Assembly: GCA_022072165.1 (NCBI GenBank)
Contig: JAJVIF010000001.1
Location: 1,553,353-1,617,352, forward strand
DNA: 64,000 nucleotides
Direction: 5' to 3'
DNA from: a bacterium
Lineage (GTDB): Bacteria > JAJVIF01
Shown here: one piece after another, positions 1 through 64,000 of the stretch
Layout: every line of letters begins with the position of its first letter
Position numbering within the stretch: the first letter of the stretch is position 1
The notes under the pieces: generated by a model
What the model saw: the letters and a program-made list of their open reading frames with translations, nothing else
Databases searched by the model: none
Told to the model about the DNA's origin: nothing
Position numbers and translations under genes: made by a program

Positions 1-693
1 GCCGGTCGCCGACGACACCCGTTTCGCCGCCGCATCCGCCTCCCATTCCCGCTGCTGCTGCCAGTGCTCGGCATAGGTGCGAATCACGGGAATGTAGAAG
101 AAGAGATGGCTGAGGATACTGAGGATGAAGCCCTTGAGGGGGTCCCGGTTCCGCTGGTGATGCACCTCGTGCATGATCACCGACCCGAGTTCCAGGTCAT
201 CCAGGGCATCGAGGAGCCCGGTGGAGATGTAGATCCGCGTGACGAAGATCCCGAGCACAAAGGCGCGGGGCACCGGGTCACCGTAGACCACGAAGGGGAG
301 GTCATACTGTTGCAGGGCGGTGAGGCGGTCTTTGAGGACCGAGTTCGGCACCTGGGTGGTCCGGAAATACTCCTTCACCCGCTGATGTCGCGCGTGAATC
401 CCCCAGGCCGCCACGATCGCCCGGGCGATACCCGTTGCCACCAGCAGGACCAGTGCCACCTGGCAGGCGAAACTCAGGTTCAGGTGAGCCCGGAGGGGGT
501 CCAGCTGTAGCGTCGTGGTAAGCCGGCCAAAAAGGTCCGGCCAGAAGGGGTACAGGGAGTAGAAGATCAGGAGGGGGTAGACAAGCAGCGACAGCAGGGC
601 CCAGGGTGCCCGGATTTCGTGCGGCCGCATGGGCTGCACCTGATCCGTCCGGCTTGCTCCTGCCAGTGCTGTACTCACGAAAGCCCCCGCCAT
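1..693 (-). CDS. M56 (BlaR1/MecR1-like) membrane metallopeptidase, partial
   Basis: The reading frame is open to the window edge, so the 3' end is missing; about 231 residues are visible. Three hydrophobic segments can be seen, two in the first 80 residues and one after the active site. The zinc motif HEVHH lies at 162-174 and is followed about 40 residues later by REWEADA, the usual third-ligand region of M56 peptidases. Members of this family are membrane sensors that inactivate the BlaI/MecI repressor. A BlaI gene ends 28 bp upstream in the same direction, so the two form a sensor-repressor pair. The start is uncertain: ATG at 693 or ATG at 630, neither with a strong SD. No beta-lactamase is visible, so the inducing signal is unknown. 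Confidence 0.85.
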   Translation of the reverse strand, partial: MAGAFVSTALAGASRTDQVQPMRPHEIRAPWALLSLLVYPLLIFYSLYPFWPDLFGRLTTTLQLDPLRAHLNLSFACQVALVLLVATGIARAIVAAWGIHARHQRVKEYFRTTQVPNSVLKDRLTALQQYDLPFVVYGDPVPRAFVLGIFVTRIYISTGLLDALDDLELGSVIMHEVHHQRNRDPLKGFILSILSHLFFYIPVIRTYAEHWQQQREWEADAAAKRVSSATG

Positions 694-721
694 CCGGGCC
701 GGGCCCCGGATGAACACAAAT

Positions 722-1135
722 TTACTTTTCGGCCTGCCGCTGCTGAATGAGGTCCATCAGCGCCTGCAGCTCCGCGGGATTCTGCTGATCCAGCAGGTCC
801 ACCATCGCGGCGACGGTCTGGGTGGGGGAGAGTTCCAACAGGCCCGCGAGGACGTTGCGGGAGACCTGCGCCGTGAACTCTTCCTGGGTCGAGGTGGCGC
901 TGTAGAGATACCGGCCTTCAACCTTGTCCTTGATCACAAGTTCTTTGGGGACGAGCCGCTCAAGAACCGTCAGGACGGTGGTGTAGGCCACGCGACGGTG
1001 TTGACGGAGGGACTCGAAAATCTCACGCCCCGTCAGGGGAGCGGAGGCCCGCCAGAGAATGCCCATCAGTTCCTTTTCGAGGGGACCGAGGATTTTCTCC
1101 ATACGGGAATTTTCGGGCTTGAAGTTAAGAGCCAT
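722..1135 (-). CDS. blaI: BlaI/MecI-family transcriptional repressor
   Basis: This 137-residue protein matches the family's usual size (120-140). The N-terminal winged helix is recognisable from LGPLEKELMGILW, then TGREIFESL and YTTVLTVLERL, with the wing around GRYLYS. A C-terminal dimerisation helix region follows. Repressors of this family bind operators as dimers and are cleaved or released through an M56 protease, here encoded 28 bp downstream. It probably represses its own operon. I see no convincing TACA/TGTA operator in the 156 bp upstream. The symbol denotes the family; the regulon is unknown. Confidence 0.87.
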   Translation of the reverse strand: MALNFKPENSRMEKILGPLEKELMGILWRASAPLTGREIFESLRQHRRVAYTTVLTVLERLVPKELVIKDKVEGRYLYSATSTQEEFTAQVSRNVLAGLLELSPTQTVAAMVDLLDQQNPAELQALMDLIQQRQAEK

Positions 1136-1291
1136 GGGAGCGAGACCTTTGCTCGGAAAGACGTAGACACCGCGGGGAGTAGCGTCGACATTGTACCTGC
1201 CGGTCCACTGAGCGTCAATGAGACCGGAAGTAGTGTCCGGTTTTTGGTCAGCAATGCCCTACATCAGTCTGCATCCTGCCCCACGCCCCGG

Positions 1292-2674
1292 TCAGGGCTC
1301 CCGGGGGCTCTCCCCCGCGCCAGGAGTCGCATATGAGCTGTCGGAATCCTCCAGATGGTCGCCTTGCGCCGACATCAGGGTCTGGGTCCGGAGCTGTTCC
1401 AACAGTCGCTCCTCTTCCTCCGCCTGGGCCAGTCTGGCGGCATCGACCGCTGGTTTATCAGGGCGGAGCAGCACCTGACGGAGGCCCTGGACCCGGGCGA
1501 GCCAGGTCTGGCTGGCGGCATAGTGCTGACGTCGACTGCGAGCGGCGGGATCCTCCGTGAGCTGCTCTTCGATCCCGGTAACCCACTCCTGCACGGATGA
1601 GCCGGTCCGGACCAGGTCGCCGAACGCCCGGAGTTCCTCCAGAGGCGAAGCCATCACGGGGAGCCCGGAAGCGAGGTACTCATAGACCTTGACATGATCC
1701 GCCACGGAAGTCAGGCGGATCACCAGCTGCGGCAGGATACCGATGCTGGCGTGGGCGGCATAGGCTGGGAGGTCCCCATGCGCTTTGCGCCCCAACAGAT
1801 GGCAATTTGGGAGGCTCCGGAGACTGGCAAACGGACGCATGGGTGGTCCCAGCAGGACCACCTGCCAGTCTGGTCGTGCTTTGCAGAGACCAGCGACCAG
1901 CGCTTCATCGAACCATTGCGCCAGCGAGCCGAAGTACAGGAGCACCGGGCCCCGCTTCGCGATCGGAGCCAGATCCGCCGGCATCGGGACCGCGTCACGG
2001 TCGCTGAGATTGAACTCGGCAGGATCGCAGGCATTGCGCAGCTGCACCAGTCGCCGGGGGCTCCCCTGCGGCGAACGCATCCGGGGGCCTGAGCGGACCG
2101 GGCGCTGCCGCTCCCCAGCTTTCAGACGGAGAGTTGCGGCCGAGCTAAAGATGGTGATATCGCACTGCTGAAAAAGGCGTCGCTCCAGGTCTAACGTGAC
2201 CTCGGGTCGCCGACTCGGCACCGGAAAGTGTTCAAATTCATCGCAGCAGTCATAGACCGCCCTGGCCACATCGATCAGTGGCAGCCAGTCGGCAGCAAGG
2301 GGATTGCAAGCGAGGAAGATCAGGCGATTGTGCGGGATGGGTCCCAGCACCTGCTCCATCGCGGCGGCATAACGACGATGGTTCAGGGCATTGATGCGTC
2401 GGCTCCAGTACCCCACGGGGACCCCCGGTGGCGGGGTCCAGACCCACAGGTAGGGGCCGACCTCCCGGGGCTCCTGACGCCAGGCGGTCCAGTTACTCGC
2501 GGGTTTTTCAGGGGACCGTCCAACCGTGAGCCAGTTCCCGGGTTCCTCGACATACAGCACTCCGACCCCCAGCCCGGCGAGGCCGCTGGCGAAGTGCTGG
2601 TGGCGTTGCCAGATGCCGCTGAATGCGTTGGCGTCGGCGAAGACCACCTGGATAGCGTCCCAGGAAAAGGGCAT
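1292..2674 (-). CDS. Glycosyltransferase, GT-B fold (GT1/GT4-like, TuaH-like)
   Basis: The 460-residue product starts with a Rossmann-like strand and WQRHQHFASGLA, the pattern seen in TuaH-like transferases that act on cell-surface polysaccharides. The donor-site half has GPVLLYFGSL, then a helix and WQVVLLGP, and the E-rich region DHVKVYEYLASGLPVMAS, where the family places the acidic sugar-nucleotide contact. No signal peptide or transmembrane segment is seen, so it probably acts at the cytoplasmic membrane face. The last 50 residues are a polar, charged extension. A TATAAT -10 element lies 9 nt before the ATG, so the mRNA may be nearly leaderless. Donor and acceptor cannot be told. Confidence 0.8.
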   Translation of the reverse strand: MPFSWDAIQVVFADANAFSGIWQRHQHFASGLAGLGVGVLYVEEPGNWLTVGRSPEKPASNWTAWRQEPREVGPYLWVWTPPPGVPVGYWSRRINALNHRRYAAAMEQVLGPIPHNRLIFLACNPLAADWLPLIDVARAVYDCCDEFEHFPVPSRRPEVTLDLERRLFQQCDITIFSSAATLRLKAGERQRPVRSGPRMRSPQGSPRRLVQLRNACDPAEFNLSDRDAVPMPADLAPIAKRGPVLLYFGSLAQWFDEALVAGLCKARPDWQVVLLGPPMRPFASLRSLPNCHLLGRKAHGDLPAYAAHASIGILPQLVIRLTSVADHVKVYEYLASGLPVMASPLEELRAFGDLVRTGSSVQEWVTGIEEQLTEDPAARSRRQHYAASQTWLARVQGLRQVLLRPDKPAVDAARLAQAEEEERLLEQLRTQTLMSAQGDHLEDSDSSYATPGAGESPREP

Positions 2675-2682
2675 AGCGGCCT

Positions 2683-2694
2683 GATTATAGAGAC
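2683..2694 (-). promoter_or_regulatory. -10 promoter element (TATAAT) for the glycosyltransferase
   Basis: On the minus strand, TATAAT occupies 2689-2684 and ends 9 nt before the ATG at 2674. No good -35 hexamer is seen at 16-18 bp. The surrounding 12-mer GTCTCTATAATC occurs again before the UDP-glucose dehydrogenase gene (52514-52525). The spacing implies a very short leader or none. Confidence 0.5.
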
Positions 2695-2704
2695 GAGAGT
2701 CGCC

Positions 2705-2863
2705 TTAGCGTCCGGGGCCAAGGTGGGCGAAGAACAGGAAGGTTTCGACGAGTTCGAAGCAGACCCGGAGAGTCATGCCGACCGTCCAGCCCGCGAGGAC
2801 CGGAACAACAGTCAGGCCACCCAACTCGGCCCAGAGTGACCAGGACCGGGCGGGGTGGCCCAT
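2705..2863 (-). CDS. Small membrane protein, DUF4282-like C-terminus (tentative)
   Basis: This is a 52-residue candidate with two hydrophobic stretches. The end, LRVCFELVETFLFFAHL, resembles the last helix of DUF4282 proteins, which have Arg-x-x-x-Glu-Leu followed by a Phe-rich helix. There is no SD before the ATG at 2863, and the longer in-frame extension upstream overlaps the next gene antisense-free but with shadow-like composition. It fills the gap between two well-supported genes. Function is unknown, and it may not be a real gene. Confidence 0.35.
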   Translation of the reverse strand: MGHPARSWSLWAELGGLTVVPVLAGWTVGMTLRVCFELVETFLFFAHLGPGR

Positions 2864-2897
2864 GAGTGTCGTTGGAGGAGTCAGGGAGGACCGGACT

Positions 2898-4178
2898 CTA
2901 GCGGCGATTCTTCGCCGCGCGGTCTTCGCGGACTTCGCGCTCGATGCGGTTGACCTTGCTCTCCCGCTCGTTGGCATCGATGTGATGCGTGTACTGCTTC
3001 CAGCGCTGGAGGTTGGCATCACCGCTGTTCGCGACCCGCTCCCGGGGCGCTCCCTCGCCTCGCTTGCGGTACTCCCGCTGCGGCGCCTTGTCGATGCCAT
3101 AGGCATGGCGGAGATGGTTGACGTACCAGGCAGGTACGGGGTGGCTGAGTTCGCGCAGCAACTGGCCGGTGAAGTCCCTGGCCAGCCCGGTGGTCATGGC
3201 GCGGCTGGAGGAGGGATTCCACCAGTCGCTGGTATTGCGAACTTCCTGCCGGGTGCCGTAGATCGGCTCGCCGGTCGCTCCATCGAGGACGTAGAGGTTC
3301 ACCACCAGTTCGCCACGACGCCGGGGAAAAATCTGCCCCAGGAGGTGCGAATCCTTGGTATCGCCCCAGCTGCTGATTGAGCCGATGATGAGGCCATCGA
3401 CATCCAGCGCGTCGGCCATCATGCGGATTTCCTCAGCGGTGTAGTCGGTCCCGAGGGTCCCGAGGGCCATCCCGGACGCTGGCGCAGCGTTGCGGCTGCG
3501 ATACTCCGCGACCCGCTTCGAGGCCTCACGCTTGATGGTGTCGCTGAGGTCGACGCCCTGCAGACTGCTGTTGAAGACAGTCCCCAGCGGGTCCTGCCCC
3601 TTCGCGCCATAGTTGAGATACGACGTGCGGAGGTCCGGCAGCCCTTTGAGCTCGATGACCGCAGCTTCCACATTTTCAGCCGGCAGGACCAGGATGCCCG
3701 TTTCGAGCAGGCTGCCAGCGAGGGTGTCCCGGAGCATCCGCTCGGCCCAGACCATGTTGAGATCGTGGCCGATGGGGGCGATGCCGCTCAGGTCATTGAG
3801 GGGGAGAATCGCGAGGCGATAGACATCCTGCGCCAGGAACTCGATGGCCGCCGCACGGAGGCGGTTCGGATGCCAGCTGTAGTCAGCGGAGTCTTCGCGA
3901 TGGGGGTACTTGGCCAGCAGCCGCTGATCTTCTTTGCTCAGCCCCATGTGGCCCATACGGCGATGCTTCTTCGCCTGCTGCCCATGGTAGCTCCCGCCTT
4001 GATGGGGTCCCTTGCCCATGCCCGGATGCCCACCATGCCCGGCGGGATCTTTGCCGCCGCAGTGGCAGGGGCCATCGCCCGGGTGCTGGTGACCGTGGCC
4101 TGGCCCCTCGGCCATGGCCGGCACCAGCAGCAGGAGGCTGGCGAGGAGGGAGAGAGTGAGGGTACGGATCGGCTGCAT
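2898..4178 (-). CDS. Secreted His/Gly-rich envelope protein, CsgG/LpoB-like fold suspected
   Basis: The start at 4178 is chosen because GGAG lies 8 nt upstream and a clean signal peptide follows, cleaved near PAMAEG. The first 80 mature residues are rich in His, Gly and Lys (GHGHQHPGDGPCHCGG), a possible metal-binding segment. After it comes a globular domain beginning YRLAILPLNDLSG, then a long helix region and DVDGLIIGSISSWGD. That layout is typical of CsgG/LpoB-like periplasmic domains, but this is a fold guess. The C-terminus is strongly basic and charged. It lies 92 bp after the lipoprotein at 4271 in the T4P gene direction, so a role in outer-membrane or pilus assembly is possible. Product of 426 residues. 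Confidence 0.7.
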   Translation of the reverse strand: MQPIRTLTLSLLASLLLLVPAMAEGPGHGHQHPGDGPCHCGGKDPAGHGGHPGMGKGPHQGGSYHGQQAKKHRRMGHMGLSKEDQRLLAKYPHREDSADYSWHPNRLRAAAIEFLAQDVYRLAILPLNDLSGIAPIGHDLNMVWAERMLRDTLAGSLLETGILVLPAENVEAAVIELKGLPDLRTSYLNYGAKGQDPLGTVFNSSLQGVDLSDTIKREASKRVAEYRSRNAAPASGMALGTLGTDYTAEEIRMMADALDVDGLIIGSISSWGDTKDSHLLGQIFPRRRGELVVNLYVLDGATGEPIYGTRQEVRNTSDWWNPSSSRAMTTGLARDFTGQLLRELSHPVPAWYVNHLRHAYGIDKAPQREYRKRGEGAPRERVANSGDANLQRWKQYTHHIDANERESKVNRIEREVREDRAAKNRR

Positions 4179-4243
4179 GCTCGTTCTCCGGTTGCTGCCG
4201 GCCAAGGCCAGGCAGAAGGTGCGGCATAACTGGTCGTCAGCAA

Positions 4244-4261
4244 CAGACGCGCAAGCGTCTG
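4244..4261. terminator. Intercistronic hairpin (7-bp stem, GCAA loop)
   Basis: CAGACGC (4244-4250) and GCGTCTG (4255-4261) form a perfect 7-bp stem closed by the stable tetraloop GCAA. It lies just downstream of the lipoprotein stop at 4271 on the minus strand. No T-run follows, so it is more likely an mRNA-processing or stability hairpin than a full terminator. Confidence 0.4.
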
Positions 4262-4270
4262 CCGCCAGGC

Positions 4271-4906
4271 TTACGGACAGAGGACGTTGGACGCTTTACA
4301 GAAGCTGCCGGTGTTGTCAGTGAAGGTTATAGGCAGGCTCAGCGAATCGCCGGTGCTTTCACGTGGGTCCACAACGACGACCTGCATCCCGTAGGTGTAG
4401 CGGGCCTGACCGGAAGCCCCAGTACAGAGGGCTGTGCTACCGGAAGAATCGCCGCCGCCGAGATTCGACATTTGTACGACCACCCGGATGACACCTTTCG
4501 CGCTACCGGGCTTGTTGTACACCGTCCGGCGATCGGAGATGCCACTGACCTGTACGGGATCCAGTTCCAGGATGCTGGACCGGCTTTGGAGGGTAAGGAA
4601 GGCATCCACATCGAGGGGTGCCTGGGTGTTCGGCACGGAGATGTAGACCGCCACGGCGTAGGAATTCCGGAGTACCGTGAAGCTGCGGTCCCGGCAGGCG
4701 TTATTCGGACCCGCGACCCCCGTGACGAGCGTCATCTCCTCACCGGAGGCGCTGGAGGTTCGCTCCGTGCTGCCTTCGATGAAACGGACGCTGAGAATCT
4801 GCGGCTGGTCATCGGGATTCCCCGCCAGTTCCCCACCATCGCAGCCTGCCATCAGGGAGGCCGCGCACAGGAAAGATGTCAGCAGGCAGAGCCGGTTGAA
4901 TGCCAT
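4271..4906 (-). CDS. Lipoprotein of unknown function
   Basis: A signal peptide ends in the lipobox LMAGC at about residues 18-22, so the 211-residue product should be lipid-anchored. The mature part contains four more cysteines and beta-rich, Ser/Thr/Val-rich sequence, suggesting a small extracytoplasmic beta-sandwich. I recognise no family. Its ATG lies 3 nt after the pilQ stop, so it is translated as the last-but-one member of the pilM-Q operon. It could be a secretin pilot or accessory lipoprotein by position, but it has no TPR pattern like PilF/PilW pilotins. Confidence 0.75.
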   Translation of the reverse strand: MAFNRLCLLTSFLCAASLMAGCDGGELAGNPDDQPQILSVRFIEGSTERTSSASGEEMTLVTGVAGPNNACRDRSFTVLRNSYAVAVYISVPNTQAPLDVDAFLTLQSRSSILELDPVQVSGISDRRTVYNKPGSAKGVIRVVVQMSNLGGGDSSGSTALCTGASGQARYTYGMQVVVVDPRESTGDSLSLPITFTDNTGSFCKASNVLCP

Positions 4907-4909
4907 GGA

Positions 4910-7900
4910 CTAGTGCCCCCCTCCGGGAAGATGACTGGACCCGGCGCGCGGCGGGAAGTACATCGGCTGCGCGTAGATGTCCAGGATGGTCGGCGTGAAG
5001 ACGAGGATCAGTTCGGAGCGGTCGAGATTCTTGCTCTTGCTCTTGAAGAGCTTGCCGAGCAGCGGAAGGTCGCCGAAGAACGGGATCCGATTTTCCGAGG
5101 CGGTGGTGGAGTCGTTCAGGATGCCCCCCACCACAAAGGACTCGCCGGATGGAATCACCAGGTTGATGGTGAAGTTGTTGTCGCCCGTCCGCGGACCGAT
5201 GTCAGACACCCCGATGAGGGAGCTGAGATTCGGGGTCACCGACAGACTCACCAGCCCCCGCTCCAGATCGGCACGGGCCGAGAACTGAAGCTGCAGACCG
5301 ATCTGCTGCTGGCTGATCCGCTGCGTGACGCGGCCGAAGTCGGAGACCTGGAAGGTGGAGCGGAAGGGTACTGTCTCACCGACAAACAGGGTGCCGGTCT
5401 GACCATTCGCCACGACCAGGTTCGGATTCGCCACCGAGACCGCTTCGTTGTTGGTCTCCAGGTAGTTCAGCACCGCCTGAATGTTGATCCGGCTGCTGCT
5501 GATATCCCGCTCGAAGCCCCCGATGATGTCGTTGTCCGGGCGGCCCCGGGTCGGAATTGGTGCGCCAGTGATGGGGTCAAAGCCGCTGGTGGAGGGGGCT
5601 TTCTCCTGCAGGGAGAAGGTGACCGCTCCGGGCTCCTGACCACCGTTATTGATGATCCAGTCGAGCCCGCTCCGCTTGGCGGCGGTCTGGCTGACCCGCA
5701 TGATCTTGACATCGAGGCGGACCTGGACCGGCGCGGAGTCGATCTCATCGAGGACCCGCATCACCAGGTCGCGGCGACCAGGGGTCACGCGAATGAGGAG
5801 CTTCTCTGTGGCGTTACTGACGCCCCCCTGACTGTTTCCCCCACTCCGCTGCTGGCGGAAGAGGGTGACATCGTTGTTGTCCAGCATCCGGAGCTGCCGC
5901 AGGGCCTGCTGCATCTGCGTGGCGGAGGCGTAGCGCGGCTCGTAGACCACGACATCCTGGAAGCTGTCGCCATAGTCCTGACGCAGCTTCGCCTCTGAGG
6001 CGAAGATGTAGATACCAGCATCGCTCAGGAACCACTTCACACCGGCCTGGGCCGCGATGAGGTCGAACACGATGGTCAGGGGCTTTTCATACACCTTGAC
6101 CGTGATCTCCTGCTTCACAGACGGCTCCACGGAGATGCTCAGGTTGTAGCTGTCAGCGATGGTGGAGATGACATCGGCAGCGGCGGCGCTGCGGAGGTCG
6201 AGGGTCACCAGGGGCTCATCGACCACATTGACCGGGTCGTTGGCCGAGCGGGTGGGGTCGAAGTGATTGAAGTACCGACCGGTCCGCTTCTGGGTCGATG
6301 GTGCACCGGCAGGTGCGGCGGCGGGTGACCCGTCCTCGATTTTCACGGCTTCCCGTGCGGGAGCCGGATCATCGGCTTTCGGTGGAGCAGTCGCAGTCCC
6401 GGCATCGCGGGCCGCGGGGCGCGCCTGGCCGGTCACGCTGATTAGCAGCGTGCCAGGCATCCGGTGGCTGATGTTGTAGTTCAGACCTTCGGCCTTCAGT
6501 CCCTCGCGCAGATAGAGAGAAACACGGGCGGCGGGTTCCTGGTCGGTGCCACCGGACCAGAGCTTCAGGGCATCGAAGCGATCCCCGGCGCTCTGCTGCT
6601 GGCGACCGGCGTCCGGGCTTGCCATCTTCGTGTTCAGGAAGCTCAGGGCGAGCTGGGCCGGGTAGTTGAGCCAGTTGACCATCGGCTCACCGAGGGTCCC
6701 GGTGTAGGAAATCTCGAAGACATCCTGCCCGTTCTCGACACGATGGCTGATGCCAGTGATCGCGGCCTGGCCAGTGATGGCCGGGGCATCGAGTGCTTTC
6801 GGCGCTGGCTCCGGAGTCGGGTCGATGGCAGGTGCATTGTCCTTTGTGGGGGTGTCCTTCGGTTCTTCGATCCGGACCGGCGCAGGACGGGCGGACTTGG
6901 TGGGTCGGACCGGCTCCACGGCAGGAGTCGGCTCGACTGCGGCAGGAGCAGGCTCTTCCACCACGATGGCGGGCTCCGGGGTCGGGGCAGACTCGAAGGC
7001 TTCAGGATCGGTCTGCGGCGGGGTCGCGCTGGCGGCAGCCAGGCGTTCCGTTTCGGCTTGTCGCTCGGCGTCGGAGAGTTCCGGCTCGATCACCACGGGG
7101 ACTTCCATGGCCGGAGCTTCTTCCACAATCACGGGGGTCGGTTCGGGAGACGGCAGCTCGGTCTGGATCGCGGGGATTTCCACCATCGGCTCGGGCTCAG
7201 GCTCGGGAGCCGGAGCGGGCTGGGGTCGTTCGATCGCCAGAGGAGCCGGGGGCTCCTGGGCGGGCGGTGTCGCGACCGGCGCGGGGTCCAGGGTGTAGAA
7301 CCGGTAGACCCCGTCGACCTTCTTGTAGTGGACACCATTTTCGCGCTTCATGGCCTGCAGGAACTGGAAGAGCGTTGCGCCCTTGAGTTCCAGGGAGACG
7401 ACTCGACCGGCGGCCGACGGCGCGATTTCATACGGGGCCTGCAGAATCTCGCCCATCGCGATGTTCATGAACTCTTCGATGGGGAGCTGCTTCAGCGAGA
7501 AAGAGAAGATCTCTTTTTTCGCGAGGGGCACTTCGGCGGGAGCCGGGGTTACTTCTTCGACTGCCGCGACCGGCGCTTCGATGGCAGGTGCGGGCGTTTC
7601 TTCGACCACCGGCGCTTCAACGGCCGGCGCGGGGGTCTCGATCACGGGAGCCGGTTCTTCGATGACGACCGGTGTTTCCATCACCGGAGCGACAGGCGCG
7701 ACGGGAGTGTTGGTAACAATCCGCAGGGTGGAGCGTGTTCCCTCGACGGCAAAGTCGTAGGTCACGGCTTCGAGGGGCCGATCGAGGGCGATCTGCACCA
7801 CAACCTGCTCGGGGGTCTTGCCTTTCATCAGGCGGACCGATGAGGCGGCTGCACCCTTGAAGAAGCGGGTTTTGCCCATCGCCAGGCCATCGAAGTTCAC

Positions 7901-9916
7901 TTCACGCTGCTCAAACGTGATAAGGAGGCGATTGGGGAACTTGGCGGCGACGATCTCGGGTCGCATCACGCTGCTGGACTCGAAGATGAAGAGGTCGGTG
8001 TCGCCTTCCTGCTGGCGGACCATCGATACCGGGTCACCCCAGACCGGGGCGGCAGGCAACTCGATGGCGGGGGCAGGGGCTTCCACGACGGGAGCCGGGG
8101 TCGGTTCCGGTTCGGGCAGCGCGACAGGCGCAACTGGTTCCGGCGTCTCGATGACCGGCTCGATCGCCGGTGCGGGAGTTGGCTCTTCGATGACCACCGG
8201 TTCCTCAACAACTGCGATCGGCTCTTCAATAGCAACCGGCGCTTCGACCGGAGCGGGCGCCGTGATTTCGGGGGCCGCAGGTGCTTCCTCGGTCGGCTGC
8301 TCGCGTTTCGGCGGAGCCTGGGGCAGGGTCATCGGGGTGTGATTTGAGGCCTCTGGCTGAGTCGCCGCTGCGGGTGCAAGGGTGGCCTCAGGCGCGGGAG
8401 TCTCCAGGACTGCCGGCACTTCAGCGACCGGCGCAGGTTCCACGATCGGTTCGGGAGCCGCTTCAACGACCTGGACTTCCTCCACAGCGGGGAGTTCCAG
8501 CGCCGGGGCCGGCGCAGGAGTCTCTTCGACCGGTGCGACTTCCGGGGCTACCGGAGGCGCAGGCACGCTGTCCTTGGAGGCCGGGACAAAGTCCACATGC
8601 CAGAGAGTTGGCTCGACCTGCTTGACGCTGACCTGCACGTCGCGGGTCGCGGTGGTGTTCAGCCGCCAGTTGATCTGGGCTTCAGGGCCGGCAGCGGTTT
8701 CCTTCAGCACGACCTGCATGTCCTGCACCAGGTCGCTGGAGAGGGGGATGGTGTACCGGTCGCCAACACCGGCGGGGAGGGCCACGCGGGCACCCCGGAC
8801 GGTATAGACCTGGCGATCGGGATAGCTCAGGCGCTCCAGCTCACCCTGGAAGGGGGCGTTACCGATGACGATAAAGCGCTCGCCCTCGGGGGTCGGCTGG
8901 TACTGAATCTGGGTAATGGTGAGTCCGGCGGCATTCTGGCCACCGGCGAGGACCGCGATCTGCTCACCGCTTCCCGCTGCAGGTGGAGCGGGCGGGAGCG
9001 GAAGGCCAGGCAGTGGCGCTGGCTCCGGAGTGGTGAGCGCCGAAAAGCGGACATCGAGCTGCAACTGCGATCCACTCAGGCGGATGAACTCGTTGCTGAG
9101 GGTATGTCCCACTGGCGGGTCGAGGGTCAGGAGGAGCAGGACCCCGCCGTTGGCCTCGTTGACGATTTCGAACTCGCGCACGACCGCGCCTTCAACCGGG
9201 GCGTTGAACGAATCTTTTGCGGCGGTCGCCGGGATGCGGAAGCGGGCATCGTTGAAGCGGCAGAGGAGCCGCGGCCCATCCAGGGTCACGACTGGCTCAC
9301 TCAACGGGCCATCGGCCTCGAAGCGGAAGCGGTCATGATCCGCGCCGAACTTTTCATGGACCAGCTTGGTGATGGTAGCCGGACCGGTTGGGGTCGCGAC
9401 GGGGGTGGCGTCATACGCATCAATCGGGCGTCCGGCAGTGAGATTCTCCCGGGCGGCGGCGGACAACGGGGTGTCGGCCACGATGACCTGCCCACCGGCA
9501 GTGGGGAGAACCAGCCGATCCTGCAGGCTCGCGGGATCGATGGCTTTGTCGAAGACCAGGACCAGGCGTCCGACCGGCGGCTGGGTGCTCTGCTGGAGCA
9601 CCTTCAGGCTGACCACGGATTCCAGATGGATCGGGAAGACCCGGGGGTTGCCCTCGTTGTAGCGGACGGTGACGCCGGCGTAGTCGAGGATCAGGCGGGG
9701 AGGGTCTGCGAGGACTTCCACCGTGGGAGTGGGGAGGGTGCCTTCCGCCTGGAGTGCGACTCGCAGGAGATGTTCATCGACCCGGAACTGGACACTGCTG
9801 ATGGTGGGTGCCGCTGCCTGGGCGATGCCCAGCAGGAACATCAGCCAGAGGCCGATGAAGGCAGCCACCGGGCGTGCCGAAGCGGTCCGGGGGGGAAGGG
9901 TTTGTGGGGCTGACAT
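4910..9916 (-). CDS. pilQ: PilQ-type type IV pilus secretin, very large
   Basis: The 1,668-residue product is about twice the usual PilQ length. After a signal peptide (cleaved near AQAAAP, about residue 34) come several AMIN-like beta domains (roughly 37-135, 180-285, 330-450, 640-760, 1080-1180). They alternate with long Ala/Pro/Glu/Val linkers. Two STN-type domains follow the same logic (about 815-890 and 1245-1310). The secretin core occupies about 1320-1650, with the hallmark VVGGILND and IPFFGDLPLLGKLFK motifs. It should form the outer-membrane channel for the pilus, with AMIN domains binding peptidoglycan. AGGAG lies 11 nt before the ATG. It follows pilM, N, O and two pilP-like genes. 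Confidence 0.93.
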   Translation of the reverse strand: MSAPQTLPPRTASARPVAAFIGLWLMFLLGIAQAAAPTISSVQFRVDEHLLRVALQAEGTLPTPTVEVLADPPRLILDYAGVTVRYNEGNPRVFPIHLESVVSLKVLQQSTQPPVGRLVLVFDKAIDPASLQDRLVLPTAGGQVIVADTPLSAAARENLTAGRPIDAYDATPVATPTGPATITKLVHEKFGADHDRFRFEADGPLSEPVVTLDGPRLLCRFNDARFRIPATAAKDSFNAPVEGAVVREFEIVNEANGGVLLLLTLDPPVGHTLSNEFIRLSGSQLQLDVRFSALTTPEPAPLPGLPLPPAPPAAGSGEQIAVLAGGQNAAGLTITQIQYQPTPEGERFIVIGNAPFQGELERLSYPDRQVYTVRGARVALPAGVGDRYTIPLSSDLVQDMQVVLKETAAGPEAQINWRLNTTATRDVQVSVKQVEPTLWHVDFVPASKDSVPAPPVAPEVAPVEETPAPAPALELPAVEEVQVVEAAPEPIVEPAPVAEVPAVLETPAPEATLAPAAATQPEASNHTPMTLPQAPPKREQPTEEAPAAPEITAPAPVEAPVAIEEPIAVVEEPVVIEEPTPAPAIEPVIETPEPVAPVALPEPEPTPAPVVEAPAPAIELPAAPVWGDPVSMVRQQEGDTDLFIFESSSVMRPEIVAAKFPNRLLITFEQREVNFDGLAMGKTRFFKGAAASSVRLMKGKTPEQVVVQIALDRPLEAVTYDFAVEGTRSTLRIVTNTPVAPVAPVMETPVVIEEPAPVIETPAPAVEAPVVEETPAPAIEAPVAAVEEVTPAPAEVPLAKKEIFSFSLKQLPIEEFMNIAMGEILQAPYEIAPSAAGRVVSLELKGATLFQFLQAMKRENGVHYKKVDGVYRFYTLDPAPVATPPAQEPPAPLAIERPQPAPAPEPEPEPMVEIPAIQTELPSPEPTPVIVEEAPAMEVPVVIEPELSDAERQAETERLAAASATPPQTDPEAFESAPTPEPAIVVEEPAPAAVEPTPAVEPVRPTKSARPAPVRIEEPKDTPTKDNAPAIDPTPEPAPKALDAPAITGQAAITGISHRVENGQDVFEISYTGTLGEPMVNWLNYPAQLALSFLNTKMASPDAGRQQQSAGDRFDALKLWSGGTDQEPAARVSLYLREGLKAEGLNYNISHRMPGTLLISVTGQARPAARDAGTATAPPKADDPAPAREAVKIEDGSPAAAPAGAPSTQKRTGRYFNHFDPTRSANDPVNVVDEPLVTLDLRSAAAADVISTIADSYNLSISVEPSVKQEITVKVYEKPLTIVFDLIAAQAGVKWFLSDAGIYIFASEAKLRQDYGDSFQDVVVYEPRYASATQMQQALRQLRMLDNNDVTLFRQQRSGGNSQGGVSNATEKLLIRVTPGRRDLVMRVLDEIDSAPVQVRLDVKIMRVSQTAAKRSGLDWIINNGGQEPGAVTFSLQEKAPSTSGFDPITGAPIPTRGRPDNDIIGGFERDISSSRINIQAVLNYLETNNEAVSVANPNLVVANGQTGTLFVGETVPFRSTFQVSDFGRVTQRISQQQIGLQLQFSARADLERGLVSLSVTPNLSSLIGVSDIGPRTGDNNFTINLVIPSGESFVVGGILNDSTTASENRIPFFGDLPLLGKLFKSKSKNLDRSELILVFTPTILDIYAQPMYFPPRAGSSHLPGGGH

Positions 9917-10127
9917 AGATGAACTGACTCCTACGACGGTCGGACTGGAACGCTCGTGCCGATATGTCAGCCCCCGCAGGGCAGGCTGACCACCGAAGTC
10001 ACTCTGCGCTATGCCTGTCGGCCCCTGCTCTCAGAGAACCGACGGACCTCTCACACCCCTGAGCGGATACCGCCGCGGCATTGTAGGCCCCGCGTCTGCT
10101 CCGCTCAAGCGTGCACATGCTGTGCCG

Positions 10128-10685
10128 TTATTCGGCCAGCTCTGGCACGGACCGGATCACCAGGTGGCTCCCCGCCCGGATCACCTGTAGCCCGGTATCG
10201 GGATCCCGGGGGAGCATCCCCACCAGCGACCCCTCCTCTGCACTAAAGACCACGGCTGTCGGTGCCACTTCCAGCACTTCCAGCGTCAGGTCACCGATGC
10301 GGACGGTGTCGCCCGCGGAAAGTTTGACGACGGTCCCATCGAGGGCGACAAGCGCCTGGGTCCGTCCCTGCAGGGTCAGCACGCCCTGCATGCGGCTCCG
10401 GTCCAGGAGTTCCTGAAACCGGTCGAAGGTCGTCGGTCCGGAAGGGACCAACGCTCCCAGTGGTACCGGCGGCAGGGGCTGCAGCTGTCCCCGGATGCCG
10501 CCCTCGACGGCGGGCGGCGCGAAGGGGCCGACCGGGTCGAACGGATTGGAGCGTCCGGACTGGCTCTCCCAGGGAGGGAGTCCGGCTTCCTGGGCCAGCG
10601 CAGGCATGACGCCACCACCACTCAGGAGTCCCACCACGACGAATGGGAGCAGGCGGGGCACGATGGTCCTGGACTGATCAGGCAT
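10128..10685 (-). CDS. PilP-like pilus assembly protein (second copy)
   Basis: The start at 10685 is preferred: GGGAGGAG ends 9 nt upstream, whereas an in-frame GTG at 10694 overlaps that SD. The 185-residue product has a signal peptide, a Pro-rich linker with NPFDP, then a small beta domain. That domain runs from GVLTLQGRTQALVALDG through LSAGDTVRIGDLTLEVLEV, which resembles the PilP periplasmic fold. PilP connects the PilN/PilO inner-membrane platform to the secretin, and pilQ follows 211 bp downstream. A longer PilP-like gene lies just upstream, so this is probably a duplicated component. It lacks the typical lipobox of proteobacterial PilP. Confidence 0.72.
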   Translation of the reverse strand: MPDQSRTIVPRLLPFVVVGLLSGGGVMPALAQEAGLPPWESQSGRSNPFDPVGPFAPPAVEGGIRGQLQPLPPVPLGALVPSGPTTFDRFQELLDRSRMQGVLTLQGRTQALVALDGTVVKLSAGDTVRIGDLTLEVLEVAPTAVVFSAEEGSLVGMLPRDPDTGLQVIRAGSHLVIRSVPELAE

Positions 10686-10716
10686 CGATGGCACCTCCTC
10701 CCTGCGCCTGGGAGCG

Positions 10717-11625
10717 CTACTTCTTCTTGTCTTTTTCGTCGCCCGAGACGATCACGATGCCGCGATCCCCTTCACCGACGTAGAGGTTGCCCCCGCCCGT
10801 GAGGGAGAGGATCCCCGAGAGGTCGCTGCCGACGGTTTGCACGATCACGGTATCGGTGGTGATGTCCTTAACCTTGATCGTGTAGTCCTTTTCGTCGTAC
10901 TCATCGCCGACCCGGAGGCGGACAGTCCGCTTGCCAAACACGATGATGGCCGTCCGTCGGTTCCCCTCGGCGGTCACGATTCCCACCAGCTTGGAGGAGT
11001 CCAGGAAGCGCTGGAACGCCTCCTGCAGCGACTGGAGTTTCAGGCCCCCGGCCGGTGGGTAGTAGGGCGGTGGGGGGGTGCTGTCCAGGATGAGCTGATG
11101 GAACGGCAGCGGCTTCACGATCTGCGGATCGTAGGGATTGGTGCGCGGGGCGCGGCTGTTCCAGGGGGGGCGTCCCCCGGCGAAGTTCGTCATCTGCCGG
11201 ACATCGGTTTCGTTCGGCTGGATGTGGTACTTCATGTACGCCTGGACGCGCGCAATGATGGCCTTGGTTTCTTCGGCGGTGGGCTTCTTCCGGAAATGCT
11301 GATCCAGCGATGACGCATCCGGCGGCAGATCGCCGGGCTTCTGCCGGGTGTCCGGCGCTGGGGGCGGTGTGCTGGCGGCGGCGGGGTCCGCAGCTGGGGC
11401 TTCGGCAGCGGTCTCGGAAGCGGCGGCTTCCGCAGCTTTCGCGGAGTTGCCCCCCTCGACCCCTTCCTTGATCCCCTCGCCGGCCGCTTTCCCCGCCTTC
11501 TGGATGTTCACCCCCTGCTGGGCGAACACGGGCGAAATCGCGAGCATCCCCAGACAGAGCAGCACCCAGCCCCCCCACAACGGCGGGAGGGCCCGGGAGA
11601 CCGAAGATGTGGTGGTCAAGCGCAT
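10717..11625 (-). CDS. pilP: PilP-like pilus assembly protein (first copy)
   Basis: ATG at 11625 has AAGGAG 7 nt upstream; an earlier ATG at 11646 overlaps the pilO stop but lacks an SD. The 302-residue product has a signal peptide ending near VFAQQ, an Ala/Glu/Pro-rich linker, NPYDPQIVKPLPF and a C-terminal beta domain. That domain contains GIVTAEGNRRTAIIVFGK and VRLRVGDEYDEKDYTIKVKDI, matching the PilP pattern of a strand-rich module that displays a value and offset. It ends in a Lys/Asp tail. Position between pilO and pilQ supports the call. The linker is unusually long. Confidence 0.75.
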   Translation of the reverse strand: MRLTTTSSVSRALPPLWGGWVLLCLGMLAISPVFAQQGVNIQKAGKAAGEGIKEGVEGGNSAKAAEAAASETAAEAPAADPAAASTPPPAPDTRQKPGDLPPDASSLDQHFRKKPTAEETKAIIARVQAYMKYHIQPNETDVRQMTNFAGGRPPWNSRAPRTNPYDPQIVKPLPFHQLILDSTPPPPYYPPAGGLKLQSLQEAFQRFLDSSKLVGIVTAEGNRRTAIIVFGKRTVRLRVGDEYDEKDYTIKVKDITTDTVIVQTVGSDLSGILSLTGGGNLYVGEGDRGIVIVSGDEKDKKK

Positions 11626-11645
11626 GAGGCGCTCCTTTTCCGGCA

Positions 11646-12491
11646 TCAGTTCGCAGCCGCCGCTTCAGCAGCCGCTGTCGCCGGATCCTTTTCAGCCTTG
11701 GCGTTGAGCAGCGCTGTCGGATCCTGGTTCAGCTGCTCGTAGATGATGTTCCGGTCGGCATAGACAATGATCACGCAGTCGAGCTGGAAGGGACGGGAGT
11801 CCCCCACCCCGGTCTTGGGCGTGATGCGGACCGAGGTCGCCTGCAGCAACGGCTTGTCGTTCGCGACCAACCAGAGGAACCGTTTGATGTTGCTGTAGGT
11901 GCCAGTCGCCTGGATGCGATACCGATGCCGCTCGTAGCCCTTGGTGAGGGCGATCTTTTCCATCGGCATCCCGGCGGCGATGCTGTCGTAGAACGCCCAG
12001 CGGTCCATGGGGCTGGAGGAATCGCGGAATTGCGGCAGCTTCCCTTCCAGTCCCTCCATCGCCTTCTGGAACGACTGGATGTTCTTCATGAACTTGTCGG
12101 TCTCGTTGATGTTCGGGACCACATCCGCCAGTTTGACGGCATCCGGTTTGCCCGGCATGGGCGCGCTCACCGGGAGACCCGTGCTGTCGAGGTTGCACGC
12201 CAGCAACAGGTCGTAGATCCGCTTGGTGCGATCCGGCGCGGAGAAGGTGGTGGGAATATCGAGCCGAATGAGGTCGCGATCCTTGTCGATGGTCTCGGAC
12301 ACAGGACGGAACTTGTTCTCGTGCACGAGAATGGAGTCCATCACTGTTGTCTGGGCCAGGACTTTCGTCAGCTTCTCGTTCTGGACCTCGATTTCTTCGA
12401 GGGCCGGGGTCCGGTAGAAGATGTTGTAGTTGATCAGGATGATCGCGACGAGGGCGATGGTCCCGAAGATCTGGATGTAGATCTTGAGCAT
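11646..12491 (-). CDS. pilO: PilO-like inner-membrane pilus alignment protein
   Basis: ATG at 12491 has AGGAGG 4-5 nt upstream and lies 8 nt after the pilN stop. The 281-residue protein has one N-terminal membrane helix (IQIFGTIALVAIILINYNIFY), a coiled-coil-like segment and a periplasmic ferredoxin-like domain with YRIQATGTYSNIKRFLWLV. That segment is the recognisable PilO strand-helix pattern. PilO dimerises with PilN and links PilM in the cytoplasm to PilP and the secretin. The C-terminus is Ala/Glu-rich. Longer than most PilO proteins (about 200-210 residues). Confidence 0.85.
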   Translation of the reverse strand: MLKIYIQIFGTIALVAIILINYNIFYRTPALEEIEVQNEKLTKVLAQTTVMDSILVHENKFRPVSETIDKDRDLIRLDIPTTFSAPDRTKRIYDLLLACNLDSTGLPVSAPMPGKPDAVKLADVVPNINETDKFMKNIQSFQKAMEGLEGKLPQFRDSSSPMDRWAFYDSIAAGMPMEKIALTKGYERHRYRIQATGTYSNIKRFLWLVANDKPLLQATSVRITPKTGVGDSRPFQLDCVIIVYADRNIIYEQLNQDPTALLNAKAEKDPATAAAEAAAAN

Positions 12492-12499
12492 GTGCCCTC

Positions 12500-13105
12500 C
12501 TAGTTGCTCTCGAGTTGCGGGACTTCGATGAAGTACCACTTTTCGACGCTGAAGGTGTAGTTACTGGTCAGGACCCACTGCCCCTGGAGCTGACTCTTCG
12601 TGTAGCCGTTCGTCCGGATGTTGACGAACTCCTGGGCGTTGATCAGATTCGAGTGGAGCGTGTAAAGCGGGGCATAGGAGGTCCCGGCAGCCACCACCGT
12701 GATGCTGACCCCCGGCCAGCCCTTCTTGGCACCGGTAAAGCGCATGTTCTGGAGCCAGACCCCCTCGGGCAGCATCTCTTCAACCCGGTTGTACACCGCC
12801 CACCAGGGGGGATTCGCCAGCCGCAGTTGCAGGATGCTCCGCAGGTAGCCATTCACCACCCGCGCTTTGCCCTGCAAGGGCAGGAACTGCACGGCCCGCT
12901 TCTGCTTCAGGTCGAGCTCGGTCTGCTTCGTTTGCAGGGTATTGGCGAGGTCCTTCTTGCGATTCTCCAGCTGGGTGAAGTTCAGGAACACACCCAGTCC
13001 CACCGTCAGCAGGACCGCCGCCGCCACCAGGGGGAAGGAGCGCCATTCCGGTTTGGGACGGTACTCCTCTGGCAGAAAGTCGATAAACAGGTCTTCCCTA
13101 TTCAT
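12500..13105 (-). CDS. pilN: PilN-like inner-membrane pilus assembly protein
   Basis: The N-terminus MNREDLFIDFLPEEYRPKPE is the short cytoplasmic motif by which PilN binds PilM. One membrane helix follows (about residues 26-44), then a coiled-coil and a periplasmic ferredoxin-like domain of about 100 residues with LPEGVWLQNMRF. Length (201) fits the family. The start overlaps the pilM stop by 8 bp, indicating translational coupling. Confidence 0.9.
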   Translation of the reverse strand: MNREDLFIDFLPEEYRPKPEWRSFPLVAAAVLLTVGLGVFLNFTQLENRKKDLANTLQTKQTELDLKQKRAVQFLPLQGKARVVNGYLRSILQLRLANPPWWAVYNRVEEMLPEGVWLQNMRFTGAKKGWPGVSITVVAAGTSYAPLYTLHSNLINAQEFVNIRTNGYTKSQLQGQWVLTSNYTFSVEKWYFIEVPQLESN

Positions 13106-14309
13106 CGCTCACCCCCAATCCCCGGATGGCGAGGCCGACGGCAGGAGAGAAGACTGGGGCGTAGCGTCCCAGCAGGTTCTCATCCAGCTCCGCGGCGGTG
13201 GCATCGAGATCGGAGAAGGGATCGCCTGCCAGCACGGGCATACCGAGCTTCTCCGCCATGAAGTCAAGGAACTTTTGGCCGTAGGGGTAATACCCATCGA
13301 CCACGGCAAAGCCGATTTCTGCGGAGTCTTTGCCGAAGGACTGCCCGTAGCGGATGGTGTTCAGCGTCTCGTCTACCAGGTCGGTGATAAGTTGCTCCAC
13401 CCGACCCAGCCCGCGACGTTCCACCTGCGCCTGAATGCTTTCCACTGCACTTTCGGCGAAGGCGGTGGAGGTGGCGAAGGGGTCGAAGGCCTCGAAGGGA
13501 TTGGGCGCTTCGGTCGGATCGGGCTCCGGTTCCTGTTCAATCACCGGCTCTGGCATCACCGGGACGGCAGAGTAATCGTCTTCCTGCAGCGACTCATCAA
13601 ACATCGGCGCCTCGCCGAGCTGCTCGAGGAACTGCTGCGCACCAATGGGGAGGGAACGCACCAGCCGCACTGCGCCAGCATGGACGATAGAGAGGTCGGT
13701 GCAGCGGTCGTTGACCGTGATCAGCACGAACTCATCGCCGTGATCGCGAATGAAGGGGCTGCGGCGCTCCGCGCGCCAGGCGGCGACCGCAGTAAGGTCG
13801 ATGGCCAGTGGCTCCATGTCGGACTGCTGGATCGCTTCTGCCAGGGCGACCACCGGCTCACGCTCGGCGGCCATGATGAGGACCTCCACCTTCTCGGTGT
13901 TGTCTTCGGCGGACTCATAGACCCGGGTGACTTTGTAGTCGAAGAGGTTCGGGATCTCGCCCGTGGCTTCAGGGAGCGAGGCTTCGGTCTCGAACTGGAT
14001 CGCCTTGCGCAGCTCTTTCTTGTTCATGCTGGGCAGGGTGATGGGTCGAATGATGACCCGGTCGGCATCCAGGCTGGAGACGACATGCCGGGCGCGCACA
14101 TTCATGCTGGAGAGGAGGCGGGCGACGGCTCCGGCGACGAGGGCGGGATTTTCCATCCGATGACCGGTGTAGGCCTCGGGAGGAGTTTCGGTCCAGCCGA
14201 CATTCACCAGGCGTGCGACTTCTCCGGTACGCTCGACTTCGACCGCACGGATCAGCGTCGCGCCCACCTGGAGCCCGACCACGCGTTTGAGCTTTTTCCG
14301 GCCAAACAT
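13098..14309 (-). CDS. pilM: PilM-like actin-fold cytoplasmic pilus assembly ATPase
   Basis: ATG at 14309 gives MFGRKK and then VVGLQVGATLIRAVEVE, the first phosphate-binding loop of the FtsA/actin fold as found in PilM. The motifs SLDADRVIIRPITLPSM and LRKAIQFETE are characteristic of PilM. GGAGG lies 11 nt upstream, and a candidate -10 (TACTCT, 14341-14336) lies further up. The 403-residue length exceeds the usual 350 because of an acidic, Pro-rich insert (around residues 255-300) containing EQEPEPDPTEAPN. PilM anchors the PilN N-terminus in the cytoplasm and heads the pilMNOPQ operon here. Confidence 0.9.
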   Translation of the reverse strand: MFGRKKLKRVVGLQVGATLIRAVEVERTGEVARLVNVGWTETPPEAYTGHRMENPALVAGAVARLLSSMNVRARHVVSSLDADRVIIRPITLPSMNKKELRKAIQFETEASLPEATGEIPNLFDYKVTRVYESAEDNTEKVEVLIMAAEREPVVALAEAIQQSDMEPLAIDLTAVAAWRAERRSPFIRDHGDEFVLITVNDRCTDLSIVHAGAVRLVRSLPIGAQQFLEQLGEAPMFDESLQEDDYSAVPVMPEPVIEQEPEPDPTEAPNPFEAFDPFATSTAFAESAVESIQAQVERRGLGRVEQLITDLVDETLNTIRYGQSFGKDSAEIGFAVVDGYYPYGQKFLDFMAEKLGMPVLAGDPFSDLDATAAELDENLLGRYAPVFSPAVGLAIRGLGVSDE

Positions 14310-14490
14310 AGAGCCGTTGGCCTCCACGCACCGACAGAGTATCCCGGTGGCAGCCACCAGGCGGGTGTCGTTCCCTGAAGATTGCCTAGATTAGCAAGGC
14401 AACCGCGAGGCCGTCAACCTTCGACAGCCCTTCTTTACCTGTTGCCGGCCTGCTGGCCGACCCTGCTGTGTGCCTGACATACGGCGGCCC

Positions 14491-14522
14491 CACGGCAGCA
14501 CGATACGACGGCTGCTGCCGTG
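14491..14522. terminator. Strong hairpin upstream of pilM
   Basis: CACGGCAGCA (14491-14500) pairs perfectly with TGCTGCCGTG (14513-14522) around a 12-nt loop. It sits in the 281-bp gap between the last pseudopilin gene (stop 14591) and pilM (start 14309). No T-run follows on the minus strand. It may terminate, stabilise or attenuate the long pilin transcript, separating pilin from assembly-gene expression. Confidence 0.45.
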
Positions 14523-14590
14523 TGGCACGAATCAGGCCAGTTTTAAAGTCCTTTAAGTGGGGACAAGTGTGCATGACCAGTGGATTATGT

Positions 14591-15151
14591 CTACCGGTCG
14601 GGGATCGGGCGCAAACTATAAGTACCGATATCTGGCGTCAGTCCGTACAGCGGTGTCGGTGAGAGCCGGTTCGTCGCCGGATCGATGCTCACCCCCAGAT
14701 AGCGCTCCTGAAAGCCGATGGGACGGAGCACGATCGCGAAGTAATTGCTCGTTGAGCGGAGATTCCCGGCGTCCTGCGTGTACGGCAGGATTTCGATGTC
14801 GTAGCCGTCCATCGGACCGCGCACCACCAGCATCCCGGGTGGCGGGGCATAGTTGGCCCAGGCCCGGGGGAGATGCCCCCGGTTCACCATGTCGGTCCAG
14901 AGGGCTCCCGGACTCCCGTAACGCTGTCCGGGTCCCCAGTGGGGGTACTCCCCGTTTTTCACCATGAACGTGGTGTAGGCGTTCACCAGCCCCTTGATCT
15001 GCGCGACTGCCTGGGCTTCCCGGGCCTGGACTCGCGCTTTGGTCACGGAGGCGACCGCCATCGCGACCAGGATGCCGATGATGGCCATCACGGTCAGAAG
15101 TTCAATGAGGGTGTAACCCACCCGGCGGGAGCTGAGGGAGCGCAGATGCAT
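14591..15151 (-). CDS. Type IV pseudopilin 12 (last of the tandem array)
   Basis: The prepilin signal is GYTLIELLTV after a short basic leader ending Arg-Val-Gly, with the conserved Glu at +5 and a single hydrophobic helix. Prepilin peptidase (not in this window) would cut after the Gly. The 186-residue product has a soluble head with EIEILPYTQ-like strands (MDGYDIEILPYTQD). It starts directly after the stop of the preceding pilin (0-nt gap). The head lacks the LRTF signature found near the end of many other members. Confidence 0.87.
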   Translation of the reverse strand: MHLRSLSSRRVGYTLIELLTVMAIIGILVAMAVASVTKARVQAREAQAVAQIKGLVNAYTTFMVKNGEYPHWGPGQRYGSPGALWTDMVNRGHLPRAWANYAPPPGMLVVRGPMDGYDIEILPYTQDAGNLRSTSNYFAIVLRPIGFQERYLGVSIDPATNRLSPTPLYGLTPDIGTYSLRPIPDR

Positions 15152-15787
15152 CTAGCCCCCCCCATCCGCGAAGGCGTAAATCGAGGCAGTCGTGAGATCA
15201 ACGCTCCGATTCGGCAGCTTGTAATACCGGGCGGTGTGGTCCCGGTTGTACGCCCGACCATTGATAATGGCGACGGTATTGCGCTGATAGGAGCCAGGAA
15301 TCGGCTGGAGCGCGACCGCATAGATCATCGACGGGTCTTCATTTGCGGTATCGACGCCCGGTCGATCAAACGGAAACAAGACCAGCTGGTAGCCGGGAGT
15401 CAGCAAGTCCGGGGTGTTGTAGGCAAAGCCAGAGTAACGCTGCGGGAGGAGTCCCTCATTCACCAGCCCCTGGAAGAGCGCCTGGGGATTGCGGTAGTGA
15501 AAGAACTGGATGTCGGTCTGTCCGTTGTTCTGATAGTGCGGATAGGTCTTGCCGTTGGTCATCCAGTACTGCTCGTAGGCGTTCTGGAGCTGATTCAGCG
15601 CGCCCAGAGCCGAGGCTTCATTCGCCTGGATGCGGGCTTCCCGGAGATACGCGAGGGAGACGGTCGCGAGAATCGTCATGATCGCAGCCACGGTCAGCAT
15701 TTCGATGAGGGTAAAGCCCCGGCCAGCCGCCCCCGGTCCGCGCAGGGCAGACACGGGGCGGCAGAGGCGGCAGATGAGGCGGGGCAT
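15152..15787 (-). CDS. Type IV pseudopilin 11
   Basis: RGFTLIEMLTV with Glu at +5 follows a 24-residue basic leader, longer than most in the array. The 211-residue product has the usual helix, then NQLQNAYEQYW and a Tyr/Gly-rich head that includes GYQLVLFPFDRPG and IYAVALQP. CAGGAG lies 12 nt before the ATG. The C-terminus diverges from the LRTF family seen in its neighbours. Role in pilus or pseudopilus structure is inferred from the signal sequence and position. Confidence 0.87.
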   Translation of the reverse strand: MPRLICRLCRPVSALRGPGAAGRGFTLIEMLTVAAIMTILATVSLAYLREARIQANEASALGALNQLQNAYEQYWMTNGKTYPHYQNNGQTDIQFFHYRNPQALFQGLVNEGLLPQRYSGFAYNTPDLLTPGYQLVLFPFDRPGVDTANEDPSMIYAVALQPIPGSYQRNTVAIINGRAYNRDHTARYYKLPNRSVDLTTASIYAFADGGG

Positions 15788-15822
15788 GACGACCAGCAGC
15801 TCCTGGAGTCGGGGTATCCGAC

Positions 15823-16254
15823 TTACACCGGGCGACCATCGGGGAGGGTGACAATCCCCTCATGATTAATGACGAACGTCGAGAGTCGCAGCCCCGAATT
15901 GCGGGGATAAGCGAAGACGGTGTAGGTCTGATTGTTCCCGGCATTCCGGAAGTCCAGGCTGTAAGACTGGATGAAGTAGCGCTTGTTGGCGAGACCGGAG
16001 TACGCCGCGGGGAGGTAGTTGCTGACCTCGCCCCAGACGGTGGTGTACCGCTGATTCCGGTTGAAGAACATTTCTTCCGCATCCGCCAGGCTCTTGAGGC
16101 TCTTGATGCAGGCCGCTTCGAGGGCGCTGCGCCGGGAACCATTAAGCGACGGGATCGCGATGGCTGCCAGGATGCCGATGATGCTGGAGACCACCAGCAA
16201 CTCGAGCAGCGTGAAGCCGCGACGGGGTTCGTAGGGGCGCAGGGCTCGGATCAT
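15823..16254 (-). CDS. Type IV pseudopilin 10
   Basis: RRGFTLLELLVVSSIIG gives a clear class-III signal with Glu at +5. The 143-residue product is the shortest of the array. Its alpha spine ends in SLKSLADAEEMFF, and the head finishes with TFVINHEGIVTL, a form of the LRTF-x-I-x-x-x-G-x-V signature shared with several neighbours. GAGGT lies 9 nt before the ATG. Confidence 0.88.
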   Translation of the reverse strand: MIRALRPYEPRRGFTLLELLVVSSIIGILAAIAIPSLNGSRRSALEAACIKSLKSLADAEEMFFNRNQRYTTVWGEVSNYLPAAYSGLANKRYFIQSYSLDFRNAGNNQTYTVFAYPRNSGLRLSTFVINHEGIVTLPDGRPV

Positions 16255-16295
16255 GACTGACGTACCTCTTTCTTTCCCGGCGATAGGCCGGGCGG

Positions 16296-16778
16296 TTAGT
16301 TCCCCGAAAGGCCACTGACCGGCAGGATGCTGGAACCGGAGATCTGGGACACGCTGCCATCGGAATCGGCAACGAAGGTCCGCAGGTCATACTGGCCACC
16401 GGGAACCGGCACCAGGCTGATACGGAAGGTGTCGGTGCGGAGCCGCACCTGCACTGAATAGAACGGTGCGATCGGGCTGTCATTCGTGCGGCTCAGGTCG
16501 TCGCCCTGGTGGTACCGGGGATCGACCAGATCCCCTTCGGCCTGCAGCTGATCAAAGCGTCCGAACGACTTGTACCGGGCGAAGTACTGATACTGCGCGG
16601 TCGCCAGGGTCTTGCCGGCCCCCACCGCCGACGCTTCCAGCGCTACCGCCCGACTCTGGCGCATCGACGCCAGAGCGACGGTCGCGAGGATCGCGACGAT
16701 CGCGGCGACGGTCAGGACTTCCACCAGGGTGAAGCCCCGATGTGTCCGTCGGCGGGATGGCGGAAAGAAGTCGCGCAC
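16296..16778 (-). CDS. Type IV pseudopilin 9
   Basis: GFTLVEVLTVAAIVAIL follows a basic leader (RRRTHR). It starts at a GTG 3 nt after the stop of pseudopilin 8, so it is likely translated by re-initiation. The 160-residue product has an Ala-rich spine (EASAVGAGKTLATAQYQYF) and ends with YDLRTFVADSDGSVSQI, the array's shared C-terminal signature. Confidence 0.87.
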   Translation of the reverse strand: MRDFFPPSRRRTHRGFTLVEVLTVAAIVAILATVALASMRQSRAVALEASAVGAGKTLATAQYQYFARYKSFGRFDQLQAEGDLVDPRYHQGDDLSRTNDSPIAPFYSVQVRLRTDTFRISLVPVPGGQYDLRTFVADSDGSVSQISGSSILPVSGLSGN

Positions 16779-16781
16779 GGC

Positions 16782-17255
16782 TTAGAACCCCAGACTGCTG
16801 GGCGGGAAGGTCTGCACCCGCCCCTCGTGGGTGATAGTGAAGGTCCGCAAGGTGCGATCGAAAGGCTCGGCCACCACGGTGAAGTTGGCGTACAGCGAGT
16901 GAGTCCCGGTGGCGCTGGTGTAGGGCGGCCGGACTTCCCCGGGCTGGATGAAGATCAGGGAGAAGTTCTTCGCGAAGGAGCCGGCGGCATCGCTGGCGCT
17001 GTAGCTGGAGGGGAGGTAGGTCCCCACCAGGTCACTGAAGTTGTTGGCATAGAGACCATTGCGCTGATAGAAGAGCTCCTGCCCTTCGGCGACCGCCTTG
17101 AGTCCCTTTTCGGCGGCGACTTCCAGCGCTTGCCCCCGGGCGCGCTGCATACTCGCCAGGGCCATGGTGGCGATGATGAGAATCACCAGCGCGACCAGGG
17201 TCATTTCGATGAGGGTGAAGCCGCGGCGCGGCCTGCCACTAATGCGCCGGAACAT
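16782..17255 (-). CDS. Type IV pseudopilin 8
   Basis: ATG at 17255 with GGAGG upstream gives MFRRISGRPRRGFTLIEMTLV. The start overlaps the preceding gene by 17 bp. The 157-residue product has GLKAVAEGQELFYQRNGLY after the spine and LRTFTITHEGRVQT near the end, so it belongs to the shared LRTF group. Confidence 0.88.
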   Translation of the reverse strand: MFRRISGRPRRGFTLIEMTLVALVILIIATMALASMQRARGQALEVAAEKGLKAVAEGQELFYQRNGLYANNFSDLVGTYLPSSYSASDAAGSFAKNFSLIFIQPGEVRPPYTSATGTHSLYANFTVVAEPFDRTLRTFTITHEGRVQTFPPSSLGF

Positions 17256-17736
17256 ACGTCCCTCCGCTTCCCGAGGTCCCCTGCCGGGTCTCGTACACAA
17301 TCCCTTCCTGGGTCAGCAGGAAGATGACGTTATCGCCGGTCCGCTCGTTGTAGGGATAGTCCACCCCGCGGGCGATGACGGAATAGCGATGGGGCTGCGC
17401 CGGGTCATAGACCCAGGTGACGCTGAAACCCCGCATGAAGGCATCGATCCCACCAGCCGGCCCCCGGGGGTCGCTCTGGCGGTAGGCCTGCGCGATGATG
17501 GAGTAGTTCTGCAGTTCCCGGAAATTGGCGGCGTAGCGACCGTGGGAGGTGTGGTACGCCTCCATGCCGGCTCCGATGGCTTTCAGGCCGTGGAACCCCG
17601 CCACCTCGATGGTCCGCTGGCGGCTGTTGCGATAGCTGGAGAGCCCCATGGTGATGAGGATGGCCACGATAGTCGCCACCACCAGGATTTCCAGCATCGT
17701 GAAGCCCCGCAGGGAAGACCGGCGGTTACTTGACAC
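17239..17736 (-). CDS. Type IV pseudopilin 7
   Basis: A GTG start at 17736 is chosen: GGAGGT lies 7 nt upstream, and it gives a short leader VSSNRRSSLRGFTMLEILVV. This overlaps the previous stop by 11 bp. The 165-residue product keeps Glu+5 and has GLKAIGAGMEAYHTSHGRY. The C-terminus reads VIFLLTQEGIVYE, a degenerate version of the array signature. Confidence 0.87.
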   Translation of the reverse strand: MSSNRRSSLRGFTMLEILVVATIVAILITMGLSSYRNSRQRTIEVAGFHGLKAIGAGMEAYHTSHGRYAANFRELQNYSIIAQAYRQSDPRGPAGGIDAFMRGFSVTWVYDPAQPHRYSVIARGVDYPYNERTGDNVIFLLTQEGIVYETRQGTSGSGGTYVPAH

Positions 17737-18202
17737 GGTAGCCACCTCCGGTGGATTCCTGCATGACACCGTTTTCGGTCAGCCGGAAGGTCTTCAGCCC
17801 GAAACCAGGGTCCGGGACGGCGAACACAGAGAACCCATAGGTGCGGCCCGCGATCGGCGGCTCCAGTTCGATCCAGACGGAGTAGTGTTTCGCCATGCGC
17901 GTAGCATCCGTGCCACCACCGTGGCTATAGCCCCGGTCCACATAGTTCAGTCGCTGCAGGTGATAGAAGCTGGTGAACTGGCGATAGGACGACTGATAGG
18001 CGTGCTGCGCTGCGCCGAGGGACTTGACAGCCTGCATGGCGCCGACTTCCCAGGCGCTCTTCTTGGACCCGGTGACCTGCGGGATGGCCATGGCCAGGAG
18101 GATGGCGATGATCGCCACCACCAGCAGGATCTCGAGCAAGGTAAAGCCACGCTCCGCGTGCCGGAGGCTGAGGCTGTCCCGATGGGATCCTTTCACTTTC
18201 AT
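17726..18202 (-). CDS. Type IV pseudopilin 6
   Basis: ERGFTLLEILLVVAIIAILL is a textbook prepilin signal. GGGGAG lies just upstream of the ATG. The 158-residue product has AVKSLGAAQHAYQSSYRQF after the spine and GLKTFRLTENGVMQ near the end, matching the shared signature. It overlaps pseudopilin 7 by 11 bp. Confidence 0.88.
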   Translation of the reverse strand: MKVKGSHRDSLSLRHAERGFTLLEILLVVAIIAILLAMAIPQVTGSKKSAWEVGAMQAVKSLGAAQHAYQSSYRQFTSFYHLQRLNYVDRGYSHGGGTDATRMAKHYSVWIELEPPIAGRTYGFSVFAVPDPGFGLKTFRLTENGVMQESTGGGYRVK

Positions 18203-18211
18203 GGTGCTCCC

Positions 18212-18712
18212 CTACAGGTTGTTGAAGGCGCTGCCGACGGTCACGGTTCCCTGCGCCTCGATGTAAAAGGTCCGCATTCCCAGTTCCGGATTCACCGGGA
18301 ATGCACCGATAGTGAAGATGTGGCTCCCCAGAATGCGCCCCTGGCTGTCCGTGGGAGCGGCGGGGAAGGTGTCGGTCCGGGCCCGCAACTCGTAACCCTT
18401 CGCCAGCTGATCGGTCAGACCCGACTGATAGGTCTCCGGTGGGAGGTACCCCCGGATGTCATCGAAGAACCGGGTCGAGAAGTTCGTGTCCATGGCGGGG
18501 TAGTAGCCCCGGTCCCGGTAGTAGAGCTCGAAGGTCCCGCGGATGGTCTGGAGGCCTTTGACAGCGGACGCCTCATACGCGGGGACCCGGGATTTCTGCA
18601 GTCCGGGCAGCGCCAGGATGATCAGCAGCGCCGCAATGGCGACGACGATCAGCACTTCGACCAGGGTGAACCCCGCCTGCTGGCGTCGGAGGTGGTGACA
18701 AAGTCGGGTCAT
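18212..18712 (-). CDS. Type IV pseudopilin 5
   Basis: AGFTLVEVLIVVAIAALLI with Glu+5; GGAGGT lies 6-7 nt before the ATG. The 166-residue product has GLQTIRGTFELYYRDRGYY and ends with GMRTFYIEAQGTVTV, the cleanest example of the array's C-terminal signature. Nine nucleotides separate it from pseudopilin 6. Confidence 0.88.
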   Translation of the reverse strand: MTRLCHHLRRQQAGFTLVEVLIVVAIAALLIILALPGLQKSRVPAYEASAVKGLQTIRGTFELYYRDRGYYPAMDTNFSTRFFDDIRGYLPPETYQSGLTDQLAKGYELRARTDTFPAAPTDSQGRILGSHIFTIGAFPVNPELGMRTFYIEAQGTVTVGSAFNNL

Positions 18713-18723
18713 CGGGGCACCTC

Positions 18724-19191
18724 CTACCAGATCACCACGCCGGTCTGACTGTCGCGGAGCCGGCCATTGATGAGCGCAAAGGTGCGCAAGCCGGTTTCCG
18801 GCACGACGGGCGTGACGGTGATGGAGTAATCCTGCGGATACGGGCCGTTCGAGAAAAAGGCGATGGAATACCCCTTAATGAACCCATCGACCGTATCCGG
18901 CCGGCCATACCCCTTGGGGTCGATGGCATCGATGGACCGCAGGCGGTTCCAGTGATCTTCACTGGTGCCGCCGGGGTAGTAGCTGTTCAGGTTGTAGTAG
19001 AGCTCTTCGGCTTCGGCGATGGCCTTGAGGCCGCCGACCGCCGATGACTCAAGGGTGGAGCGCCGGCTGCCGTAGTACGACGGAATGGCGAGGACCACCA
19101 GGATCGCGAGAATGCCAACCACAATGAGGATCTCCACGAGAGTGAACCCTCGGGCCAAGCGGGACTCGCGATGGGCAGCCAGACTGAACAC
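18724..19191 (-). CDS. Type IV pseudopilin 4
   Basis: The start is GTG at 19191, with AAAGGAG 6 nt upstream. The leader is basic and ends ARGFTLVEILIVVGIL. The 155-residue product has GLKAIAEAEELYYNLNSYYP and ends with GLRTFALINGRLRDS. It is close in layout to pseudopilins 5, 6 and 8, consistent with tandem duplication. Confidence 0.88.
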   Translation of the reverse strand: MFSLAAHRESRLARGFTLVEILIVVGILAILVVLAIPSYYGSRRSTLESSAVGGLKAIAEAEELYYNLNSYYPGGTSEDHWNRLRSIDAIDPKGYGRPDTVDGFIKGYSIAFFSNGPYPQDYSITVTPVVPETGLRTFALINGRLRDSQTGVVIW

Positions 19192-19230
19192 AGGCCGCTC
19201 CTTTAGACAGAGACCGGAGAGATCCGGTAT

Positions 19231-19743
19231 TTAGAAGCCACTGACCGGCGGGCCGAAGATGCTGAGGCCTTCCCGGACCGGCGGATCGGTAAAGAGCGTG
19301 TCCCGGGAGGCTTCGTTATCCAGGACGATGCTGATGTTGAAGGTCCGCATCCCGAGGCTCTGCCGTGCCGGGACCGCGTCGATCTTGAAGTACAGGCTGT
19401 TCGCTGTCGCCGGTACCGTGAAGATCAGCGAGTACATCTCGATGTACGGCCGGACCGAACTGCCACTGTTGGGGGGGACCAGGAACCCCTCCTTGCGATA
19501 CCCCTTGGGGATGTAGCCCGCCTCGACCAGTTCGTTGAACCGCCCGAACTGCTTGTTCTCCCCGAGATACCGCTTCTGCACCATCGCCAGGTTGGCGAGC
19601 TTCGCCACGCACTGGCTCTCGTAGTTTCGTCGCTTCACCGCCTGAATCCCCGGCAGGGAGAGGGTGGCGACGATCCCGATGATGGCTGCCACCATCAGCA
19701 CTTCCGTCATGGTGAACCCGGATCGGGGGCGGGGAAAGCGCAT
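19231..19743 (-). CDS. Type IV pseudopilin 3
   Basis: The leader is only 8 residues (MRFPRPRS) before GFTMTEVLMVAAIIG, typical of major pilins. The 170-residue product has AMVQKRYLGENKQFGRF after the spine and GMRTFNISIVLDN in the head, where the LRTF signature is followed by an extra C-terminal segment rather than ending the protein. Confidence 0.87.
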   Translation of the reverse strand: MRFPRPRSGFTMTEVLMVAAIIGIVATLSLPGIQAVKRRNYESQCVAKLANLAMVQKRYLGENKQFGRFNELVEAGYIPKGYRKEGFLVPPNSGSSVRPYIEMYSLIFTVPATANSLYFKIDAVPARQSLGMRTFNISIVLDNEASRDTLFTDPPVREGLSIFGPPVSGF

Positions 19744-19750
19744 CGCGTCC

Positions 19751-20269
19751 CTACTTCACCGGCCGGTTGTTGGCGGCGAGCCGCACGACGTTGTCCTGGC
19801 TGACGTACATCGCCCGCAGGTCCGGCTGCCTTCCGGCCAGCCGCCAGCGAGCGGGGACCGCCTGCTGCGGCATGGCAGCCGTCGCAGTGATCCGGAAGTT
19901 ATCGGTTTGCGCCACGATTTCGAGCTGGTAATCCGGGATGAACGCGCTGGCAGGCAGCCCATTCAGGGTCTGGTTGTGCAGCACGACATCGTCTTCCACG
20001 AACTGGGCCGCGATGTACCCCTGGTCCTGCAGTTCAGTGAAGGTGGCGTAGCGATCGAAGTTCTGAAAGTAGATCTGCTGGAGCGCGGCGAGTTCACCGA
20101 GCTTGACGTAGGCACGGTTTTCCTTCGCCTGCCGGAGCGTTTCCAGATAGGTGACCGTCCCGATGGTCGCCAGGGTCAGGAGGAGCCCGGTGACGATCAG
20201 GAGTTCGATCAGCGTATAGCCGGTGCGCGAGCGGAGCATCGCTCGCAGAGCGTACATGCTGCGTACCAT
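19751..20269 (-). CDS. Type IV pseudopilin 2
   Basis: ATG at 20269 has AGGAGG 6 nt upstream. TGYTLIELLIVTGLL carries the Glu+5. The 172-residue product has a head with DYQLEIVAQTDNFRITATA and a basic, Arg/Asn-rich C-terminus (AANNRPVK). It follows a 150-bp gap after pseudopilin 1, so a secondary promoter could lie there. Confidence 0.87.
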   Translation of the reverse strand: MVRSMYALRAMLRSRTGYTLIELLIVTGLLLTLATIGTVTYLETLRQAKENRAYVKLGELAALQQIYFQNFDRYATFTELQDQGYIAAQFVEDDVVLHNQTLNGLPASAFIPDYQLEIVAQTDNFRITATAAMPQQAVPARWRLAGRQPDLRAMYVSQDNVVRLAANNRPVK

Positions 20270-20420
20270 TCCGGTCCTCCTCGGTCGAAGTTCCCCTCTT
20301 GGGGGTATTTTCGGCACTTTACGGTCCCGTTGACGCCGGTTTGCCGGACCTCAACAGGCGCGATTTGTTGCTTTTTGCTCCACTGTCGCGAGACCGACCA
20401 GTTTCACGCGGAGTGTAGCG

Positions 20421-20918
20421 CTACCGGATCCGCCGTTGCGTCCCATCCGGGTTGATCGTAAAGACCTGCCCATCCTCTTCCATATAAAGGATGGGGAGGC
20501 GGCCCGGCGCACCGACCGGTTCCGCCACGACAGCGTAGTTGAAGCCATCCGGCGGGACGGTCATGTTCGCGATGTCCCGGCCAATCTGCAGGCGATAGTA
20601 CCGGAGAAAGGGACTACCGCCATGCCCGGTGGTGTCGTCGGGCACCAGGTCCCGGGCGATGAAGCCCGCATTCTGGAGGTCGACATAGCTCGCGAAGGTC
20701 CCGTTGGGGTTCACCCCGAGGTCGCCGCTGCTTCGGTAATTCTCCTGCCAGGTCGCGATCTGCTTCAGGCGGGTTACCGCCCGACTCTGGATCTGCGCCT
20801 GCTTCATGGCCGGCAGGACTGTCATGCCCAGGCCGGCGATGATGACGATGATCGCGGCGACAGCCACGGACTCGATGAGGCTGAAGCCGCGACGCTGGGC
20901 GGCGGGCAGTCCGGACAT
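20421..20918 (-). CDS. Type IV pseudopilin 1 (first of the tandem array)
   Basis: ATG at 20918 has AAGGAG 9 nt upstream. RRGFSLIESVAVAAIIVII has Ser at +2 and Glu at +5. The 165-residue product has RYYRLQIGRDIANMTV and ends LYMEEDGQVFTINPDG, a variant of the terminal turn seen in the array. It lies 35 bp after the PilW-like gene. Confidence 0.86.
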   Translation of the reverse strand: MSGLPAAQRRGFSLIESVAVAAIIVIIAGLGMTVLPAMKQAQIQSRAVTRLKQIATWQENYRSSGDLGVNPNGTFASYVDLQNAGFIARDLVPDDTTGHGGSPFLRYYRLQIGRDIANMTVPPDGFNYAVVAEPVGAPGRLPILYMEEDGQVFTINPDGTQRRIR

Positions 20919-20952
20919 AGTGCGCGACTCCTTTCTCACGACACAACCTCCG

Positions 20953-21603
20953 CTAGCGGAGGAAGTTCGCGTCCTCGATGGCATCGAACTCCAGCCCCGG
21001 TGGGAGCCGGACAGTCCCTTCATTCCCGGCGCGTAACACGCCGGTGAAGAGGTTTTGACGTTTCACGTTTGCGGATGCGAGGCTGAGGTCCATCTCGATC
21101 CGCCGGATCTCCGAGGCCAGCCCCGCCCGGTTGCCCTGGGCATCATAGAAGCGGAAGGTCACACCCTCCACTTCCGGGGCAAGGATCGTGGTGAGATAAG
21201 TCTCACCATCCTGCTCATTCGAAGTCTTGAGCAGGTAGAAACTGCCTGTGGAGGCGGAAGCCTTGGCGGTGTAATGGACCCAGATGTCCTGCCCCCGCTC
21301 GTTGGTGTACCCGAGGATCAGGTCCTGGGGGTCTTCCAGCGGGGTGATGCTGCGGGTACTCACTTTGGTGTTATCGGTGTACCCGAAGTGGAACCGGGTC
21401 GTCTGCGCGACATCCCGCAGGAACGACCCCTGGATCCGCCGGAACGCGGAGTTGAAGTCCTGCTGTGAATGCAGTTCGTTGGTCGTGGAAAGTCCGTTCA
21501 GTGCGAACGTGGTGGCGAGCACGATCGCCCCGGCCGCGATGGTCACGGTCAGGAGCGTTTCCAGCAAAGTGGTCCCTCGTCGGGACGAGCGCCAGGCGAG
21601 CAT
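20953..21603 (-). CDS. PilW/GspJ-like minor pilin
   Basis: RRGTTLLETLLTVTIAAGAIV is a prepilin signal with Glu at +5. The 216-residue head has the long beta-rich pattern of PilW/GspJ minor pilins (FNSAFRRIQGSFLRDVAQTTRFHF, later VEGVTFRFYDAQGN and EIRRIEMDLSL). Minor pilins prime assembly at the tip. It lies 3 nt after the PilV-like gene, in the order X-V-W. Confidence 0.8.
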   Translation of the reverse strand: MLAWRSSRRGTTLLETLLTVTIAAGAIVLATTFALNGLSTTNELHSQQDFNSAFRRIQGSFLRDVAQTTRFHFGYTDNTKVSTRSITPLEDPQDLILGYTNERGQDIWVHYTAKASASTGSFYLLKTSNEQDGETYLTTILAPEVEGVTFRFYDAQGNRAGLASEIRRIEMDLSLASANVKRQNLFTGVLRAGNEGTVRLPPGLEFDAIEDANFLR

Positions 21604-21606
21604 CTG

Positions 21607-23478
21607 TTAGTTCCCCCCCAGCACTGTGTCGAGGATGAACTGCTCGCCGGAACTCTCTTCATAGGATCCGTCGCCACTGGTGCTGGCATCGGGATTCCGG
21701 AAGAAGTTGTCGTTGGACTGCCGGTCCTCCGGGAGTCGGTCAAGCGGGAGCCGGGGATAGACCTGTGTCTCGAACATAGCCGCGACATCCTCATCGAGAT
21801 TGGCCGCATCCTCCGTCGGCTCTTCAGGAATGCCGTTGATCTCCACGAAGTCGACTTTGACGCCACCAAAGTAGGCAGGAGGCAACGATGAGCCGCTGGC
21901 ATCGCTCTTGAAGCGGAGGACCACGGTATCTCCTGGCAGCCAGGGACTGTAGCGACCCGCCAGACTCTCCGGGTCGGTGGTGTTCCCAAAGTACTGCGGC
22001 AGGCCATACTGATTCCCGCTGACATCGTAGATCTGCAGGAAGTCGGTATCGGGCTGGCGCTGAAGGTCGAAGGTGCTGAAGTGGAGACGAATGGCTTCCG
22101 CACCCGGGACCGTGATGACTTTCAGGAAGTCCTCGTTGGAGCGGTAGTTGGTGTGGTCGAAGGGGACCAGCGAGGTGGTAGGGAGCTGCGGCAGGGTGCC
22201 GCCCGCGACTTCGGCATCGCGGTAGATGACACTCGCGAGCTTCGTGAGCTCGGAGTTATCGGTCTGCCACCAGTCCTGCTCCATGAACTTCTTGGTGTTT
22301 CGTCGGCCATCGTGACGCATTACTTCGATTTCGACCCGCAGCACGTTGGGGCGATCCTGCGGCGGCCAGACCGTCATGTCCGGCGTCCAGTACACCCGGC
22401 GCGCCAGGTCATAGTCGGACCCGGCGTACTTCGGGAAGAACATGATGTAGTTCCCGACTTCCCGGCTCCCATTGTCCCGGTCGAAAGTAGGGATGTAGGC
22501 GGTGGCGGTGTTGTACCCAAAGACTTCCAGTTCGCCCACGTAGGGGTAATGGAAACTGGGGTCACTGCTGGAGACCGTGTAGATTTCGCCGATGCCCAGG
22601 ATGACCGTCTCCAGAGGATTGGCGGGGTCATTGCGAATTTCGATGATCCCGGCGGAATCGATGGTCTGATCGCCAATGCCGTAGATGACCCGTCCTTCAT
22701 GCACGGCGGGGTTGAACGGGATGCCGAGCCCGAGGTCGACATTGGAGGCGAACATCTTGAACCGGCGCTGATAGATGCCGGGATACTGGCTGACGGCATC
22801 TTTCTGAACTACGGGATCGGGGTCGGTTTCCAGCGCGGGATCGCCAAAGGTGTTGAAGCGGTTGTCGTAGAGGATGCGGTGCATCCGGGTGACCTGGCGG
22901 AAGTTGAGCCACCACATCTGGCTGTCTTCATCGACATCGGTGCCGGGCTGGGTGGGGTCGATGACATTCCCCGGGTCCAGCGCTCCGCCGGAGGTGCCAC
23001 CACCACCGATAACCGTGTCGTTGGGGTTATCGATTTCGCCGGGCCAGCCACCACCGGCAATGGCGAAGGGGCCATTCTCCAGCGCGACCCACTTCCCCTG
23101 TGCGCTGTCGAGCCGGATGCCATCAGCCGCAAGTTCCGGCGGGAAGTTCGGATGGTGACCCGTCGAGGCGACCTGCCCATTCCCGTTGGGGGGCAGCACA
23201 CTGGTTACGAGATTCGTGAGGTAATCCGGGACCTCTTCGATGTCTTTCGGGGTCGAGGTCTGGAAGTACGGCAGTTCGTCAAACGACACTGCCCGGAGGA
23301 GTTCGAGCTCCTGGGCCGCGAAAAGATCCGCCGCCGTCTGGTCGCGGGAGGTGACACTCACCCCCACACTGGAGGAAAGGGAGCCGAGGTACCCGAGGGC
23401 GATGATCGCCAGTACGGCGGCTGCGAAAGCGATTTCAACCAGGCTCAGGCCCCGATGTGCGCGCCAGATGCGGAGCAT
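21607..23478 (-). CDS. Very large PilV-like minor pilin with CUB-like C-terminal domain
   Basis: HRGLSLVEIAFAAAVLAIIAL is a prepilin signal with Glu+5, followed by SRDQTAADLFAAQELE, as in PilV/GspI. The 623-residue length is about four times the norm. The extension holds Asp/Pro/Gly-rich beta sequence and, near residues 470-570, AIRLHFSTFDLQRQPDTDF then LQIYDVSG and GDTVVLRFKSD, a CUB-like pattern. GGAGGT precedes the ATG, which overlaps the previous stop by 1 nt. It may be a tip adhesin; no family match is claimed for the middle part. Confidence 0.78.
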   Translation of the reverse strand: MLRIWRAHRGLSLVEIAFAAAVLAIIALGYLGSLSSSVGVSVTSRDQTAADLFAAQELELLRAVSFDELPYFQTSTPKDIEEVPDYLTNLVTSVLPPNGNGQVASTGHHPNFPPELAADGIRLDSAQGKWVALENGPFAIAGGGWPGEIDNPNDTVIGGGGTSGGALDPGNVIDPTQPGTDVDEDSQMWWLNFRQVTRMHRILYDNRFNTFGDPALETDPDPVVQKDAVSQYPGIYQRRFKMFASNVDLGLGIPFNPAVHEGRVIYGIGDQTIDSAGIIEIRNDPANPLETVILGIGEIYTVSSSDPSFHYPYVGELEVFGYNTATAYIPTFDRDNGSREVGNYIMFFPKYAGSDYDLARRVYWTPDMTVWPPQDRPNVLRVEIEVMRHDGRRNTKKFMEQDWWQTDNSELTKLASVIYRDAEVAGGTLPQLPTTSLVPFDHTNYRSNEDFLKVITVPGAEAIRLHFSTFDLQRQPDTDFLQIYDVSGNQYGLPQYFGNTTDPESLAGRYSPWLPGDTVVLRFKSDASGSSLPPAYFGGVKVDFVEINGIPEEPTEDAANLDEDVAAMFETQVYPRLPLDRLPEDRQSNDNFFRNPDASTSGDGSYEESSGEQFILDTVLGGN

Positions 23479-26090
23479 TACTGCACCTCCCCGAAGCTCC
23501 GGACTTTGCCGGTGGAGCGCTGGTTGTAGTTATCGGCATCCGCCGGGGCGAGGTCGCGGTCGGTGTTCCCGAGGAAGGTGTTCGCGAAGTAGGCCACTTT
23601 GTCGATGACGAAACCGTTGTAACCGTTGTTGGGCTGGCCATCGCCCCGGAGGACCACCCGGGCGGTGTCGCCGGACACCAGCACCCAGCCATACTGGCTG
23701 TTGATCTCCGGGGGCAAATTCGGGTCCGCAAGCAGCTCGCCCACCACGCCGCCCTGCTGATCATTCGGGTCCAGGAAGACCGGCGGGTCAACCCCGGTGT
23801 CCGAGAATGAGGTGAGGGTCTTGATGAGCTGGCCCGACGCGTCGTAGATGTCGATGGCATCCCCGGGGGCCAGTCGGAACTGATCACGCAGGAAGTGGAT
23901 GCCGAGTTCCGTGACACCCGGGACCGTCAGCCACCACTCGCCCTGCCGATTGATCCCCTCACCCCAGTTGGTGTAGGCCGCCGTCGCACCGAAGGAACTC
24001 ATTGTGCCGGGGGCGATCATGGAGCGGTCAACGTCATTGGCGTTGTTCGCCACATAGCTGATGGAATCGACCCAGAAGCCGTAGTTCAGGCGGTCGTCCA
24101 GATAGTCGCCCTGGCGATCCAGATAGGGGGTAATTTTGAGGCCGTTCACCGACGGTCCAAGGGTGAAGTTCTTGTTCGCGAGATCCGCAATGTCGTAAAT
24201 CCCGGGCGTCCCGATCAGCAAGCCGAGGGCCCCGTTGGGGGAAACATAGGTCTCGGGCGGCAGAATCGGACCGAAGGAAGAGAGATAGTCGATGCGGATG
24301 GAGTCGCCATCAGTACTGCTGGCCGCAGCGAGGCTGGTCGCGCGATTGAAGTGGACCTTCCAGCTCACCAGGGGTGCACCGCCAGGAGGCGTCGGTTTGA
24401 AGACCGTGGTCGACCAGGGGAGTGTGGGATGAATCGCCTCCAGGCTCCCGAGGCTCCCCTGATGGGCGGTCCGCTGAGTGGGGAGATCGATCCGCACCAG
24501 CTGCCCGTTGTTATCGACGTACTCGACTGCCGAGACCAGATAGCCATACGCCGAGGGATCACCGACCCCGTCGAGGCCCAGGCGCAACTGGATCCCCAGA
24601 GGCGTGTTGGCACGGACCCGGGTCGCGAAGGGGGTCTGGTAGAACGGCAGCGCCCCGGTCAGAGTCGCGAGGACCTGACCGGTGTTCGCGTTGATGACAT
24701 CCAGCGTATCCCCGGGGCCCAGAAATGAATCGCCGGAGAACTCCAGGCGCATCGCCTGAATGATGTTGTTGGGGTCCTGGCCGTTGGGGTCCGTGATGAT
24801 CGAGGGGTCTACCACCGGCGGGGTGGTCCCGCCACCAGGCTGGACCTGCAGGCCCGCTTCCTCCTCGGTCATGTTGTATGGCGACCAGATGGTCTGTGTG
24901 AAGCTGCTGGCGACCCCGCCTTCGAGGCCATCGTAGGGATGCGGCGTCTCGAAGTAGGCTGGCTTTTCTTCCTCGTCGAAGAAGTACCGGACACCGGAGA
25001 GCTGGAAGCCATACTGCTGGTCCGGAGTCCCTGAACCAAAGACGTTATCTGTCACCATGCGAATACGGAGCGTCGTGCCATCGGCAGGATCTTCGAAGTA
25101 GTAGGACACAGGCCCCGGAGTCGGGCCGGCAATGGTAGCGAAGGGAGGCTGATACACCCCATTAGCCCAGCGGCTGAACTCCAGCCGGTCGCCGGGATCT
25201 TCCAGACCCAGGAAGCCCGGATCAAAGAGGAGTCCGATACGCTTGATTTTGCGTCCCGGATTCGCGGGGTCCCGGGGATAGCTGACCGACCAGTAGCGGT
25301 CCATGCCCGGAGGATAGGCATCCGTGCCCATCAGCCCTGCGAGATCGTGGGGAGACTCCACGGTATGCGGACGGATCGTCAGTTGCGAGAAATCATCGCG
25401 CGTCCGCTCCCGGGAACCGTAGTACCGATTCTCCTGCTGATACGACTTCCGGAGCGTGGCCGTCCGGATGTCACTCTGTCCCTTGGTGATTTCGCCGTGG
25501 GCGTAGAGATTCAGCGTGCTGGACTCTTCACCCGGGAAATAGTTGTAGTCCAGGCGACGCTGTGCGAAGGCATCATCCGAGAGGAACTCCAGCAAGCGCT
25601 GGTCCGCCGGACCAGCGACAGTGGTGACCATGGCGGCTTCATCGATGCCACCGGAGTTGCGGATGAACTCCGCACCGACATACACGGTTCCGGAGCCCTT
25701 GGTGGTGGGGAAACCGACCCGTCCGACCCACGGCTGCTCAGTGTCTTTGAGGGTCTTCTGCAGATCGACCTTCGCAAGATCGAGACCGGATTCGATGGTG
25801 GCATCCGGGGTCGAGGTGTCCCCCGCCGCCGGGAGCTTCAGATTGCCGGGGAGACGCTTAATATTTTCTTTGAGCTGCCAGGCGGCGAGGTCCAGAACCC
25901 CTTCGGTGGCGGTCCGGGCCTGCATTGCCCGACTCCCCGCATCGGATGTCTGATACTCATCGACCGCCAGGGCCAGCAATCCCGCAGACACCAGGGCGAC
26001 AGCGCCCATGATCACGGCCACCAGCACCAGGGCATACCCACGACGGGGTCGTGCCGCGGTCCGATGCCAGTGACTGAGCCAGCGATCCAT
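23478..26090 (-). CDS. Very large PilX/GspK-like minor pilin with repeated CUB-like domains
   Basis: ATG at 26090 has GGAGGG upstream. The leader ends RRGYALVLVAVIMG; the residue at +5 is not Glu, as in GspK/PilX proteins that cap the pilus tip. A helical region follows (QARTATEGVLDLAAWQL). The 870-residue product is several times normal size. Its head repeats a CUB-like pattern of Phe-containing strand, GD-x-[IL]D-[IV][YI][DN] and G-[FWY]-x-[IV]-[DS]: see GDTLDVINANTG, GDAIDIYDASGQ and FVIDKVAYF. It heads the pilin operon. Surface adhesion or ligand binding is an inference. Confidence 0.78.
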   Translation of the reverse strand: MDRWLSHWHRTAARPRRGYALVLVAVIMGAVALVSAGLLALAVDEYQTSDAGSRAMQARTATEGVLDLAAWQLKENIKRLPGNLKLPAAGDTSTPDATIESGLDLAKVDLQKTLKDTEQPWVGRVGFPTTKGSGTVYVGAEFIRNSGGIDEAAMVTTVAGPADQRLLEFLSDDAFAQRRLDYNYFPGEESSTLNLYAHGEITKGQSDIRTATLRKSYQQENRYYGSRERTRDDFSQLTIRPHTVESPHDLAGLMGTDAYPPGMDRYWSVSYPRDPANPGRKIKRIGLLFDPGFLGLEDPGDRLEFSRWANGVYQPPFATIAGPTPGPVSYYFEDPADGTTLRIRMVTDNVFGSGTPDQQYGFQLSGVRYFFDEEEKPAYFETPHPYDGLEGGVASSFTQTIWSPYNMTEEEAGLQVQPGGGTTPPVVDPSIITDPNGQDPNNIIQAMRLEFSGDSFLGPGDTLDVINANTGQVLATLTGALPFYQTPFATRVRANTPLGIQLRLGLDGVGDPSAYGYLVSAVEYVDNNGQLVRIDLPTQRTAHQGSLGSLEAIHPTLPWSTTVFKPTPPGGAPLVSWKVHFNRATSLAAASSTDGDSIRIDYLSSFGPILPPETYVSPNGALGLLIGTPGIYDIADLANKNFTLGPSVNGLKITPYLDRQGDYLDDRLNYGFWVDSISYVANNANDVDRSMIAPGTMSSFGATAAYTNWGEGINRQGEWWLTVPGVTELGIHFLRDQFRLAPGDAIDIYDASGQLIKTLTSFSDTGVDPPVFLDPNDQQGGVVGELLADPNLPPEINSQYGWVLVSGDTARVVLRGDGQPNNGYNGFVIDKVAYFANTFLGNTDRDLAPADADNYNQRSTGKVRSFGEVQ

Positions 26091-26166
26091 GTGCCCTCCG
26101 GACTCTGCAGCGCGCCAGGGCTCCTGCAGGTGCGATATGCCGTGGGGAGAGTATCCAAGCATCGTA

Positions 26167-26276
26167 CCAAAGCGCCTGTTGGAGCCTGGTTCTCCCAGAA
26201 CGCCTCCCAAAAGAGAAACCCCCTTCCTCAGGCCTTCGGAGAGAAAGGGGGCATTCCAGGGATAACGACGCTTTGG
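26167..26276. other. Structured non-coding element upstream of the pilin operon
   Basis: CCAAAGCG (26167-26174) and CGCTTTGG (26269-26276) are perfect inverted repeats enclosing the strong hairpin at 26219-26251 and a smaller one (GTTCT CCC AGAAC around 26189-26201). This resembles a closed multi-helix RNA, as in a leader regulator or small RNA. No known riboswitch consensus (for example the c-di-GMP GEMM motif) is recognisable. The other half of this 395-bp gap (26277-26485) shows nothing definite. Confidence 0.35.
26219..26251 (-). terminator. Rho-independent terminator, minus strand
   Basis: On the minus strand an 11-bp stem with one mismatch (CCCCCTTTCTC / GAGGAAGGGGG) closes an 11-nt loop and is followed by the T-rich TTTCTCTTTT. 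It ends transcription coming from the glycosyltransferase pair at 26486-28762 before the pilin operon, or acts as an attenuator in a leader of that operon. Confidence 0.65.
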
Positions 26277-26485
26277 AGGGATACAGTGGGGGGGCCAAAA
26301 CCGTTTCGGGTAAGATTTACAACAGAAATGAGCAGATTATGTCCTCCAGAGCGGTGCCGAGGGCGATTTCGGAAGGAGGCAGGTCCGCCAGCGCGGGGCG
26401 ACATATCGGATCGACATGTATTTTTTTGCCGCCCGCACCTCATGCCACCCCGTACTGTTGCATTCTGAGGCAGCGCTGCGCCGCG

Positions 26486-27292
26486 CTAGCGACCCAGGGC
26501 GCGACGTCGCCGGCGCAGCTCCCCGGCATGGGTCAGGGCGTACCACCGCAGGCGCGGCACGATGAAAAACGACTCGATGGCGATCCGCCGGGAGAGCTTG
26601 CTTTGCCCCGCCGTCCGGTCCGCAAAAATGATCCGGACTTCCCCGATCGAGAAACCAAGCATCACCGCCCGGTAGTTCAGTTCAATCTGAAACGCATAGC
26701 CGTTGGAGCGGATTTCATCCAGCCCGATGGCTTCCAGGACCTCGCGACGCACCACCTTGAAGCCGGTCGTCATGTCCCACATCTTCATCCCCGAAATCGC
26801 CCGGACATAGGTCATCGCTCCCAACGAGAGCATCAGGCGAAACAGGGGCCAGTTGACGATCGACAATCGGCCATCCTTGAAGCGGGAGCCGATGACCAGG
26901 TCATAGGTGCTGCTGGCAGCCAGCAAGTCAGGAATCGAGGCCGGATCGTGCGAAAAATCGGCATCCATCTGCATGATGTGAGTGTAGTCGCGTGCCAGTG
27001 CCCAGTGGAACCCCGCCACATAGGCGCGTCCGAGACCATCTTTCACCTGCCGATGCAGGACATGGACCCGGGGCTCCGTGGCACGGAAGGACTCTACCCA
27101 TTCCCCCGTCCCATCCGGCGAGCTGTCGTCCACCACCAGCACATGGGCGTTCGGCACATGCTGGAAAATCAAGGGCAAGAGCCCCGGCAGATTCTCCCGC
27201 TCGTTGTAGGTCGGCATCACGATCAGGACCCGCATGGCGGGGTCGAGGGCCGGAGGGGCAGGCATCGATGGGGCAGGCAGATCGGTAGGCAT
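26486..27292 (-). CDS. Polyprenol-phosphate sugar transferase (GT2, Ppm1/DPM1-like)
   Basis: This 268-residue GT2 enzyme has the family hallmarks: MPTYNERENLPGLL, VVDDSSPDGTGEW, MQMDADFSHDP (metal/nucleotide Asp residues), GSRFKDG and a C-terminal FADRTAGQSKLS. DPM1/Ppm1 enzymes move mannose, or a related sugar, from GDP-sugar to polyprenyl phosphate at the cytoplasmic membrane face. There is no C-terminal membrane domain, as in DPM1. A polytopic membrane protein 21 bp upstream could be the matching lipid-linked sugar user, and the T4P operon downstream suggests, without proving, a glycoprotein link. Confidence 0.88.
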   Translation of the reverse strand: MPTDLPAPSMPAPPALDPAMRVLIVMPTYNERENLPGLLPLIFQHVPNAHVLVVDDSSPDGTGEWVESFRATEPRVHVLHRQVKDGLGRAYVAGFHWALARDYTHIMQMDADFSHDPASIPDLLAASSTYDLVIGSRFKDGRLSIVNWPLFRLMLSLGAMTYVRAISGMKMWDMTTGFKVVRREVLEAIGLDEIRSNGYAFQIELNYRAVMLGFSIGEVRIIFADRTAGQSKLSRRIAIESFFIVPRLRWYALTHAGELRRRRRALGR

Positions 27293-27313
27293 GGGTCAGT
27301 AGGTCGCTCCAGC

Positions 27314-28762
27314 TTACGACAGGCGTCCGGCGGGGTAATACGACGCGAGCCCGACCGACCAGCGGTAGACCGCTTCGATAAGGGGGCAGACCAGCGCGCC
27401 GGCGGGCTGCGCGGTCCCGGCGACCCAGACCAGCACCCCGAGGCGAACCGCGTTGTGATACCAGGGCTGCCAGCCCTGCAGGATTGGCTCTCTGAAGATA
27501 AACGCGCAGTAGTACCCCAGGAGTGGCAGCAGACTCACGAGCGCGTCGCCGCCAAACTGATGGAGATAGAAGGTGACCTGTGTGCGCCCACCGAAGGTCG
27601 GGACCAGAATGCCAATTTGCTTGCCCCCCTCCGATGCTGGTACGCCATAGCCAAACGCGCCATCGATGATCGCCAGTCCGACGGCGGCGAGGAGGGTCCA
27701 GTACGCCCCCCAATGGAAGATCCCCTGCCCGGCGCGAAAAAGGTCGACCTGCTGCGCCTCTTCCAGTTCCTGGGTCCGGATGATGCGACTCACCAGTATC
27801 AGGGTCCCGATCAGTGCTGGCGGGAACATCCAGAGAAGTCCGTTGTACCCGATCAGGTTCTGCAGGAAGTACTGCACGCTGGCGCCGATGTTCGCCTGAT
27901 GCAGCACGATGAGTGGCAGCAGCTTGTTGAAGCCCCACATGTGGGTCCCGACCAGCACCAAAGCCACCGGAAGCGCCCCCAGCGCCAGATGCTGTCCCAG
28001 TTGCTGCAACGGGCGGGGACGGGTCGCCAGCAACACGCCTCCAAAGCCAATGACTGCGGCTCCCGCCACCGGGACGATGCCACAGGCGAGCATCAGCAAC
28101 GCTCCCGCGCGCCAGCCCTGCATCCGGGCAGGCTGATCTTTCGCGATGCGGAAGAGCGCGGTGTTGAGTTGCGCGAGCCCGGTCCAGAGGAGCGCCGCAC
28201 CAAGGGCGTGCTCGGTGAGATAGGTCATCCGGAGCGCCAGGGGCGACAGAAAGAGGACCGGGAGCACCAGCACCCACCAGCGCGACCCGGAGAGTCCCCG
28301 CAGCTGGATGCTCTGGCCAAAGAACCATGCGAGGAGGCTGACCGCGATCAGATTCGGCACCAGCGCCAGGACCCGGTAGAGCGTCAGGGGGTCCAGGGCA
28401 TCTGGTGCGACGCCGGCGATGCGGGATGCCATGCTCGTCAGGCCCCCCAGCAGGAGGCCATAGAGGGGGGTGAAGCGGGGACGCAGGGTGGTAGTCCCCT
28501 CCCCCTGACGGGCCGGGACATGGACCGTACCCGGGGCCTGCGCCAGGACGTCCGGCACCCGGAAACCCCGTCCGGACGCCACTTCCAGCGCTGTGGCATA
28601 GCGGACTGCCTCATCGCCGGAGACCGGAATCTGCGGCTGCCAGGTCCAGCGGGCGATGGTCTGACGGTACTCGTTGGTGGTCGCGACTGGGGTCAGCACC
28701 ACCAGCGTACTGAGGACGACCCAGGCCCAGCCCAGGAGCATCAGGAGACCGAGTTGGCGCAT
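27314..28762 (-). CDS. Polytopic membrane protein, GT39/GT-C-like
   Basis: The 482-residue product has roughly ten hydrophobic segments and an N-terminal periplasmic loop after the first helix, including PVSGDEAVRYATALEVASG. The Asp-Glu pair in the first loop and the many membrane helices resemble GT-C glycosyltransferases that use polyprenyl-phosphate sugars. No specific family is certain. It is read with the polyprenol-phosphate sugar transferase 21 bp downstream and may use its product. No SD is evident before the ATG. Confidence 0.65.
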   Translation of the reverse strand: MRQLGLLMLLGWAWVVLSTLVVLTPVATTNEYRQTIARWTWQPQIPVSGDEAVRYATALEVASGRGFRVPDVLAQAPGTVHVPARQGEGTTTLRPRFTPLYGLLLGGLTSMASRIAGVAPDALDPLTLYRVLALVPNLIAVSLLAWFFGQSIQLRGLSGSRWWVLVLPVLFLSPLALRMTYLTEHALGAALLWTGLAQLNTALFRIAKDQPARMQGWRAGALLMLACGIVPVAGAAVIGFGGVLLATRPRPLQQLGQHLALGALPVALVLVGTHMWGFNKLLPLIVLHQANIGASVQYFLQNLIGYNGLLWMFPPALIGTLILVSRIIRTQELEEAQQVDLFRAGQGIFHWGAYWTLLAAVGLAIIDGAFGYGVPASEGGKQIGILVPTFGGRTQVTFYLHQFGGDALVSLLPLLGYYCAFIFREPILQGWQPWYHNAVRLGVLVWVAGTAQPAGALVCPLIEAVYRWSVGLASYYPAGRLS

Positions 28763-28866
28763 AGCAGCGGTGATGCGGCGACTCCCAAGGGGGGGGATGC
28801 GTGGTCCGGTGACACGGCGGGGCCGTGACGCCGATGGTAGCGCAGACTCATGGCATCATCGGCTGT

Positions 28867-29313
28867 ATGGCCCTGTGTGTCCCATGCCGTCCGTTGTCGC
28901 CGCTCCTGTTGGGGGTCGTGATGTTGCTCGCTGGTTGCGAAGCGGCGACCACGGAAGCGCCGCTGGTGCCGCCATCGACAGTTCCCGATCCAGCGTGGGT
29001 GGCCCTGGTGACCGGTCGCTGGGAAGGGATCAGCACCACGACCACCGGCGTGGAGGATTACCTTGACTTCACGTTCTGGCCCGATGGTGTCTATGCCCGG
29101 GTCCGCGTCGAGGTGAATCGTCGGCGGCTGGCCGAGCCCTACGCGGAACTGACGGGCGAGGAAGTCCGGATCGAAATTGCGGATCTCCAGGGAAACAGCG
29201 GGCAGTTTCTGGGGACGATTGCGGCATCGGCAGGGACGATCTCAGGGACCTTTACCCTGACATTCAACGGCACCACCGACCAGGGCACTTTCACGGTTAC
29301 CAAAATCGACTAG
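28867..29313 (+). CDS. Small lipoprotein of unknown function
   Basis: The ATG at 28867 begins a signal peptide ending in the lipobox LLAGC; an upstream in-frame GTG at 28825 is less likely. The 148-residue product has a compact beta-rich domain, GRWEGISTTTTGVEDYLDF to GTISGTFTLTFNGTTDQGTF. This looks like a small lipocalin-like barrel of the type with a W-x-G near the first strand and repeated x-G-x-[FI]. That fold is a guess. It converges with the DUF3108-like gene, with stops 7 nt apart. Confidence 0.7.
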   Translation: MALCVPCRPLSPLLLGVVMLLAGCEAATTEAPLVPPSTVPDPAWVALVTGRWEGISTTTTGVEDYLDFTFWPDGVYARVRVEVNRRRLAEPYAELTGEEVRIEIADLQGNSGQFLGTIAASAGTISGTFTLTFNGTTDQGTFTVTKID

Positions 29314-29320
29314 CGCCAGC

Positions 29321-30196
29321 TTAGGTGCGGGGTGACGGGGCTGGGGGGCCGACTTCGGGCTTCTCCGGCAGCTTTGGTGCAGGCTTGGGGGCGGGCTTCG
29401 GTTTCGGTTTCGCGTTGGGGTCCTGGATGCTGTGCTTCTTTAAGCGCCAGATCCGATTACCCGCCTCGTACTGCGCGATGATGCGCGGATCCTTGACGGC
29501 ATACCAGACGAATTCCGAGACGCCGCTGATCCGGTGCTCCACTTTCCAGCACTCGTAGATGCCCGCCGGGACCGGGATCACTTCGCGCCCGGTGATGGTG
29601 ATGATGGGGGTCCGGAAGGAGAGATTCACCGGGTCGAGCATCATCGTGGTGAAGAGGTTCCCCTCCTCAAACTCCAGCCCGCGACCCGCCAAAAAGAGGA
29701 GCGGCAGGAGCGTGTAACTCCCGGCGTTGGTGAGCTTGCGCGACACCTGCTCGCCATTCACCTGGGTCTGGAGCGCAGTGATCTGTTTGTCGGCGAACTG
29801 GAGTTCCAGGGTTTCGGTGCCCCGCTCATCGGCGTAGCGCTGACGGAACCCCCAGGGCTGGAGGGTCTTCGCCTCCAGGGTCGCGACCCAGCCGAGAGAT
29901 TGCCCTCCCGGCTCGGTACCGTTGTAAGTGATTTCCAGCTTGTCGTAGGGGCCGCCGGTGAGTCGTTTTGTGGAGAGGGTCCCCTCCCCTTCCCGGATCG
30001 CGCCATCGCCTCCCTTGAAAGCGCCCCCGGTATCGTTCTTCACTACGATCTGATAGGTCAGGGTATCGGGGGCGGGGAAGCTCTTATCGGCGGGATACCG
30101 CCAGGAGTGGAACGGCTTCGCCTCTGAATGGATAGGCTGCGCCCCACCCACCAGGAGTGTCAGCGCCAGCACCGCAGTGACATGTCGTGCCGTCAT
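29321..30196 (-). CDS. DUF3108-like secreted protein
   Basis: A signal peptide (cleaved near HSEA) is followed by a beta-rich domain. LTYQIVVKNDTGG, then GTLSTKRLTGGPYDKLEITY and a C-terminal VPAGIYECWKVEHRISG with WYAVKDPRIIAQYEAG match the DUF3108 pattern of an extracytoplasmic beta-barrel-like protein. The 291-residue product ends in a Lys/Pro repeat tail (KPKPKPAPKPAPK). An alternative GTG start lies at 30202. Function of the family is poorly known. Confidence 0.7.
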   Translation of the reverse strand: MTARHVTAVLALTLLVGGAQPIHSEAKPFHSWRYPADKSFPAPDTLTYQIVVKNDTGGAFKGGDGAIREGEGTLSTKRLTGGPYDKLEITYNGTEPGGQSLGWVATLEAKTLQPWGFRQRYADERGTETLELQFADKQITALQTQVNGEQVSRKLTNAGSYTLLPLLFLAGRGLEFEEGNLFTTMMLDPVNLSFRTPIITITGREVIPVPAGIYECWKVEHRISGVSEFVWYAVKDPRIIAQYEAGNRIWRLKKHSIQDPNAKPKPKPAPKPAPKLPEKPEVGPPAPSPRT

Positions 30197-30264
30197 CAGC
30201 ACTCATTTAACACACTTTTGCATGTATCCGCTCGCCCATGCCTGATCAGACTTAATGGCGGGGT

Positions 30265-32946
30265 CTAGCTCTTCTTGCGGGCCGGGGCGGGGGTCCGCTT
30301 CCCTACCCCATTCCCCGACGCTTTGCTGGCAGGACGTTCGGTGGGCTTCGCGGGGGCCTTGCTGGCCGCTTTTGTTGCGGTTTTCGCGACGGGCTTGCCG
30401 GTCGCTTTTGCTGCGGACTTCGCGGCGGGTTTCGCGGGGGCAGGCTTCGGTGGTGGCACCACTTTCGCCGCAGGTTGGGCCGGTGCGATAGGACCTGTCG
30501 CCCGGACCCGTCCAGGCTTCTTGCCGGTCCCGAGTTCCGCGAAGTCCTTCATCGACAACGCGACCTGCAGGACCTCTTCCACCCGGGTCACCGGGTAGAT
30601 CGTGAGGTGCTGCAGCACTTCGGGGTCGACTTCCCGCAGATGGAGCTCGTTGTCCTTGGGGATGATGGCGGTTTTGAGGCGTCCCCGGACCGCCGCCAGG
30701 AGCTTTTCCTTCAGGCCGCCGATGGGGAGGACATCGCCCCGGAGATTGACCTCGCCGGTCATGGCAACATCTTTGTCCACCGGGTGCCCGGTGAGAAGAC
30801 TGGTGAGGGCGGTGACCATCGTGACGCCAGCAGATGGGCCATCTTTCGGGGTCGCTCCGGCGGGGACATGGACATGGATGTCGTGCCCCTGGAAGACTTT
30901 GGGATCAATGCCGAGGCGCTCGGCGTTGGCGCGAATCCAGCTCAGGGCTGCCTGTGCCGACTCCTGCATCACGTTCCCCAGCTGCCCGGTAAGAATCAGC
31001 TTGCCCCGTCCCTCCATCATGGTGGCTTCCACCTGGAGGATGGTGCCGCCGACAGAGGTCCAGGCGAGGCCTGTGGCGACCCCCACCTGGCGCTTTTTCT
31101 CGAAAGCCTTTTCGGGGAACTTGGGGATGCCGAGGAAGTCCTCGAGATTTTTCTCCGTGATGGAGAAGGGTCCCTTTTCGCCACTCGCCTTGCGATAGGC
31201 GGCCTTACGACAAAGGCTGGCAATGGTCCGCTCGAGATTGCGGACCCCGGCTTCCCGGGTCCACTCCTCGATCATGCGCTGATACGCCTTGTCCGCGACT
31301 TTCAGGTCGGTCTTTTTCAGGCCGTGATTTTCCAGCTGCTTCGGCAGCAGATGCTGCTTCGCGATTTGGGTCTTTTCATTTTCGGTGTAGGACGACAGCT
31401 CGATGACTTCCATGCGGTCCCGCAGAGGGGCCGGGATGGGGTCGAGCATGTTGGCCGTGGCAATGAAGAGGACATTGCTCAGATCGAAGGGGAGTTCGAG
31501 ATAGTGGTCGGAGAAGGTGGAGTTCTGCTCCGGGTCCAGGACCTCCAGCAGGGCGGAGGTGGGGTCGCCCCGGAAGTCCATCCCGACCTTGTCGATTTCA
31601 TCGAGGATGAAGACCGGGTTCTTGGTACTGGCGGTCCGGATCCCCTGAATGACCCGTCCGGGCATGGCCCCGACGTAGGTCCGACGATGCCCGCGAATCT
31701 CCGCTTCATCGCGGACTCCCCCGAGGGACATCCGGACAAACTTGCGTCCGAGGGCTTCCGCAACGGAACGTCCGAGAGAGGTTTTGCCCACACCGGGCGG
31801 TCCGACCAGGCAAAGGATCGGGCCTTTCATGTCGGCCTTGAGCTTCTTGACCGAGAGGTACTCCAGGAGCCGCTCCTTCACGGTATCGAGGCTGTAGTGA
31901 TCCGCATCGAGGACGGCCTTGACATGACTGATGTCGAGATTGTCTTCCGTGACTCGCTCCCAGGGGAGGGCGATGAGGGTGTCGAGGTAGGTCCGGACCA
32001 CCCCGGACTCAGCGGAGTCGGGATGGAGCCGCTTGAGGCGATCGAGCTCGTGGAGCGCCTTCTTTTCGCCATCTTCCGGCATCTGCGCTGCTTTGATCTT
32101 CTCGCGGTACTCCTCGATCTCCTGCTCGCGCTCGTCGCCCTCGCCGAGCTCGCCCTGGATCGCCTTGAGCTGTTCGCGCAGGATGAATTCGCGATGAGCC
32201 TTGGAGAGTTCCTGTTGCGCCTTGTCCTGGATCCGGCTGGAGACCGACAGGACCTCGACCTCCTTCACCAGGAGATTGACGATCTTCTTCAGGCGTTCTT
32301 CGGGATCGATGATCTCCAGGACATCCTGTTTGTCCTGGGTCGGGATATCGAGATTGGTGGTCACCATGTCCGCGAGCATCCCGGGCTGCTCGATCCGCTC
32401 GGCGGCCTGCATCATGTCGGGGGAGATGTGCTTGGACATGGACCCGAGCTTTTTGAACTGCTCGAGGACCGTCTTCATCAGCGCTTCGACCGTCACGCCG
32501 GTGACTTCCGGCTCGGTGAGCTCTTCCAGGTGCGCTTTGAGCCAGGGGTCGGTATGGACCCACGAGGCAAAGCGGACCCGGGCAAGGCCCTGCACGAGAA
32601 TCCGCACTTCGCTCTCGAGGCGGGCCATCCGCAGGACCACCGAGAGAGTCCCGATCTCATAGAGATCCTCAGGCATCGGATTCTCGACCCCGGGATTCTT
32701 TTGGGTGACCAGGACCACTTTGCGGTCCTTCTCCAGCGCTTCTTCCAGCGCGGCCACTGAGGCCTGACGTCCGACCGAAATCGGCACCACCAGATAGGGG
32801 AAAATCACCAGGTCCCGCAGGGGAATCACCGGACATTGCGCCGGCACCTCGACATCCCCTTCCTGGGGGTTGTCCGAGATCGGGGGGGTCGCAGGTCCGG
32901 CCGGCCGATCGGCGGGACTATCGGGCGAGTCAGCGCCCAGACGCAT
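30265..32946 (-). CDS. lon: ATP-dependent protease Lon with basic C-terminal tail
   Basis: ATG at 32946 is supported by AAGGAG 7 nt upstream. The 893-residue product contains the N-terminal substrate domain (CPVIPLRDLVIFPYLVVPI), a coiled-coil, the AAA+ module with Walker A GPPGVGKTS (about residue 395) and FILDEIDKVG, and the Ser-Lys protease domain. The latter has catalytic Ser in KDGPSAGVT and Lys in GGLKEKLLAA. Lon degrades misfolded and regulatory proteins in the cytoplasm. The last 85 or so residues are an unusual Lys/Ala/Pro-rich tail that the family normally lacks. An extended -10 (TGCTATACT) lies upstream. Confidence 0.96.
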   Translation of the reverse strand: MRLGADSPDSPADRPAGPATPPISDNPQEGDVEVPAQCPVIPLRDLVIFPYLVVPISVGRQASVAALEEALEKDRKVVLVTQKNPGVENPMPEDLYEIGTLSVVLRMARLESEVRILVQGLARVRFASWVHTDPWLKAHLEELTEPEVTGVTVEALMKTVLEQFKKLGSMSKHISPDMMQAAERIEQPGMLADMVTTNLDIPTQDKQDVLEIIDPEERLKKIVNLLVKEVEVLSVSSRIQDKAQQELSKAHREFILREQLKAIQGELGEGDEREQEIEEYREKIKAAQMPEDGEKKALHELDRLKRLHPDSAESGVVRTYLDTLIALPWERVTEDNLDISHVKAVLDADHYSLDTVKERLLEYLSVKKLKADMKGPILCLVGPPGVGKTSLGRSVAEALGRKFVRMSLGGVRDEAEIRGHRRTYVGAMPGRVIQGIRTASTKNPVFILDEIDKVGMDFRGDPTSALLEVLDPEQNSTFSDHYLELPFDLSNVLFIATANMLDPIPAPLRDRMEVIELSSYTENEKTQIAKQHLLPKQLENHGLKKTDLKVADKAYQRMIEEWTREAGVRNLERTIASLCRKAAYRKASGEKGPFSITEKNLEDFLGIPKFPEKAFEKKRQVGVATGLAWTSVGGTILQVEATMMEGRGKLILTGQLGNVMQESAQAALSWIRANAERLGIDPKVFQGHDIHVHVPAGATPKDGPSAGVTMVTALTSLLTGHPVDKDVAMTGEVNLRGDVLPIGGLKEKLLAAVRGRLKTAIIPKDNELHLREVDPEVLQHLTIYPVTRVEEVLQVALSMKDFAELGTGKKPGRVRATGPIAPAQPAAKVVPPPKPAPAKPAAKSAAKATGKPVAKTATKAASKAPAKPTERPASKASGNGVGKRTPAPARKKS

Positions 32947-32991
32947 GAGCAGTTCTCCTTTGTTCAGCCCCGGCAGGACTGTTGGGGAGCG

Positions 32992-33000
32992 AGTATAGCA
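32992..33000 (-). promoter_or_regulatory. Extended -10 promoter of lon
   Basis: On the minus strand TGCTATACT (33000-32992) is an extended -10 sequence about 46 nt before the lon ATG. No good -35 is seen at 17 bp. No CIRCE or other heat-shock operator is evident. Confidence 0.5.
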
Positions 33001-33168
33001 CCCGCTTTTAATGCGCCTTAGCGAGATTTTGCCGGACTGAAAGGTCCCGCGATGCAACCTTTGGCGTTGATGGGGCATCCCAGTCAGCAGAGAAAGCGTG
33101 CGCTGACGGTTGCCCGTCACTCGGCGCTTACCCACGACTACATGACCCCGACTGGAGCCCGCTGCCCT

Positions 33169-33777
33169 ATGTCCCACTTCCCGCAACGCCTCCGACCCGC
33201 CACGTCTGGCCTGATGAGCCGGCGTATGTCGGTGGCTCTGCTGCTGGTGGGAGTCGCACTGCTGCAGCTTGGCTGCTTCACGCCGGTGGCGAAACACCAG
33301 TATGGGCCGTCGTTGAGCGAGCAGCCTGCGGCGACTCTCGAAAAGAGTCAGGCCGCCGGGATCGCCGCCCAGCGGGAAGAGCGACTTGCCGCCGGGACGG
33401 ATCAGCGGGGCGGGTTTGGGACTGTCCCCCTGGCGGCGCATTTTCTGGGGGATGTAAACAGCGCCGTGCAGGAGGCGCAGTCATCGGGGATACGGCAACG
33501 GATTTTTGTCCTGATCACCGATGGGCAATGCCAGGAGTGTGAACGTTGGGAAAAGATTCTGACTTCCGATGTCATCCTCCGGGAGAAGCAGCGGGGGTGG
33601 ATCTTTGTCCGGGCGGATGTGACGGTGAATCCGAAGGTGCTGGACCGGTACAAGCTGACGGTGGATGATCTGCCGGTGGGGCTGGTCGTGAGCGACCGGG
33701 GGAACGAGAACTACCGGTATGTGAAAGCGCCGTCGAGTGTCGAGGTGATGCACCAGTGGCTCCGCGACCGCTGGTGA
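33169..33777 (+). CDS. Thioredoxin-like lipoprotein
   Basis: The ATG at 33169 is the likely start (GGAG about 12 nt upstream), though one at 33214 would give a shorter signal. The lipobox is LQLGC. The mature protein is a thioredoxin-like domain: IFVLITDGQCQECERWEKI holds the C-x-x-C, and later KYKLTVDDLPVGLVV-like sequence (LTVDDLPVGLVV) has the Pro after the strand, as in the cis-Pro loop. Proteins of this layout reduce or sense disulfides outside the cytoplasm. It lies directly upstream of the two Cys-rich modules, so a disulfide role for those proteins is possible. Product of 202 residues. Confidence 0.75.
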   Translation: MSHFPQRLRPATSGLMSRRMSVALLLVGVALLQLGCFTPVAKHQYGPSLSEQPAATLEKSQAAGIAAQREERLAAGTDQRGGFGTVPLAAHFLGDVNSAVQEAQSSGIRQRIFVLITDGQCQECERWEKILTSDVILREKQRGWIFVRADVTVNPKVLDRYKLTVDDLPVGLVVSDRGNENYRYVKAPSSVEVMHQWLRDRW

Positions 33778-33830
33778 GAATCTCGCCACCTTAATCAGCA
33801 AAGAGTTATCCGTCTGATTCGCAATGGCAC

Positions 33831-33867
33831 TTGACGTGTGTGTGTGTGTGTGTGTGTGTGTTACTTT
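33831..33867 (+). promoter_or_regulatory. GT-repeat promoter of module copy 1 (spacer 25 bp)
   Basis: TTGACG (33831-33836) is a near-consensus -35. It is followed by a GT microsatellite of 13 units (33836-33861) and the TANNNT element TACTTT (33862-33867). The -35/-10 spacing is 25 bp, far from the optimal 17. The ATG of gene A1 starts 6 nt after the -10, so a transcript would be leaderless. The shared upstream sequence TGGCACTTGACG recurs before module copy 2. The promoter call is inferred; the sequence itself is plain. Confidence 0.6.
33836..33861 (+). repeat. GT dinucleotide microsatellite, 13 units
   Basis: An uninterrupted (GT)13 tract lies immediately upstream of gene A1. Pure dinucleotide tracts this long are rare in GC-rich bacterial DNA and are prone to slipped-strand mispairing. 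It sits between the predicted -35 and -10. Confidence 0.97.
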
Positions 33868-33873
33868 GAGGGC

Positions 33874-34431
33874 ATGGCTACTCCATGGACGAAATCTTTC
33901 TGCACCTTGGCGCTAACTTGCGCTATGTGGGTGGCCATGGGAGCCATGCCCAACATGAGTGCAACAAATGCCAGCCCAATGGCTGGATGGTGTCTCTGCC
34001 ATGGCTGCCTTCTTCATGAGGATCCCGTGCTGTCGTATGAAGTGGATACATGCCCGAACCTGCATATCTTCTGCTGGGGCGTGCCGATTCCAGTACCGAT
34101 CACTGTTTTGTGTACCGTCAGATTTAGAGAGAATATTTACTCCTTTACTGGCTCCGCGCACGAGCAGGACGGTGATTGCCAGGACCAGGGTATGGTGGAG
34201 TGCGGCAAGCTCCACCCACGCCGGTGCAGAGAATTCCTGGGAGTCGACTGCAGTGCAGACATCTCTGTGGAAGTGCTGGATGAACTGATCGGGCTATTCC
34301 CGGGATGCGACCTCCCAGGAAATCTGATACAGATCCGCGAAGCCTGCGAGATTACAGTGCGCCAGCGTTGGGAGGGTCCGCCAGTCTGTTCAGATGCCAT
34401 CGCATGCGACCAGTCGGAGGGCTGCCCCTGA
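33874..34431 (+). CDS. Module gene A1: Cys-rich secreted protein
   Basis: The ATG at 33874 begins a signal peptide of about 35-40 residues, followed by the conserved GWCLCHGC. The 185-residue product has 15 cysteines in the mature part, all matched in position by gene A2 (37362). Other shared blocks are PVPI-x-x-x-C, GDC-x-x-x-G-x-[IV]ECG and the C-terminal AC-x-x-x-EGC. The odd or even disulfide pattern suggests a folded, exported protein. I recognise no family. The frame is also open upstream through the GT tract (coding alternating Val/Cys), but this is probably chance. It is first in the four-gene module. Confidence 0.82.
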   Translation: MATPWTKSFCTLALTCAMWVAMGAMPNMSATNASPMAGWCLCHGCLLHEDPVLSYEVDTCPNLHIFCWGVPIPVPITVLCTVRFRENIYSFTGSAHEQDGDCQDQGMVECGKLHPRRCREFLGVDCSADISVEVLDELIGLFPGCDLPGNLIQIREACEITVRQRWEGPPVCSDAIACDQSEGCP

Positions 34432-35597
34432 TGCGTCGTATTCTCCCACTACTGCAGGCGTCACTCCTGCTGGCCATCCTGTTTCCGACTGGTTGTGGTT
34501 CAGGCCAGCGACAGCCAGCGCCTGCCTCTGCAGAGCGATCTACGGAACTCACAGCAACCGTGGACCGACGGTTTGGTGACTGGGACGGCGAAAAGGAGTG
34601 GCGGAACAGATCAGGACGGGACGATGACCCTGTGGCGGATCTCTTCGCCCGGCGCCTGGAGATAACAGTACCGACCGCCGCTGATGCTGACAGAATCCGG
34701 AGTTGGCAAACGGGGGAGACTGGTCCCTGCATGAAGCAAATCTGGGACAGCCATCGGGGCCTGAGAGAAGCGCTCGAGTTCTATTGCTGGTCTCACGATG
34801 GAGCATGGCCGACGGCGGTACAGGACGTGGCCCCGTACTGCTTTAGCTGGCCAGTGAAGGGACCACGGAGTACAGAGTTGATCCCGCTGGTTGACGCAGA
34901 AACATTTAAGGTCCGAGTCGCTCAGCATGACAAGCTGGTCTTCCCATTAGAGCAGATGCTGGAACTGCAGATGCTGGCCCTCGACCTCACGGAAGATGGC
35001 GCGTCCGTTTACCGGCCGGCCATCGAGACTGGTGGCACCCGCTGTCTGTTCATGGGTGTCCCGGAGGCATGCAGCCGATACCCTGGGTCTACGCCGCGAT
35101 ACCGGCGCGAGTCCATCACCACGCTCGCTTCATTGCCGCCGGACGCTCTCCGGACGAGATTGAGCAAGGCTTTCAACTGGGCACCCCCGGAAGAGATTCG
35201 TGTGGGATTCGCAGCCGACGCGCTGCAGGAGCTGATCCGGTGGGCCTGTCTAAATCTCTGGCGGCCCCCGGAGAACCTGGACGAGATGCTGCAGTTCTCG
35301 GGGCATCAGGTGATCAATTTGGCCGCCGTCCCACCGGAGGAGGCAGACATCCTTGTCGAGTTTGACGGCGAGTCCAGCTACCGGATGACACTTCGCTATA
35401 TGCCCAACCTGGTCGTGCAAAGAATCTATACGATTCACCGGGTGGCTCATCCGCACTTCAGCGCCAGCATCATTGGCCCCACCCGATTTGAAGAGCTTCG
35501 CCCGGAAGCCAGTTTTGTACCGTTTGCCAGCTTCCGCCTCGCGACTCCGTCGGCAGCCGCTATGCCGTATCAGCTCAGCCCGCCAGGAGGATCATAA
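34431..35597 (+). CDS. Module gene B1: lipoprotein of about 390 residues
   Basis: The start overlaps the A1 stop by 1 nt (TGATG), with GGAGGG 9 nt upstream. The lipobox is FPTGC. The 388-residue product is paralogous to B2 (37918). Shared segments are LREALE/IREALG, a Phe/Trp strand before PV-K-G-P or PARAPG, the helix ending PP-x-[ES]L-x-E, SGH-x-[VL]-x-NL and the strongest block VEFDGE-[AS]SY-x-x-TLRY. No known family is recognised and no transmembrane segment other than the signal is seen. It probably anchors or chaperones the co-encoded A protein at the envelope, an inference from pairing only. Confidence 0.82.
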   Translation: MRRILPLLQASLLLAILFPTGCGSGQRQPAPASAERSTELTATVDRRFGDWDGEKEWRNRSGRDDDPVADLFARRLEITVPTAADADRIRSWQTGETGPCMKQIWDSHRGLREALEFYCWSHDGAWPTAVQDVAPYCFSWPVKGPRSTELIPLVDAETFKVRVAQHDKLVFPLEQMLELQMLALDLTEDGASVYRPAIETGGTRCLFMGVPEACSRYPGSTPRYRRESITTLASLPPDALRTRLSKAFNWAPPEEIRVGFAADALQELIRWACLNLWRPPENLDEMLQFSGHQVINLAAVPPEEADILVEFDGESSYRMTLRYMPNLVVQRIYTIHRVAHPHFSASIIGPTRFEELRPEASFVPFASFRLATPSAAAMPYQLSPPGGS

Positions 35598-35605
35598 ACT
35601 TTGCC

Positions 35606-36172
35606 ATGCAAACACCTGCTTCACAGTTTTCATCACGGGTCATGCCCTGGTTCCGTGGAGCCATGACTTCGCTTGTCTTACTCTCCATCGCCGCTGCTCC
35701 TCCAGTGGTGCAAGCAGAACCCTGCGACAAGGCTTGCTGTCTGGCCGTTGCGGTGAATGAAGGTGTATGGACCATCACCCTTCCATACTACTACTGTCAT
35801 TGCGAAGGTGGGATTCCCCACACCTATGTGGCATTTCTGGAGGAGGTGACGTATCACTTTGATGTGCGGAGCTGGACCTATGCCTGCGGGGAGGAGTGGG
35901 AATGTACGCAGGTCTCCACATATCCTGAGGCGGTCATCTATTGCGGGGAGATTGAACAGATGCTGCACCCTCGCATCGGACCTGACTGGATTCGTGCCGA
36001 GGGGCCAAAGAATCAGACCATCTGTGAGCAATGCTATATCCCAGGGGTCTGCTTCCCAAGTGGGCCTGCCTGGGCTGACTTACCTCACATGTGCGGCATC
36101 TGTGTCTGTGACGACCCCTGCCATTGCCATGTTGAATGGCTCACACCGCTCATCTACTGCCCCGCTCGATGA
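35606..36172 (+). CDS. Module gene C1: Cys-rich secreted protein
   Basis: A signal peptide ends near VVQAEP. The 188-residue protein has 17 mature cysteines, all conserved in C2 (39095). Landmarks are CDKACCLAV, the aromatic YYYCHC, ACGEEWECTQVST, CEQCYIP and MCGICVCDDPCHCHVEW. The clustered Cys/His near the end could bind metal or form several disulfides. No family is recognised. Two stretches of 41 and 54 bp are identical at the DNA level to C2. The ATG at 35606 has a weak, distant SD (GGAGG about 15 nt upstream). Confidence 0.83.
   Translation: MQTPASQFSSRVMPWFRGAMTSLVLLSIAAAPPVVQAEPCDKACCLAVAVNEGVWTITLPYYYCHCEGGIPHTYVAFLEEVTYHFDVRSWTYACGEEWECTQVSTYPEAVIYCGEIEQMLHPRIGPDWIRAEGPKNQTICEQCYIPGVCFPSGPAWADLPHMCGICVCDDPCHCHVEWLTPLIYCPAR
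35876..35916 (+). repeat. 41-bp identity block shared by genes C1 and C2
   Basis: These 41 bp are identical to 39383-39423. They encode ACGEEWECTQVS in both paralogues, although the surrounding sequence has diverged strongly. Confidence 0.95.
36089..36142 (+). repeat. 54-bp identity block shared by genes C1 and C2
   Basis: These 54 bp are identical to 39596-39649 and encode MCGICVCDDPCHCHVEWL. Silent positions are identical too, which is more than protein-level selection requires. Confidence 0.95.
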
Positions 36173-36189
36173 CACCTGGAGGTGTTCCG

Positions 36190-37197
36190 ATGCTTCTACA
36201 CTTCGCAAGTCGTATCCATCCATTACTCAGGACCGTTATTTACATGGCCTTTCTCGGCTTTCTGTCATTGCTCGGCTGCCCCCGGAATTCGCCTGAGAAC
36301 TCCCCTGCTGCCCTGGACCCAGCAGCTGCCCGGCAGACGGCTGGGTTCCCGGCGACCGTAAAGCTCGGTGATCGTGATGTTGAGCTGCGGTCGACCAGTA
36401 GTCCGGAACTGCGACAACTCAACCGAGTCGCAAAAGCGCTGGCGACTGCGGTCTCCTGGGGCGCGAAACAGGACGCTACCGTCTTCACGGACTGGTTTCA
36501 GCAACCCGCACCAGAACTGTCCGCTCCGTTGCCCGTCATCTGGGTGGATCCGCCGGGGCATCCGGTGCCGATGACACAGGATCGGTCGGTGCCGCGGCGG
36601 ATCTGGCCCTCTTTCAAGGATGGCACGTTGCAGATCCTGACGCTGACCACGCCGGAGGCAAAGACTGCCCGAGGCCTTCAGGCTATCGATCCGGAGCGCC
36701 GGAGCACCCCGCTTCCGCCGCTGCCTGACGGCAGAATCATCCCTACACTGGATCCCTGTGCGCCGCTGCCCCCCGCCGGGCGGCTCCCACTGGGGATCGT
36801 GGCTGCTCTGGCCGAGCTGCATCACATGGCCCAGTATGAGCCGGGGAAACTCCGCTCCGAACTGGAACTCATGGTCCCGCCACAGACCCAGGCCCTCCTG
36901 GCGCAGGAACTGGGACCTATTCGCCTGCTCATGTGTCGTGCCCGGGGAATGGCTGCCCTCGCCTTCACCTATCAGGGAGAGTCTTACGCGGCCCTGGCAA
37001 TCCAGCAACGCTGGTCCATGGGACATACCGGGGAGCACTACACATTTGGGCATGTCACCAACGAGCCACCGGAATTGATGGCGAGGTCGGTCATGATCGA
37101 GATGCTGGATTCCCAGAAGCTGCGTCCGGGCGGCATGTACGACTTCGCGAACCAGGCGCTCTGGGAGGAGGTCTCGGTCGGCCTGGGCGACCTGTGA
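36190..37197 (+). CDS. Module gene D1: lipoprotein of about 335 residues
   Basis: ATG at 36190 has GGAGGT 6-7 nt upstream. The lipobox is SLLGC. The product is paralogous to D2 (39695): both have ALA-x-A-[VI]SWGA, a short helix with PEL-[SQ]A-x-LPV, D-x-x-G-x-x-VP, then I-x-x-[SA]FKDG and a later LPLGI/IPLGI-[VA]-x-AL motif. The middle is Pro-rich. No known family is recognised. It may be the partner of C1, as B is of A. Confidence 0.82.
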   Translation: MLLHFASRIHPLLRTVIYMAFLGFLSLLGCPRNSPENSPAALDPAAARQTAGFPATVKLGDRDVELRSTSSPELRQLNRVAKALATAVSWGAKQDATVFTDWFQQPAPELSAPLPVIWVDPPGHPVPMTQDRSVPRRIWPSFKDGTLQILTLTTPEAKTARGLQAIDPERRSTPLPPLPDGRIIPTLDPCAPLPPAGRLPLGIVAALAELHHMAQYEPGKLRSELELMVPPQTQALLAQELGPIRLLMCRARGMAALAFTYQGESYAALAIQQRWSMGHTGEHYTFGHVTNEPPELMARSVMIEMLDSQKLRPGGMYDFANQALWEEVSVGLGDL

Positions 37198-37325
37198 GCG
37201 CACCTGCCTGCGGAGAAAACCATTCCAATCCGCCTGAAGTGTGATGCACTCATGGCTCTGTGCTGGTGCTGCGAGGTCATGCCGCATCTATCATCAATGA
37301 GGTTTCATCATTTTGCTGCTGGCAC

Positions 37326-37354
37326 TTGACGTGTGTGTGTGTGTGTGTTAGCGT
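37326..37354 (+). promoter_or_regulatory. GT-repeat promoter of module copy 2 (spacer 17 bp)
   Basis: TTGACG (37326-37331) is followed by nine GT units and TAGCGT (37349-37354), a TANNNT -10. The spacing is exactly 17 bp, the sigma-70 optimum. The ATG of A2 lies 7 nt after the -10, again predicting a leaderless mRNA. Compared with copy 1, only the GT count changes the geometry, so this copy is predicted to be on and copy 1 off or weak. Confidence 0.65.
37331..37348 (+). repeat. GT dinucleotide microsatellite, 9 units
   Basis: An uninterrupted (GT)9 tract in the same position as the (GT)13 tract of module copy 1, immediately upstream of gene A2. Confidence 0.97.
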
Positions 37355-37361
37355 ATTTGCT

Positions 37362-37913
37362 ATGATTCTCCGACCGTTGCAGGCTCTGCTGGCATTAAGC
37401 ATTCTGCTAGCAAGCCTACTCTGCGTGAACACCGTCAGATCAGAGGAAGGCGACCCACCTTCAACAGATGTACCCGGTTGGTGTTTTTGCCGGGGCTGTG
37501 AACTCGATTTTTTGGAGCTTCAGCTTGCGGAGCAGGAGACTTGTGGAGGCCTGATGGTGATCTGTGCCAGTGGTCCTGTCCCTGTGCCATTTCCAATCGA
37601 TTGTCTGATAACTTATGACGCCAAGATTTTTACACTCGGAGCAGCCGCTGCAGAACCCGAGCCTGGAGACTGCGATGAGCTCGGCTTAATTGAGTGCGGC
37701 GCATCACATGTCGAACTGTGCAAAACTTTCCGGGGTGCGATGTGCTCCGCAGCAGCTTGGGCGGTGTTTCTCGACGAGTTTAACTTCACCTGCGGCATCC
37801 CGTATCAACTCGAAATCTTTGAGTATTTATGTCGGGAAGAAATCAGGCAAACGCTGGAAGGACAGATCATTTGCACAGGCACTGTCTCCTGCGACGCCAC
37901 GGAGGGTTGCTGA
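37362..37913 (+). CDS. Module gene A2: Cys-rich secreted protein
   Basis: The 183-residue protein starts with a clean signal peptide (MILRPLQALLALSILLASLL), then GWCFCRGC. All 15 mature cysteines align with those of A1, while the residues between differ widely, as expected for a surface or secreted protein under diversifying selection. Shared blocks include PVPFPIDC, GDCDELGLIECG and SCDATEGC. No family is recognised. It is followed 4 nt later by B2. Confidence 0.83.
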   Translation: MILRPLQALLALSILLASLLCVNTVRSEEGDPPSTDVPGWCFCRGCELDFLELQLAEQETCGGLMVICASGPVPVPFPIDCLITYDAKIFTLGAAAAEPEPGDCDELGLIECGASHVELCKTFRGAMCSAAAWAVFLDEFNFTCGIPYQLEIFEYLCREEIRQTLEGQIICTGTVSCDATEGC

Positions 37914-37917
37914 ACCA

Positions 37918-39105
37918 ATGAAGGGCGGCATCAGATTCGTACTGATAACCGGGTTACTGCTTGCTCCAGGATGCGCCAGTAAAGCTGCGCGCCCAGCAGC
38001 ACCGGGACAGGTGTCCCCAGCCACAACTATCAGGAGGCCAGCGACTGATGGAGAGTCGGCAAGTCAAAAACAGGGAACCAGTATTGAAGAGGCAAAGGCC
38101 CTGGTTGCGGAAGGCAGACCCCTTGAAATCTTTTCTCCCACTCCCGCACAACGAATCGAGATCGAGGGCTGGATCGCTGGCGACCTGGCGACCTGCTGGC
38201 CCAAGATGTGGAAGTCTCCATTTGACATACGGGAAGCGCTGGGGCGATACGAGCGATACCGGGGAGAGCCTCCGCCGGATATGTTACTGACCGGCCTGGC
38301 ACCGTTTGTCTTCGCCTGGCCAGCCCGCGCCCCAGGGAGTAGTGAACCAATCCCACTTATCCATCCGGTAGACGCTGCCAAGTGGCAAGCCTGGACTCAG
38401 CGCGCTCAACTAACGCAAGAGGAGATGCTGGATGCTCAGGCATTCGCCCTGGAGCTGGACCAGGACTCGAGGCGTCTGACGGTACCTTTTCGCCAGCGAG
38501 CCCTGATCGAGACGTACGGCTTTATAACAATCCCGCTGACAGACTCACCTGTCCGTGCGCAAGTTAAATACCAGCCCCGATCATCGATGCAAGAGGCCCT
38601 TCCCCGCCTCGAACGGATGCGTGATCATCGTCGCTGGGGCGAGCTCAACGATGTCGAGTCATGGCTGATACCGGATGAACTCCGTCTCTATCTTGCGGCG
38701 TCAGACATCATGAATCTCATCAGAGTAGCGACGGTGAACAGCTGGCAAGTACCAGGATCGCTCAGCGAGCTGGAGCGCTATTCAGGCCATGTGCTGCTGA
38801 ATCTTGAACCCATCGATGCTCAGCACGCCGATTTGGTCGTGGAGTTTGATGGTGAAGCCAGCTATCTGTTTACGCTCCGTTACCCGGCAGGTGTGACGCA
38901 TACCATCCAGTACCAGATCAACCGCCTTGCCTGGCCTGAGTGGCTTTCCTCCAAGCTGGATCCTACAGGCAACAACAACAAGTATCAGGGCAAGAACTAC
39001 AAGCCCTTCGCGGCGTTTCACCTGACTTCATCCTCCGATGCTCAACTTCCTGTCAGGCGGATAACTGCAAGCCACAAGCACGAAGGAGCGACCGATGAAG
39101 AGTGA
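37918..39105 (+). CDS. Module gene B2: lipoprotein of about 395 residues
   Basis: The lipobox is LAPGC. GGAGGG lies about 13 nt before the ATG at 37918. The 395-residue product aligns with B1 over the helix-rich middle and the terminal block VEFDGEASYLFTLRY. After the lipobox comes an unrelated Ser/Ala/Thr-rich linker, which suggests a tether between lipid anchor and folded domain. No family is recognised. Confidence 0.82.
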   Translation: MKGGIRFVLITGLLLAPGCASKAARPAAPGQVSPATTIRRPATDGESASQKQGTSIEEAKALVAEGRPLEIFSPTPAQRIEIEGWIAGDLATCWPKMWKSPFDIREALGRYERYRGEPPPDMLLTGLAPFVFAWPARAPGSSEPIPLIHPVDAAKWQAWTQRAQLTQEEMLDAQAFALELDQDSRRLTVPFRQRALIETYGFITIPLTDSPVRAQVKYQPRSSMQEALPRLERMRDHRRWGELNDVESWLIPDELRLYLAASDIMNLIRVATVNSWQVPGSLSELERYSGHVLLNLEPIDAQHADLVVEFDGEASYLFTLRYPAGVTHTIQYQINRLAWPEWLSSKLDPTGNNNKYQGKNYKPFAAFHLTSSSDAQLPVRRITASHKHEGATDEE

Positions 39106-39679
39106 TAACCAGCCGGTCTTTCTGGCTGTACATCTTAGACGGCTGATCCCGGCTGTCGCGAGCTTGGGGCTAGCTTTGCTGATCCTGGCACTGCCCAGCA
39201 TCGCGCCTGATGTCGCGGCTGAGGAAGATTGTGACAAGCACTGCTGCCTCGCCGCAGGAGTCGTCGACAGCGTCTGGCGGTTCGAGATGGACTACTACCA
39301 GTGCTGGTGCATAAATAATGAGCCCATGGGGGAGACCAGTTTCAGGAGGAGGGTCGCATTTGAGTTTGACGTGTTTTCCTACACCTATGCCTGCGGGGAG
39401 GAGTGGGAATGTACGCAGGTCTCTACCGACCCCAAAGCAACCATTCGCTGCGGCGATACAGAGCAGATGCTGTTTCCCCGGTTAGGGGAGAACTGGCGGC
39501 GCGCTTATGGGCCCAAGAGCCAGGCGATCTGCGAAGAGTGTTACATCCCAGGGCAGTGCTTTCCGCTGATGCCTAACTGGGCCGATCTGCCCAAAATGTG
39601 CGGCATCTGTGTCTGTGACGACCCCTGCCATTGCCATGTTGAATGGCTCTCGCCTCTGGTCGATTGTTCCCTCAAGTAG
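39095..39679 (+). CDS. Module gene C2: Cys-rich secreted protein
   Basis: The start overlaps the B2 end by 11 bp, with AGGAG 6 nt upstream. A signal peptide ends near DVAAEE. The 194-residue protein keeps all 17 cysteines of C1: CDKHCCLAA, YYQCWC, ACGEEWECTQVST, CEECYIP, MCGICVCDDPCHCHVEW. Parts of the gene are identical to C1 at DNA level, suggesting recent gene conversion. No family is recognised. Confidence 0.83.
   Translation: MKSDNQPVFLAVHLRRLIPAVASLGLALLILALPSIAPDVAAEEDCDKHCCLAAGVVDSVWRFEMDYYQCWCINNEPMGETSFRRRVAFEFDVFSYTYACGEEWECTQVSTDPKATIRCGDTEQMLFPRLGENWRRAYGPKSQAICEECYIPGQCFPLMPNWADLPKMCGICVCDDPCHCHVEWLSPLVDCSLK
39383..39423 (+). repeat. Second copy of the 41-bp identity block
   Basis: Identical to 35876-35916 in gene C1. 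Confidence 0.95.
39596..39649 (+). repeat. Second copy of the 54-bp identity block
   Basis: Identical to 36089-36142 in gene C1. Confidence 0.95.
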
Positions 39680-39694
39680 CAAAGGAGAATCCCC

Positions 39695-40675
39695 ATGCTT
39701 CATCGGCTTTCGCAGCACCACGGTCGCATCGCCATTGTCCTAGGTCTCTGCTGGTCCCTCCCGGTGGTCGGATGCCTGAGTGGCGGTCCAGGGGCAACCC
39801 CAGGCCAGACAACACAACAAAAACCACCTCATATCGCCCCCCCGGTTCGTCAGCCTGCTGACATTCGCGAGCCGGTATCGGCGGAGTCGCTCTATCTCAG
39901 CGATCAGGCCCGGGCGCTGGCCTTCGCGATTTCCTGGGGTGCTCGCCTCAACGCGGAGATCTTTTCCCGGTGGCTTCAGATGGAGCATCCAGAGCTGCAG
40001 GCATCACTCCCGGTCGTGTTGCTCGACAGCCACGGCGAAGTCGTCCCGTTTACGACCCGGCACAGCGATCCCCATCGCATCGAAGTTGCGTTCAAAGATG
40101 GCATCGCACGTCTGCTCGTGATTCGGACCCCAGAGCGTTACGAAGGCTGGGACTTCAGCAGCCGTCCTCCAGGCTTTTGGTCAGAAAACCCAGTCAAGGG
40201 GACCAGCTACACAGCCACGCTTCCGGTAATCGATGCTGGAGCGGGGCTGCCGGAAGCCGGGCTCATCCCTCTCGGGATCGCCAGTGCGTTAGCCAGCCTC
40301 CCCGACCTGGAAGGCTACCAGCAGGGCGACTTACGAGAATTGCTCCGGCTGGCAGTTCCTCCGCAAACAATCGCGTTACTTTCGCAGGATGTCAGTCACC
40401 TCCGGGTACTCCGACGTCGCGGCTATGGCTGGGTAGCGCTGGTCTATGAGGTCAATGGACAACGAATCGCGGCAACTGCCCAATCGGGCAAGCTCGACAT
40501 GATTCGCAAGCCGGGTGGTGGCTATGAACTCCGCCACAGTGCGACTGGTGGCGCGGGTCGCTCCGTTCACATCACGTTGCTCAATGAAGTACTCATTTCA
40601 TCACAGACCAGGATGTACGCCTTTGATGACCCGGCGCAATGGGAACTGTTGACGACCGATCTCTCAGCATTGTGA
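39695..40675 (+). CDS. Module gene D2: lipoprotein of about 326 residues
   Basis: AAAGGAG lies 7 nt before the ATG. The signal ends PVVGC, a good lipobox. The product aligns with D1 at ALAFAISWGA, PELQASLPVVLLD, FKDGIARLLVIRTPE, IPLGIASALASL and VPPQTIALLSQD. It lacks the Pro-rich middle of D1 in part. It closes the second module; no terminator with a T-run is seen after it. Confidence 0.82.
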   Translation: MLHRLSQHHGRIAIVLGLCWSLPVVGCLSGGPGATPGQTTQQKPPHIAPPVRQPADIREPVSAESLYLSDQARALAFAISWGARLNAEIFSRWLQMEHPELQASLPVVLLDSHGEVVPFTTRHSDPHRIEVAFKDGIARLLVIRTPERYEGWDFSSRPPGFWSENPVKGTSYTATLPVIDAGAGLPEAGLIPLGIASALASLPDLEGYQQGDLRELLRLAVPPQTIALLSQDVSHLRVLRRRGYGWVALVYEVNGQRIAATAQSGKLDMIRKPGGGYELRHSATGGAGRSVHITLLNEVLISSQTRMYAFDDPAQWELLTTDLSAL

Positions 40676-40745
40676 GGCTCGCATCGCTTGACGCTCCCTC
40701 TGGAGCCCCCTACACTCCCTGCTGCATCAGAGTTCTGGCGCGGTT

Positions 40746-41768
40746 TTGCCGTGCCAACGATCACGAGGAGGCGCCATCCTTCAACGGCACCCCTACGAGG
40801 ACCTGAGAGTCTGGCAGAACGCTATCGGGTTCCTCGAGATGATCTTTCACGAGACGGCGGATTTTCCGCCGGACGAGCGGCAGGAGTTAGGACGTCGCCT
40901 GCGGGATGCCGCCATTGACTGGATCAACGATCTGTCGATGGCGCACAGCAAGTCGCAGGACGAGTTTGTCGGGTTACTGAAGTCGTACCACCTCTATCGC
41001 ACCCGTCTCATCATCCTCCTGAAGCTGGGCTTTCGCGTCGGCCTGATCAAGGCCAACAGCTACGCTGAGCTTGAAGGGGATTTGATGGAGCAGGAGAAGG
41101 TAGTGGCTCATCAGATCGACCTGCTGGAGAGCGGCCGGGGGATGCACACGGGTGCCCTGACCAGTCGCTCGGCAGCACGGTCATTGCAGGTCGCCGATCG
41201 CGACCGCCGGACCAGTGGTGGCCGGGGTCGTGAGGATCGCGACACTGGTCGCGGCAGTCGCGAGGAGCGCCCCTGGGGGCGTGATGACCGGGAAGAGCGC
41301 TTCGAGCGTGAGCCCCGGTCCGGTCGTGAAGCCGCCGTTGCGCCTGCGCGCAGCCGTTCGCGGGTGGAAGAAGAGCCGGCCGCGCCGGCGAGTCGGTCCG
41401 GACGCCGCATGTCGTCCCGGGACTACGACGATGCCCCGGCTGTCGCCGCCGAGGAACTGGCACCGACGCGCTCCACGGGCCGTCGCGCCAGCACCCGGGC
41501 CACGGCAGAAGAGCCGGTGGAAGCCCCCCGCACTGCCACACGTCGCGCCAGCAGCCGGTCCGCCGAGCCTGCAGCGCCTGCGGTCCCGAGTCGCCGGGTG
41601 TCTACCCGGGATGAGGACTATGACGACGATGCTCCGCCTCCCTCCCGGTCCGCCCGGAGCGAGGAGAGCGAAGCGACGCCGGTCCGACGCCGCCGTCGCG
41701 CCGCCGTCGCGGAAGTAGTCGCCCCGGAAGCTCCGGTGGCCGCCCCCAGCCGCACCCGTCGCCGCTAA
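40746..41768 (+). CDS. 23S rRNA IVP-like four-helix bundle protein with Arg/Ser-rich tail
   Basis: Residues about 16-130 match the 23S rRNA intervening-sequence protein family: YEDLRVWQNAI, FPPDERQELGRRLRDAAIDW and later FVGLLKSYHLYRTRLIILLKLG form four amphipathic helices. The remaining 200 residues are a low-complexity Arg/Ser/Ala/Glu tail (RGREDRDTGRGSREER and RRRRRAAVAEVV), unusual for the family. The start is uncertain: TTG at 40746 has no SD, whereas AGGAGG (40766-40771) lies 4 nt before an ATC codon at 40776, a possible rare start. A GC-rich terminator follows. IVP proteins' role is not well known; the tail suggests nucleic-acid binding. Confidence 0.7.
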   Translation: MPCQRSRGGAILQRHPYEDLRVWQNAIGFLEMIFHETADFPPDERQELGRRLRDAAIDWINDLSMAHSKSQDEFVGLLKSYHLYRTRLIILLKLGFRVGLIKANSYAELEGDLMEQEKVVAHQIDLLESGRGMHTGALTSRSAARSLQVADRDRRTSGGRGREDRDTGRGSREERPWGRDDREERFEREPRSGREAAVAPARSRSRVEEEPAAPASRSGRRMSSRDYDDAPAVAAEELAPTRSTGRRASTRATAEEPVEAPRTATRRASSRSAEPAAPAVPSRRVSTRDEDYDDDAPPPSRSARSEESEATPVRRRRRAAVAEVVAPEAPVAAPSRTRRR

Positions 41769-41806
41769 GGTCGAGTTCTGCCGGTTCTGAGTGAAATCGG
41801 AGCCTG

Positions 41807-41831
41807 CCCGCCCCCGGTCCCCGGGGGCGGG
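41807..41831 (+). terminator. Terminator after the IVP-like gene
   Basis: CCCGCCCCCGG (41807-41817) and CCGGGGGCGGG (41821-41831) form a perfect 11-bp stem with a 3-nt loop, followed by TTCCGTTGT. It lies 39 bp after the stop codon at 41768. Confidence 0.7.
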
Positions 41832-41860
41832 TTCCGTTGTAGGGGGGGTGACGACTGAAA

Positions 41861-42010
41861 CCGGAGCCCAGGTCTTGAGACCTGGTCGCGTGATCAATCT
41901 CCACGTTCCAAGTCTGAAGACTTGGGGTCCGCTGCGACCCGGAGCCTAGGTCTTGAGACCTGGTTGCGTGATGAATCTGCACGGCACAAGTCTGAAGACT
42001 TGTGGTCCGC
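41861..42010. repeat. Two tandem 72-bp repeats, each with two hairpins
   Basis: Units at 41861-41932 and 41939-42010 align without gaps (period 78 bp). Each contains two near-perfect palindromes with 8-bp arms and 2-nt centres, one around TCTTGAGA and one around TCTGAAGA. In the second palindrome an outer pair changes from C-G in unit 1 to A-T in unit 2, preserving pairing. It lies in the 346-bp gap between the IVP-like gene and the J-domain gene; no gene is seen in that gap. Confidence 0.85.
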
Positions 42011-42114
42011 CGGCCTGATTCGTATTGCATCGCACTAACTCCCCAGCTAACTGACGTCGCGACTCTACTCTGAAGGCCGCCTGACCGGGCGGCACCACAG
42101 GAGCGCGACCGATC

Positions 42115-42915
42115 ATGCCCCAGCGCGGACACGACCCCTACACCATCCTTCGGGTACCCCCCGATGCGACACCTCAGCAGCTCCGGCGCGCCTGGCTCAC
42201 CCTGGCGCGTCAGCACCACCCGGATCGCTATCCCTCTGCCGCCCAGAAGCAGCAGGCGACCGAGCGGCTGCAGGTCATTAATGCGGCGTATGAGGAAGTG
42301 TCGGATCCGCGCCGGCGACGTCGGCTGGATGCCCAGCGGCAGACAGCGCTGCAGCGACGTCCTGCCGCAGCAGCTGTCCGACAGACGGCGGCAGCAGTCG
42401 CGACACCCGCGGGGATGCGGAACCCCGCCCTCCCCCATCGGTACACCCCCGGTAACAAGTACGTCGTCTTCGATGGCGTGACCTACATGAACCTGGCGGA
42501 GGCATCGCGACGCCTCAAGCAGCCGGTCGCCCGACTCCAGCTTTATGTGGAGAACGGCGAGCTCAACGCGTTTGCCTTCGACAATCAGCAGTGGGTCACC
42601 GAAGCGAGCCTGATTCCGCTCAGGACCCGGCATCGCCGGGAACCGAGCGGGACAGCCCAGCGGGCGTGGAGAGCGGTCGTGCCACACCTGGGGCGTCCGC
42701 CGCGACAGGTCCCCGGGGCTGTCGCGGCACGTCCCTCGAACAGCATCGATCGTCGGTACGATGCCCCCCGGGTGGACCAGCGGGCGGCGGCGATCCTGCA
42801 GGTCGCGCCGTCCCTGTTTCTGATGATTTGCGGGGTGCTGCTCTATGCGTACCTGGCGAACTTCGCTCTCGTCTGGCCGGCCCTCGCCCGGCTTCCGCAA
42901 GCGCTGGGGCTGTAG
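42115..42915 (+). CDS. J-domain (DnaJ-like) membrane protein
   Basis: The first 70 residues are a J domain: DPYTILRVPPDATPQQLRRAW, the essential HPD in QHHPDRYP, and NAAYEEVSDPRRRRRLD. After an Ala/Arg-rich linker comes a small domain with NKYVVFDGVTYMNLAEASRRL and WVTEASLIP, resembling a helix-turn-helix or excisionase-like fold. One transmembrane helix (LFLMICGVLLYAYLANFALV) lies near the end. Lacking the Gly/Phe and zinc-finger regions, it is a class C J protein that would recruit DnaK to the membrane. The 266-residue size is ordinary. No strong SD before the ATG. Confidence 0.8.
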   Translation: MPQRGHDPYTILRVPPDATPQQLRRAWLTLARQHHPDRYPSAAQKQQATERLQVINAAYEEVSDPRRRRRLDAQRQTALQRRPAAAAVRQTAAAVATPAGMRNPALPHRYTPGNKYVVFDGVTYMNLAEASRRLKQPVARLQLYVENGELNAFAFDNQQWVTEASLIPLRTRHRREPSGTAQRAWRAVVPHLGRPPRQVPGAVAARPSNSIDRRYDAPRVDQRAAAILQVAPSLFLMICGVLLYAYLANFALVWPALARLPQALGL

Positions 42916-42967
42916 GCATAAACCGAAACGTGACTAATCCTTTTGGCGAGCACGCGGACAGCAAAAA

Positions 42968-42987
42968 GCCCCGGGGAGCCCCGGGGC
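42968..42987 (-). terminator. Rho-independent terminator, minus strand
   Basis: On the minus strand GCCCCGGGG, CT and CCCCGGGGC form a 9-bp stem with a 2-nt apex, followed by TTTTT. It ends the two-gene unit at 43014-44764. Confidence 0.85.
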
Positions 42988-43013
42988 AGCGCTTCAGTTG
43001 GTAGCCAAACGCG

Positions 43014-44024
43014 CTAATGCGTTGTGGAGGAGGAGGGCTGAGCTCCCAATTCGGAATCGCCAGTTGGCGCGATAGCAGGGAGCATTGAGCCTGGCTCGTA
43101 CTCCCCAAGGTGGCCGCAGTATCTTGTGGCTGTTTGCCCTTGCACGTTAACGTAGTGGAAGCCGATCCAGGTTCCTTCCCCTGTTGAAAGGTCTGAATAG
43201 TCGCCGGGAGTGGGCTGGCTGATCGGCACGTTCTTCATGGGCGCTCCTGTATACGGGTTTATCCAACAGGCAGGGTTGAGTCCACCGTAAATGAGCGCAA
43301 GATGTTGGAGCGATGTAGGGGCTCGATGATCCGGTGAAGATCGGACGATCTCGGTGACACAAGCATTGATGATGTTCACCATGAGTACTAGTTTGGCGTT
43401 CGCGGTCGTCGGCTCCGGAAGTGGAGCGTCCGAATTTTGTGAGGAGGTCAGCTTCGAGGACCAGGCTTCGGTTTGCGACTGTTGGTACTTCAGGTCGCTC
43501 CAATGAGGCTCGTGTGGCGAGACAATAGCGATCCAGCGCTCCACATCACCGTGCACTCCGGGCGGCGGGTCGAATCCCTCGTACTTCGGGATCGTGCCCT
43601 GGACTTGCATCGCGCGGAGTTTGGCGGAGAACGGATTGTCGCTGCTTAACGGGCGCTCACCTACAAGTAGGGTATAGCCCAGTTCCTGGTTGCGCGAGTA
43701 TGTGAGTTCGAAGGCATCGCGGAGGCTGTTGAACGGCACATACCGATTCAACTGCTGAAAGGATGACGGCGCAGGGGATTCCCCGATCGCAGGCCACATC
43801 AAGATGATGTGGTCGGCTACCAGTCCCGAGATATCACCGCCGCTTAAGGTCGACATGAAGCCGAGCCATTCCTCGTTCGATCCCACCGCAGGGCCCGATG
43901 CCCGTTGAACATCTGTTGGTCTCGGCCCGACTACGCCAGCGTCGGCAGTCTCCCTGGGTGACTGACCCGCTTTACAGCCACTGATTAAGGCAGCGGCCAT
44001 CAGTACGGCGATCCAGTGTTTCAT
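43014..44024 (-). CDS. Lipoprotein of about 336 residues (partner of the Cys-rich gene upstream)
   Basis: ATG at 44024 has GGAG 6 nt upstream and begins a signal ending in the lipobox LISGC. The product has a mixed polar domain with LRDAFELTY and, near the end, an APTSLQHLALIYGG helix with NPYTGAPM. This is weakly reminiscent of the B lipoproteins' W-x-x-P-x-SL-x-EL-x-x-YSG. No family is recognised. It is read 47 nt after a Cys-rich secreted protein gene, the same order as A-B in the modules at 33.9-39.1 kb. Base composition is lower in GC than that of the T4P locus. Confidence 0.72.
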   Translation of the reverse strand: MKHWIAVLMAAALISGCKAGQSPRETADAGVVGPRPTDVQRASGPAVGSNEEWLGFMSTLSGGDISGLVADHIILMWPAIGESPAPSSFQQLNRYVPFNSLRDAFELTYSRNQELGYTLLVGERPLSSDNPFSAKLRAMQVQGTIPKYEGFDPPPGVHGDVERWIAIVSPHEPHWSDLKYQQSQTEAWSSKLTSSQNSDAPLPEPTTANAKLVLMVNIINACVTEIVRSSPDHRAPTSLQHLALIYGGLNPACWINPYTGAPMKNVPISQPTPGDYSDLSTGEGTWIGFHYVNVQGQTATRYCGHLGEYEPGSMLPAIAPTGDSELGAQPSSSTTH

Positions 44025-44071
44025 GATTAGCTCCGTTTGCGGATGAATGAAGAAATCCTGCACAGAAAGGG

Positions 44072-44764
44072 CTAGTTGTGATAGTGACTGCCATAGTCAC
44101 CATTACAATGGGGTGCAGCACAGCCCGTTGTGGAGCCGGTCGTATGCATGAGCCGGACCCAGGGGGATCCAGTCCCTACATGACAGGTGGCGAGGTGGCC
44201 ATTCGCCATCTCTGACCAGATCGCGTTCTTCAGGGCAGTGACATGCGCACCGTTGTAAGTCCCTGAGACATGCTGGACCTCGATCTCGATAAGGTCAGTG
44301 TCAGTGCGATCCCACCCCCCATCTCCGCCTTCGCCATCGTCTGGGTTGCAGAACTTAGCAACGTTCCATTTGACCGAGCCAGCACACCCAGTAGGCTGTG
44401 TCAGGTCTCCGCATGCCGATCCATTAGAGGCGCAATGCTGACCGTCCAAATTGAACTGATTGTGGTCAGGGCTAACCGTGCAGGGAGGGCTGCCAGAAGA
44501 GGTATACAGACAGTAGTGCAACCGGACCCGCATTTTGTAGACCGATGACGTGCCTGGAATCGTATGATCGATCCAGTCAGGCCAGCTGCCTCCGACGTAG
44601 TAGGTTCCGGTACCGCCACCGCAGGGTGACGTGCCCAGGAACGTTTGCATGTAGAGTGCTGGTCCGTGACTTTCATACGGACACATGATGGAAGCTTCCG
44701 CCCGATGAGGGACGTCCGCTACCAGCACCATGCAACAGATCACCAAAAGTAAGAAGCACTTCAT
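44072..44764 (-). CDS. Cys-rich secreted protein of unknown function
   Basis: ATG at 44764 has AAGGAG 7 nt upstream; longer upstream frames lack support. A signal peptide with two cysteines (LLLVICCMVLVADV) precedes a 230-residue product with about ten mature cysteines, a Gly/Ser/Thr-rich beta-like body (GTYYVGGSWPDWIDH, YKMRVRLHYCLY) and a His-rich C-terminus (HCNGDYGSHYHN). No homology to A or C could be seen by eye, and no family is recognised. A TATAAT with extended TG lies upstream. A lipoprotein gene follows. Confidence 0.75.
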   Translation of the reverse strand: MKCFLLLVICCMVLVADVPHRAEASIMCPYESHGPALYMQTFLGTSPCGGGTGTYYVGGSWPDWIDHTIPGTSSVYKMRVRLHYCLYTSSGSPPCTVSPDHNQFNLDGQHCASNGSACGDLTQPTGCAGSVKWNVAKFCNPDDGEGGDGGWDRTDTDLIEIEVQHVSGTYNGAHVTALKNAIWSEMANGHLATCHVGTGSPWVRLMHTTGSTTGCAAPHCNGDYGSHYHN

Positions 44765-44807
44765 GCGCCGCTCCTTGCTGACTTGAGACTTGCTGAACTG
44801 GAACGAC

Positions 44808-44816
44808 ATTATATCA
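44808..44816 (-). promoter_or_regulatory. Extended -10 promoter of the Cys-rich/lipoprotein pair
   Basis: On the minus strand TGATATAAT (44816-44808) is a full-consensus extended -10, about 43 nt before the ATG at 44764. The -35 region is poor. Confidence 0.6.
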
Positions 44817-44856
44817 CATAGCCTTGCGGCATAAAAGCTGGGCAAGGGAAACCGCT

Positions 44857-45588
44857 TTACTGAGCTGGTTTGTGACACCAATACACCGGCTCGCTGGCGC
44901 GTAGCCCGTACCGTTCGATGCTCGCTGTTCCCAACTGCTCTGGATAAGGTATTTGCTCTACCTGAAAGCCCGCCTTGCGAAGCCGCTCGGGATAGTCCCG
45001 TCCGTAAATGCGCACATGGTCTTCCTGGCCAAACGCCCGCAAACGCTGTTCTCGCCCAATTATTGTTGGGTCCTCGTAGGTGGTTGCTCGGTTGAAGTCC
45101 TGCGGCACCTGCAGAATCGCCCAAGCATTCGGTTTCATTACCCGGTAGATTTCTCGCATCGCCAGCAGGTCATCCGGAATGTGCTCCAATACATGATTGC
45201 AGATTACCGCATCGAAGTGCGCATCGGGAAATGGGAGGGCCTGCAGATCCGCCTGCACCTGCACTCCATGCATTTCGCTGTCCAGCGTGACCCGTTCGAT
45301 CGCGGGGAATTGGGCGAAGTACGTCGCAAGTACGGTCTCAGGCGCGACATGCAGGATTCGCAGCGGCGTGGTACCTAGCTCGACTTGGTCCCGCAGAAAC
45401 AATACCAAGAGCCGCTGTCGCTCCAGAGCACCACACTGTGGACAGCGGGCACCGACCCGCGCTGAGGTGACCCCGAAATTCTTGAAAGAACGAAAATTGC
45501 CGCCGCAGCATGGGCACTCCCGACCGGTGCCTCGATAGTGCAGCATAGTGTCGACCGTGCGGTATAACCGACGCAGTGAGTCGATCAT
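44857..45588 (-). CDS. SAM-dependent methyltransferase with N-terminal zinc ribbon
   Basis: AAGGAG lies upstream of the ATG. Residues 24-53 have CPCCGG and CPQCG, a zinc-ribbon pair. The class I methyltransferase fold follows: RILHVAPETVL is motif I (His replacing the usual Asp/Gly), LDSEM ends strand 2, FDAVICNHVLEHIPDD is motif IV and AILQVPQDF lies later. This resembles SAM enzymes near polysaccharide or LPS loci that act on sugars or lipids, but the substrate is unknown. The 243-residue length is normal. Confidence 0.83.
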   Translation of the reverse strand: MIDSLRRLYRTVDTMLHYRGTGRECPCCGGNFRSFKNFGVTSARVGARCPQCGALERQRLLVLFLRDQVELGTTPLRILHVAPETVLATYFAQFPAIERVTLDSEMHGVQVQADLQALPFPDAHFDAVICNHVLEHIPDDLLAMREIYRVMKPNAWAILQVPQDFNRATTYEDPTIIGREQRLRAFGQEDHVRIYGRDYPERLRKAGFQVEQIPYPEQLGTASIERYGLRASEPVYWCHKPAQ

Positions 45589-45720
45589 GAAGCCCTCTCT
45601 CCTTGATGATCCGCCTTTTCAGCCTCCGTTCCGGAGCAGGCGCTGAATGGCCGCTTTTCGTCCTGCTTAGTGTACATGTTTTCCACGCAGGTCTATGGTC
45701 AACGGGCCACCCTGCAAGCA

Positions 45721-45752
45721 TTGACTGACCACTCACCCCAATCTGCTATGAT
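45721..45752 (+). promoter_or_regulatory. Promoter and leader start of rpsB
   Basis: TTGACT (45721-45726) and the extended -10 TGCTATGAT (45744-45752) are present. The spacing from TTGACT is 20 bp; CTGACC at 45724-45729 would give 17. The predicted leader of about 150 nt contains the hairpin CCCCA-ATTGG-TGGGG (45763-45777), a plausible site for S2 autoregulation. Apart from this, the 318-bp gap 45589-45906 shows no gene. Confidence 0.55.
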
Positions 45753-45906
45753 TACAGCCCCTCCCCAATTGGTGGGGGTACTTTGCTGTCCGCTGCTGAA
45801 GCCCCGGGACCTCTGGCAGGCCTCCCGTGCGGTGGATCCGTCGCGCGAAACGGATCTGAAATTCGCCCGGACATAAGCGCACCCAGACTGGAGCCCGACT
45901 GACGCC

Positions 45907-46746
45907 ATGTACGACGTCACTATGAAGCAGCTGCTCGAAGCGGGGATCCACTTCGGCCACCAGACCAAGCGCTGGAATCCGAAGATGCGCCCCTACATTT
46001 ACACCCAGCGCAACGGCATTTACGTGATGGACCTGCAGCAGACCCTCAAGATGCTGAAGGAAGCCTACAACTTCGTGGTTGATGTCACGAAGAACGGCGG
46101 CACCGTCATGTTTGTCGGGACCAAGAAGCAGGCCCAGGACAGCATCGCCTTCGAGGCGACCCGCTGCGGCTCGCCCTTTGTCAACCATCGCTGGCTGGGC
46201 GGCACGATGACCAACTTCGGCACCATGCAGGCCCGGATCCGCGAGCGCAACGACCTCGACAAAGCCTTCCAGGAAGGGGGCTTCGCTCTCCGCACCAAGA
46301 AGGAGAATCAGAAGCTCTCCCAGAAGCTGGAGCGGATGAATCGCTTCTTCTTCGGGCTCAAGGACCTCAAGCGCCTCCCCGATGCCCTCTTCATCATCGA
46401 CCTGAAGAAGGAGCAGAACGCGGTCAAAGAGGCCAAGAAGCTCCACATCCCGGTGGTTGGCATCATCGACACCAACTGCGACCCCGATGATGCGGACTAT
46501 CCGATCCCGGGGAACGATGACGCCATCCGCGCCATCAAGCTCTTCTGCCAGACCATGTCCAACGCGGTCATGGAAGGCAAGGAGGGGCAGGATGCTCCGA
46601 TGACTGAAAGCCAGAGCGCGAAGGCCGCCGAAGCCCCGGTGGTCCCGAGCATTCCGGTGGAGGAATTCCTCGCCGACGCCGCTGTGCTGGCCTCGCCGGC
46701 TCCCCCGGCGGACCTCTCCCCCAGCGGTGGCATCATCCTCGAGTAG
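45907..46746 (+). CDS. rpsB: 30S ribosomal protein S2
   Basis: The 279-residue protein is a clear S2: VTMKQLLEAGIHFGHQTKRWNPKM at the start, FVNHRWLGGTMTNFGT, the DALFIIDLKKEQNAVKEA strand-helix and GIIDTNCDPDD near the end. It binds the 30S body near the mRNA exit. A 45-residue Ala/Pro/Glu-rich tail extends past the normal end. Genes for elongation factor Ts (tsf), usually next, are not here. Confidence 0.97.
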   Translation: MYDVTMKQLLEAGIHFGHQTKRWNPKMRPYIYTQRNGIYVMDLQQTLKMLKEAYNFVVDVTKNGGTVMFVGTKKQAQDSIAFEATRCGSPFVNHRWLGGTMTNFGTMQARIRERNDLDKAFQEGGFALRTKKENQKLSQKLERMNRFFFGLKDLKRLPDALFIIDLKKEQNAVKEAKKLHIPVVGIIDTNCDPDDADYPIPGNDDAIRAIKLFCQTMSNAVMEGKEGQDAPMTESQSAKAAEAPVVPSIPVEEFLADAAVLASPAPPADLSPSGGIILE

Positions 46747-46772
46747 TCGCCGCTTCGCAGAACACCACATCA

Positions 46773-46796
46773 CGCCCCCCGGTCCGCCGGGGGGCG
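46773..46796 (+). terminator. Terminator after rpsB
   Basis: CGCCCCCCGG (46773-46782) and CCGGGGGGCG (46787-46796) form a perfect 10-bp stem with loop TCCG, followed by a moderately T-rich stretch (TTGCGCTTGTTT). It separates rpsB from the converging CHAD gene. Confidence 0.75.
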
Positions 46797-46841
46797 TTGC
46801 GCTTGTTTGGGGAACGGCGAAGGCTGCGCTTGGAGTCCGGA

Positions 46842-47750
46842 CTATCGCGCCCGGAGCCAGCAGGCCAGCTCCTGCTCAAACTGCGGGGACCTGAGGCGAA
46901 AGAGCAGCGGCGACAGATAGCAACTCTGCGCCTGGGCTTCGCGACGAATCTCGCGAATCCCCCGCCGTGTTTGTCGACAGTGATCCGCATTAAGCCCTTC
47001 CGCTGCCGGGGCCTGCCGCAGGAAGTCCTCCAGGATCGTCAGGTCCTGTACCCAGCCCAGCTGTTTACCCAGCAGGTCCGCCGCCTGCACGAGGGGTGTC
47101 ACCGACTCTGGGGCGAGGCGTTCGATGACCAGCAGGTGATACCAGGTCGTCTTCACTCGTTTGCGCCATTCATGGAACTCAGGCACCGACGCCTTCCCGG
47201 CCCGGGCGCGGAGCCCCAGCTGATGTCCCTGCCGGTATCCCCGGCTGATGGCGGTCACCAGATGTGCTGGCGTTAACTGATCAAGCGGCCAGTCCTGCGA
47301 CCGCCCAAGATGCGTCCGCAGCGATGCTGCGACGGACTGACACGCGACTTCATCGAGCCCCCCGGCACTCAGTTCCTGCGCCCGACGATCCACCAGTCGC
47401 TGCCGAATCGGGGCAGTGGTGGTGGGGTCGAGAATCAGCAGGACCCCGGCGCGATCCCAGGTCGCGACCAGCGCCGCCGCATCCCGGGCCTGCGCCAGCC
47501 GGCGTCCGGCATCCCGCAGGGTGGTGTTCTCCTGCTCCCAGGTGAGAGGGTCGAGGACCGGTCGACAGAGGCGTAACAGCGCACGAGCCTGTTTGAGGCG
47601 TCGACGGGTCACGGCAACTCGCTGATCCAGCAGCGTGGTGTCACCGGATTCCAGTTGCTTGAGCGCCTTGCCAAGACGTCCGGTGTAGATCCGCAGGAGC
47701 CCTGACCCCAGGGGGATTTCGGGACGCAGCGCCAGGGGAGAGAAGACCAT
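46842..47750 (-). CDS. CHAD-domain protein
   Basis: The 302-residue protein is an all-helical CHAD domain. The duplicated basic motif is seen as QRVAVTRRRLKQARALLRL near residue 45 and EFHEWRKRVKTTWYHL near residue 195, with ELGWVQDLTILEDF-like helix (LGWVQDLTILEDFL) later. CHAD domains bind polyphosphate through their conserved basic and His residues. The gene lies between rpsB and an AbiEi-like gene with no obvious operon partner. GGAG lies 12 nt before the ATG. Confidence 0.85.
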   Translation of the reverse strand: MVFSPLALRPEIPLGSGLLRIYTGRLGKALKQLESGDTTLLDQRVAVTRRRLKQARALLRLCRPVLDPLTWEQENTTLRDAGRRLAQARDAAALVATWDRAGVLLILDPTTTAPIRQRLVDRRAQELSAGGLDEVACQSVAASLRTHLGRSQDWPLDQLTPAHLVTAISRGYRQGHQLGLRARAGKASVPEFHEWRKRVKTTWYHLLVIERLAPESVTPLVQAADLLGKQLGWVQDLTILEDFLRQAPAAEGLNADHCRQTRRGIREIRREAQAQSCYLSPLLFRLRSPQFEQELACWLRAR

Positions 47751-47834
47751 GAAGGCAGGGTACTCCAGTCGCGACGATGCGCAGGCCGCGGCATCGTGGT
47801 CGGGTGTGATTGACGGATGGCAGGCGACGAGCCG

Positions 47835-48629
47835 TTACTCCACTGGACGGCTCAGTTCCCGGAAGTTGTGCGGCACCCAGAGGTGCCACACAGGATCCAG
47901 TTCGCACAGCTCCAGTGGCAACGACCGGTCGAGCTGCCAGGGTCCCCCCTCCTGGGCGAGATCCAGCAGCGGATTCAGCAGTGCCAGGGGAATGTCCCAG
48001 CGCTCCCGCATCGACCAGAGCGTAAACCCCACCCGGATGCGAAACGCCTTTGAGTCATAGCGCTCCAGATACTCCTGCAGCTTGGGGGGATTCAGAAAGC
48101 CGAAGCGGTAGAGCGACCGGAAAAAGGGAATGAGTCCGCCGGCCAGATCAAAGCGCTGGATGCAGTCGAGGAAGGTCTTCTCGAAGTCGGTGACTTCCAC
48201 CGGCAGATCGTCCTTGTAGTAGACCGTCCGCACCCCAAAGAAATCGGTGGTATGGACCGGCACAAAGTCCATCTGCTGGAAGCTGAAAGGCGTAAAGCGT
48301 TTGGGGCTGGTGATGATGACCCGGGGGAAGCGCCCCTCGATGAGCCCATAGATGGTCAGCGCGGACCGATGAGAGAAGCAGTAGGGACTCACGATCCGGC
48401 TGCCGATGAGAAACATGTCCGGGGCATACGCCGCAAAGGTGGTGTCATCCTGCCGCGCTTCCCACGGGACGATGGTGTAGAGCCCGCCCTTGATGCGCTT
48501 GAGGTACCGGCGCGTGGTGGCGTAGTGGAGGGCGTTCCGGGCCTGCTGGACGTCCGGAAAGAGGGGCTTCACCTCCTCGAGGGAGAAGACCCGCTGACCG
48601 TAAAAGCGCTCGTAGAGCCGGGGGACCAT
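47835..48629 (-). CDS. AbiEi-like antitoxin/transcriptional regulator, orphan
   Basis: The 264-residue protein begins with a winged-helix segment (VFSLEEVKPLF, NALHYATTRRYLKRIKGGLYTI) and continues with the AbiEi C-terminal domain: SPYCFSHRSALTIYGL and VEVTDFEKTFLDCI. Such proteins are the antitoxins of type IV AbiE systems. The toxin AbiEii (a nucleotidyltransferase) should lie next door, but the next genes are a CHAD protein and a sugar dehydrogenase. A TANNNT -10 (TACACT, 48643-48638) lies 8 nt before the ATG. It may therefore be a free-standing regulator. Confidence 0.78.
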   Translation of the reverse strand: MVPRLYERFYGQRVFSLEEVKPLFPDVQQARNALHYATTRRYLKRIKGGLYTIVPWEARQDDTTFAAYAPDMFLIGSRIVSPYCFSHRSALTIYGLIEGRFPRVIITSPKRFTPFSFQQMDFVPVHTTDFFGVRTVYYKDDLPVEVTDFEKTFLDCIQRFDLAGGLIPFFRSLYRFGFLNPPKLQEYLERYDSKAFRIRVGFTLWSMRERWDIPLALLNPLLDLAQEGGPWQLDRSLPLELCELDPVWHLWVPHNFRELSRPVE

Positions 48630-48637
48630 CAGGGGCG

Positions 48638-48643
48638 AGTGTA
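48638..48643 (-). promoter_or_regulatory. -10 promoter element (TACACT) of the AbiEi-like gene
   Basis: On the minus strand TACACT lies 8 nt before the ATG at 48629. The -35 is poor. The distance fits a leaderless transcript, as for the two module A genes. Confidence 0.4.
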
Positions 48644-48650
48644 CAGGGAC

Positions 48651-49769
48651 CTAGCGACGACGCACCCGGAAGATGCGACCGCCGAAATCATCGCTCACAT
48701 AGAGCTGCCCATCGGCACCGGTAATGCAGTCCACCGGACGGCCCCAGACACGATCTTTGCTCTGCAGGAACCCACTTAAGAAGACTTCCGCCTTTTTGGG
48801 GACGCCCTTCTCAAAGTCGAGGCGCATCACCTCGTAGCCCTTTTTGTACGACGAGTTCCAGCTGCCGTGGAAGGCGATGAAGAGGTCGCCCTGGTACTCA
48901 GCGGGCCAGGCAGTCCCGGTGTAGAAACCGAGTCCCAGCGGCGCCGTGTGCGCGGAAAACTCCCAGGCCGGCGGGATGGTGGCGGCGACTTTCTCAGGGT
49001 CGATGTTGCCGAACTCGGGGTCCGGCACCCGGTTGCCGTAGGCATAGGGCCAGCCATAGAAGCCCCCATCGACCACCTGATATAGGCACTCCGGTGGCAG
49101 CTCATTGCCCAGCCAGTCGCGACCATTGTTGGTCGCCCAAAGACGCCCCCGGCTGTCGAACGCGATCCCGACCGCGTTCCGCAAGCCTGTGGCATAGAGT
49201 CGTCGCTGCTTCCCCTCGGGAGTCATGGCAATGATGCTGGCCCGTTCGGGATTGTCTTCCAGACAGACATTGCAGGTGGAGCCGATCGACACCAGGAGGG
49301 TCGAGCCATCGGGGGTAAAGGTGATGGTGCGGGAGAAGTGCCCGCCGCCACCGGGGAGGTCTGCGATTTTCTCCGGTGCGGCATCAGGCTTCAGGTCGTG
49401 GTTGTCATCCCGGAACCGGACCACCCGATCGGTGCCGGCGACATAGAGCCAGCCCTCATGGAACGCCAGCCCGTGCGCCTGCTTGATGTTGCTGACCACC
49501 TGCACAACCCGGTCCGGGACGCCGTCCTTGTCTTTGTCAGGCAACGCCACCACCGCATCCCGGTCGATGATAGAGGCATAGAGGACGCCGGTAGTGGGAT
49601 GCACGGCCATGAGCCGGACTTTCCCCAGTCCGGAGGCAAAGACATCGACCGTGAAACCAGGGGGGACCGTGACCCCGGTCGCCGGCTCCGCCGCGACAGG
49701 GGCTGATCCACCTGCCAGGAGGGTGACACCCAGCAGCAGCGACAGCAGCGGTCCGGTGAAAGGTCGCAT
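48651..49769 (-). CDS. Secreted glucose/sorbosone dehydrogenase-like beta-propeller
   Basis: ATG at 49769 lies directly after the stop of the previous gene (coupled start). A signal peptide (cleaved near PVAAEP) precedes a six-bladed beta-propeller of the GSDH/PQQ sugar dehydrogenase type: VFASGLGKVRLMAVHP, HGLAFHEGWLYVAG, GLRNAVGIAFDSRG, GGFYGWPYAYG and GRPVDCITGADGQLYVSDD. Such enzymes oxidise sugars with PQQ in the periplasm, but many homologues are of unknown activity. The 372-residue length is typical. It is a paralogue of the upstream gene. Confidence 0.86.
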   Translation of the reverse strand: MRPFTGPLLSLLLGVTLLAGGSAPVAAEPATGVTVPPGFTVDVFASGLGKVRLMAVHPTTGVLYASIIDRDAVVALPDKDKDGVPDRVVQVVSNIKQAHGLAFHEGWLYVAGTDRVVRFRDDNHDLKPDAAPEKIADLPGGGGHFSRTITFTPDGSTLLVSIGSTCNVCLEDNPERASIIAMTPEGKQRRLYATGLRNAVGIAFDSRGRLWATNNGRDWLGNELPPECLYQVVDGGFYGWPYAYGNRVPDPEFGNIDPEKVAATIPPAWEFSAHTAPLGLGFYTGTAWPAEYQGDLFIAFHGSWNSSYKKGYEVMRLDFEKGVPKKAEVFLSGFLQSKDRVWGRPVDCITGADGQLYVSDDFGGRIFRVRRR

Positions 49770-49770
49770 C

Positions 49771-51006
49771 CTAGGGGAGCTTATCCAGTCGATAGATGCG
49801 GCCGCCGGTGTCATCGCTGATTAGCAGTGCGTTGCCGAACTGCAGACAGTCGACCGGACGTCCGATGGCGGGATTGTTTCCCTGTCGGAAGTTCCAGACC
49901 ACCGCTTCATCGCTCACTGGCTTCTGGGTGACGGGGTCAAAGTGGACCCGACGGACCTCGTAACCGACGGGCACATTCGGCACCCAGGAGCCGCGGAGCG
50001 CGACATAGGCATCGCCCAGCTTATCCAGCCCCCAGTGCTTGGTCTGCCAGAAGCAGAGCCCCATCGGCGCTTTGTGCGCGCCGAATTCCCATTCAGCAGG
50101 GCGAGTCGCGGCGACTTTGTCAGGATTCGAGGGACCGTGCATCGGGTCGGGAATGACGACACCGTTGTTGGAGTAGGCATAGGGCCAGCCATAGAAACCC
50201 TGGTCCACGATCTCCCACATCGACTCATTGGGGAGGAAGTCCCCGAGGCTGTCCTGCCCGTTGTTCACCGCCCAGATGTTTTGGGTGCCGGGCCGGAAGG
50301 CGACTCCCACACTGTTCCGGAGCCCTGAGGCGAACATCCGTCCGCCCGTGCCATCCATGTTGTACTCCCAGATGGTGGCGCGGTACTGATTGGTCTCGAT
50401 GTTGTTGTTGGACTGGGAGCCGATGGAGACATAGAGCTTCCGGTTGTACGGATTCACGCGGGGAGTACGGGTGTTGTGGCCGCCTGTGGGGAAGCCACTG
50501 ATGATGACCTGCGGCGCAGCGTCCGCGACCCGGTCGCCGTCATCATCACGGAAGCGCGAGACCTGGCTCGGCTCGCCGATGTAGAACCAGCCCCGAAAAT
50601 AGTCGATGCCGTGATTGCCGGAGCGCCCAGAGACGGCAGTCGTTTTGTCTTCGGCGTACCCATCGCCATCGAGGTCGCGCAGCACCGTAATGCGTTGCCC
50701 GCCCCGTTCGGCCACCCAGACTTCATCGCCACGACGTGTCAGGTGTCGGGGACCCGCCAGTCCATCGGCAAAGATGGAGAGCTGATAGCCAGCGATGACC
50801 TGGATCTGCGGATTGGCAGGAGGGGCGGTCAGGGTCCGGACATCAACGATGGGTCCGGGATTCGGTTCCTCCGGAATCAGCGGCAGTTCCGGTCCGGGGT
50901 CGGGGATCGGGCTGCCTGGGTCGGCGGGTAATGGTGCCGAGGTGCCGCTGCTACAGGCAGCGAGCGACAGAAGTCCGGCGCAGCAGAGGAGCGTGAGCAG
51001 GCGCAT
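49771..51006 (-). CDS. Glucose/sorbosone dehydrogenase-like lipoprotein
   Basis: ATG at 51006 with GGAGG 6 nt upstream is preferred over the long upstream frame. The lipobox is SLAAC. After a Pro-rich tether of about 40 residues comes the same six-bladed propeller as in the next gene: IFADGLAGPRHL, HGIDYFRGWFYIG, GLRNSVGVAFRPG, GFYGWPYAYS and GRPVDCLQFGNALLISDD. The 411-residue product is thus a lipid-anchored paralogue. The two probably work together at the envelope. Confidence 0.85.
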   Translation of the reverse strand: MRLLTLLCCAGLLSLAACSSGTSAPLPADPGSPIPDPGPELPLIPEEPNPGPIVDVRTLTAPPANPQIQVIAGYQLSIFADGLAGPRHLTRRGDEVWVAERGGQRITVLRDLDGDGYAEDKTTAVSGRSGNHGIDYFRGWFYIGEPSQVSRFRDDDGDRVADAAPQVIISGFPTGGHNTRTPRVNPYNRKLYVSIGSQSNNNIETNQYRATIWEYNMDGTGGRMFASGLRNSVGVAFRPGTQNIWAVNNGQDSLGDFLPNESMWEIVDQGFYGWPYAYSNNGVVIPDPMHGPSNPDKVAATRPAEWEFGAHKAPMGLCFWQTKHWGLDKLGDAYVALRGSWVPNVPVGYEVRRVHFDPVTQKPVSDEAVVWNFRQGNNPAIGRPVDCLQFGNALLISDDTGGRIYRLDKLP

Positions 51007-51112
51007 GACAGGCCTCCATGCCGTCGAAGACGACCAGGCACAGGATAGGCAGCGGCTTAATCGTACCGAATTCTGCCCGGTCCAGCGTCTCGGGGCAGCA
51101 GGCTCGCTGCTC

Positions 51113-52465
51113 CTACGGACGCCCGATGCCGTGGTACTCCCAGCCGGCGGTCCGCATGGCGGCGGGGTCGAGGAGATTCCGGCCATCGAAGAGGACCGGT
51201 TGCCGCATCACGCCTTTGATGGCGCTCCAGTTCAGGGCGGCATATTGCGGCCATTCCGTGCAGAGGAGGACTCCATCTGCCCCGGCGGCGCACTCCTCCG
51301 GCGTGTCGAAAAAGGTGCAGCCACCAAACGCCTGCGCGGCCCGGGAGACCGCGACCGGGTCGGTGGCCCGGAGCTGGACCCCCTCGCGATGCAGTTCCTT
51401 CATGATGTCCAGCGCTGGGCTCTCACGGATATCGTCCGTCTGCGGCTTAAACGACAACCCGAACACCGCCAGCGTGATGGCCGGAAACTCCGCGCCATAC
51501 GCCCGCCGGATCCGCTGTGTGAACCGGTAGCGCTGGAGCTTGTTCACCTCGATGACCGCATTTAGCAGCGTGAACTGATACCCTTGGGAGCCTGCTTTGA
51601 AGCTGAGGGCTTTGGTGTCCTTGGGGAAGCAGGAGCCGCCGAAGCCAAGCCCGGCGTTGAGGAACTGTCGTCCAATACGGGTGTCGAGGCCGATGCCTTC
51701 CGCCACTTCCGTGACATCCGCCCCCAGGAGCTCTGAGAGATTCGCGATCTCATTGATGAAGCTGATCTTGGTCGCGAGAAAAGCGTTAGCGGCGTACTTG
51801 ATCAGTTCTGCTGTCGGCGGGGTCGTCGCGACCACCGGGACCGGCACCCGGCGATCTCCCCGGGCGGGGGGAATCAGCGACGATCCGTCGTAGCGGCCAT
51901 GAATCACCGGCTCGTACAACTCCCGCATCGCGGTCAGACCGGCGCTGTCGATGGTCCCCAGCACGATACGATCGGGATGAAAGGTGTCGTAGACCGCCTG
52001 CCCTTCCCGGAGGAACTCGGGGTTGGACACGATGATCGGGTCGTGATGCGTCGGATGGGCGTCTCTGAAGAGTCGACGGAAGTAATCGTTGGTGCCGGGG
52101 GGGACCGTGCTCTTGAGGATGATCACGGCCTCGGGTCCGGCATGCCGGGCCAGGCTCAGGGCCACCGACTGCAGACTCTCGAGGCGGATCTCCCAATTTT
52201 CGCCCGTCGGCGTATCGACCGTCACAAAGATGACATCGGCATCGATACAGACCGCGTACTCCTCCGTGAAGGTGAGCCGTCCCCGCCGGATGTTCTCCAG
52301 CACCAGGGGCTCGAGGCCCGGCTCCCAGATCGGGAGGAGGCCATCCCGCAGACGAGTGATCTTGACGGTATCGATATCGAGGCCCGTCACCTGATGCCCG
52401 AGTTCGGCACAGGTGGCAGCAGTTGCCAGCCCGACATATCCGACCCCGATGACGACGATCTTCAT
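51113..52465 (-). CDS. ugd: UDP-glucose 6-dehydrogenase
   Basis: ATG at 52465 gives MKIVVIGVGYVGLATAATCA, the NAD-binding GxGxxG start of the family. VTVDTPTG, SNPEFLREGQAV, the catalytic Cys in GFGGSCFPKD and LSFKPQTDDIRESPALDI are all present. The 450-residue length is normal. It oxidises UDP-glucose to UDP-glucuronate for surface polysaccharide. A TATAAT (52520-52515) lies 49 nt upstream; the leader holds AGAAGG as SD. Confidence 0.95.
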   Translation of the reverse strand: MKIVVIGVGYVGLATAATCAELGHQVTGLDIDTVKITRLRDGLLPIWEPGLEPLVLENIRRGRLTFTEEYAVCIDADVIFVTVDTPTGENWEIRLESLQSVALSLARHAGPEAVIILKSTVPPGTNDYFRRLFRDAHPTHHDPIIVSNPEFLREGQAVYDTFHPDRIVLGTIDSAGLTAMRELYEPVIHGRYDGSSLIPPARGDRRVPVPVVATTPPTAELIKYAANAFLATKISFINEIANLSELLGADVTEVAEGIGLDTRIGRQFLNAGLGFGGSCFPKDTKALSFKAGSQGYQFTLLNAVIEVNKLQRYRFTQRIRRAYGAEFPAITLAVFGLSFKPQTDDIRESPALDIMKELHREGVQLRATDPVAVSRAAQAFGGCTFFDTPEECAAGADGVLLCTEWPQYAALNWSAIKGVMRQPVLFDGRNLLDPAAMRTAGWEYHGIGRP

Positions 52466-52513
52466 GACACGCTGCCCTTCTGGTGAGAGTCCGGACCTCT
52501 CACACGAGGAGCC

Positions 52514-52525
52514 GATTATAGAGAC
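52514..52525 (-). promoter_or_regulatory. -10 promoter element (TATAAT) of ugd
   Basis: The minus-strand 12-mer GTCTCTATAATC contains a consensus -10 at 52520-52515. The same 12-mer precedes the glycosyltransferase at 2674. The -35 is weak. It lies in the 74-bp gap between the phage-like module and ugd. Confidence 0.55.
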
Positions 52526-52539
52526 CCCGTCGTCAGACT

Positions 52540-52932
52540 TTACTCCTCCCAGGTGACCAAAAGTTCCCCATAGAAGCGTCCCGCTTCCGGAGCCGATTCC
52601 AGGACGGTCGGGAGATTGCATTGCAGCCAGAGCGTGATGGCCGCGCCGGGAGCCATGTCCGGGAGTCCGACCGGTGCGGTGAGGTCGTGCCACTCCTCGT
52701 ACCAGATATACAACGCACCAGCCTGCAGCAGCGCAACGCTGTGGGCATCGTGGCCGATGGCGGCGAGCTCGACCTGTCGCATGGCCGGTGCACCATCCGC
52801 CCCCCGACTGTTGAACAACTGCAGTGGGATCGGTGCGCTGGTCCCCCGGTGGTAGAGCGTCCCCAGATCCAGCAGCGCCAGCCGTTGATCAGGATCTTCT
52901 GTAGTCCAGACAGAAATTGCGGACGTCAGCAT
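52540..52932 (-). CDS. Phage-module protein, small beta-rich, unknown
   Basis: The 130-residue product has the SD GGAGGG before its ATG, 2 nt after the previous stop. It is rich in short strands (DQRLALLDLGTLYHRGTSA, GAAITLWLQCNLP, FYGELLVTWEE), compatible with a tail-tip or fibre-attached beta-sandwich. I recognise no family. It is the last gene of the phage-like module. Confidence 0.65.
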   Translation of the reverse strand: MLTSAISVWTTEDPDQRLALLDLGTLYHRGTSAPIPLQLFNSRGADGAPAMRQVELAAIGHDAHSVALLQAGALYIWYEEWHDLTAPVGLPDMAPGAAITLWLQCNLPTVLESAPEAGRFYGELLVTWEE

Positions 52933-52934
52933 CT

Positions 52935-53840
52935 CTACCCTCCAAACGGTACGGGAATGACAAACTGGTAATCCTGCGCCGGGACCTGCCCACTCCAGGC
53001 GAACTCATCGACCAACGTGCGCTGTAGCCGACGCACCGGCAGGGGTCCGGTGATCGCGCTCAGGGGCTGCACCGCATCGGCCCAGGCGGTCGCCTCCATG
53101 AACGCGATGCCGTTGAAACGTCGCTCGAACGGCGGCTTGCCCCGCTTCCCTCCCTGATAGGACGCTGCCCCATGACTGACCTCCAGCGTCCAGTCCCCAG
53201 AGGGCAACGGCACGGGGTCGGTGAATAGCGATGGCATGGCTGACGCTTCCGGCAACGGCGGATCGTCCTGCAGCAGAAAGGCGTACTCAGGCAGATCAAG
53301 ACGAGGCCAGATGGTGTTCGCGAACGACGGACCCAGCGTCGCGAGATTGCAACTGATGACCGCAAGTCCGTGATTGACATACCACGGGTCGGCATCCCGC
53401 TGGTACCAGGTCATATGGCGACGCTCCAGCCCATGTCCCAGGATGAAGCCAGCCCCTCCGGGGCGCAAGCGAAGCCAGGGAGTCCGCTGGTCGGGCAGGT
53501 CGGGATCACAAAGCAGCAGGGCAAATCGATAGTAACGATCCCGCTTCACAATCTGCCCGAACTCCGCAGAGTAGCTCTGTTGCACCCGTTCATACCCCGT
53601 GAAGGTGTACCCCGCCAGTGCAATCAGCTCCGGCAGGGAACCCCCGCCTGGAGTGCGGAGACGGACCACCGAGGGGCGGAGTCGCGGCGCATCGAATCCG
53701 CTGCCGCCATAGGTGTGATGCTCCCAGGTGACCCGCAGGGCGCAAAGGTCGACTTCCTGCGGAATGCGATGAAGTCGGAGGGGCGCATCGGGCCAGAGGG
53801 GAGTGGTGAAGTCGGGATAGAGCACCAGCGGATCGGTCAT
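52935..53840 (-). CDS. Phage-module protein, unknown, tail-associated
   Basis: The 301-residue product starts 3 nt after the hub gene stop. It is beta-rich with aromatic segments (ELIALAGYTFTGYERV, FALLLCDPDLPDQRTPW, DPWYVNHGLAVISC). The position between hub and the last gene suggests a distal tail or receptor-binding part. No family is recognised. Confidence 0.65.
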   Translation of the reverse strand: MTDPLVLYPDFTTPLWPDAPLRLHRIPQEVDLCALRVTWEHHTYGGSGFDAPRLRPSVVRLRTPGGGSLPELIALAGYTFTGYERVQQSYSAEFGQIVKRDRYYRFALLLCDPDLPDQRTPWLRLRPGGAGFILGHGLERRHMTWYQRDADPWYVNHGLAVISCNLATLGPSFANTIWPRLDLPEYAFLLQDDPPLPEASAMPSLFTDPVPLPSGDWTLEVSHGAASYQGGKRGKPPFERRFNGIAFMEATAWADAVQPLSAITGPLPVRRLQRTLVDEFAWSGQVPAQDYQFVIPVPFGG

Positions 53841-53843
53841 GGA

Positions 53844-56183
53844 CTAGCGCACCTCCACCAGGACTCTCCGCCAGCGACCAAACACCATCGGACTCCGGGC
53901 GACAATCAGTCGTGCGCTCGCTCCGGGAAACCACTTCGCGACCTGGACGGTCTCCCCGACTTCCACTTCGCCCATGATGGGACTGCATCCCAGGTTCCGG
54001 TGCAGACGACCCTCGATTTCGACATCCGCGATGAACTGCCCGGCGATGTTGCGACCAATCGCGACGACGGTCCCGACCCGTGTCTCCAGGGGGTCATCCG
54101 TCATCGGCGGAACCAGATTCAGCGCCAGCGAGGGAGTCACCGGGCCGATGCGCGACCGGGTCACGCCGGTGGCCGTGCTGATCTCCCAGTGATGCTGACC
54201 GCAGCGCCAACGCTGGGGAGTCGCGCTCCCAGCATCGGACTGCGCTATCACATCGCCTGGTCGCAACAGCGGTGTCAGCGGAGCAACGCATCCCCTTTCC
54301 TCGGCCACCGCGTGTGACGCCCACAGAAAAATGCTGCCGACCCGGATCGCCAATCGCTCAGTGGTCAGACGCTCATCCCGGATCGCCGGGGCGTAACGCA
54401 ACTCAGCTTCGGGGACTCCGGCCACCCGCACTTCCACCCGGACCTGCCCCAGCGTGAGGTCATGGATGCCGGCATCGACGGCATACCCCTGTCCCCAGAC
54501 GATGATGTGGTACGGCGTGAGCTCTTTCAGGTAGCGACCATCAGCAGTCGCAGCGAGCCAGTCGGCGTACTCGGCCTCCAGGTCGCGAATCAGATTGTTC
54601 TCCGGATCGCTGTCTACCCAGTTCATCCGATAGCCAGGTGCCCGGGCTTCGATGCGATACCGCCCCAGCGGCACATCCACGAAGCGGTAGTACCCGCGGG
54701 CATCCGCCAGGAGGGTCACGGTGTCTGGCAGCGGCAGGTCGCCCTCCAGACGGATCCGTGTGACTTCGGCAAAGGGAACGGGCTGCGGCTCCCCTGCGTC
54801 GGAAGCGAGGGCATCGATCACCTGCCCCGCCAGCACGAACCGGGGGTCGCCGTTTTCATCGAGGACAAACGGAGGGTCCCCCGCGAGGTCGGTCACGACC
54901 CAGGGGAGTTCCAGCTCGATGGTCGCCCAGCGATACGGACCGATCACCTCCATGCGCGGGGGACCGACCCGACGTGCCCCCTCCACGAGGAGCGTCGCCG
55001 GGTCGAACAATGTCGCGTTGAACGTGAAGGTGATCCGGAGTGGCGGCGGCAGCGTGTCGGTCCGGACCGGCGGCTCCGGCTCCCAGAAGCCTCTCGTCTC
55101 CCCGAGACGTACCCGCCCACCCGCGCTGGGATCGGCGTTGTAGGGCCATTGCGGACGGGTCGCCACCAGTCCGCTGTCAGTGTGGCCGAAGAGCTGGATC
55201 GCTGTTGGCGCTTGTTCGGGCCGGGTCCCGGCATCAGACGACTCCAGCACGGCCCGGGGATAGCGCATCGTCAGTTGCGGACTGCGACTGGCGGGTCCAA
55301 CCTCGTGCAGCACCAGGAGCCGTCCTGCGGCACAGACCTGGGCTCCCGCCAGTCGCGCGATCTCCTGCATCAGCGCTAACGGCGAGCGGCCTGCGCCATC
55401 AAACTCCACGATCGGGAAGTCGAGGAATCCCAGACTAATGTCAGTGAACCAGGGGTCCTGCAGCCCTGCAAAGAGCTCCCGGCAAATCGTATGGGCCGTA
55501 GGGAGTGCCTCCACGACCCGCGACTCCCGAACACTCTGTACGGTGAAGCCCCCTACCTGACGGGAACCGAGGGTCAGACGCTCCACCCGCAGCGTCCGTC
55601 CCCAACGCTGCATCACCACCGCCGCGTACGGGGGCTCCAGACGGTGCATCGGTTCGGCGAGGGTCAGGGTCACGGTCAGGCGACCCGCACTGTCCGCCGA
55701 CTCTTCGCAGGAAATCACAAAGCCTTCGAAGAGTGTCAGCTCTGTTCCAGGAACCAGTTCCATCGAGACCCGCAGGACAGGATCGTCTGCCTGCAGCGCG
55801 TGCCACTGCTCCAGCAGCTCGATGCTCCCAGTGAGTCGGGCTGTATCGGGAGCCGGTCCCAGCGACTGGTGCCCCTCGACACCCCACATCAGATCGCTGA
55901 GGTCCGTAACCACCGGCGTGGCATCCCAGGATGTCAACGCCCGGACCCGCAATCGTGGCTGCGGCAGTGTCACCACTTCGCCAGCGGCCAGTCGTTCCAC
56001 CAGCGGCGACATCACTTCCACAGCCTGCTGCACGACAACAGTCCCACCTGATGGCACCTGCCCATCCGGGAGCCGTCGCACGGCATTGGTGTCGGGGTCC
56101 CAGGCGACATCGACGCCGAGTACCAGCGGCGTTGGGGGGTCCAGGAGCCAGCAGATCGGCGGCAGATAGCGCGGCGATGACAT
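53844..56183 (-). CDS. Phage tail hub/spike-like protein with CarboxypepD_reg-like domain
   Basis: The 779-residue product appears to have three parts. The N-terminal 300 residues resemble a tail hub: TICRELFAGL then SPLALMQEIARLAGAQVCAAGRLLVL, as in gp27/late-control-D hubs. About residues 445-550 carry a carboxypeptidase-regulatory-like beta-sandwich (ADARGYYRFVDVPLGRYRIEARAPGY). The end, VGTVVAIGRNIAGQFIADVEIEGR through GETVQVAKW, is like the OB fold of a spike. GAGG lies 9 nt before the ATG. Such a hub would sit at the baseplate centre. Confidence 0.6.
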   Translation of the reverse strand: MSSPRYLPPICWLLDPPTPLVLGVDVAWDPDTNAVRRLPDGQVPSGGTVVVQQAVEVMSPLVERLAAGEVVTLPQPRLRVRALTSWDATPVVTDLSDLMWGVEGHQSLGPAPDTARLTGSIELLEQWHALQADDPVLRVSMELVPGTELTLFEGFVISCEESADSAGRLTVTLTLAEPMHRLEPPYAAVVMQRWGRTLRVERLTLGSRQVGGFTVQSVRESRVVEALPTAHTICRELFAGLQDPWFTDISLGFLDFPIVEFDGAGRSPLALMQEIARLAGAQVCAAGRLLVLHEVGPASRSPQLTMRYPRAVLESSDAGTRPEQAPTAIQLFGHTDSGLVATRPQWPYNADPSAGGRVRLGETRGFWEPEPPVRTDTLPPPLRITFTFNATLFDPATLLVEGARRVGPPRMEVIGPYRWATIELELPWVVTDLAGDPPFVLDENGDPRFVLAGQVIDALASDAGEPQPVPFAEVTRIRLEGDLPLPDTVTLLADARGYYRFVDVPLGRYRIEARAPGYRMNWVDSDPENNLIRDLEAEYADWLAATADGRYLKELTPYHIIVWGQGYAVDAGIHDLTLGQVRVEVRVAGVPEAELRYAPAIRDERLTTERLAIRVGSIFLWASHAVAEERGCVAPLTPLLRPGDVIAQSDAGSATPQRWRCGQHHWEISTATGVTRSRIGPVTPSLALNLVPPMTDDPLETRVGTVVAIGRNIAGQFIADVEIEGRLHRNLGCSPIMGEVEVGETVQVAKWFPGASARLIVARSPMVFGRWRRVLVEVR

Positions 56184-56204
56184 CAGATCAATCCTCGTGT
56201 GACA

Positions 56205-56636
56205 TCACTCAGGCAAGGGATCCAGCAACACCGGGTTCTCACCGGTTAGTACCACCGACACCCCCCGGCTGACTTCCAGTGCAGCGGGCATCGCATCTAG
56301 CAGGGCGGGACTCACGATGAGCCCGATGATGGGAATCCGTCCGGACTGGCGCCACCGGACAGCCAAGGGGTGTGAACGCAGCAGCGCGGTCCCCCACTGC
56401 ACGGCCAGTGGATGCGAGATCGGTGGTGCTCCGGCGAGTCGCAGGCTCAGCGGCAGACGCTGACTCACCGCCCCGGCGATGCGGAGTCCCAGGAGCAGGG
56501 TGGTGGTCGGCGCGAGTTGCCAGGAGACGCCCAGGGGTCGTGTGGTGACTCGTGGAGTCCCCACCCGATGCCCCAGGGGATAGCGTCGGCTCACCCCGGC
56601 GTAGCAGCGATAGCTCAGTGGATGGGTGGCCGTCAT
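56205..56636 (-). CDS. Phage-module protein, unknown
   Basis: The 143-residue product starts 2 nt after the preceding stop. It has regularly spaced Pro-Leu/Leu-Ala motifs (SYRCYAGVSRRYPLGHRVG, SHPLAVQW, SHPLAVRW), indicating short degenerate repeats of about 18 residues, and a strong hydrophobic segment near the end. No family is recognised. Confidence 0.55.
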   Translation of the reverse strand: MTATHPLSYRCYAGVSRRYPLGHRVGTPRVTTRPLGVSWQLAPTTTLLLGLRIAGAVSQRLPLSLRLAGAPPISHPLAVQWGTALLRSHPLAVRWRQSGRIPIIGLIVSPALLDAMPAALEVSRGVSVVLTGENPVLLDPLPE

Positions 56637-56638
56637 AA

Positions 56639-57550
56639 CTATGCCGACACGATGCGCGCCTGGAGCTGCGCGGAATAGGGATTCCCGGCGGCGGTCCGAC
56701 CCGGTGCCGCCTGCGCCCGGATCCAGAACGGGATCGATTCCTCCGGGTCCATGGCTCCCAGGACCAGTTCCGGTCCCACAAAGGTGCCGGGTGCGCCCGA
56801 CTCATCGGGAGCTAACTGGAAGTCCTGGAAGCCGGCGGAGATTTCCACTTCCCCAGGTCCCTCGGCGACCTGCAGCAGTTCGATGACCACAGTTGGACCA
56901 TCCGGCAATTCCAGCAGAATCACCGGGCCATCCAAGGTTCCCGCAATCGTGCCGACTTCTTCGCCGTTGAACTCCACCTCGAACTCATAGGTCGAGTCCG
57001 GCACCCAGGCGATGCCCCAGACACCCACCGGTGTCGTCAGGTCGAGACTCGCCTCCGCCACGGCCTGGATGAACGGGGATTCGCCACTGTTGCGGACCAC
57101 GGCATCCGGACGAATCAGGAGCCGGGCATCCACGCCCCCGGTTTCACCCACATTGCGGGCATACATTCGATGGGGCGTGCCGGTTGCCCCCGCGACCAGC
57201 GTCCCGGCGTGCCAGCCGACATCAATCTGGCTGATGTAGTGCGTCCCGGGGATCAGTACGCCGAACTCCAGCTGGATGCCGGGAATGATGCTCCCGGTAC
57301 TCACCGCGCCGCCTCCTGGCAGCACGAACTCGACCGGCATCCCGGTGGCCGGTGTCATCGTGCCCCGCCATACCAGGCCGTCATGCTCCAGATCGATCAC
57401 ATAGCTGTCGGCCAGTGCGAAGCCGCCGGTCCGGGCGGAAGCTTCCAGCAACGACGCTGTCACAATCGCGCTCCCGGCGACATTGGTCAGATAGACCTGC
57501 CGACTCTGCAATCCGGTGCTGTCTTCGAATACCTGTAACTCTGCTGCCAT
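56639..57550 (-). CDS. Phage tail/fibre-like structural protein
   Basis: ATG at 57550 has GAGG 7 nt upstream and removes a shadow-like N-terminal extension. The 303-residue product is strand-rich with Gly and Val (GFALADSYVIDLEHDGLVW, LEFGVLIPGTHYISQID, DSTYEFEVEFNGEEVGTI), like fibre or baseplate wedge beta-sandwiches. About half way it carries a low-charge Leu/Pro region. The specific role is unknown. Confidence 0.6.
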   Translation of the reverse strand: MAAELQVFEDSTGLQSRQVYLTNVAGSAIVTASLLEASARTGGFALADSYVIDLEHDGLVWRGTMTPATGMPVEFVLPGGGAVSTGSIIPGIQLEFGVLIPGTHYISQIDVGWHAGTLVAGATGTPHRMYARNVGETGGVDARLLIRPDAVVRNSGESPFIQAVAEASLDLTTPVGVWGIAWVPDSTYEFEVEFNGEEVGTIAGTLDGPVILLELPDGPTVVIELLQVAEGPGEVEISAGFQDFQLAPDESGAPGTFVGPELVLGAMDPEESIPFWIRAQAAPGRTAAGNPYSAQLQARIVSA

Positions 57551-57599
57551 CAGAGACCTCGCTTCTGCATCTGTAATCGGCGACCTTTTCCGCCACCTG

Positions 57600-57929
57600 C
57601 TACCCCACGACCTGACACTCCACGGCCACAGTCCAGCGATCGCTCCCCAACGTCGGCGACCGCTCAATCCTGGTCAGCACGATCTCCCAGGAGTCGGCAC
57701 CGAGGGTTAGCGTGGTGTTCGCACCAGCGCCCCAGAGCGACTCCAGGTCGGTCAGCTCGTCCGCGGTAATCCCCTGGCCGGTCAGCTTCAGGCGCTGCCT
57801 GCGACCACCGCGCCAGAGGAGTCCCCCGCCAGTGAGGGTGCTGACGAGCAGCCCACCGACATCCCTCACTGCCACGATTTCCGGCGTGAGTCCCAAAGTC
57901 CGGCCATCGATGCTCACCTGTATTGCCAT
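57600..57929 (-). CDS. Phage-module protein, small tail-associated, unknown
   Basis: The 109-residue product has GGGAG 7 nt before its ATG, right after the previous stop. It is a compact beta protein (MAIQVSIDGRTLGL, RRQRLKLTGQGITADEL, WTVAVECQVVG). Size and position fit a tail-tube or distal-tail small protein. Confidence 0.55.
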   Translation of the reverse strand: MAIQVSIDGRTLGLTPEIVAVRDVGGLLVSTLTGGGLLWRGGRRQRLKLTGQGITADELTDLESLWGAGANTTLTLGADSWEIVLTRIERSPTLGSDRWTVAVECQVVG

Positions 57930-57932
57930 GTG

Positions 57933-58304
57933 CTAACTCCCTGTCACCTGCCAGTCTTCGAGTCGCCAGACCATTTCCTCACGCACCTGACCCGCCTCCG
58001 CCACCAGCGACCACTCCCGCAAAACAGCCCGCGCTGATTCCAGCATCACCGCATCTGAGTGAAGCCGACAGGTGGTCGGCTGGCCCAGCCAGGCCATCCC
58101 TTGCGGCGGATCGCTGGCGTACGCGACACAGCGGAGTTCCAGAGTCCGGCTGGTGGTCAGATGGAAGCGATCCGGCGAGTCCGCGTTGCGTGGGAGCGCG
58201 AGTCCCTGGTCGGCAAACTGCAGCTGACAACGGGTGATCTGCCAGATCGTTCCTGCCCCGATTTCCAGCGACATCTGCGGTATTGCCAGTAACGGTGGTG
58301 TCAT
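57933..58304 (-). CDS. Phage-module protein, unknown, tail-associated
   Basis: ATG at 58304 overlaps the preceding stop by 1 nt (TAATGA). The 123-residue product has IWQITRCQLQFADQGLALP and a Trp-rich end (VWRLEDWQVTG). It resembles small tail-tube or completion proteins in position and size only. Confidence 0.55.
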   Translation of the reverse strand: MTPPLLAIPQMSLEIGAGTIWQITRCQLQFADQGLALPRNADSPDRFHLTTSRTLELRCVAYASDPPQGMAWLGQPTTCRLHSDAVMLESARAVLREWSLVAEAGQVREEMVWRLEDWQVTGS

Positions 58305-58825
58305 TACACGTCCCCTTCCAGCCACCAGCTCGGCCCCTGCAGGACGAGCCGGCCAACACAGTGCGCCCAGGGACCCGATGATGGAGTCATCGGCTGTGCA
58401 CGTCGATCCCCAGCCTGCCCCTGACGCTCCAGATGCAGCAGAAGGGTCCCGCGCTGTATCAGGTCGGAGTGCACATCGTCAGGGTCCTGGGGGAGCAGCA
58501 ACGGCAACATGCCGACCGCACAGGCCTGCTGCAGGGCATCCCACCACTCCCGGACCGGCTCCTGCCACACGCCAGCTGCGGTCAGCAACGTGACATCACA
58601 GGTCAGCTGCAACCAGCCCCCCTGCTCGTTCAGGACCGATGAGACTCGCTGCCCCAGGCAGGGTTCCCACTGTCGACTCCGTTCTTCCAGGACCAGCAGC
58701 GGCAGCGAAGATGGCGTTGCGGGGGGCGGGCCTGGCACCACGGTGAGATCCGGGAGCGCGGTCGCCAGATGCTGGATCAACGACACCAGCCACCAGCGGG
58801 TCGATGTTGTAGCAACCAGCGTCAT
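58304..58825 (-). CDS. Phage-module protein, tail-completion/neck-like
   Basis: GGAGGT lies 6-7 nt before the ATG, which overlaps the preceding stop by 4 nt. The 173-residue product has a first helix with WWLVSLIQHLATALPDL and a beta core (LLVLEERSRQWEPC, WLQLTCDVTLL). This matches the usual minor tail/neck protein that follows connectors. Family assignment is tentative. Confidence 0.6.
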   Translation of the reverse strand: MTLVATTSTRWWLVSLIQHLATALPDLTVVPGPPPATPSSLPLLVLEERSRQWEPCLGQRVSSVLNEQGGWLQLTCDVTLLTAAGVWQEPVREWWDALQQACAVGMLPLLLPQDPDDVHSDLIQRGTLLLHLERQGQAGDRRAQPMTPSSGPWAHCVGRLVLQGPSWWLEGDV

Positions 58826-59208
58826 GACGACACCTCCAGCGGTCGACAGCGCAGGAGGCGACAGGCACCGTGCGGATGCTGCTCATGGACTGACTCCACC
58901 TGCCAAAGTCGCCCATCAAGGGAGACCACCGCTCCCGCTGGGACCGCCGCCAGGGTGATCAGATCCATCGCTCCGGCCTCCGGAGCCAGCGTGGTGTACC
59001 AGAGACGCGACTCAAGACCCCGGCGCAGCATCGGCACCTGGCCCTGCAGTCGCCACTCGACCGCCGGTGGTTCCCCCCGGGTGGCATCGCCGCCGGTGAG
59101 CACGCTGACCCACCAGGGGACCGACTCCAGTTCGCCGATGTCCGCCAGCTGTCGCCACCAGCGACGCAACCAACTCACCGACGCTCCCGCTTTTACGTTT
59201 CCTGCCAT
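58822..59208 (-). CDS. Phage-module protein, head-closure-like
   Basis: The 128-residue product overlaps its upstream neighbour by 16 bp. It has a helical start (VSWLRRWWRQLADIG) and a later beta core, LAAVPAGAVVSLDGRLWQVESVHE, the small-barrel pattern of head-closure/stopper proteins (compare SPP1 gp16 type). Assignment is tentative. Confidence 0.6.
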   Translation of the reverse strand: MAGNVKAGASVSWLRRWWRQLADIGELESVPWWVSVLTGGDATRGEPPAVEWRLQGQVPMLRRGLESRLWYTTLAPEAGAMDLITLAAVPAGAVVSLDGRLWQVESVHEQHPHGACRLLRCRPLEVSS

Positions 59209-59711
59209 TTCAGTCGATCCACCCGATGCTGAAAATGCGCATAACTGCCGTATCCACGCAGCGTTTTGATAGCCGAGGCGATCGCCACCTGCCGCGCCAT
59301 CAGGTCTGTCCCGATCCCCGGCATCCGCAACGCCAGCACGACGGATGGGTCGAGCTGCAGGACTTCCAGGCAGCGGGCCGCCGCCAATGGCACGGACTCC
59401 CCCGCCGCCGCCAGCTGCGTATCGATAGCGGCATCAGAGAGCTGCGCCCAGGCGTAGTCCGCCAGGAGCACCGCCCCTTCCTCCGGCGCGACCGGAAAGG
59501 TCACCAGTCCGTGGATCAGGTCCACTTCCACCGTATCTGTCACATCCGCGCCATCCAGCAGGACCAGAAGCGATCCCTCCATCACCGGATGGCCGGCGAG
59601 TTCGAAGACCGTGCGACGGCCATCACCGAGGCCCGGCATCTCGCCGAGCACCCAGACCGGCTGGTCCCAGATCAACTGCCGCACGGCATCACGCAACGAC
59701 TCACTGCTCAC
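59193..59711 (-). CDS. Phage-module protein, head-tail adaptor-like
   Basis: The start is GTG at 59711, with GGAGG 6 nt upstream. The 172-residue product first carries strands (VWVLGEMPGLGDGRRTVFEL), then a helical C-terminus (DAAIDTQLAAAGESVPLAAARCLEVL, MARQVAIASAIKTLRGYG), as in adaptor proteins between portal and tail (HK97 gp6-like). It follows the capsid gene after a 102-bp gap. Confidence 0.6.
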   Translation of the reverse strand: MSSESLRDAVRQLIWDQPVWVLGEMPGLGDGRRTVFELAGHPVMEGSLLVLLDGADVTDTVEVDLIHGLVTFPVAPEEGAVLLADYAWAQLSDAAIDTQLAAAGESVPLAAARCLEVLQLDPSVVLALRMPGIGTDLMARQVAIASAIKTLRGYGSYAHFQHRVDRLKWQET

Positions 59712-59813
59712 AGGGCACCTCCATTGGCCGGAGAATCAGCGACGTGTCGCCACGCGCCGATTCCCCGGCTCCCGCACACTCAGGTCATCACACTCTGCTC
59801 ACGCCCGAATGCC

Positions 59814-60839
59814 TCAGCCGAGGCTCGGCAGACCCGCATAGAAACTCCGCCAGTCGAGAATCGCGCCCCCCAGGACCAGACGCCCCTTGTAGGCCAGGAG
59901 GTCCCGCTCGAAGTCCTCTTTCACCAGGACTTCCGGCGTCTCCCGCCCATTGAGGAAGCCGAGTTCGAGGGTCGGCGAGGAAGCAGGCTGAGCGATGAGA
60001 TACCAGTCCTCCGGACGGGTCAGCAGGGGCTCCACAATGACCTCCACCAGCCCATGCAGGACATTCACATCGTTGGTGCTGCCCCCCGGTACCAGGCTCG
60101 AGTGCACCAGGGTCTTCGCCTGAAACTCCAGCTCCGGCGGGACCACGAGGTACCCCGGCACGATGTGCAGCGGATGCCCCTTTTCGCTGAGCTGCGAGCG
60201 CATCGCCGTGATGCCCGCCTGCAGTCCCTCAACATCCAGGAGATCCGTCGACTGATTGGTCCGGCTCCCATCGAAGAGAGGTGCACCGTCGTAGATCGGG
60301 TCCGCACTGGTAAGGAGTCCCACCACAAAGTCGCCCACCGTGTTCATGGCTCCCTGGGCGAGGTCGTGGCCGATGTGCTGGAAGGCTCCGAGGTCATCGT
60401 TCACAAACATTTCCCAGGTGAACTCCAGGACCAGTTCGTACTTCGCCGGCGAGTAGTCCACGCGATAGCTCGAGAAGTTGCCCTGACCAGCTTCCGCTCC
60501 TTCGAGGACCACGCCGAACCGATCCGTATCGCTCCGGCGCAGGCGACTCACCGGCTTCAGGTCGCCGAGCGACGCGATCCGGGCGTACTTCCGCCAGGTC
60601 GGCGTCTGCAGCGCGGCTTGCGCAATGAGCGCTCGCTCCACCTGCGACTGGGCTCCGACCAGATCGGGGAAGTCCGAGGTCGTCGCCTCCCGAATCGACT
60701 CCCGCTGTCGCACGGCCTGCTCCTGAAAGATCTCCAGGGCGTGTCGCTCGAAGTCGGGATCGGCCAGGACACGCTCAATCAGCCGTCCCCGACGTCCCTG
60801 CTCGTGCGCCCGCATCGCCCATTGCTGCAACAGTCCCAT
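59814..60839 (-). CDS. Phage major capsid protein (HK97-fold, Mu gpT-like)
   Basis: GGAGGG lies 5 nt before the ATG. The 341-residue product has an N-terminal helical arm (LIERVLADPDFERHALEIF), then the capsid core: the pre-E-loop YSPAKYELVLEFTWEMFVNDDLGAF, and the C-terminal domain with IVPGYLVVPPELEFQAKTLV and VLKEDFERDLLAYKGR-like (VKEDFERDLLAYKG) followed by GGAILDWRSFYAG. This end is typical of major head proteins. The usual cleaved scaffold arm is short. It should assemble the icosahedral shell if a capsid is made. Confidence 0.85.
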   Translation of the reverse strand: MGLLQQWAMRAHEQGRRGRLIERVLADPDFERHALEIFQEQAVRQRESIREATTSDFPDLVGAQSQVERALIAQAALQTPTWRKYARIASLGDLKPVSRLRRSDTDRFGVVLEGAEAGQGNFSSYRVDYSPAKYELVLEFTWEMFVNDDLGAFQHIGHDLAQGAMNTVGDFVVGLLTSADPIYDGAPLFDGSRTNQSTDLLDVEGLQAGITAMRSQLSEKGHPLHIVPGYLVVPPELEFQAKTLVHSSLVPGGSTNDVNVLHGLVEVIVEPLLTRPEDWYLIAQPASSPTLELGFLNGRETPEVLVKEDFERDLLAYKGRLVLGGAILDWRSFYAGLPSLG

Positions 60840-60923
60840 TCCATACCCTCCTGCCAGGTCTGCTGACCTGCTGACTCAAGTGAGAAATGACTACGGTCGA
60901 GTTGGAAGCGCTCCGGGAGCGCG

Positions 60924-61253
60924 TTACGTATCGGTGGTCTGCTGCAGCCGACACTGGAAGCGTTGCGCGCTGTCGCTCGCGGTCACGGCGCGCCCAAAGA
61001 TGACCTTCCCCGCTCCGCTGCTCGTACTCAGGGCGAAAGTCGTGGTGTTGATGTAGACCAGCGCGCCGGCCACGACCCCAGCCAGCGTCAGCGTGAAGAT
61101 CCCCTCCACCTGGAACGTGAAGGGGGTCCCACTCGACGCGCTGATCAGCGCGACGCCGTTCAGCCCCGCGACTCGCAGCGCCTGTCCGCTGCTGACATTG
61201 GCTGGCGCGGTCAGCGTCACCACCCGCCCACTCCCGGCATAGTTCAGTGCCAT
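60924..61253 (-). CDS. DUF2190-family capsid decoration-like protein
   Basis: ATG at 61253 with AAGGAG 5 nt upstream. The 109-residue product has the DUF2190 pattern: an opening strand, ANVSSGQALRVAGLNGVALI, a hydrophobic GIFTLTLAGVVAGALVYI (the V-x-[FY] strand) and FALSTSSGAGKVIFGRAV. Such proteins sit on the outside of capsids or as a stabiliser. It precedes the major capsid gene, as in many prophages. Confidence 0.78.
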   Translation of the reverse strand: MALNYAGSGRVVTLTAPANVSSGQALRVAGLNGVALISASSGTPFTFQVEGIFTLTLAGVVAGALVYINTTTFALSTSSGAGKVIFGRAVTASDSAQRFQCRLQQTTDT

Positions 61254-61293
61254 CGTCACTCCTTTCGGAACTCGTGGTCCCGCATCTGATTAC

Positions 61294-61851
61294 TTACGAA
61301 TGCTGTTGCAGCAGCCAGGCTCTGGTCTCCCGACGCCGGCCCGCCAGCGCCACCAGGTCGATTTCTTCAGCGCTGGTAGCGACACTCTCGAAGAGCTGCT
61401 CGACCTGTCCTCCGGCAGCGGGCACCGTCACAAAATCCACCGACTGGATATCCGTCAGCGACTCCACCACCCGCCACATCGCCCCATCGAGACTCGCCAG
61501 CCGCGTCACTCCAGTTCCGGCGATCGATAGTCCCCCCGCCAGCCCCTCTTTCAACAGTGTGGCGAGAGCCGGCTGCGATGCCGTCAACCTGATCCGCCCA
61601 CGAATGCGGTCCTGGTCGAACCAGGCCGCTTCAACGACGCCGGCAACATCCCGGACCGACCGGGACCCCACCTGATGATCGAGATAGCAGGGAACTCCCC
61701 GGAGTCGGGGGACTGCTTCCTGCAGGGTGCTGACGGGATACCAGGTGCCATTCCGACTCGGCCCCGCCGCCAGCAACGTCCCTTCCACGATCAGCCCAAC
61801 TCCCGACCGCAAGTCAGGCCCACTGTCCGCTTCCAGTGCGATTCGATTCAT
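61294..61851 (-). CDS. Phage prohead maturation protease
   Basis: The ATG overlaps the portal stop (ATGA). The 185-residue product resembles prohead Ser proteases: PCYLDHQVG carries the His, GLAGGLSIAG the Ser and the acidic residue lies further on (SVDFVTVPAAGG). The protease cleaves scaffold and capsid arms during head maturation. It precedes the decoration and capsid genes in canonical order. Confidence 0.8.
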   Translation of the reverse strand: MNRIALEADSGPDLRSGVGLIVEGTLLAAGPSRNGTWYPVSTLQEAVPRLRGVPCYLDHQVGSRSVRDVAGVVEAAWFDQDRIRGRIRLTASQPALATLLKEGLAGGLSIAGTGVTRLASLDGAMWRVVESLTDIQSVDFVTVPAAGGQVEQLFESVATSAEEIDLVALAGRRRETRAWLLQQHS

Positions 61852-63092
61852 TCATCCTCCTGCTTCGCAACCGCAGTCTCGGCAGCGATACGCGCCTCTT
61901 CTGCGCCGACATCGGGAATCCAGGGGATCAGGCTTCTGGCAGTCCGCTGTGAAATCAGTCCCAGTTCCAGTTGTTGCGCCAGCGTGGTCGTAAGCGTCTG
62001 GGCATCCCGCAGACCTGGTGCAGGGAGCGTCAGTTCCAGAGTCCCCACCACCCCTGCCTGCGCGAGAATCCGTTCAAACACGCCACGAAACAGACTGATG
62101 ACTCGTCGCTGATGTGCTTCAAAGCGCTTCAGCATCGGGAGTTCCGCCGCCTGGGCGGTCGCGAGATTCGACGCCGACAAATCACCCACATAGTGCTCCG
62201 CAAGGCCCGCCCCGGCGAGGATCATCAGCTTCAGCGCCCGGCCATCCGCCGAGGCGTCATCGGCCCCCACTTCCGGTGCCAGGACCTGCCACTCTTCCTG
62301 TTCATTCACCACAAGCACCGATCCGGGTCGCGGAATCAGCGACTCCGCCGGTCCCTGCCCCAGCGAGGGCTCCGGCGTGATGCCCCAGCCAGGGACTTTT
62401 CGCAGGAAGGCGAATGCCCCCCGGGTCCGGTTGATGCGGAGCCGATCCAGTAGCCACTGGTCGTAGCGCTCCACCCAGGGAACGATCCGCGCCAGGTCCG
62501 GGATCCCACGGTCCTGCGGCAGGCCGGCCTGCGTCCGGATCCAGACCACGGTGTCCGCCGGGTGCTCCCGACGTTCTACCTTCCCTCCGACGTACCGCTC
62601 TTCCACCAGTCGCACCAACTCACCGGCGCGATCCCGCTCGATCTGCGTGATGCTCGTGGGGGGAATCAGACGCAACAACGGCCAGGCAGCAGTATCCCGG
62701 GACTCCAGGCAGACCATCGCTTCACCATAGACCGCCAGATGCGCCGCGACTCCCCGCTGGAGTCCCTCCCATTCCGGCTGACTCGCGATACAGCCATCAA
62801 TCGTCTGCTGTGCGGCTGGTTCGGCAGCGGTGATCGTCAGTCCGGATCCCACCGCAAAGTCGCAGAGCAAATTCACAATCTGCCCGACGAGGGGATGCGT
62901 GAGCCACAAACGCTCCACCTGTCGCTGCATTTGCGCTGCCTCCGGACCGGCAACACTGGCAGTCAGTGACTGCCAGCCCTGCTCCGGTCGCAGCAGGCTT
63001 TCCTGCAGGGCGTAGCGAAGGGGAGGCGGGGTATCAGACTTTGGTTGCTCGCGCCGATGTTGCCAGCGCTGGAAGAAGGGGAAGGTTCGCAT
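61848..63092 (-). CDS. Phage portal protein
   Basis: The 414-residue product has the portal hallmarks: HPLVGQIVNLLCDFAVGSGLTI, a membrane-like helix start, EGLQRGVAAHLAVYGEAMVCLE, the IPPTSITQIERD turn and a long helical stem (LATAQAAELPMLKRFEAHQRRVI). Portals form the dodecameric ring for DNA entry. It is the first gene of the module and lies 51 bp after fliR, with no terminase gene before it. Confidence 0.87.
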   Translation of the reverse strand: MRTFPFFQRWQHRREQPKSDTPPPLRYALQESLLRPEQGWQSLTASVAGPEAAQMQRQVERLWLTHPLVGQIVNLLCDFAVGSGLTITAAEPAAQQTIDGCIASQPEWEGLQRGVAAHLAVYGEAMVCLESRDTAAWPLLRLIPPTSITQIERDRAGELVRLVEERYVGGKVERREHPADTVVWIRTQAGLPQDRGIPDLARIVPWVERYDQWLLDRLRINRTRGAFAFLRKVPGWGITPEPSLGQGPAESLIPRPGSVLVVNEQEEWQVLAPEVGADDASADGRALKLMILAGAGLAEHYVGDLSASNLATAQAAELPMLKRFEAHQRRVISLFRGVFERILAQAGVVGTLELTLPAPGLRDAQTLTTTLAQQLELGLISQRTARSLIPWIPDVGAEEARIAAETAVAKQEDE

Positions 63093-63143
63093 CTCAGGCA
63101 GTCACAGACAGTTCGTCCGGACTTCCGCCACCAGAGGCCGAAA

Positions 63144-63941
63144 CTATCTCGTCAGGAGCGGCAACAATCCCCAGTACCAGTCATCCAACTGCTGCTGCAT
63201 GTAGAGCTCCATGATCGCGCCGGTCATCACAAAGCTGAGAATCAGGATGATCAGCCCAACGCTCGCCTTGAGCGGCAGGCCCACCATGAACACATTCATC
63301 TGCGGGACCGCCCGGGCCATGACCCCCAGCCCGAGGTCCACGAGGAAGATCGTCCCTACCACTGGCAGCGCAATCTGCAGACCCGCTACAAACGTCCCCT
63401 GCAACATCCTCACCAGCAGATCGACCGCCGGGCCGGTCAGCGCGAGACTTCCCGGCGGAACCACCCGGACCGACTCCACCAGCCCCCGGAGCGCCAGGTG
63501 ATGCCCATCCATGGCCAAAAAGATGAGCATCCCCATGAAGAACAACAGCTGCCCCAGCACGCTGACCTGTTCCTGTGACAACGGGTCCACGACGTTCGCG
63601 ACCGTGTACCCCATCTGGAAGCCCTGCAGAAAACCAGCGAGCTGAAATGCCCCGAAGATAAACGTCACCACCAGCGACAGCAGCAGCCCAATCGCGGTCT
63701 CGCTGATCAGCATCGCAAGAAAGCGGTAGTCCAGCCCGGTCACAGAGAGTCCGGAAGCCGCCACGGTTTGCGGCAGGGTCACCGGCGCCGCCAGCAAGGT
63801 CGTAGCCGCCAGAAAGGCCCCCAGTACCAGCTTCCATTGCGCGGGCACCGCCGGCGCACCGAAGAGTGGAACGCTTACCAAAAATGCGGTGTAGCGTGTG
63901 AGGAGGAGGAAAAAGGTCAGTCCCAGAAGCGCGACATCCAT
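63144..63941 (-). CDS. fliR: Flagellar biosynthesis protein FliR
   Basis: The 265-residue product has six or so membrane segments. The order and signature match FliR: LLLTRYTAFLVSVPLFG, PAQWKLVLGAFLA, the conserved G-Y-x-x-[AG]-N-x-V-D-P (MGYTVANVVDP) and the late SVGLIILILSFVM. FliR is part of the export gate (FliP5Q4R1). Its start is 12 nt after the end of fliQ. The C-terminus ends about 50 bp before the phage-like portal gene. Confidence 0.92.
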   Translation of the reverse strand: MDVALLGLTFFLLLTRYTAFLVSVPLFGAPAVPAQWKLVLGAFLAATTLLAAPVTLPQTVAASGLSVTGLDYRFLAMLISETAIGLLLSLVVTFIFGAFQLAGFLQGFQMGYTVANVVDPLSQEQVSVLGQLLFFMGMLIFLAMDGHHLALRGLVESVRVVPPGSLALTGPAVDLLVRMLQGTFVAGLQIALPVVGTIFLVDLGLGVMARAVPQMNVFMVGLPLKASVGLIILILSFVMTGAIMELYMQQQLDDWYWGLLPLLTR

Positions 63942-63953
63942 GACCCTGACGGC

Positions 63954-64000
63954 CTACCGGACATAACGCCCCAGGTTCCCGAAGAGCACGCTGGTCCAGT
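63954..64000 (-). CDS. fliQ: FliQ-like, C-terminal fragment (partial)
   Basis: The last 14 codons of a minus-strand gene are visible, ending at TAG (63956-63954) and reading WTSVLFGNLGRYVR. Position before fliR and the length of the end suggest FliQ. The gene runs beyond the window, so the call rests largely on context. Confidence 0.55.
   Translation of the reverse strand, partial: WTSVLFGNLGRYVR

Follow-up and report, generated by a model that had tools for sequence, protein, structure and literature searches.

The two GT microsatellites found in the window, which is the whole 64-kb stretch of DNA analyzed here, probably belong to a multi-locus phase-variation system comparable to hif of Haemophilus, in which repeats in promoter spacers would switch orphan gene families of an uncultured lineage. 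The two tracts were the only dinucleotide arrays detected in the window by Tandem Repeats Finder, and each lies between a -35 and a -10 hexamer, as in the hif promoters:

33825-33836, + strand: shared box TGGCACTTGACG of copy 1, containing the -35 hexamer TTGACG (33831-33836)
33836-33861, + strand: (GT)13 microsatellite of copy 1, occupying the -35/-10 spacer, spacing 25 bp
33862-33867, + strand: -10 hexamer TACTTT of copy 1, 6 nt before the ATG at 33874, leaderless layout
37320-37331, + strand: shared box TGGCACTTGACG of copy 2, containing the -35 hexamer TTGACG (37326-37331)
37331-37348, + strand: (GT)9 microsatellite of copy 2, occupying the spacer, spacing 17 bp
37349-37354, + strand: -10 hexamer TAGCGT of copy 2, 7 nt before the ATG at 37362

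This layout agrees exactly with the original prediction, which had described a common box, (GT)13 or (GT)9, a TANNNT -10 and an ATG 6-7 nt further on, with spacings of 25 bp at copy 1 and 17 bp at copy 2. The sequence CACTTGACGTGTGTG has exactly two occurrences in the genome. Under a dinucleotide model of the 3.26-Mb genome, the expected counts were 5e-5 for (GT)9 and 6e-10 for (GT)13, and the presence of the two tracts is therefore not attributable to chance. Both -10 hexamers are weak, with three of six matches to TATAAT. A sigma54 reading of the TGGCAC motif was rejected on inspection, as the -12 position lacks GC.

Read from a GTG inside the tract, the A1 frame contains no stop (ORF 33838-34431), as would be expected of a translational switch, where the gene would begin within the repeat and slippage would shift the frame. 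However, an in-frame TGA just upstream blocks an earlier start at copy 1, the signal peptides start at the ATG, and most of the CT and AG loci described below make no coding sense, with the gene start located 15-60 nt further on. The reading of the tract as coding sequence was rejected on these three grounds, and a translational switch is considered highly unlikely.

Each promoter is followed by four genes, which are listed below in the order of the two modules, with the products named by their predicted export or lipoprotein status:

33874-34431, + strand: A1, exported cysteine-rich protein of 185 aa with 17 Cys, no Pfam match
34431-35597, + strand: B1, lipoprotein of 388 aa, no Pfam match
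35606-36172, + strand: C1, exported cysteine-rich protein of 188 aa with 17 Cys
36190-37197, + strand: D1, lipoprotein of 335 aa
37362-37913, + strand: A2, exported cysteine-rich protein of 183 aa with 16 Cys, 33% identity to A1
37918-39105, + strand: B2, lipoprotein of 395 aa, 32% identity to B1
39095-39679, + strand: C2, exported cysteine-rich protein of 194 aa, about 60% identity to C1
39695-40675, + strand: D2, lipoprotein of 326 aa, 34% identity to D1

Module 2 is a diverged duplicate of module 1, with protein identities of 32-61% across the four genes. The 12-bp box and the GT tract were retained in both copies, while the A, B, and D proteins diverged to about one third identity. None of the eight module proteins scored above a Pfam family cut-off. 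Relatives of the A proteins were not found outside the source genome among 40 genomes, and no relative of the C proteins was confirmed among 84,980 species in a pattern-based search that reaches mainly close relatives; three other genomes of the same phylum contained no homologues of A or C. Structure prediction from two-row alignments yielded no usable fold (pLDDT 35 for C2/C1 and 37 for B2/B1).

Directly after module 2, the window includes a gene (40746-41768) with an N-terminal domain resembling the four-helix 23S rRNA intervening-sequence protein, a weak match below the cut-off; its tail is long and rich in Arg and Ala. At 41861-42010, the window also contains a 78-bp tandem pair of REP-like palindromes (CCRGGTCTTNAGACCYGG type), and further palindromes of this type were observed in sampled stretches L073 (15546 and 15769), L076 (8154), L077 (17886), and L078 (3885). 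The sequence GTCTNNAGAC of these palindromes was enriched, with 12 occurrences against 4 for the control in 464 kb.

The design of the window promoters recurred across the genome. An unbiased census, covering dinucleotide repeats of the GA/CT and GT/AC types with at least six units, identified 11 tracts in the whole genome. Nine of these start 0-2 nt after a TTGAC, for which the chance is about 6e-22 given the measured TTGAC frequency:

C1:1545071, AG
C1:1587188, GT, window copy 1
C1:1590683, GT, window copy 2
C2:53936, AG
C2:315493, CT
C2:427664, TC
C2:551968, AG
C3:163548, AG
C4:125757, AG

Beyond the window pair, at least seven more operons share the design with GA or CT repeats, and the genome carries several independent loci at which repeats are over-represented, as in known phasomes. 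A -10-like hexamer is located 3' of most of these tracts, with the operon next. With the best -10 at each locus, the spacings were 15, 16, 17, 17, 17, 19, 19, 21, and 25 bp, where the -10 assignment is uncertain at the AG loci C2:53936, C3:163548, and C1:1545071. The pattern TGTGTGTG-N(0,1)-TANNNT had five matches in the genome, against none for the reversed pattern. Other TTGAC promoters included a shorter GT tract at C3:238718 and homopolymers (A8, A9, and T8) at three loci. The two exceptions in the census were C4:114772, where a (GT)10 adjoins TAAGAT without a TTGAC, and C2:574800, where a GT tract lies outside any recognizable promoter. The latter tract, together with the tolerance of intergenic DNA for repeats, is what might be expected of neutral microsatellites. 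Against this, nine of the 11 tracts adjoin TTGAC and long tracts are unexpected from composition; the association with TTGAC therefore refutes neutrality for the set as a whole, and this explanation retains hardly any credibility. Convincing spacer microsatellites were not found in three other genomes of the phylum, which are distant and fragmented. A separate G12 run immediately precedes a CATAAT in front of what appears to be a pyruvate kinase gene (C2:241852, - strand, stretch L086), so that a promoter in central metabolism may be prone to slippage.

In a whole-genome scan for CTTGAC-N(11-30)-TANNNT, promoters without a microsatellite had a spacing of 16-18 bp in 35 of 62 cases with a peak at 17 bp, which places the organism's own optimum near the spacing of copy 2 (17 bp), with copy 1 at 25 bp. 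A 17-bp optimum is the expectation for the housekeeping sigma factor. Unexpectedly, the scan also returned several further promoters with a dinucleotide repeat as spacer. Of 268 genes, 32 have a TANNNT whose end lies 6-9 nt ahead of the first ATG, compared with about one per position elsewhere. The -10 hexamers of the window copies, ending 6 and 7 nt before the start codon, lie at the distance of about 6-8 nt typical of leaderless promoters and fit a leaderless class that is common in this genome. Leaderless promoters with a TANNNT adjoining the ORF have been described (PMC3898074, PMC12340547); like those of the window, their -10 ends 6-8 nt before the ATG, but they are defined without a spacer repeat.

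The genes behind the tracts are of a recurring kind. The leading genes are predicted to encode small exported cysteine-rich proteins, and next in the operon is a gene for a lipoprotein, about 310-450 aa long; signal peptides and lipoboxes in the leading genes were judged by eye, and Pfam matches were uninformative. Two groups of lipoproteins without mutual similarity in BLAST are involved, and the operons are not homologous throughout. One lipoprotein family has six members in the genome; the promoters of four bear a dinucleotide tract, in three cases as a TTGAC spacer and in the fourth at C4:114772, and those of the other two do not. Among the other leading genes and lipoproteins tested, none exceeded a Pfam cut-off except for PKD domains in one lipoprotein. 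A pair of PKD-domain lipoproteins of about 600 aa and 82% identity was observed in stretch L088 (C1 ~1.827-1.833 Mb), the first of which has an A9 run in its promoter spacer.

In a 464-kb sample, more leading cysteine-rich genes were found with tandem repeats of 10-12 bp downstream of an ordinary promoter, as well as one without a repeat. The repeat-bearing operons were the following:

L063, - strand, 11347 (C1 ~811 kb)
L069, - strand, 16546 (C1 ~1716 kb)
L075, + strand, 9550 (C4 ~59 kb)
L101, ~4195 (C1 ~1389 kb; the C1:1389783 operon)

Their repeats, CAGCGGCTACCT, CAGGTAACGG, GTTACCCGCT, and TGCATCCTCC, lie just 3' of promoters of the TTGAC-N17 type and possibly represent a second class of variable leader. 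Start-proximal repeats thus seem to be a habit of the cysteine-rich/lipoprotein class, and microsatellites in the spacer were encountered more often than any other form.

As the operons behind the tracts are functionally coherent, and an AT-rich block is present about 14-16 nt upstream of the TTGAC, the tracts could be viewed as binding sites of a GAGA/GT-type regulator that co-regulates the cysteine-rich/lipoprotein operons. However, three different dinucleotides are in use, and other family members either lack a tract or carry the 10-12 bp repeats in a different placement, which makes this explanation very unlikely. Both a regulator site and a structural spacer call for a constant sequence or length. 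Here the motif and the spacing (15-25 bp) vary while the position is constant, which favors selection on slippage over a binding site. Three observations point to such selection: perfect repeats of different motifs occupy one position in non-homologous operons, their lengths differ between loci, and the other promoters group around 17 bp.

In the proposed mechanism, both GT tracts would be spacers of sigma70-type promoters that act as switches through slipped-strand mispairing. Replication slippage would add or remove GT units in 2-bp steps, shifting the spacing toward or away from the 17-bp optimum and thereby altering how strongly each A-B-C-D operon is transcribed. With the -10 so close to the ATG, the mRNA would probably be leaderless and the switch purely transcriptional. 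By a 16-18 bp rule, C1:1590683 (copy 2), C2:315493, C2:551968, and perhaps C2:53936 are predicted to be near the optimum, whereas large deviations are predicted for C1:1587188 (copy 1), at 25 bp, and for C2:427664, at 21 bp. The slippage switch of the original prediction is strongly supported by the recurrence of the design in the genome and in other phyla and by the 17-bp optimum, while the states it assigned, copy 2 on and copy 1 off, stand as a prediction that depends on a strict need for 17 bp.

Whatever its length, the GT tract places a TGn in front of the hexamer and so supplies an extended -10. Switching could therefore be less than all-or-none, and copy 1 may retain weak activity instead of being silent. 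TGTGT immediately adjoins both window -10 hexamers on the 5' side, an arrangement also seen in extended -10 promoters. This would also suit a fixed structural spacer, in which GT sets promoter strength through the TGn or through flexible or Z-prone DNA, without meaningful slippage. The CT and AG tracts elsewhere, however, give neither TGn nor a common structure, the lengths are not conserved, and a fixed element has no need of perfect repeats; this explanation is regarded as improbable, although less so than the other alternatives.

Promoters of the same design were also found in other phyla. A scan of 84,980 species for TTGAC-N(0,2)-(GW)8-N(0,10)-TANNNT returned 30 stretches, some of which are expected by chance, and about 27 of the 30 were near-pure GA or GT tracts. 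The phyla included Saccharibacteria, Zixibacteria, Chloroflexota, Spirochaetes, Firmicutes, Planctomycetota, Acidobacteria, and Actinobacteria, and many of the proteins 3' of the matches had apparent signal peptides. A broader pattern had 42 matches, against none for the reversed pattern, in the source genome and 24 matched genomes; the latter were picked for having a match, the reversed control covers these re-searched genomes, and five loci outside the source genome were new relative to the first scan. Where the -10 position was not forced by the pattern, it leaned to TATAAT (8 of 31 exact), with several hosts being AT-rich. The Pirellulaceae isolate M30B19 (L108, L124) contains two near-identical GT spacer promoters, TTGACYTGTG...TATAAT, with a spacing of 20 bp, one of which precedes a cysteine-containing reading frame.

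In the SSR phasomes known from Neisseria, Campylobacter, and Haemophilus, most of the repeats lie within coding sequences, whereas the dinucleotide set of this genome sits in promoter spacers. Such contingency loci comprise many independent repeat switches per genome that act on surface or exported genes (PMC5953494, PMC6321876, PMC2651432), as is proposed for the present set. The closest design is the bidirectional hifA/hifB promoter of Haemophilus influenzae, with (TA)9-11 in its spacer (PMC2651432, PMC3899988). In both, a dinucleotide repeat separates the -35 from the -10; as in hif, the promoters here would change in 2-bp steps, carry a single switch per promoter region, and serve structures that are predicted to be exported. 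In contrast to hif, the promoters of this genome use GT, CT, and AG instead of TA, are unidirectional, are leaderless at some loci, occur at no fewer than nine loci in one genome, and target orphan cysteine-rich proteins and lipoproteins instead of pili. Similarly, the poly-G spacer of the Neisseria meningitidis porA promoter (PMC3899988) sets the spacer length for an exported protein, but as a mononucleotide with 1-bp steps, a graded effect, and a single locus, while the tracts here are mostly dinucleotides, with homopolymers at three loci. A genome-wide set of GT, GA, or CT spacer promoters was not found described in the open-access literature.

The window pair would thus be part of a set of at least nine promoters using GT, CT, and AG, with homopolymer variants at further loci, each of which would drive an operon for a fast-diverging exported cysteine-rich protein and a lipoprotein. 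This suggests that the bacterium randomly raises and lowers a whole set of these proteins, giving cells with independently varying surface or secreted protein repertoires; slippage in nature, the on/off states, and a surface function are what we infer from the DNA. It is about as likely as not that the spacers of orphan operons acquired microsatellites with several different motifs independently, and their 5' leaders 10-12 bp repeats, as a convergent genome-wide phase-variation system whose spacer design arose repeatedly across many phyla; if so, transcriptional slippage switches would be far commoner outside pathogens than recognized. Most known cases of spacer-length phase variation concern single promoters in host-associated pathogens, while in the present genome, from a sparsely sampled phylum, nine or more loci appear to use it, with no fewer than three repeat motifs and in gene families without known relatives. 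Promoter-spacer slippage thereby becomes testable as a widespread bet-hedging device in uncultured bacteria. The variability of the exported proteins would also provide a first functional clue for the orphan cysteine-rich protein/lipoprotein family.
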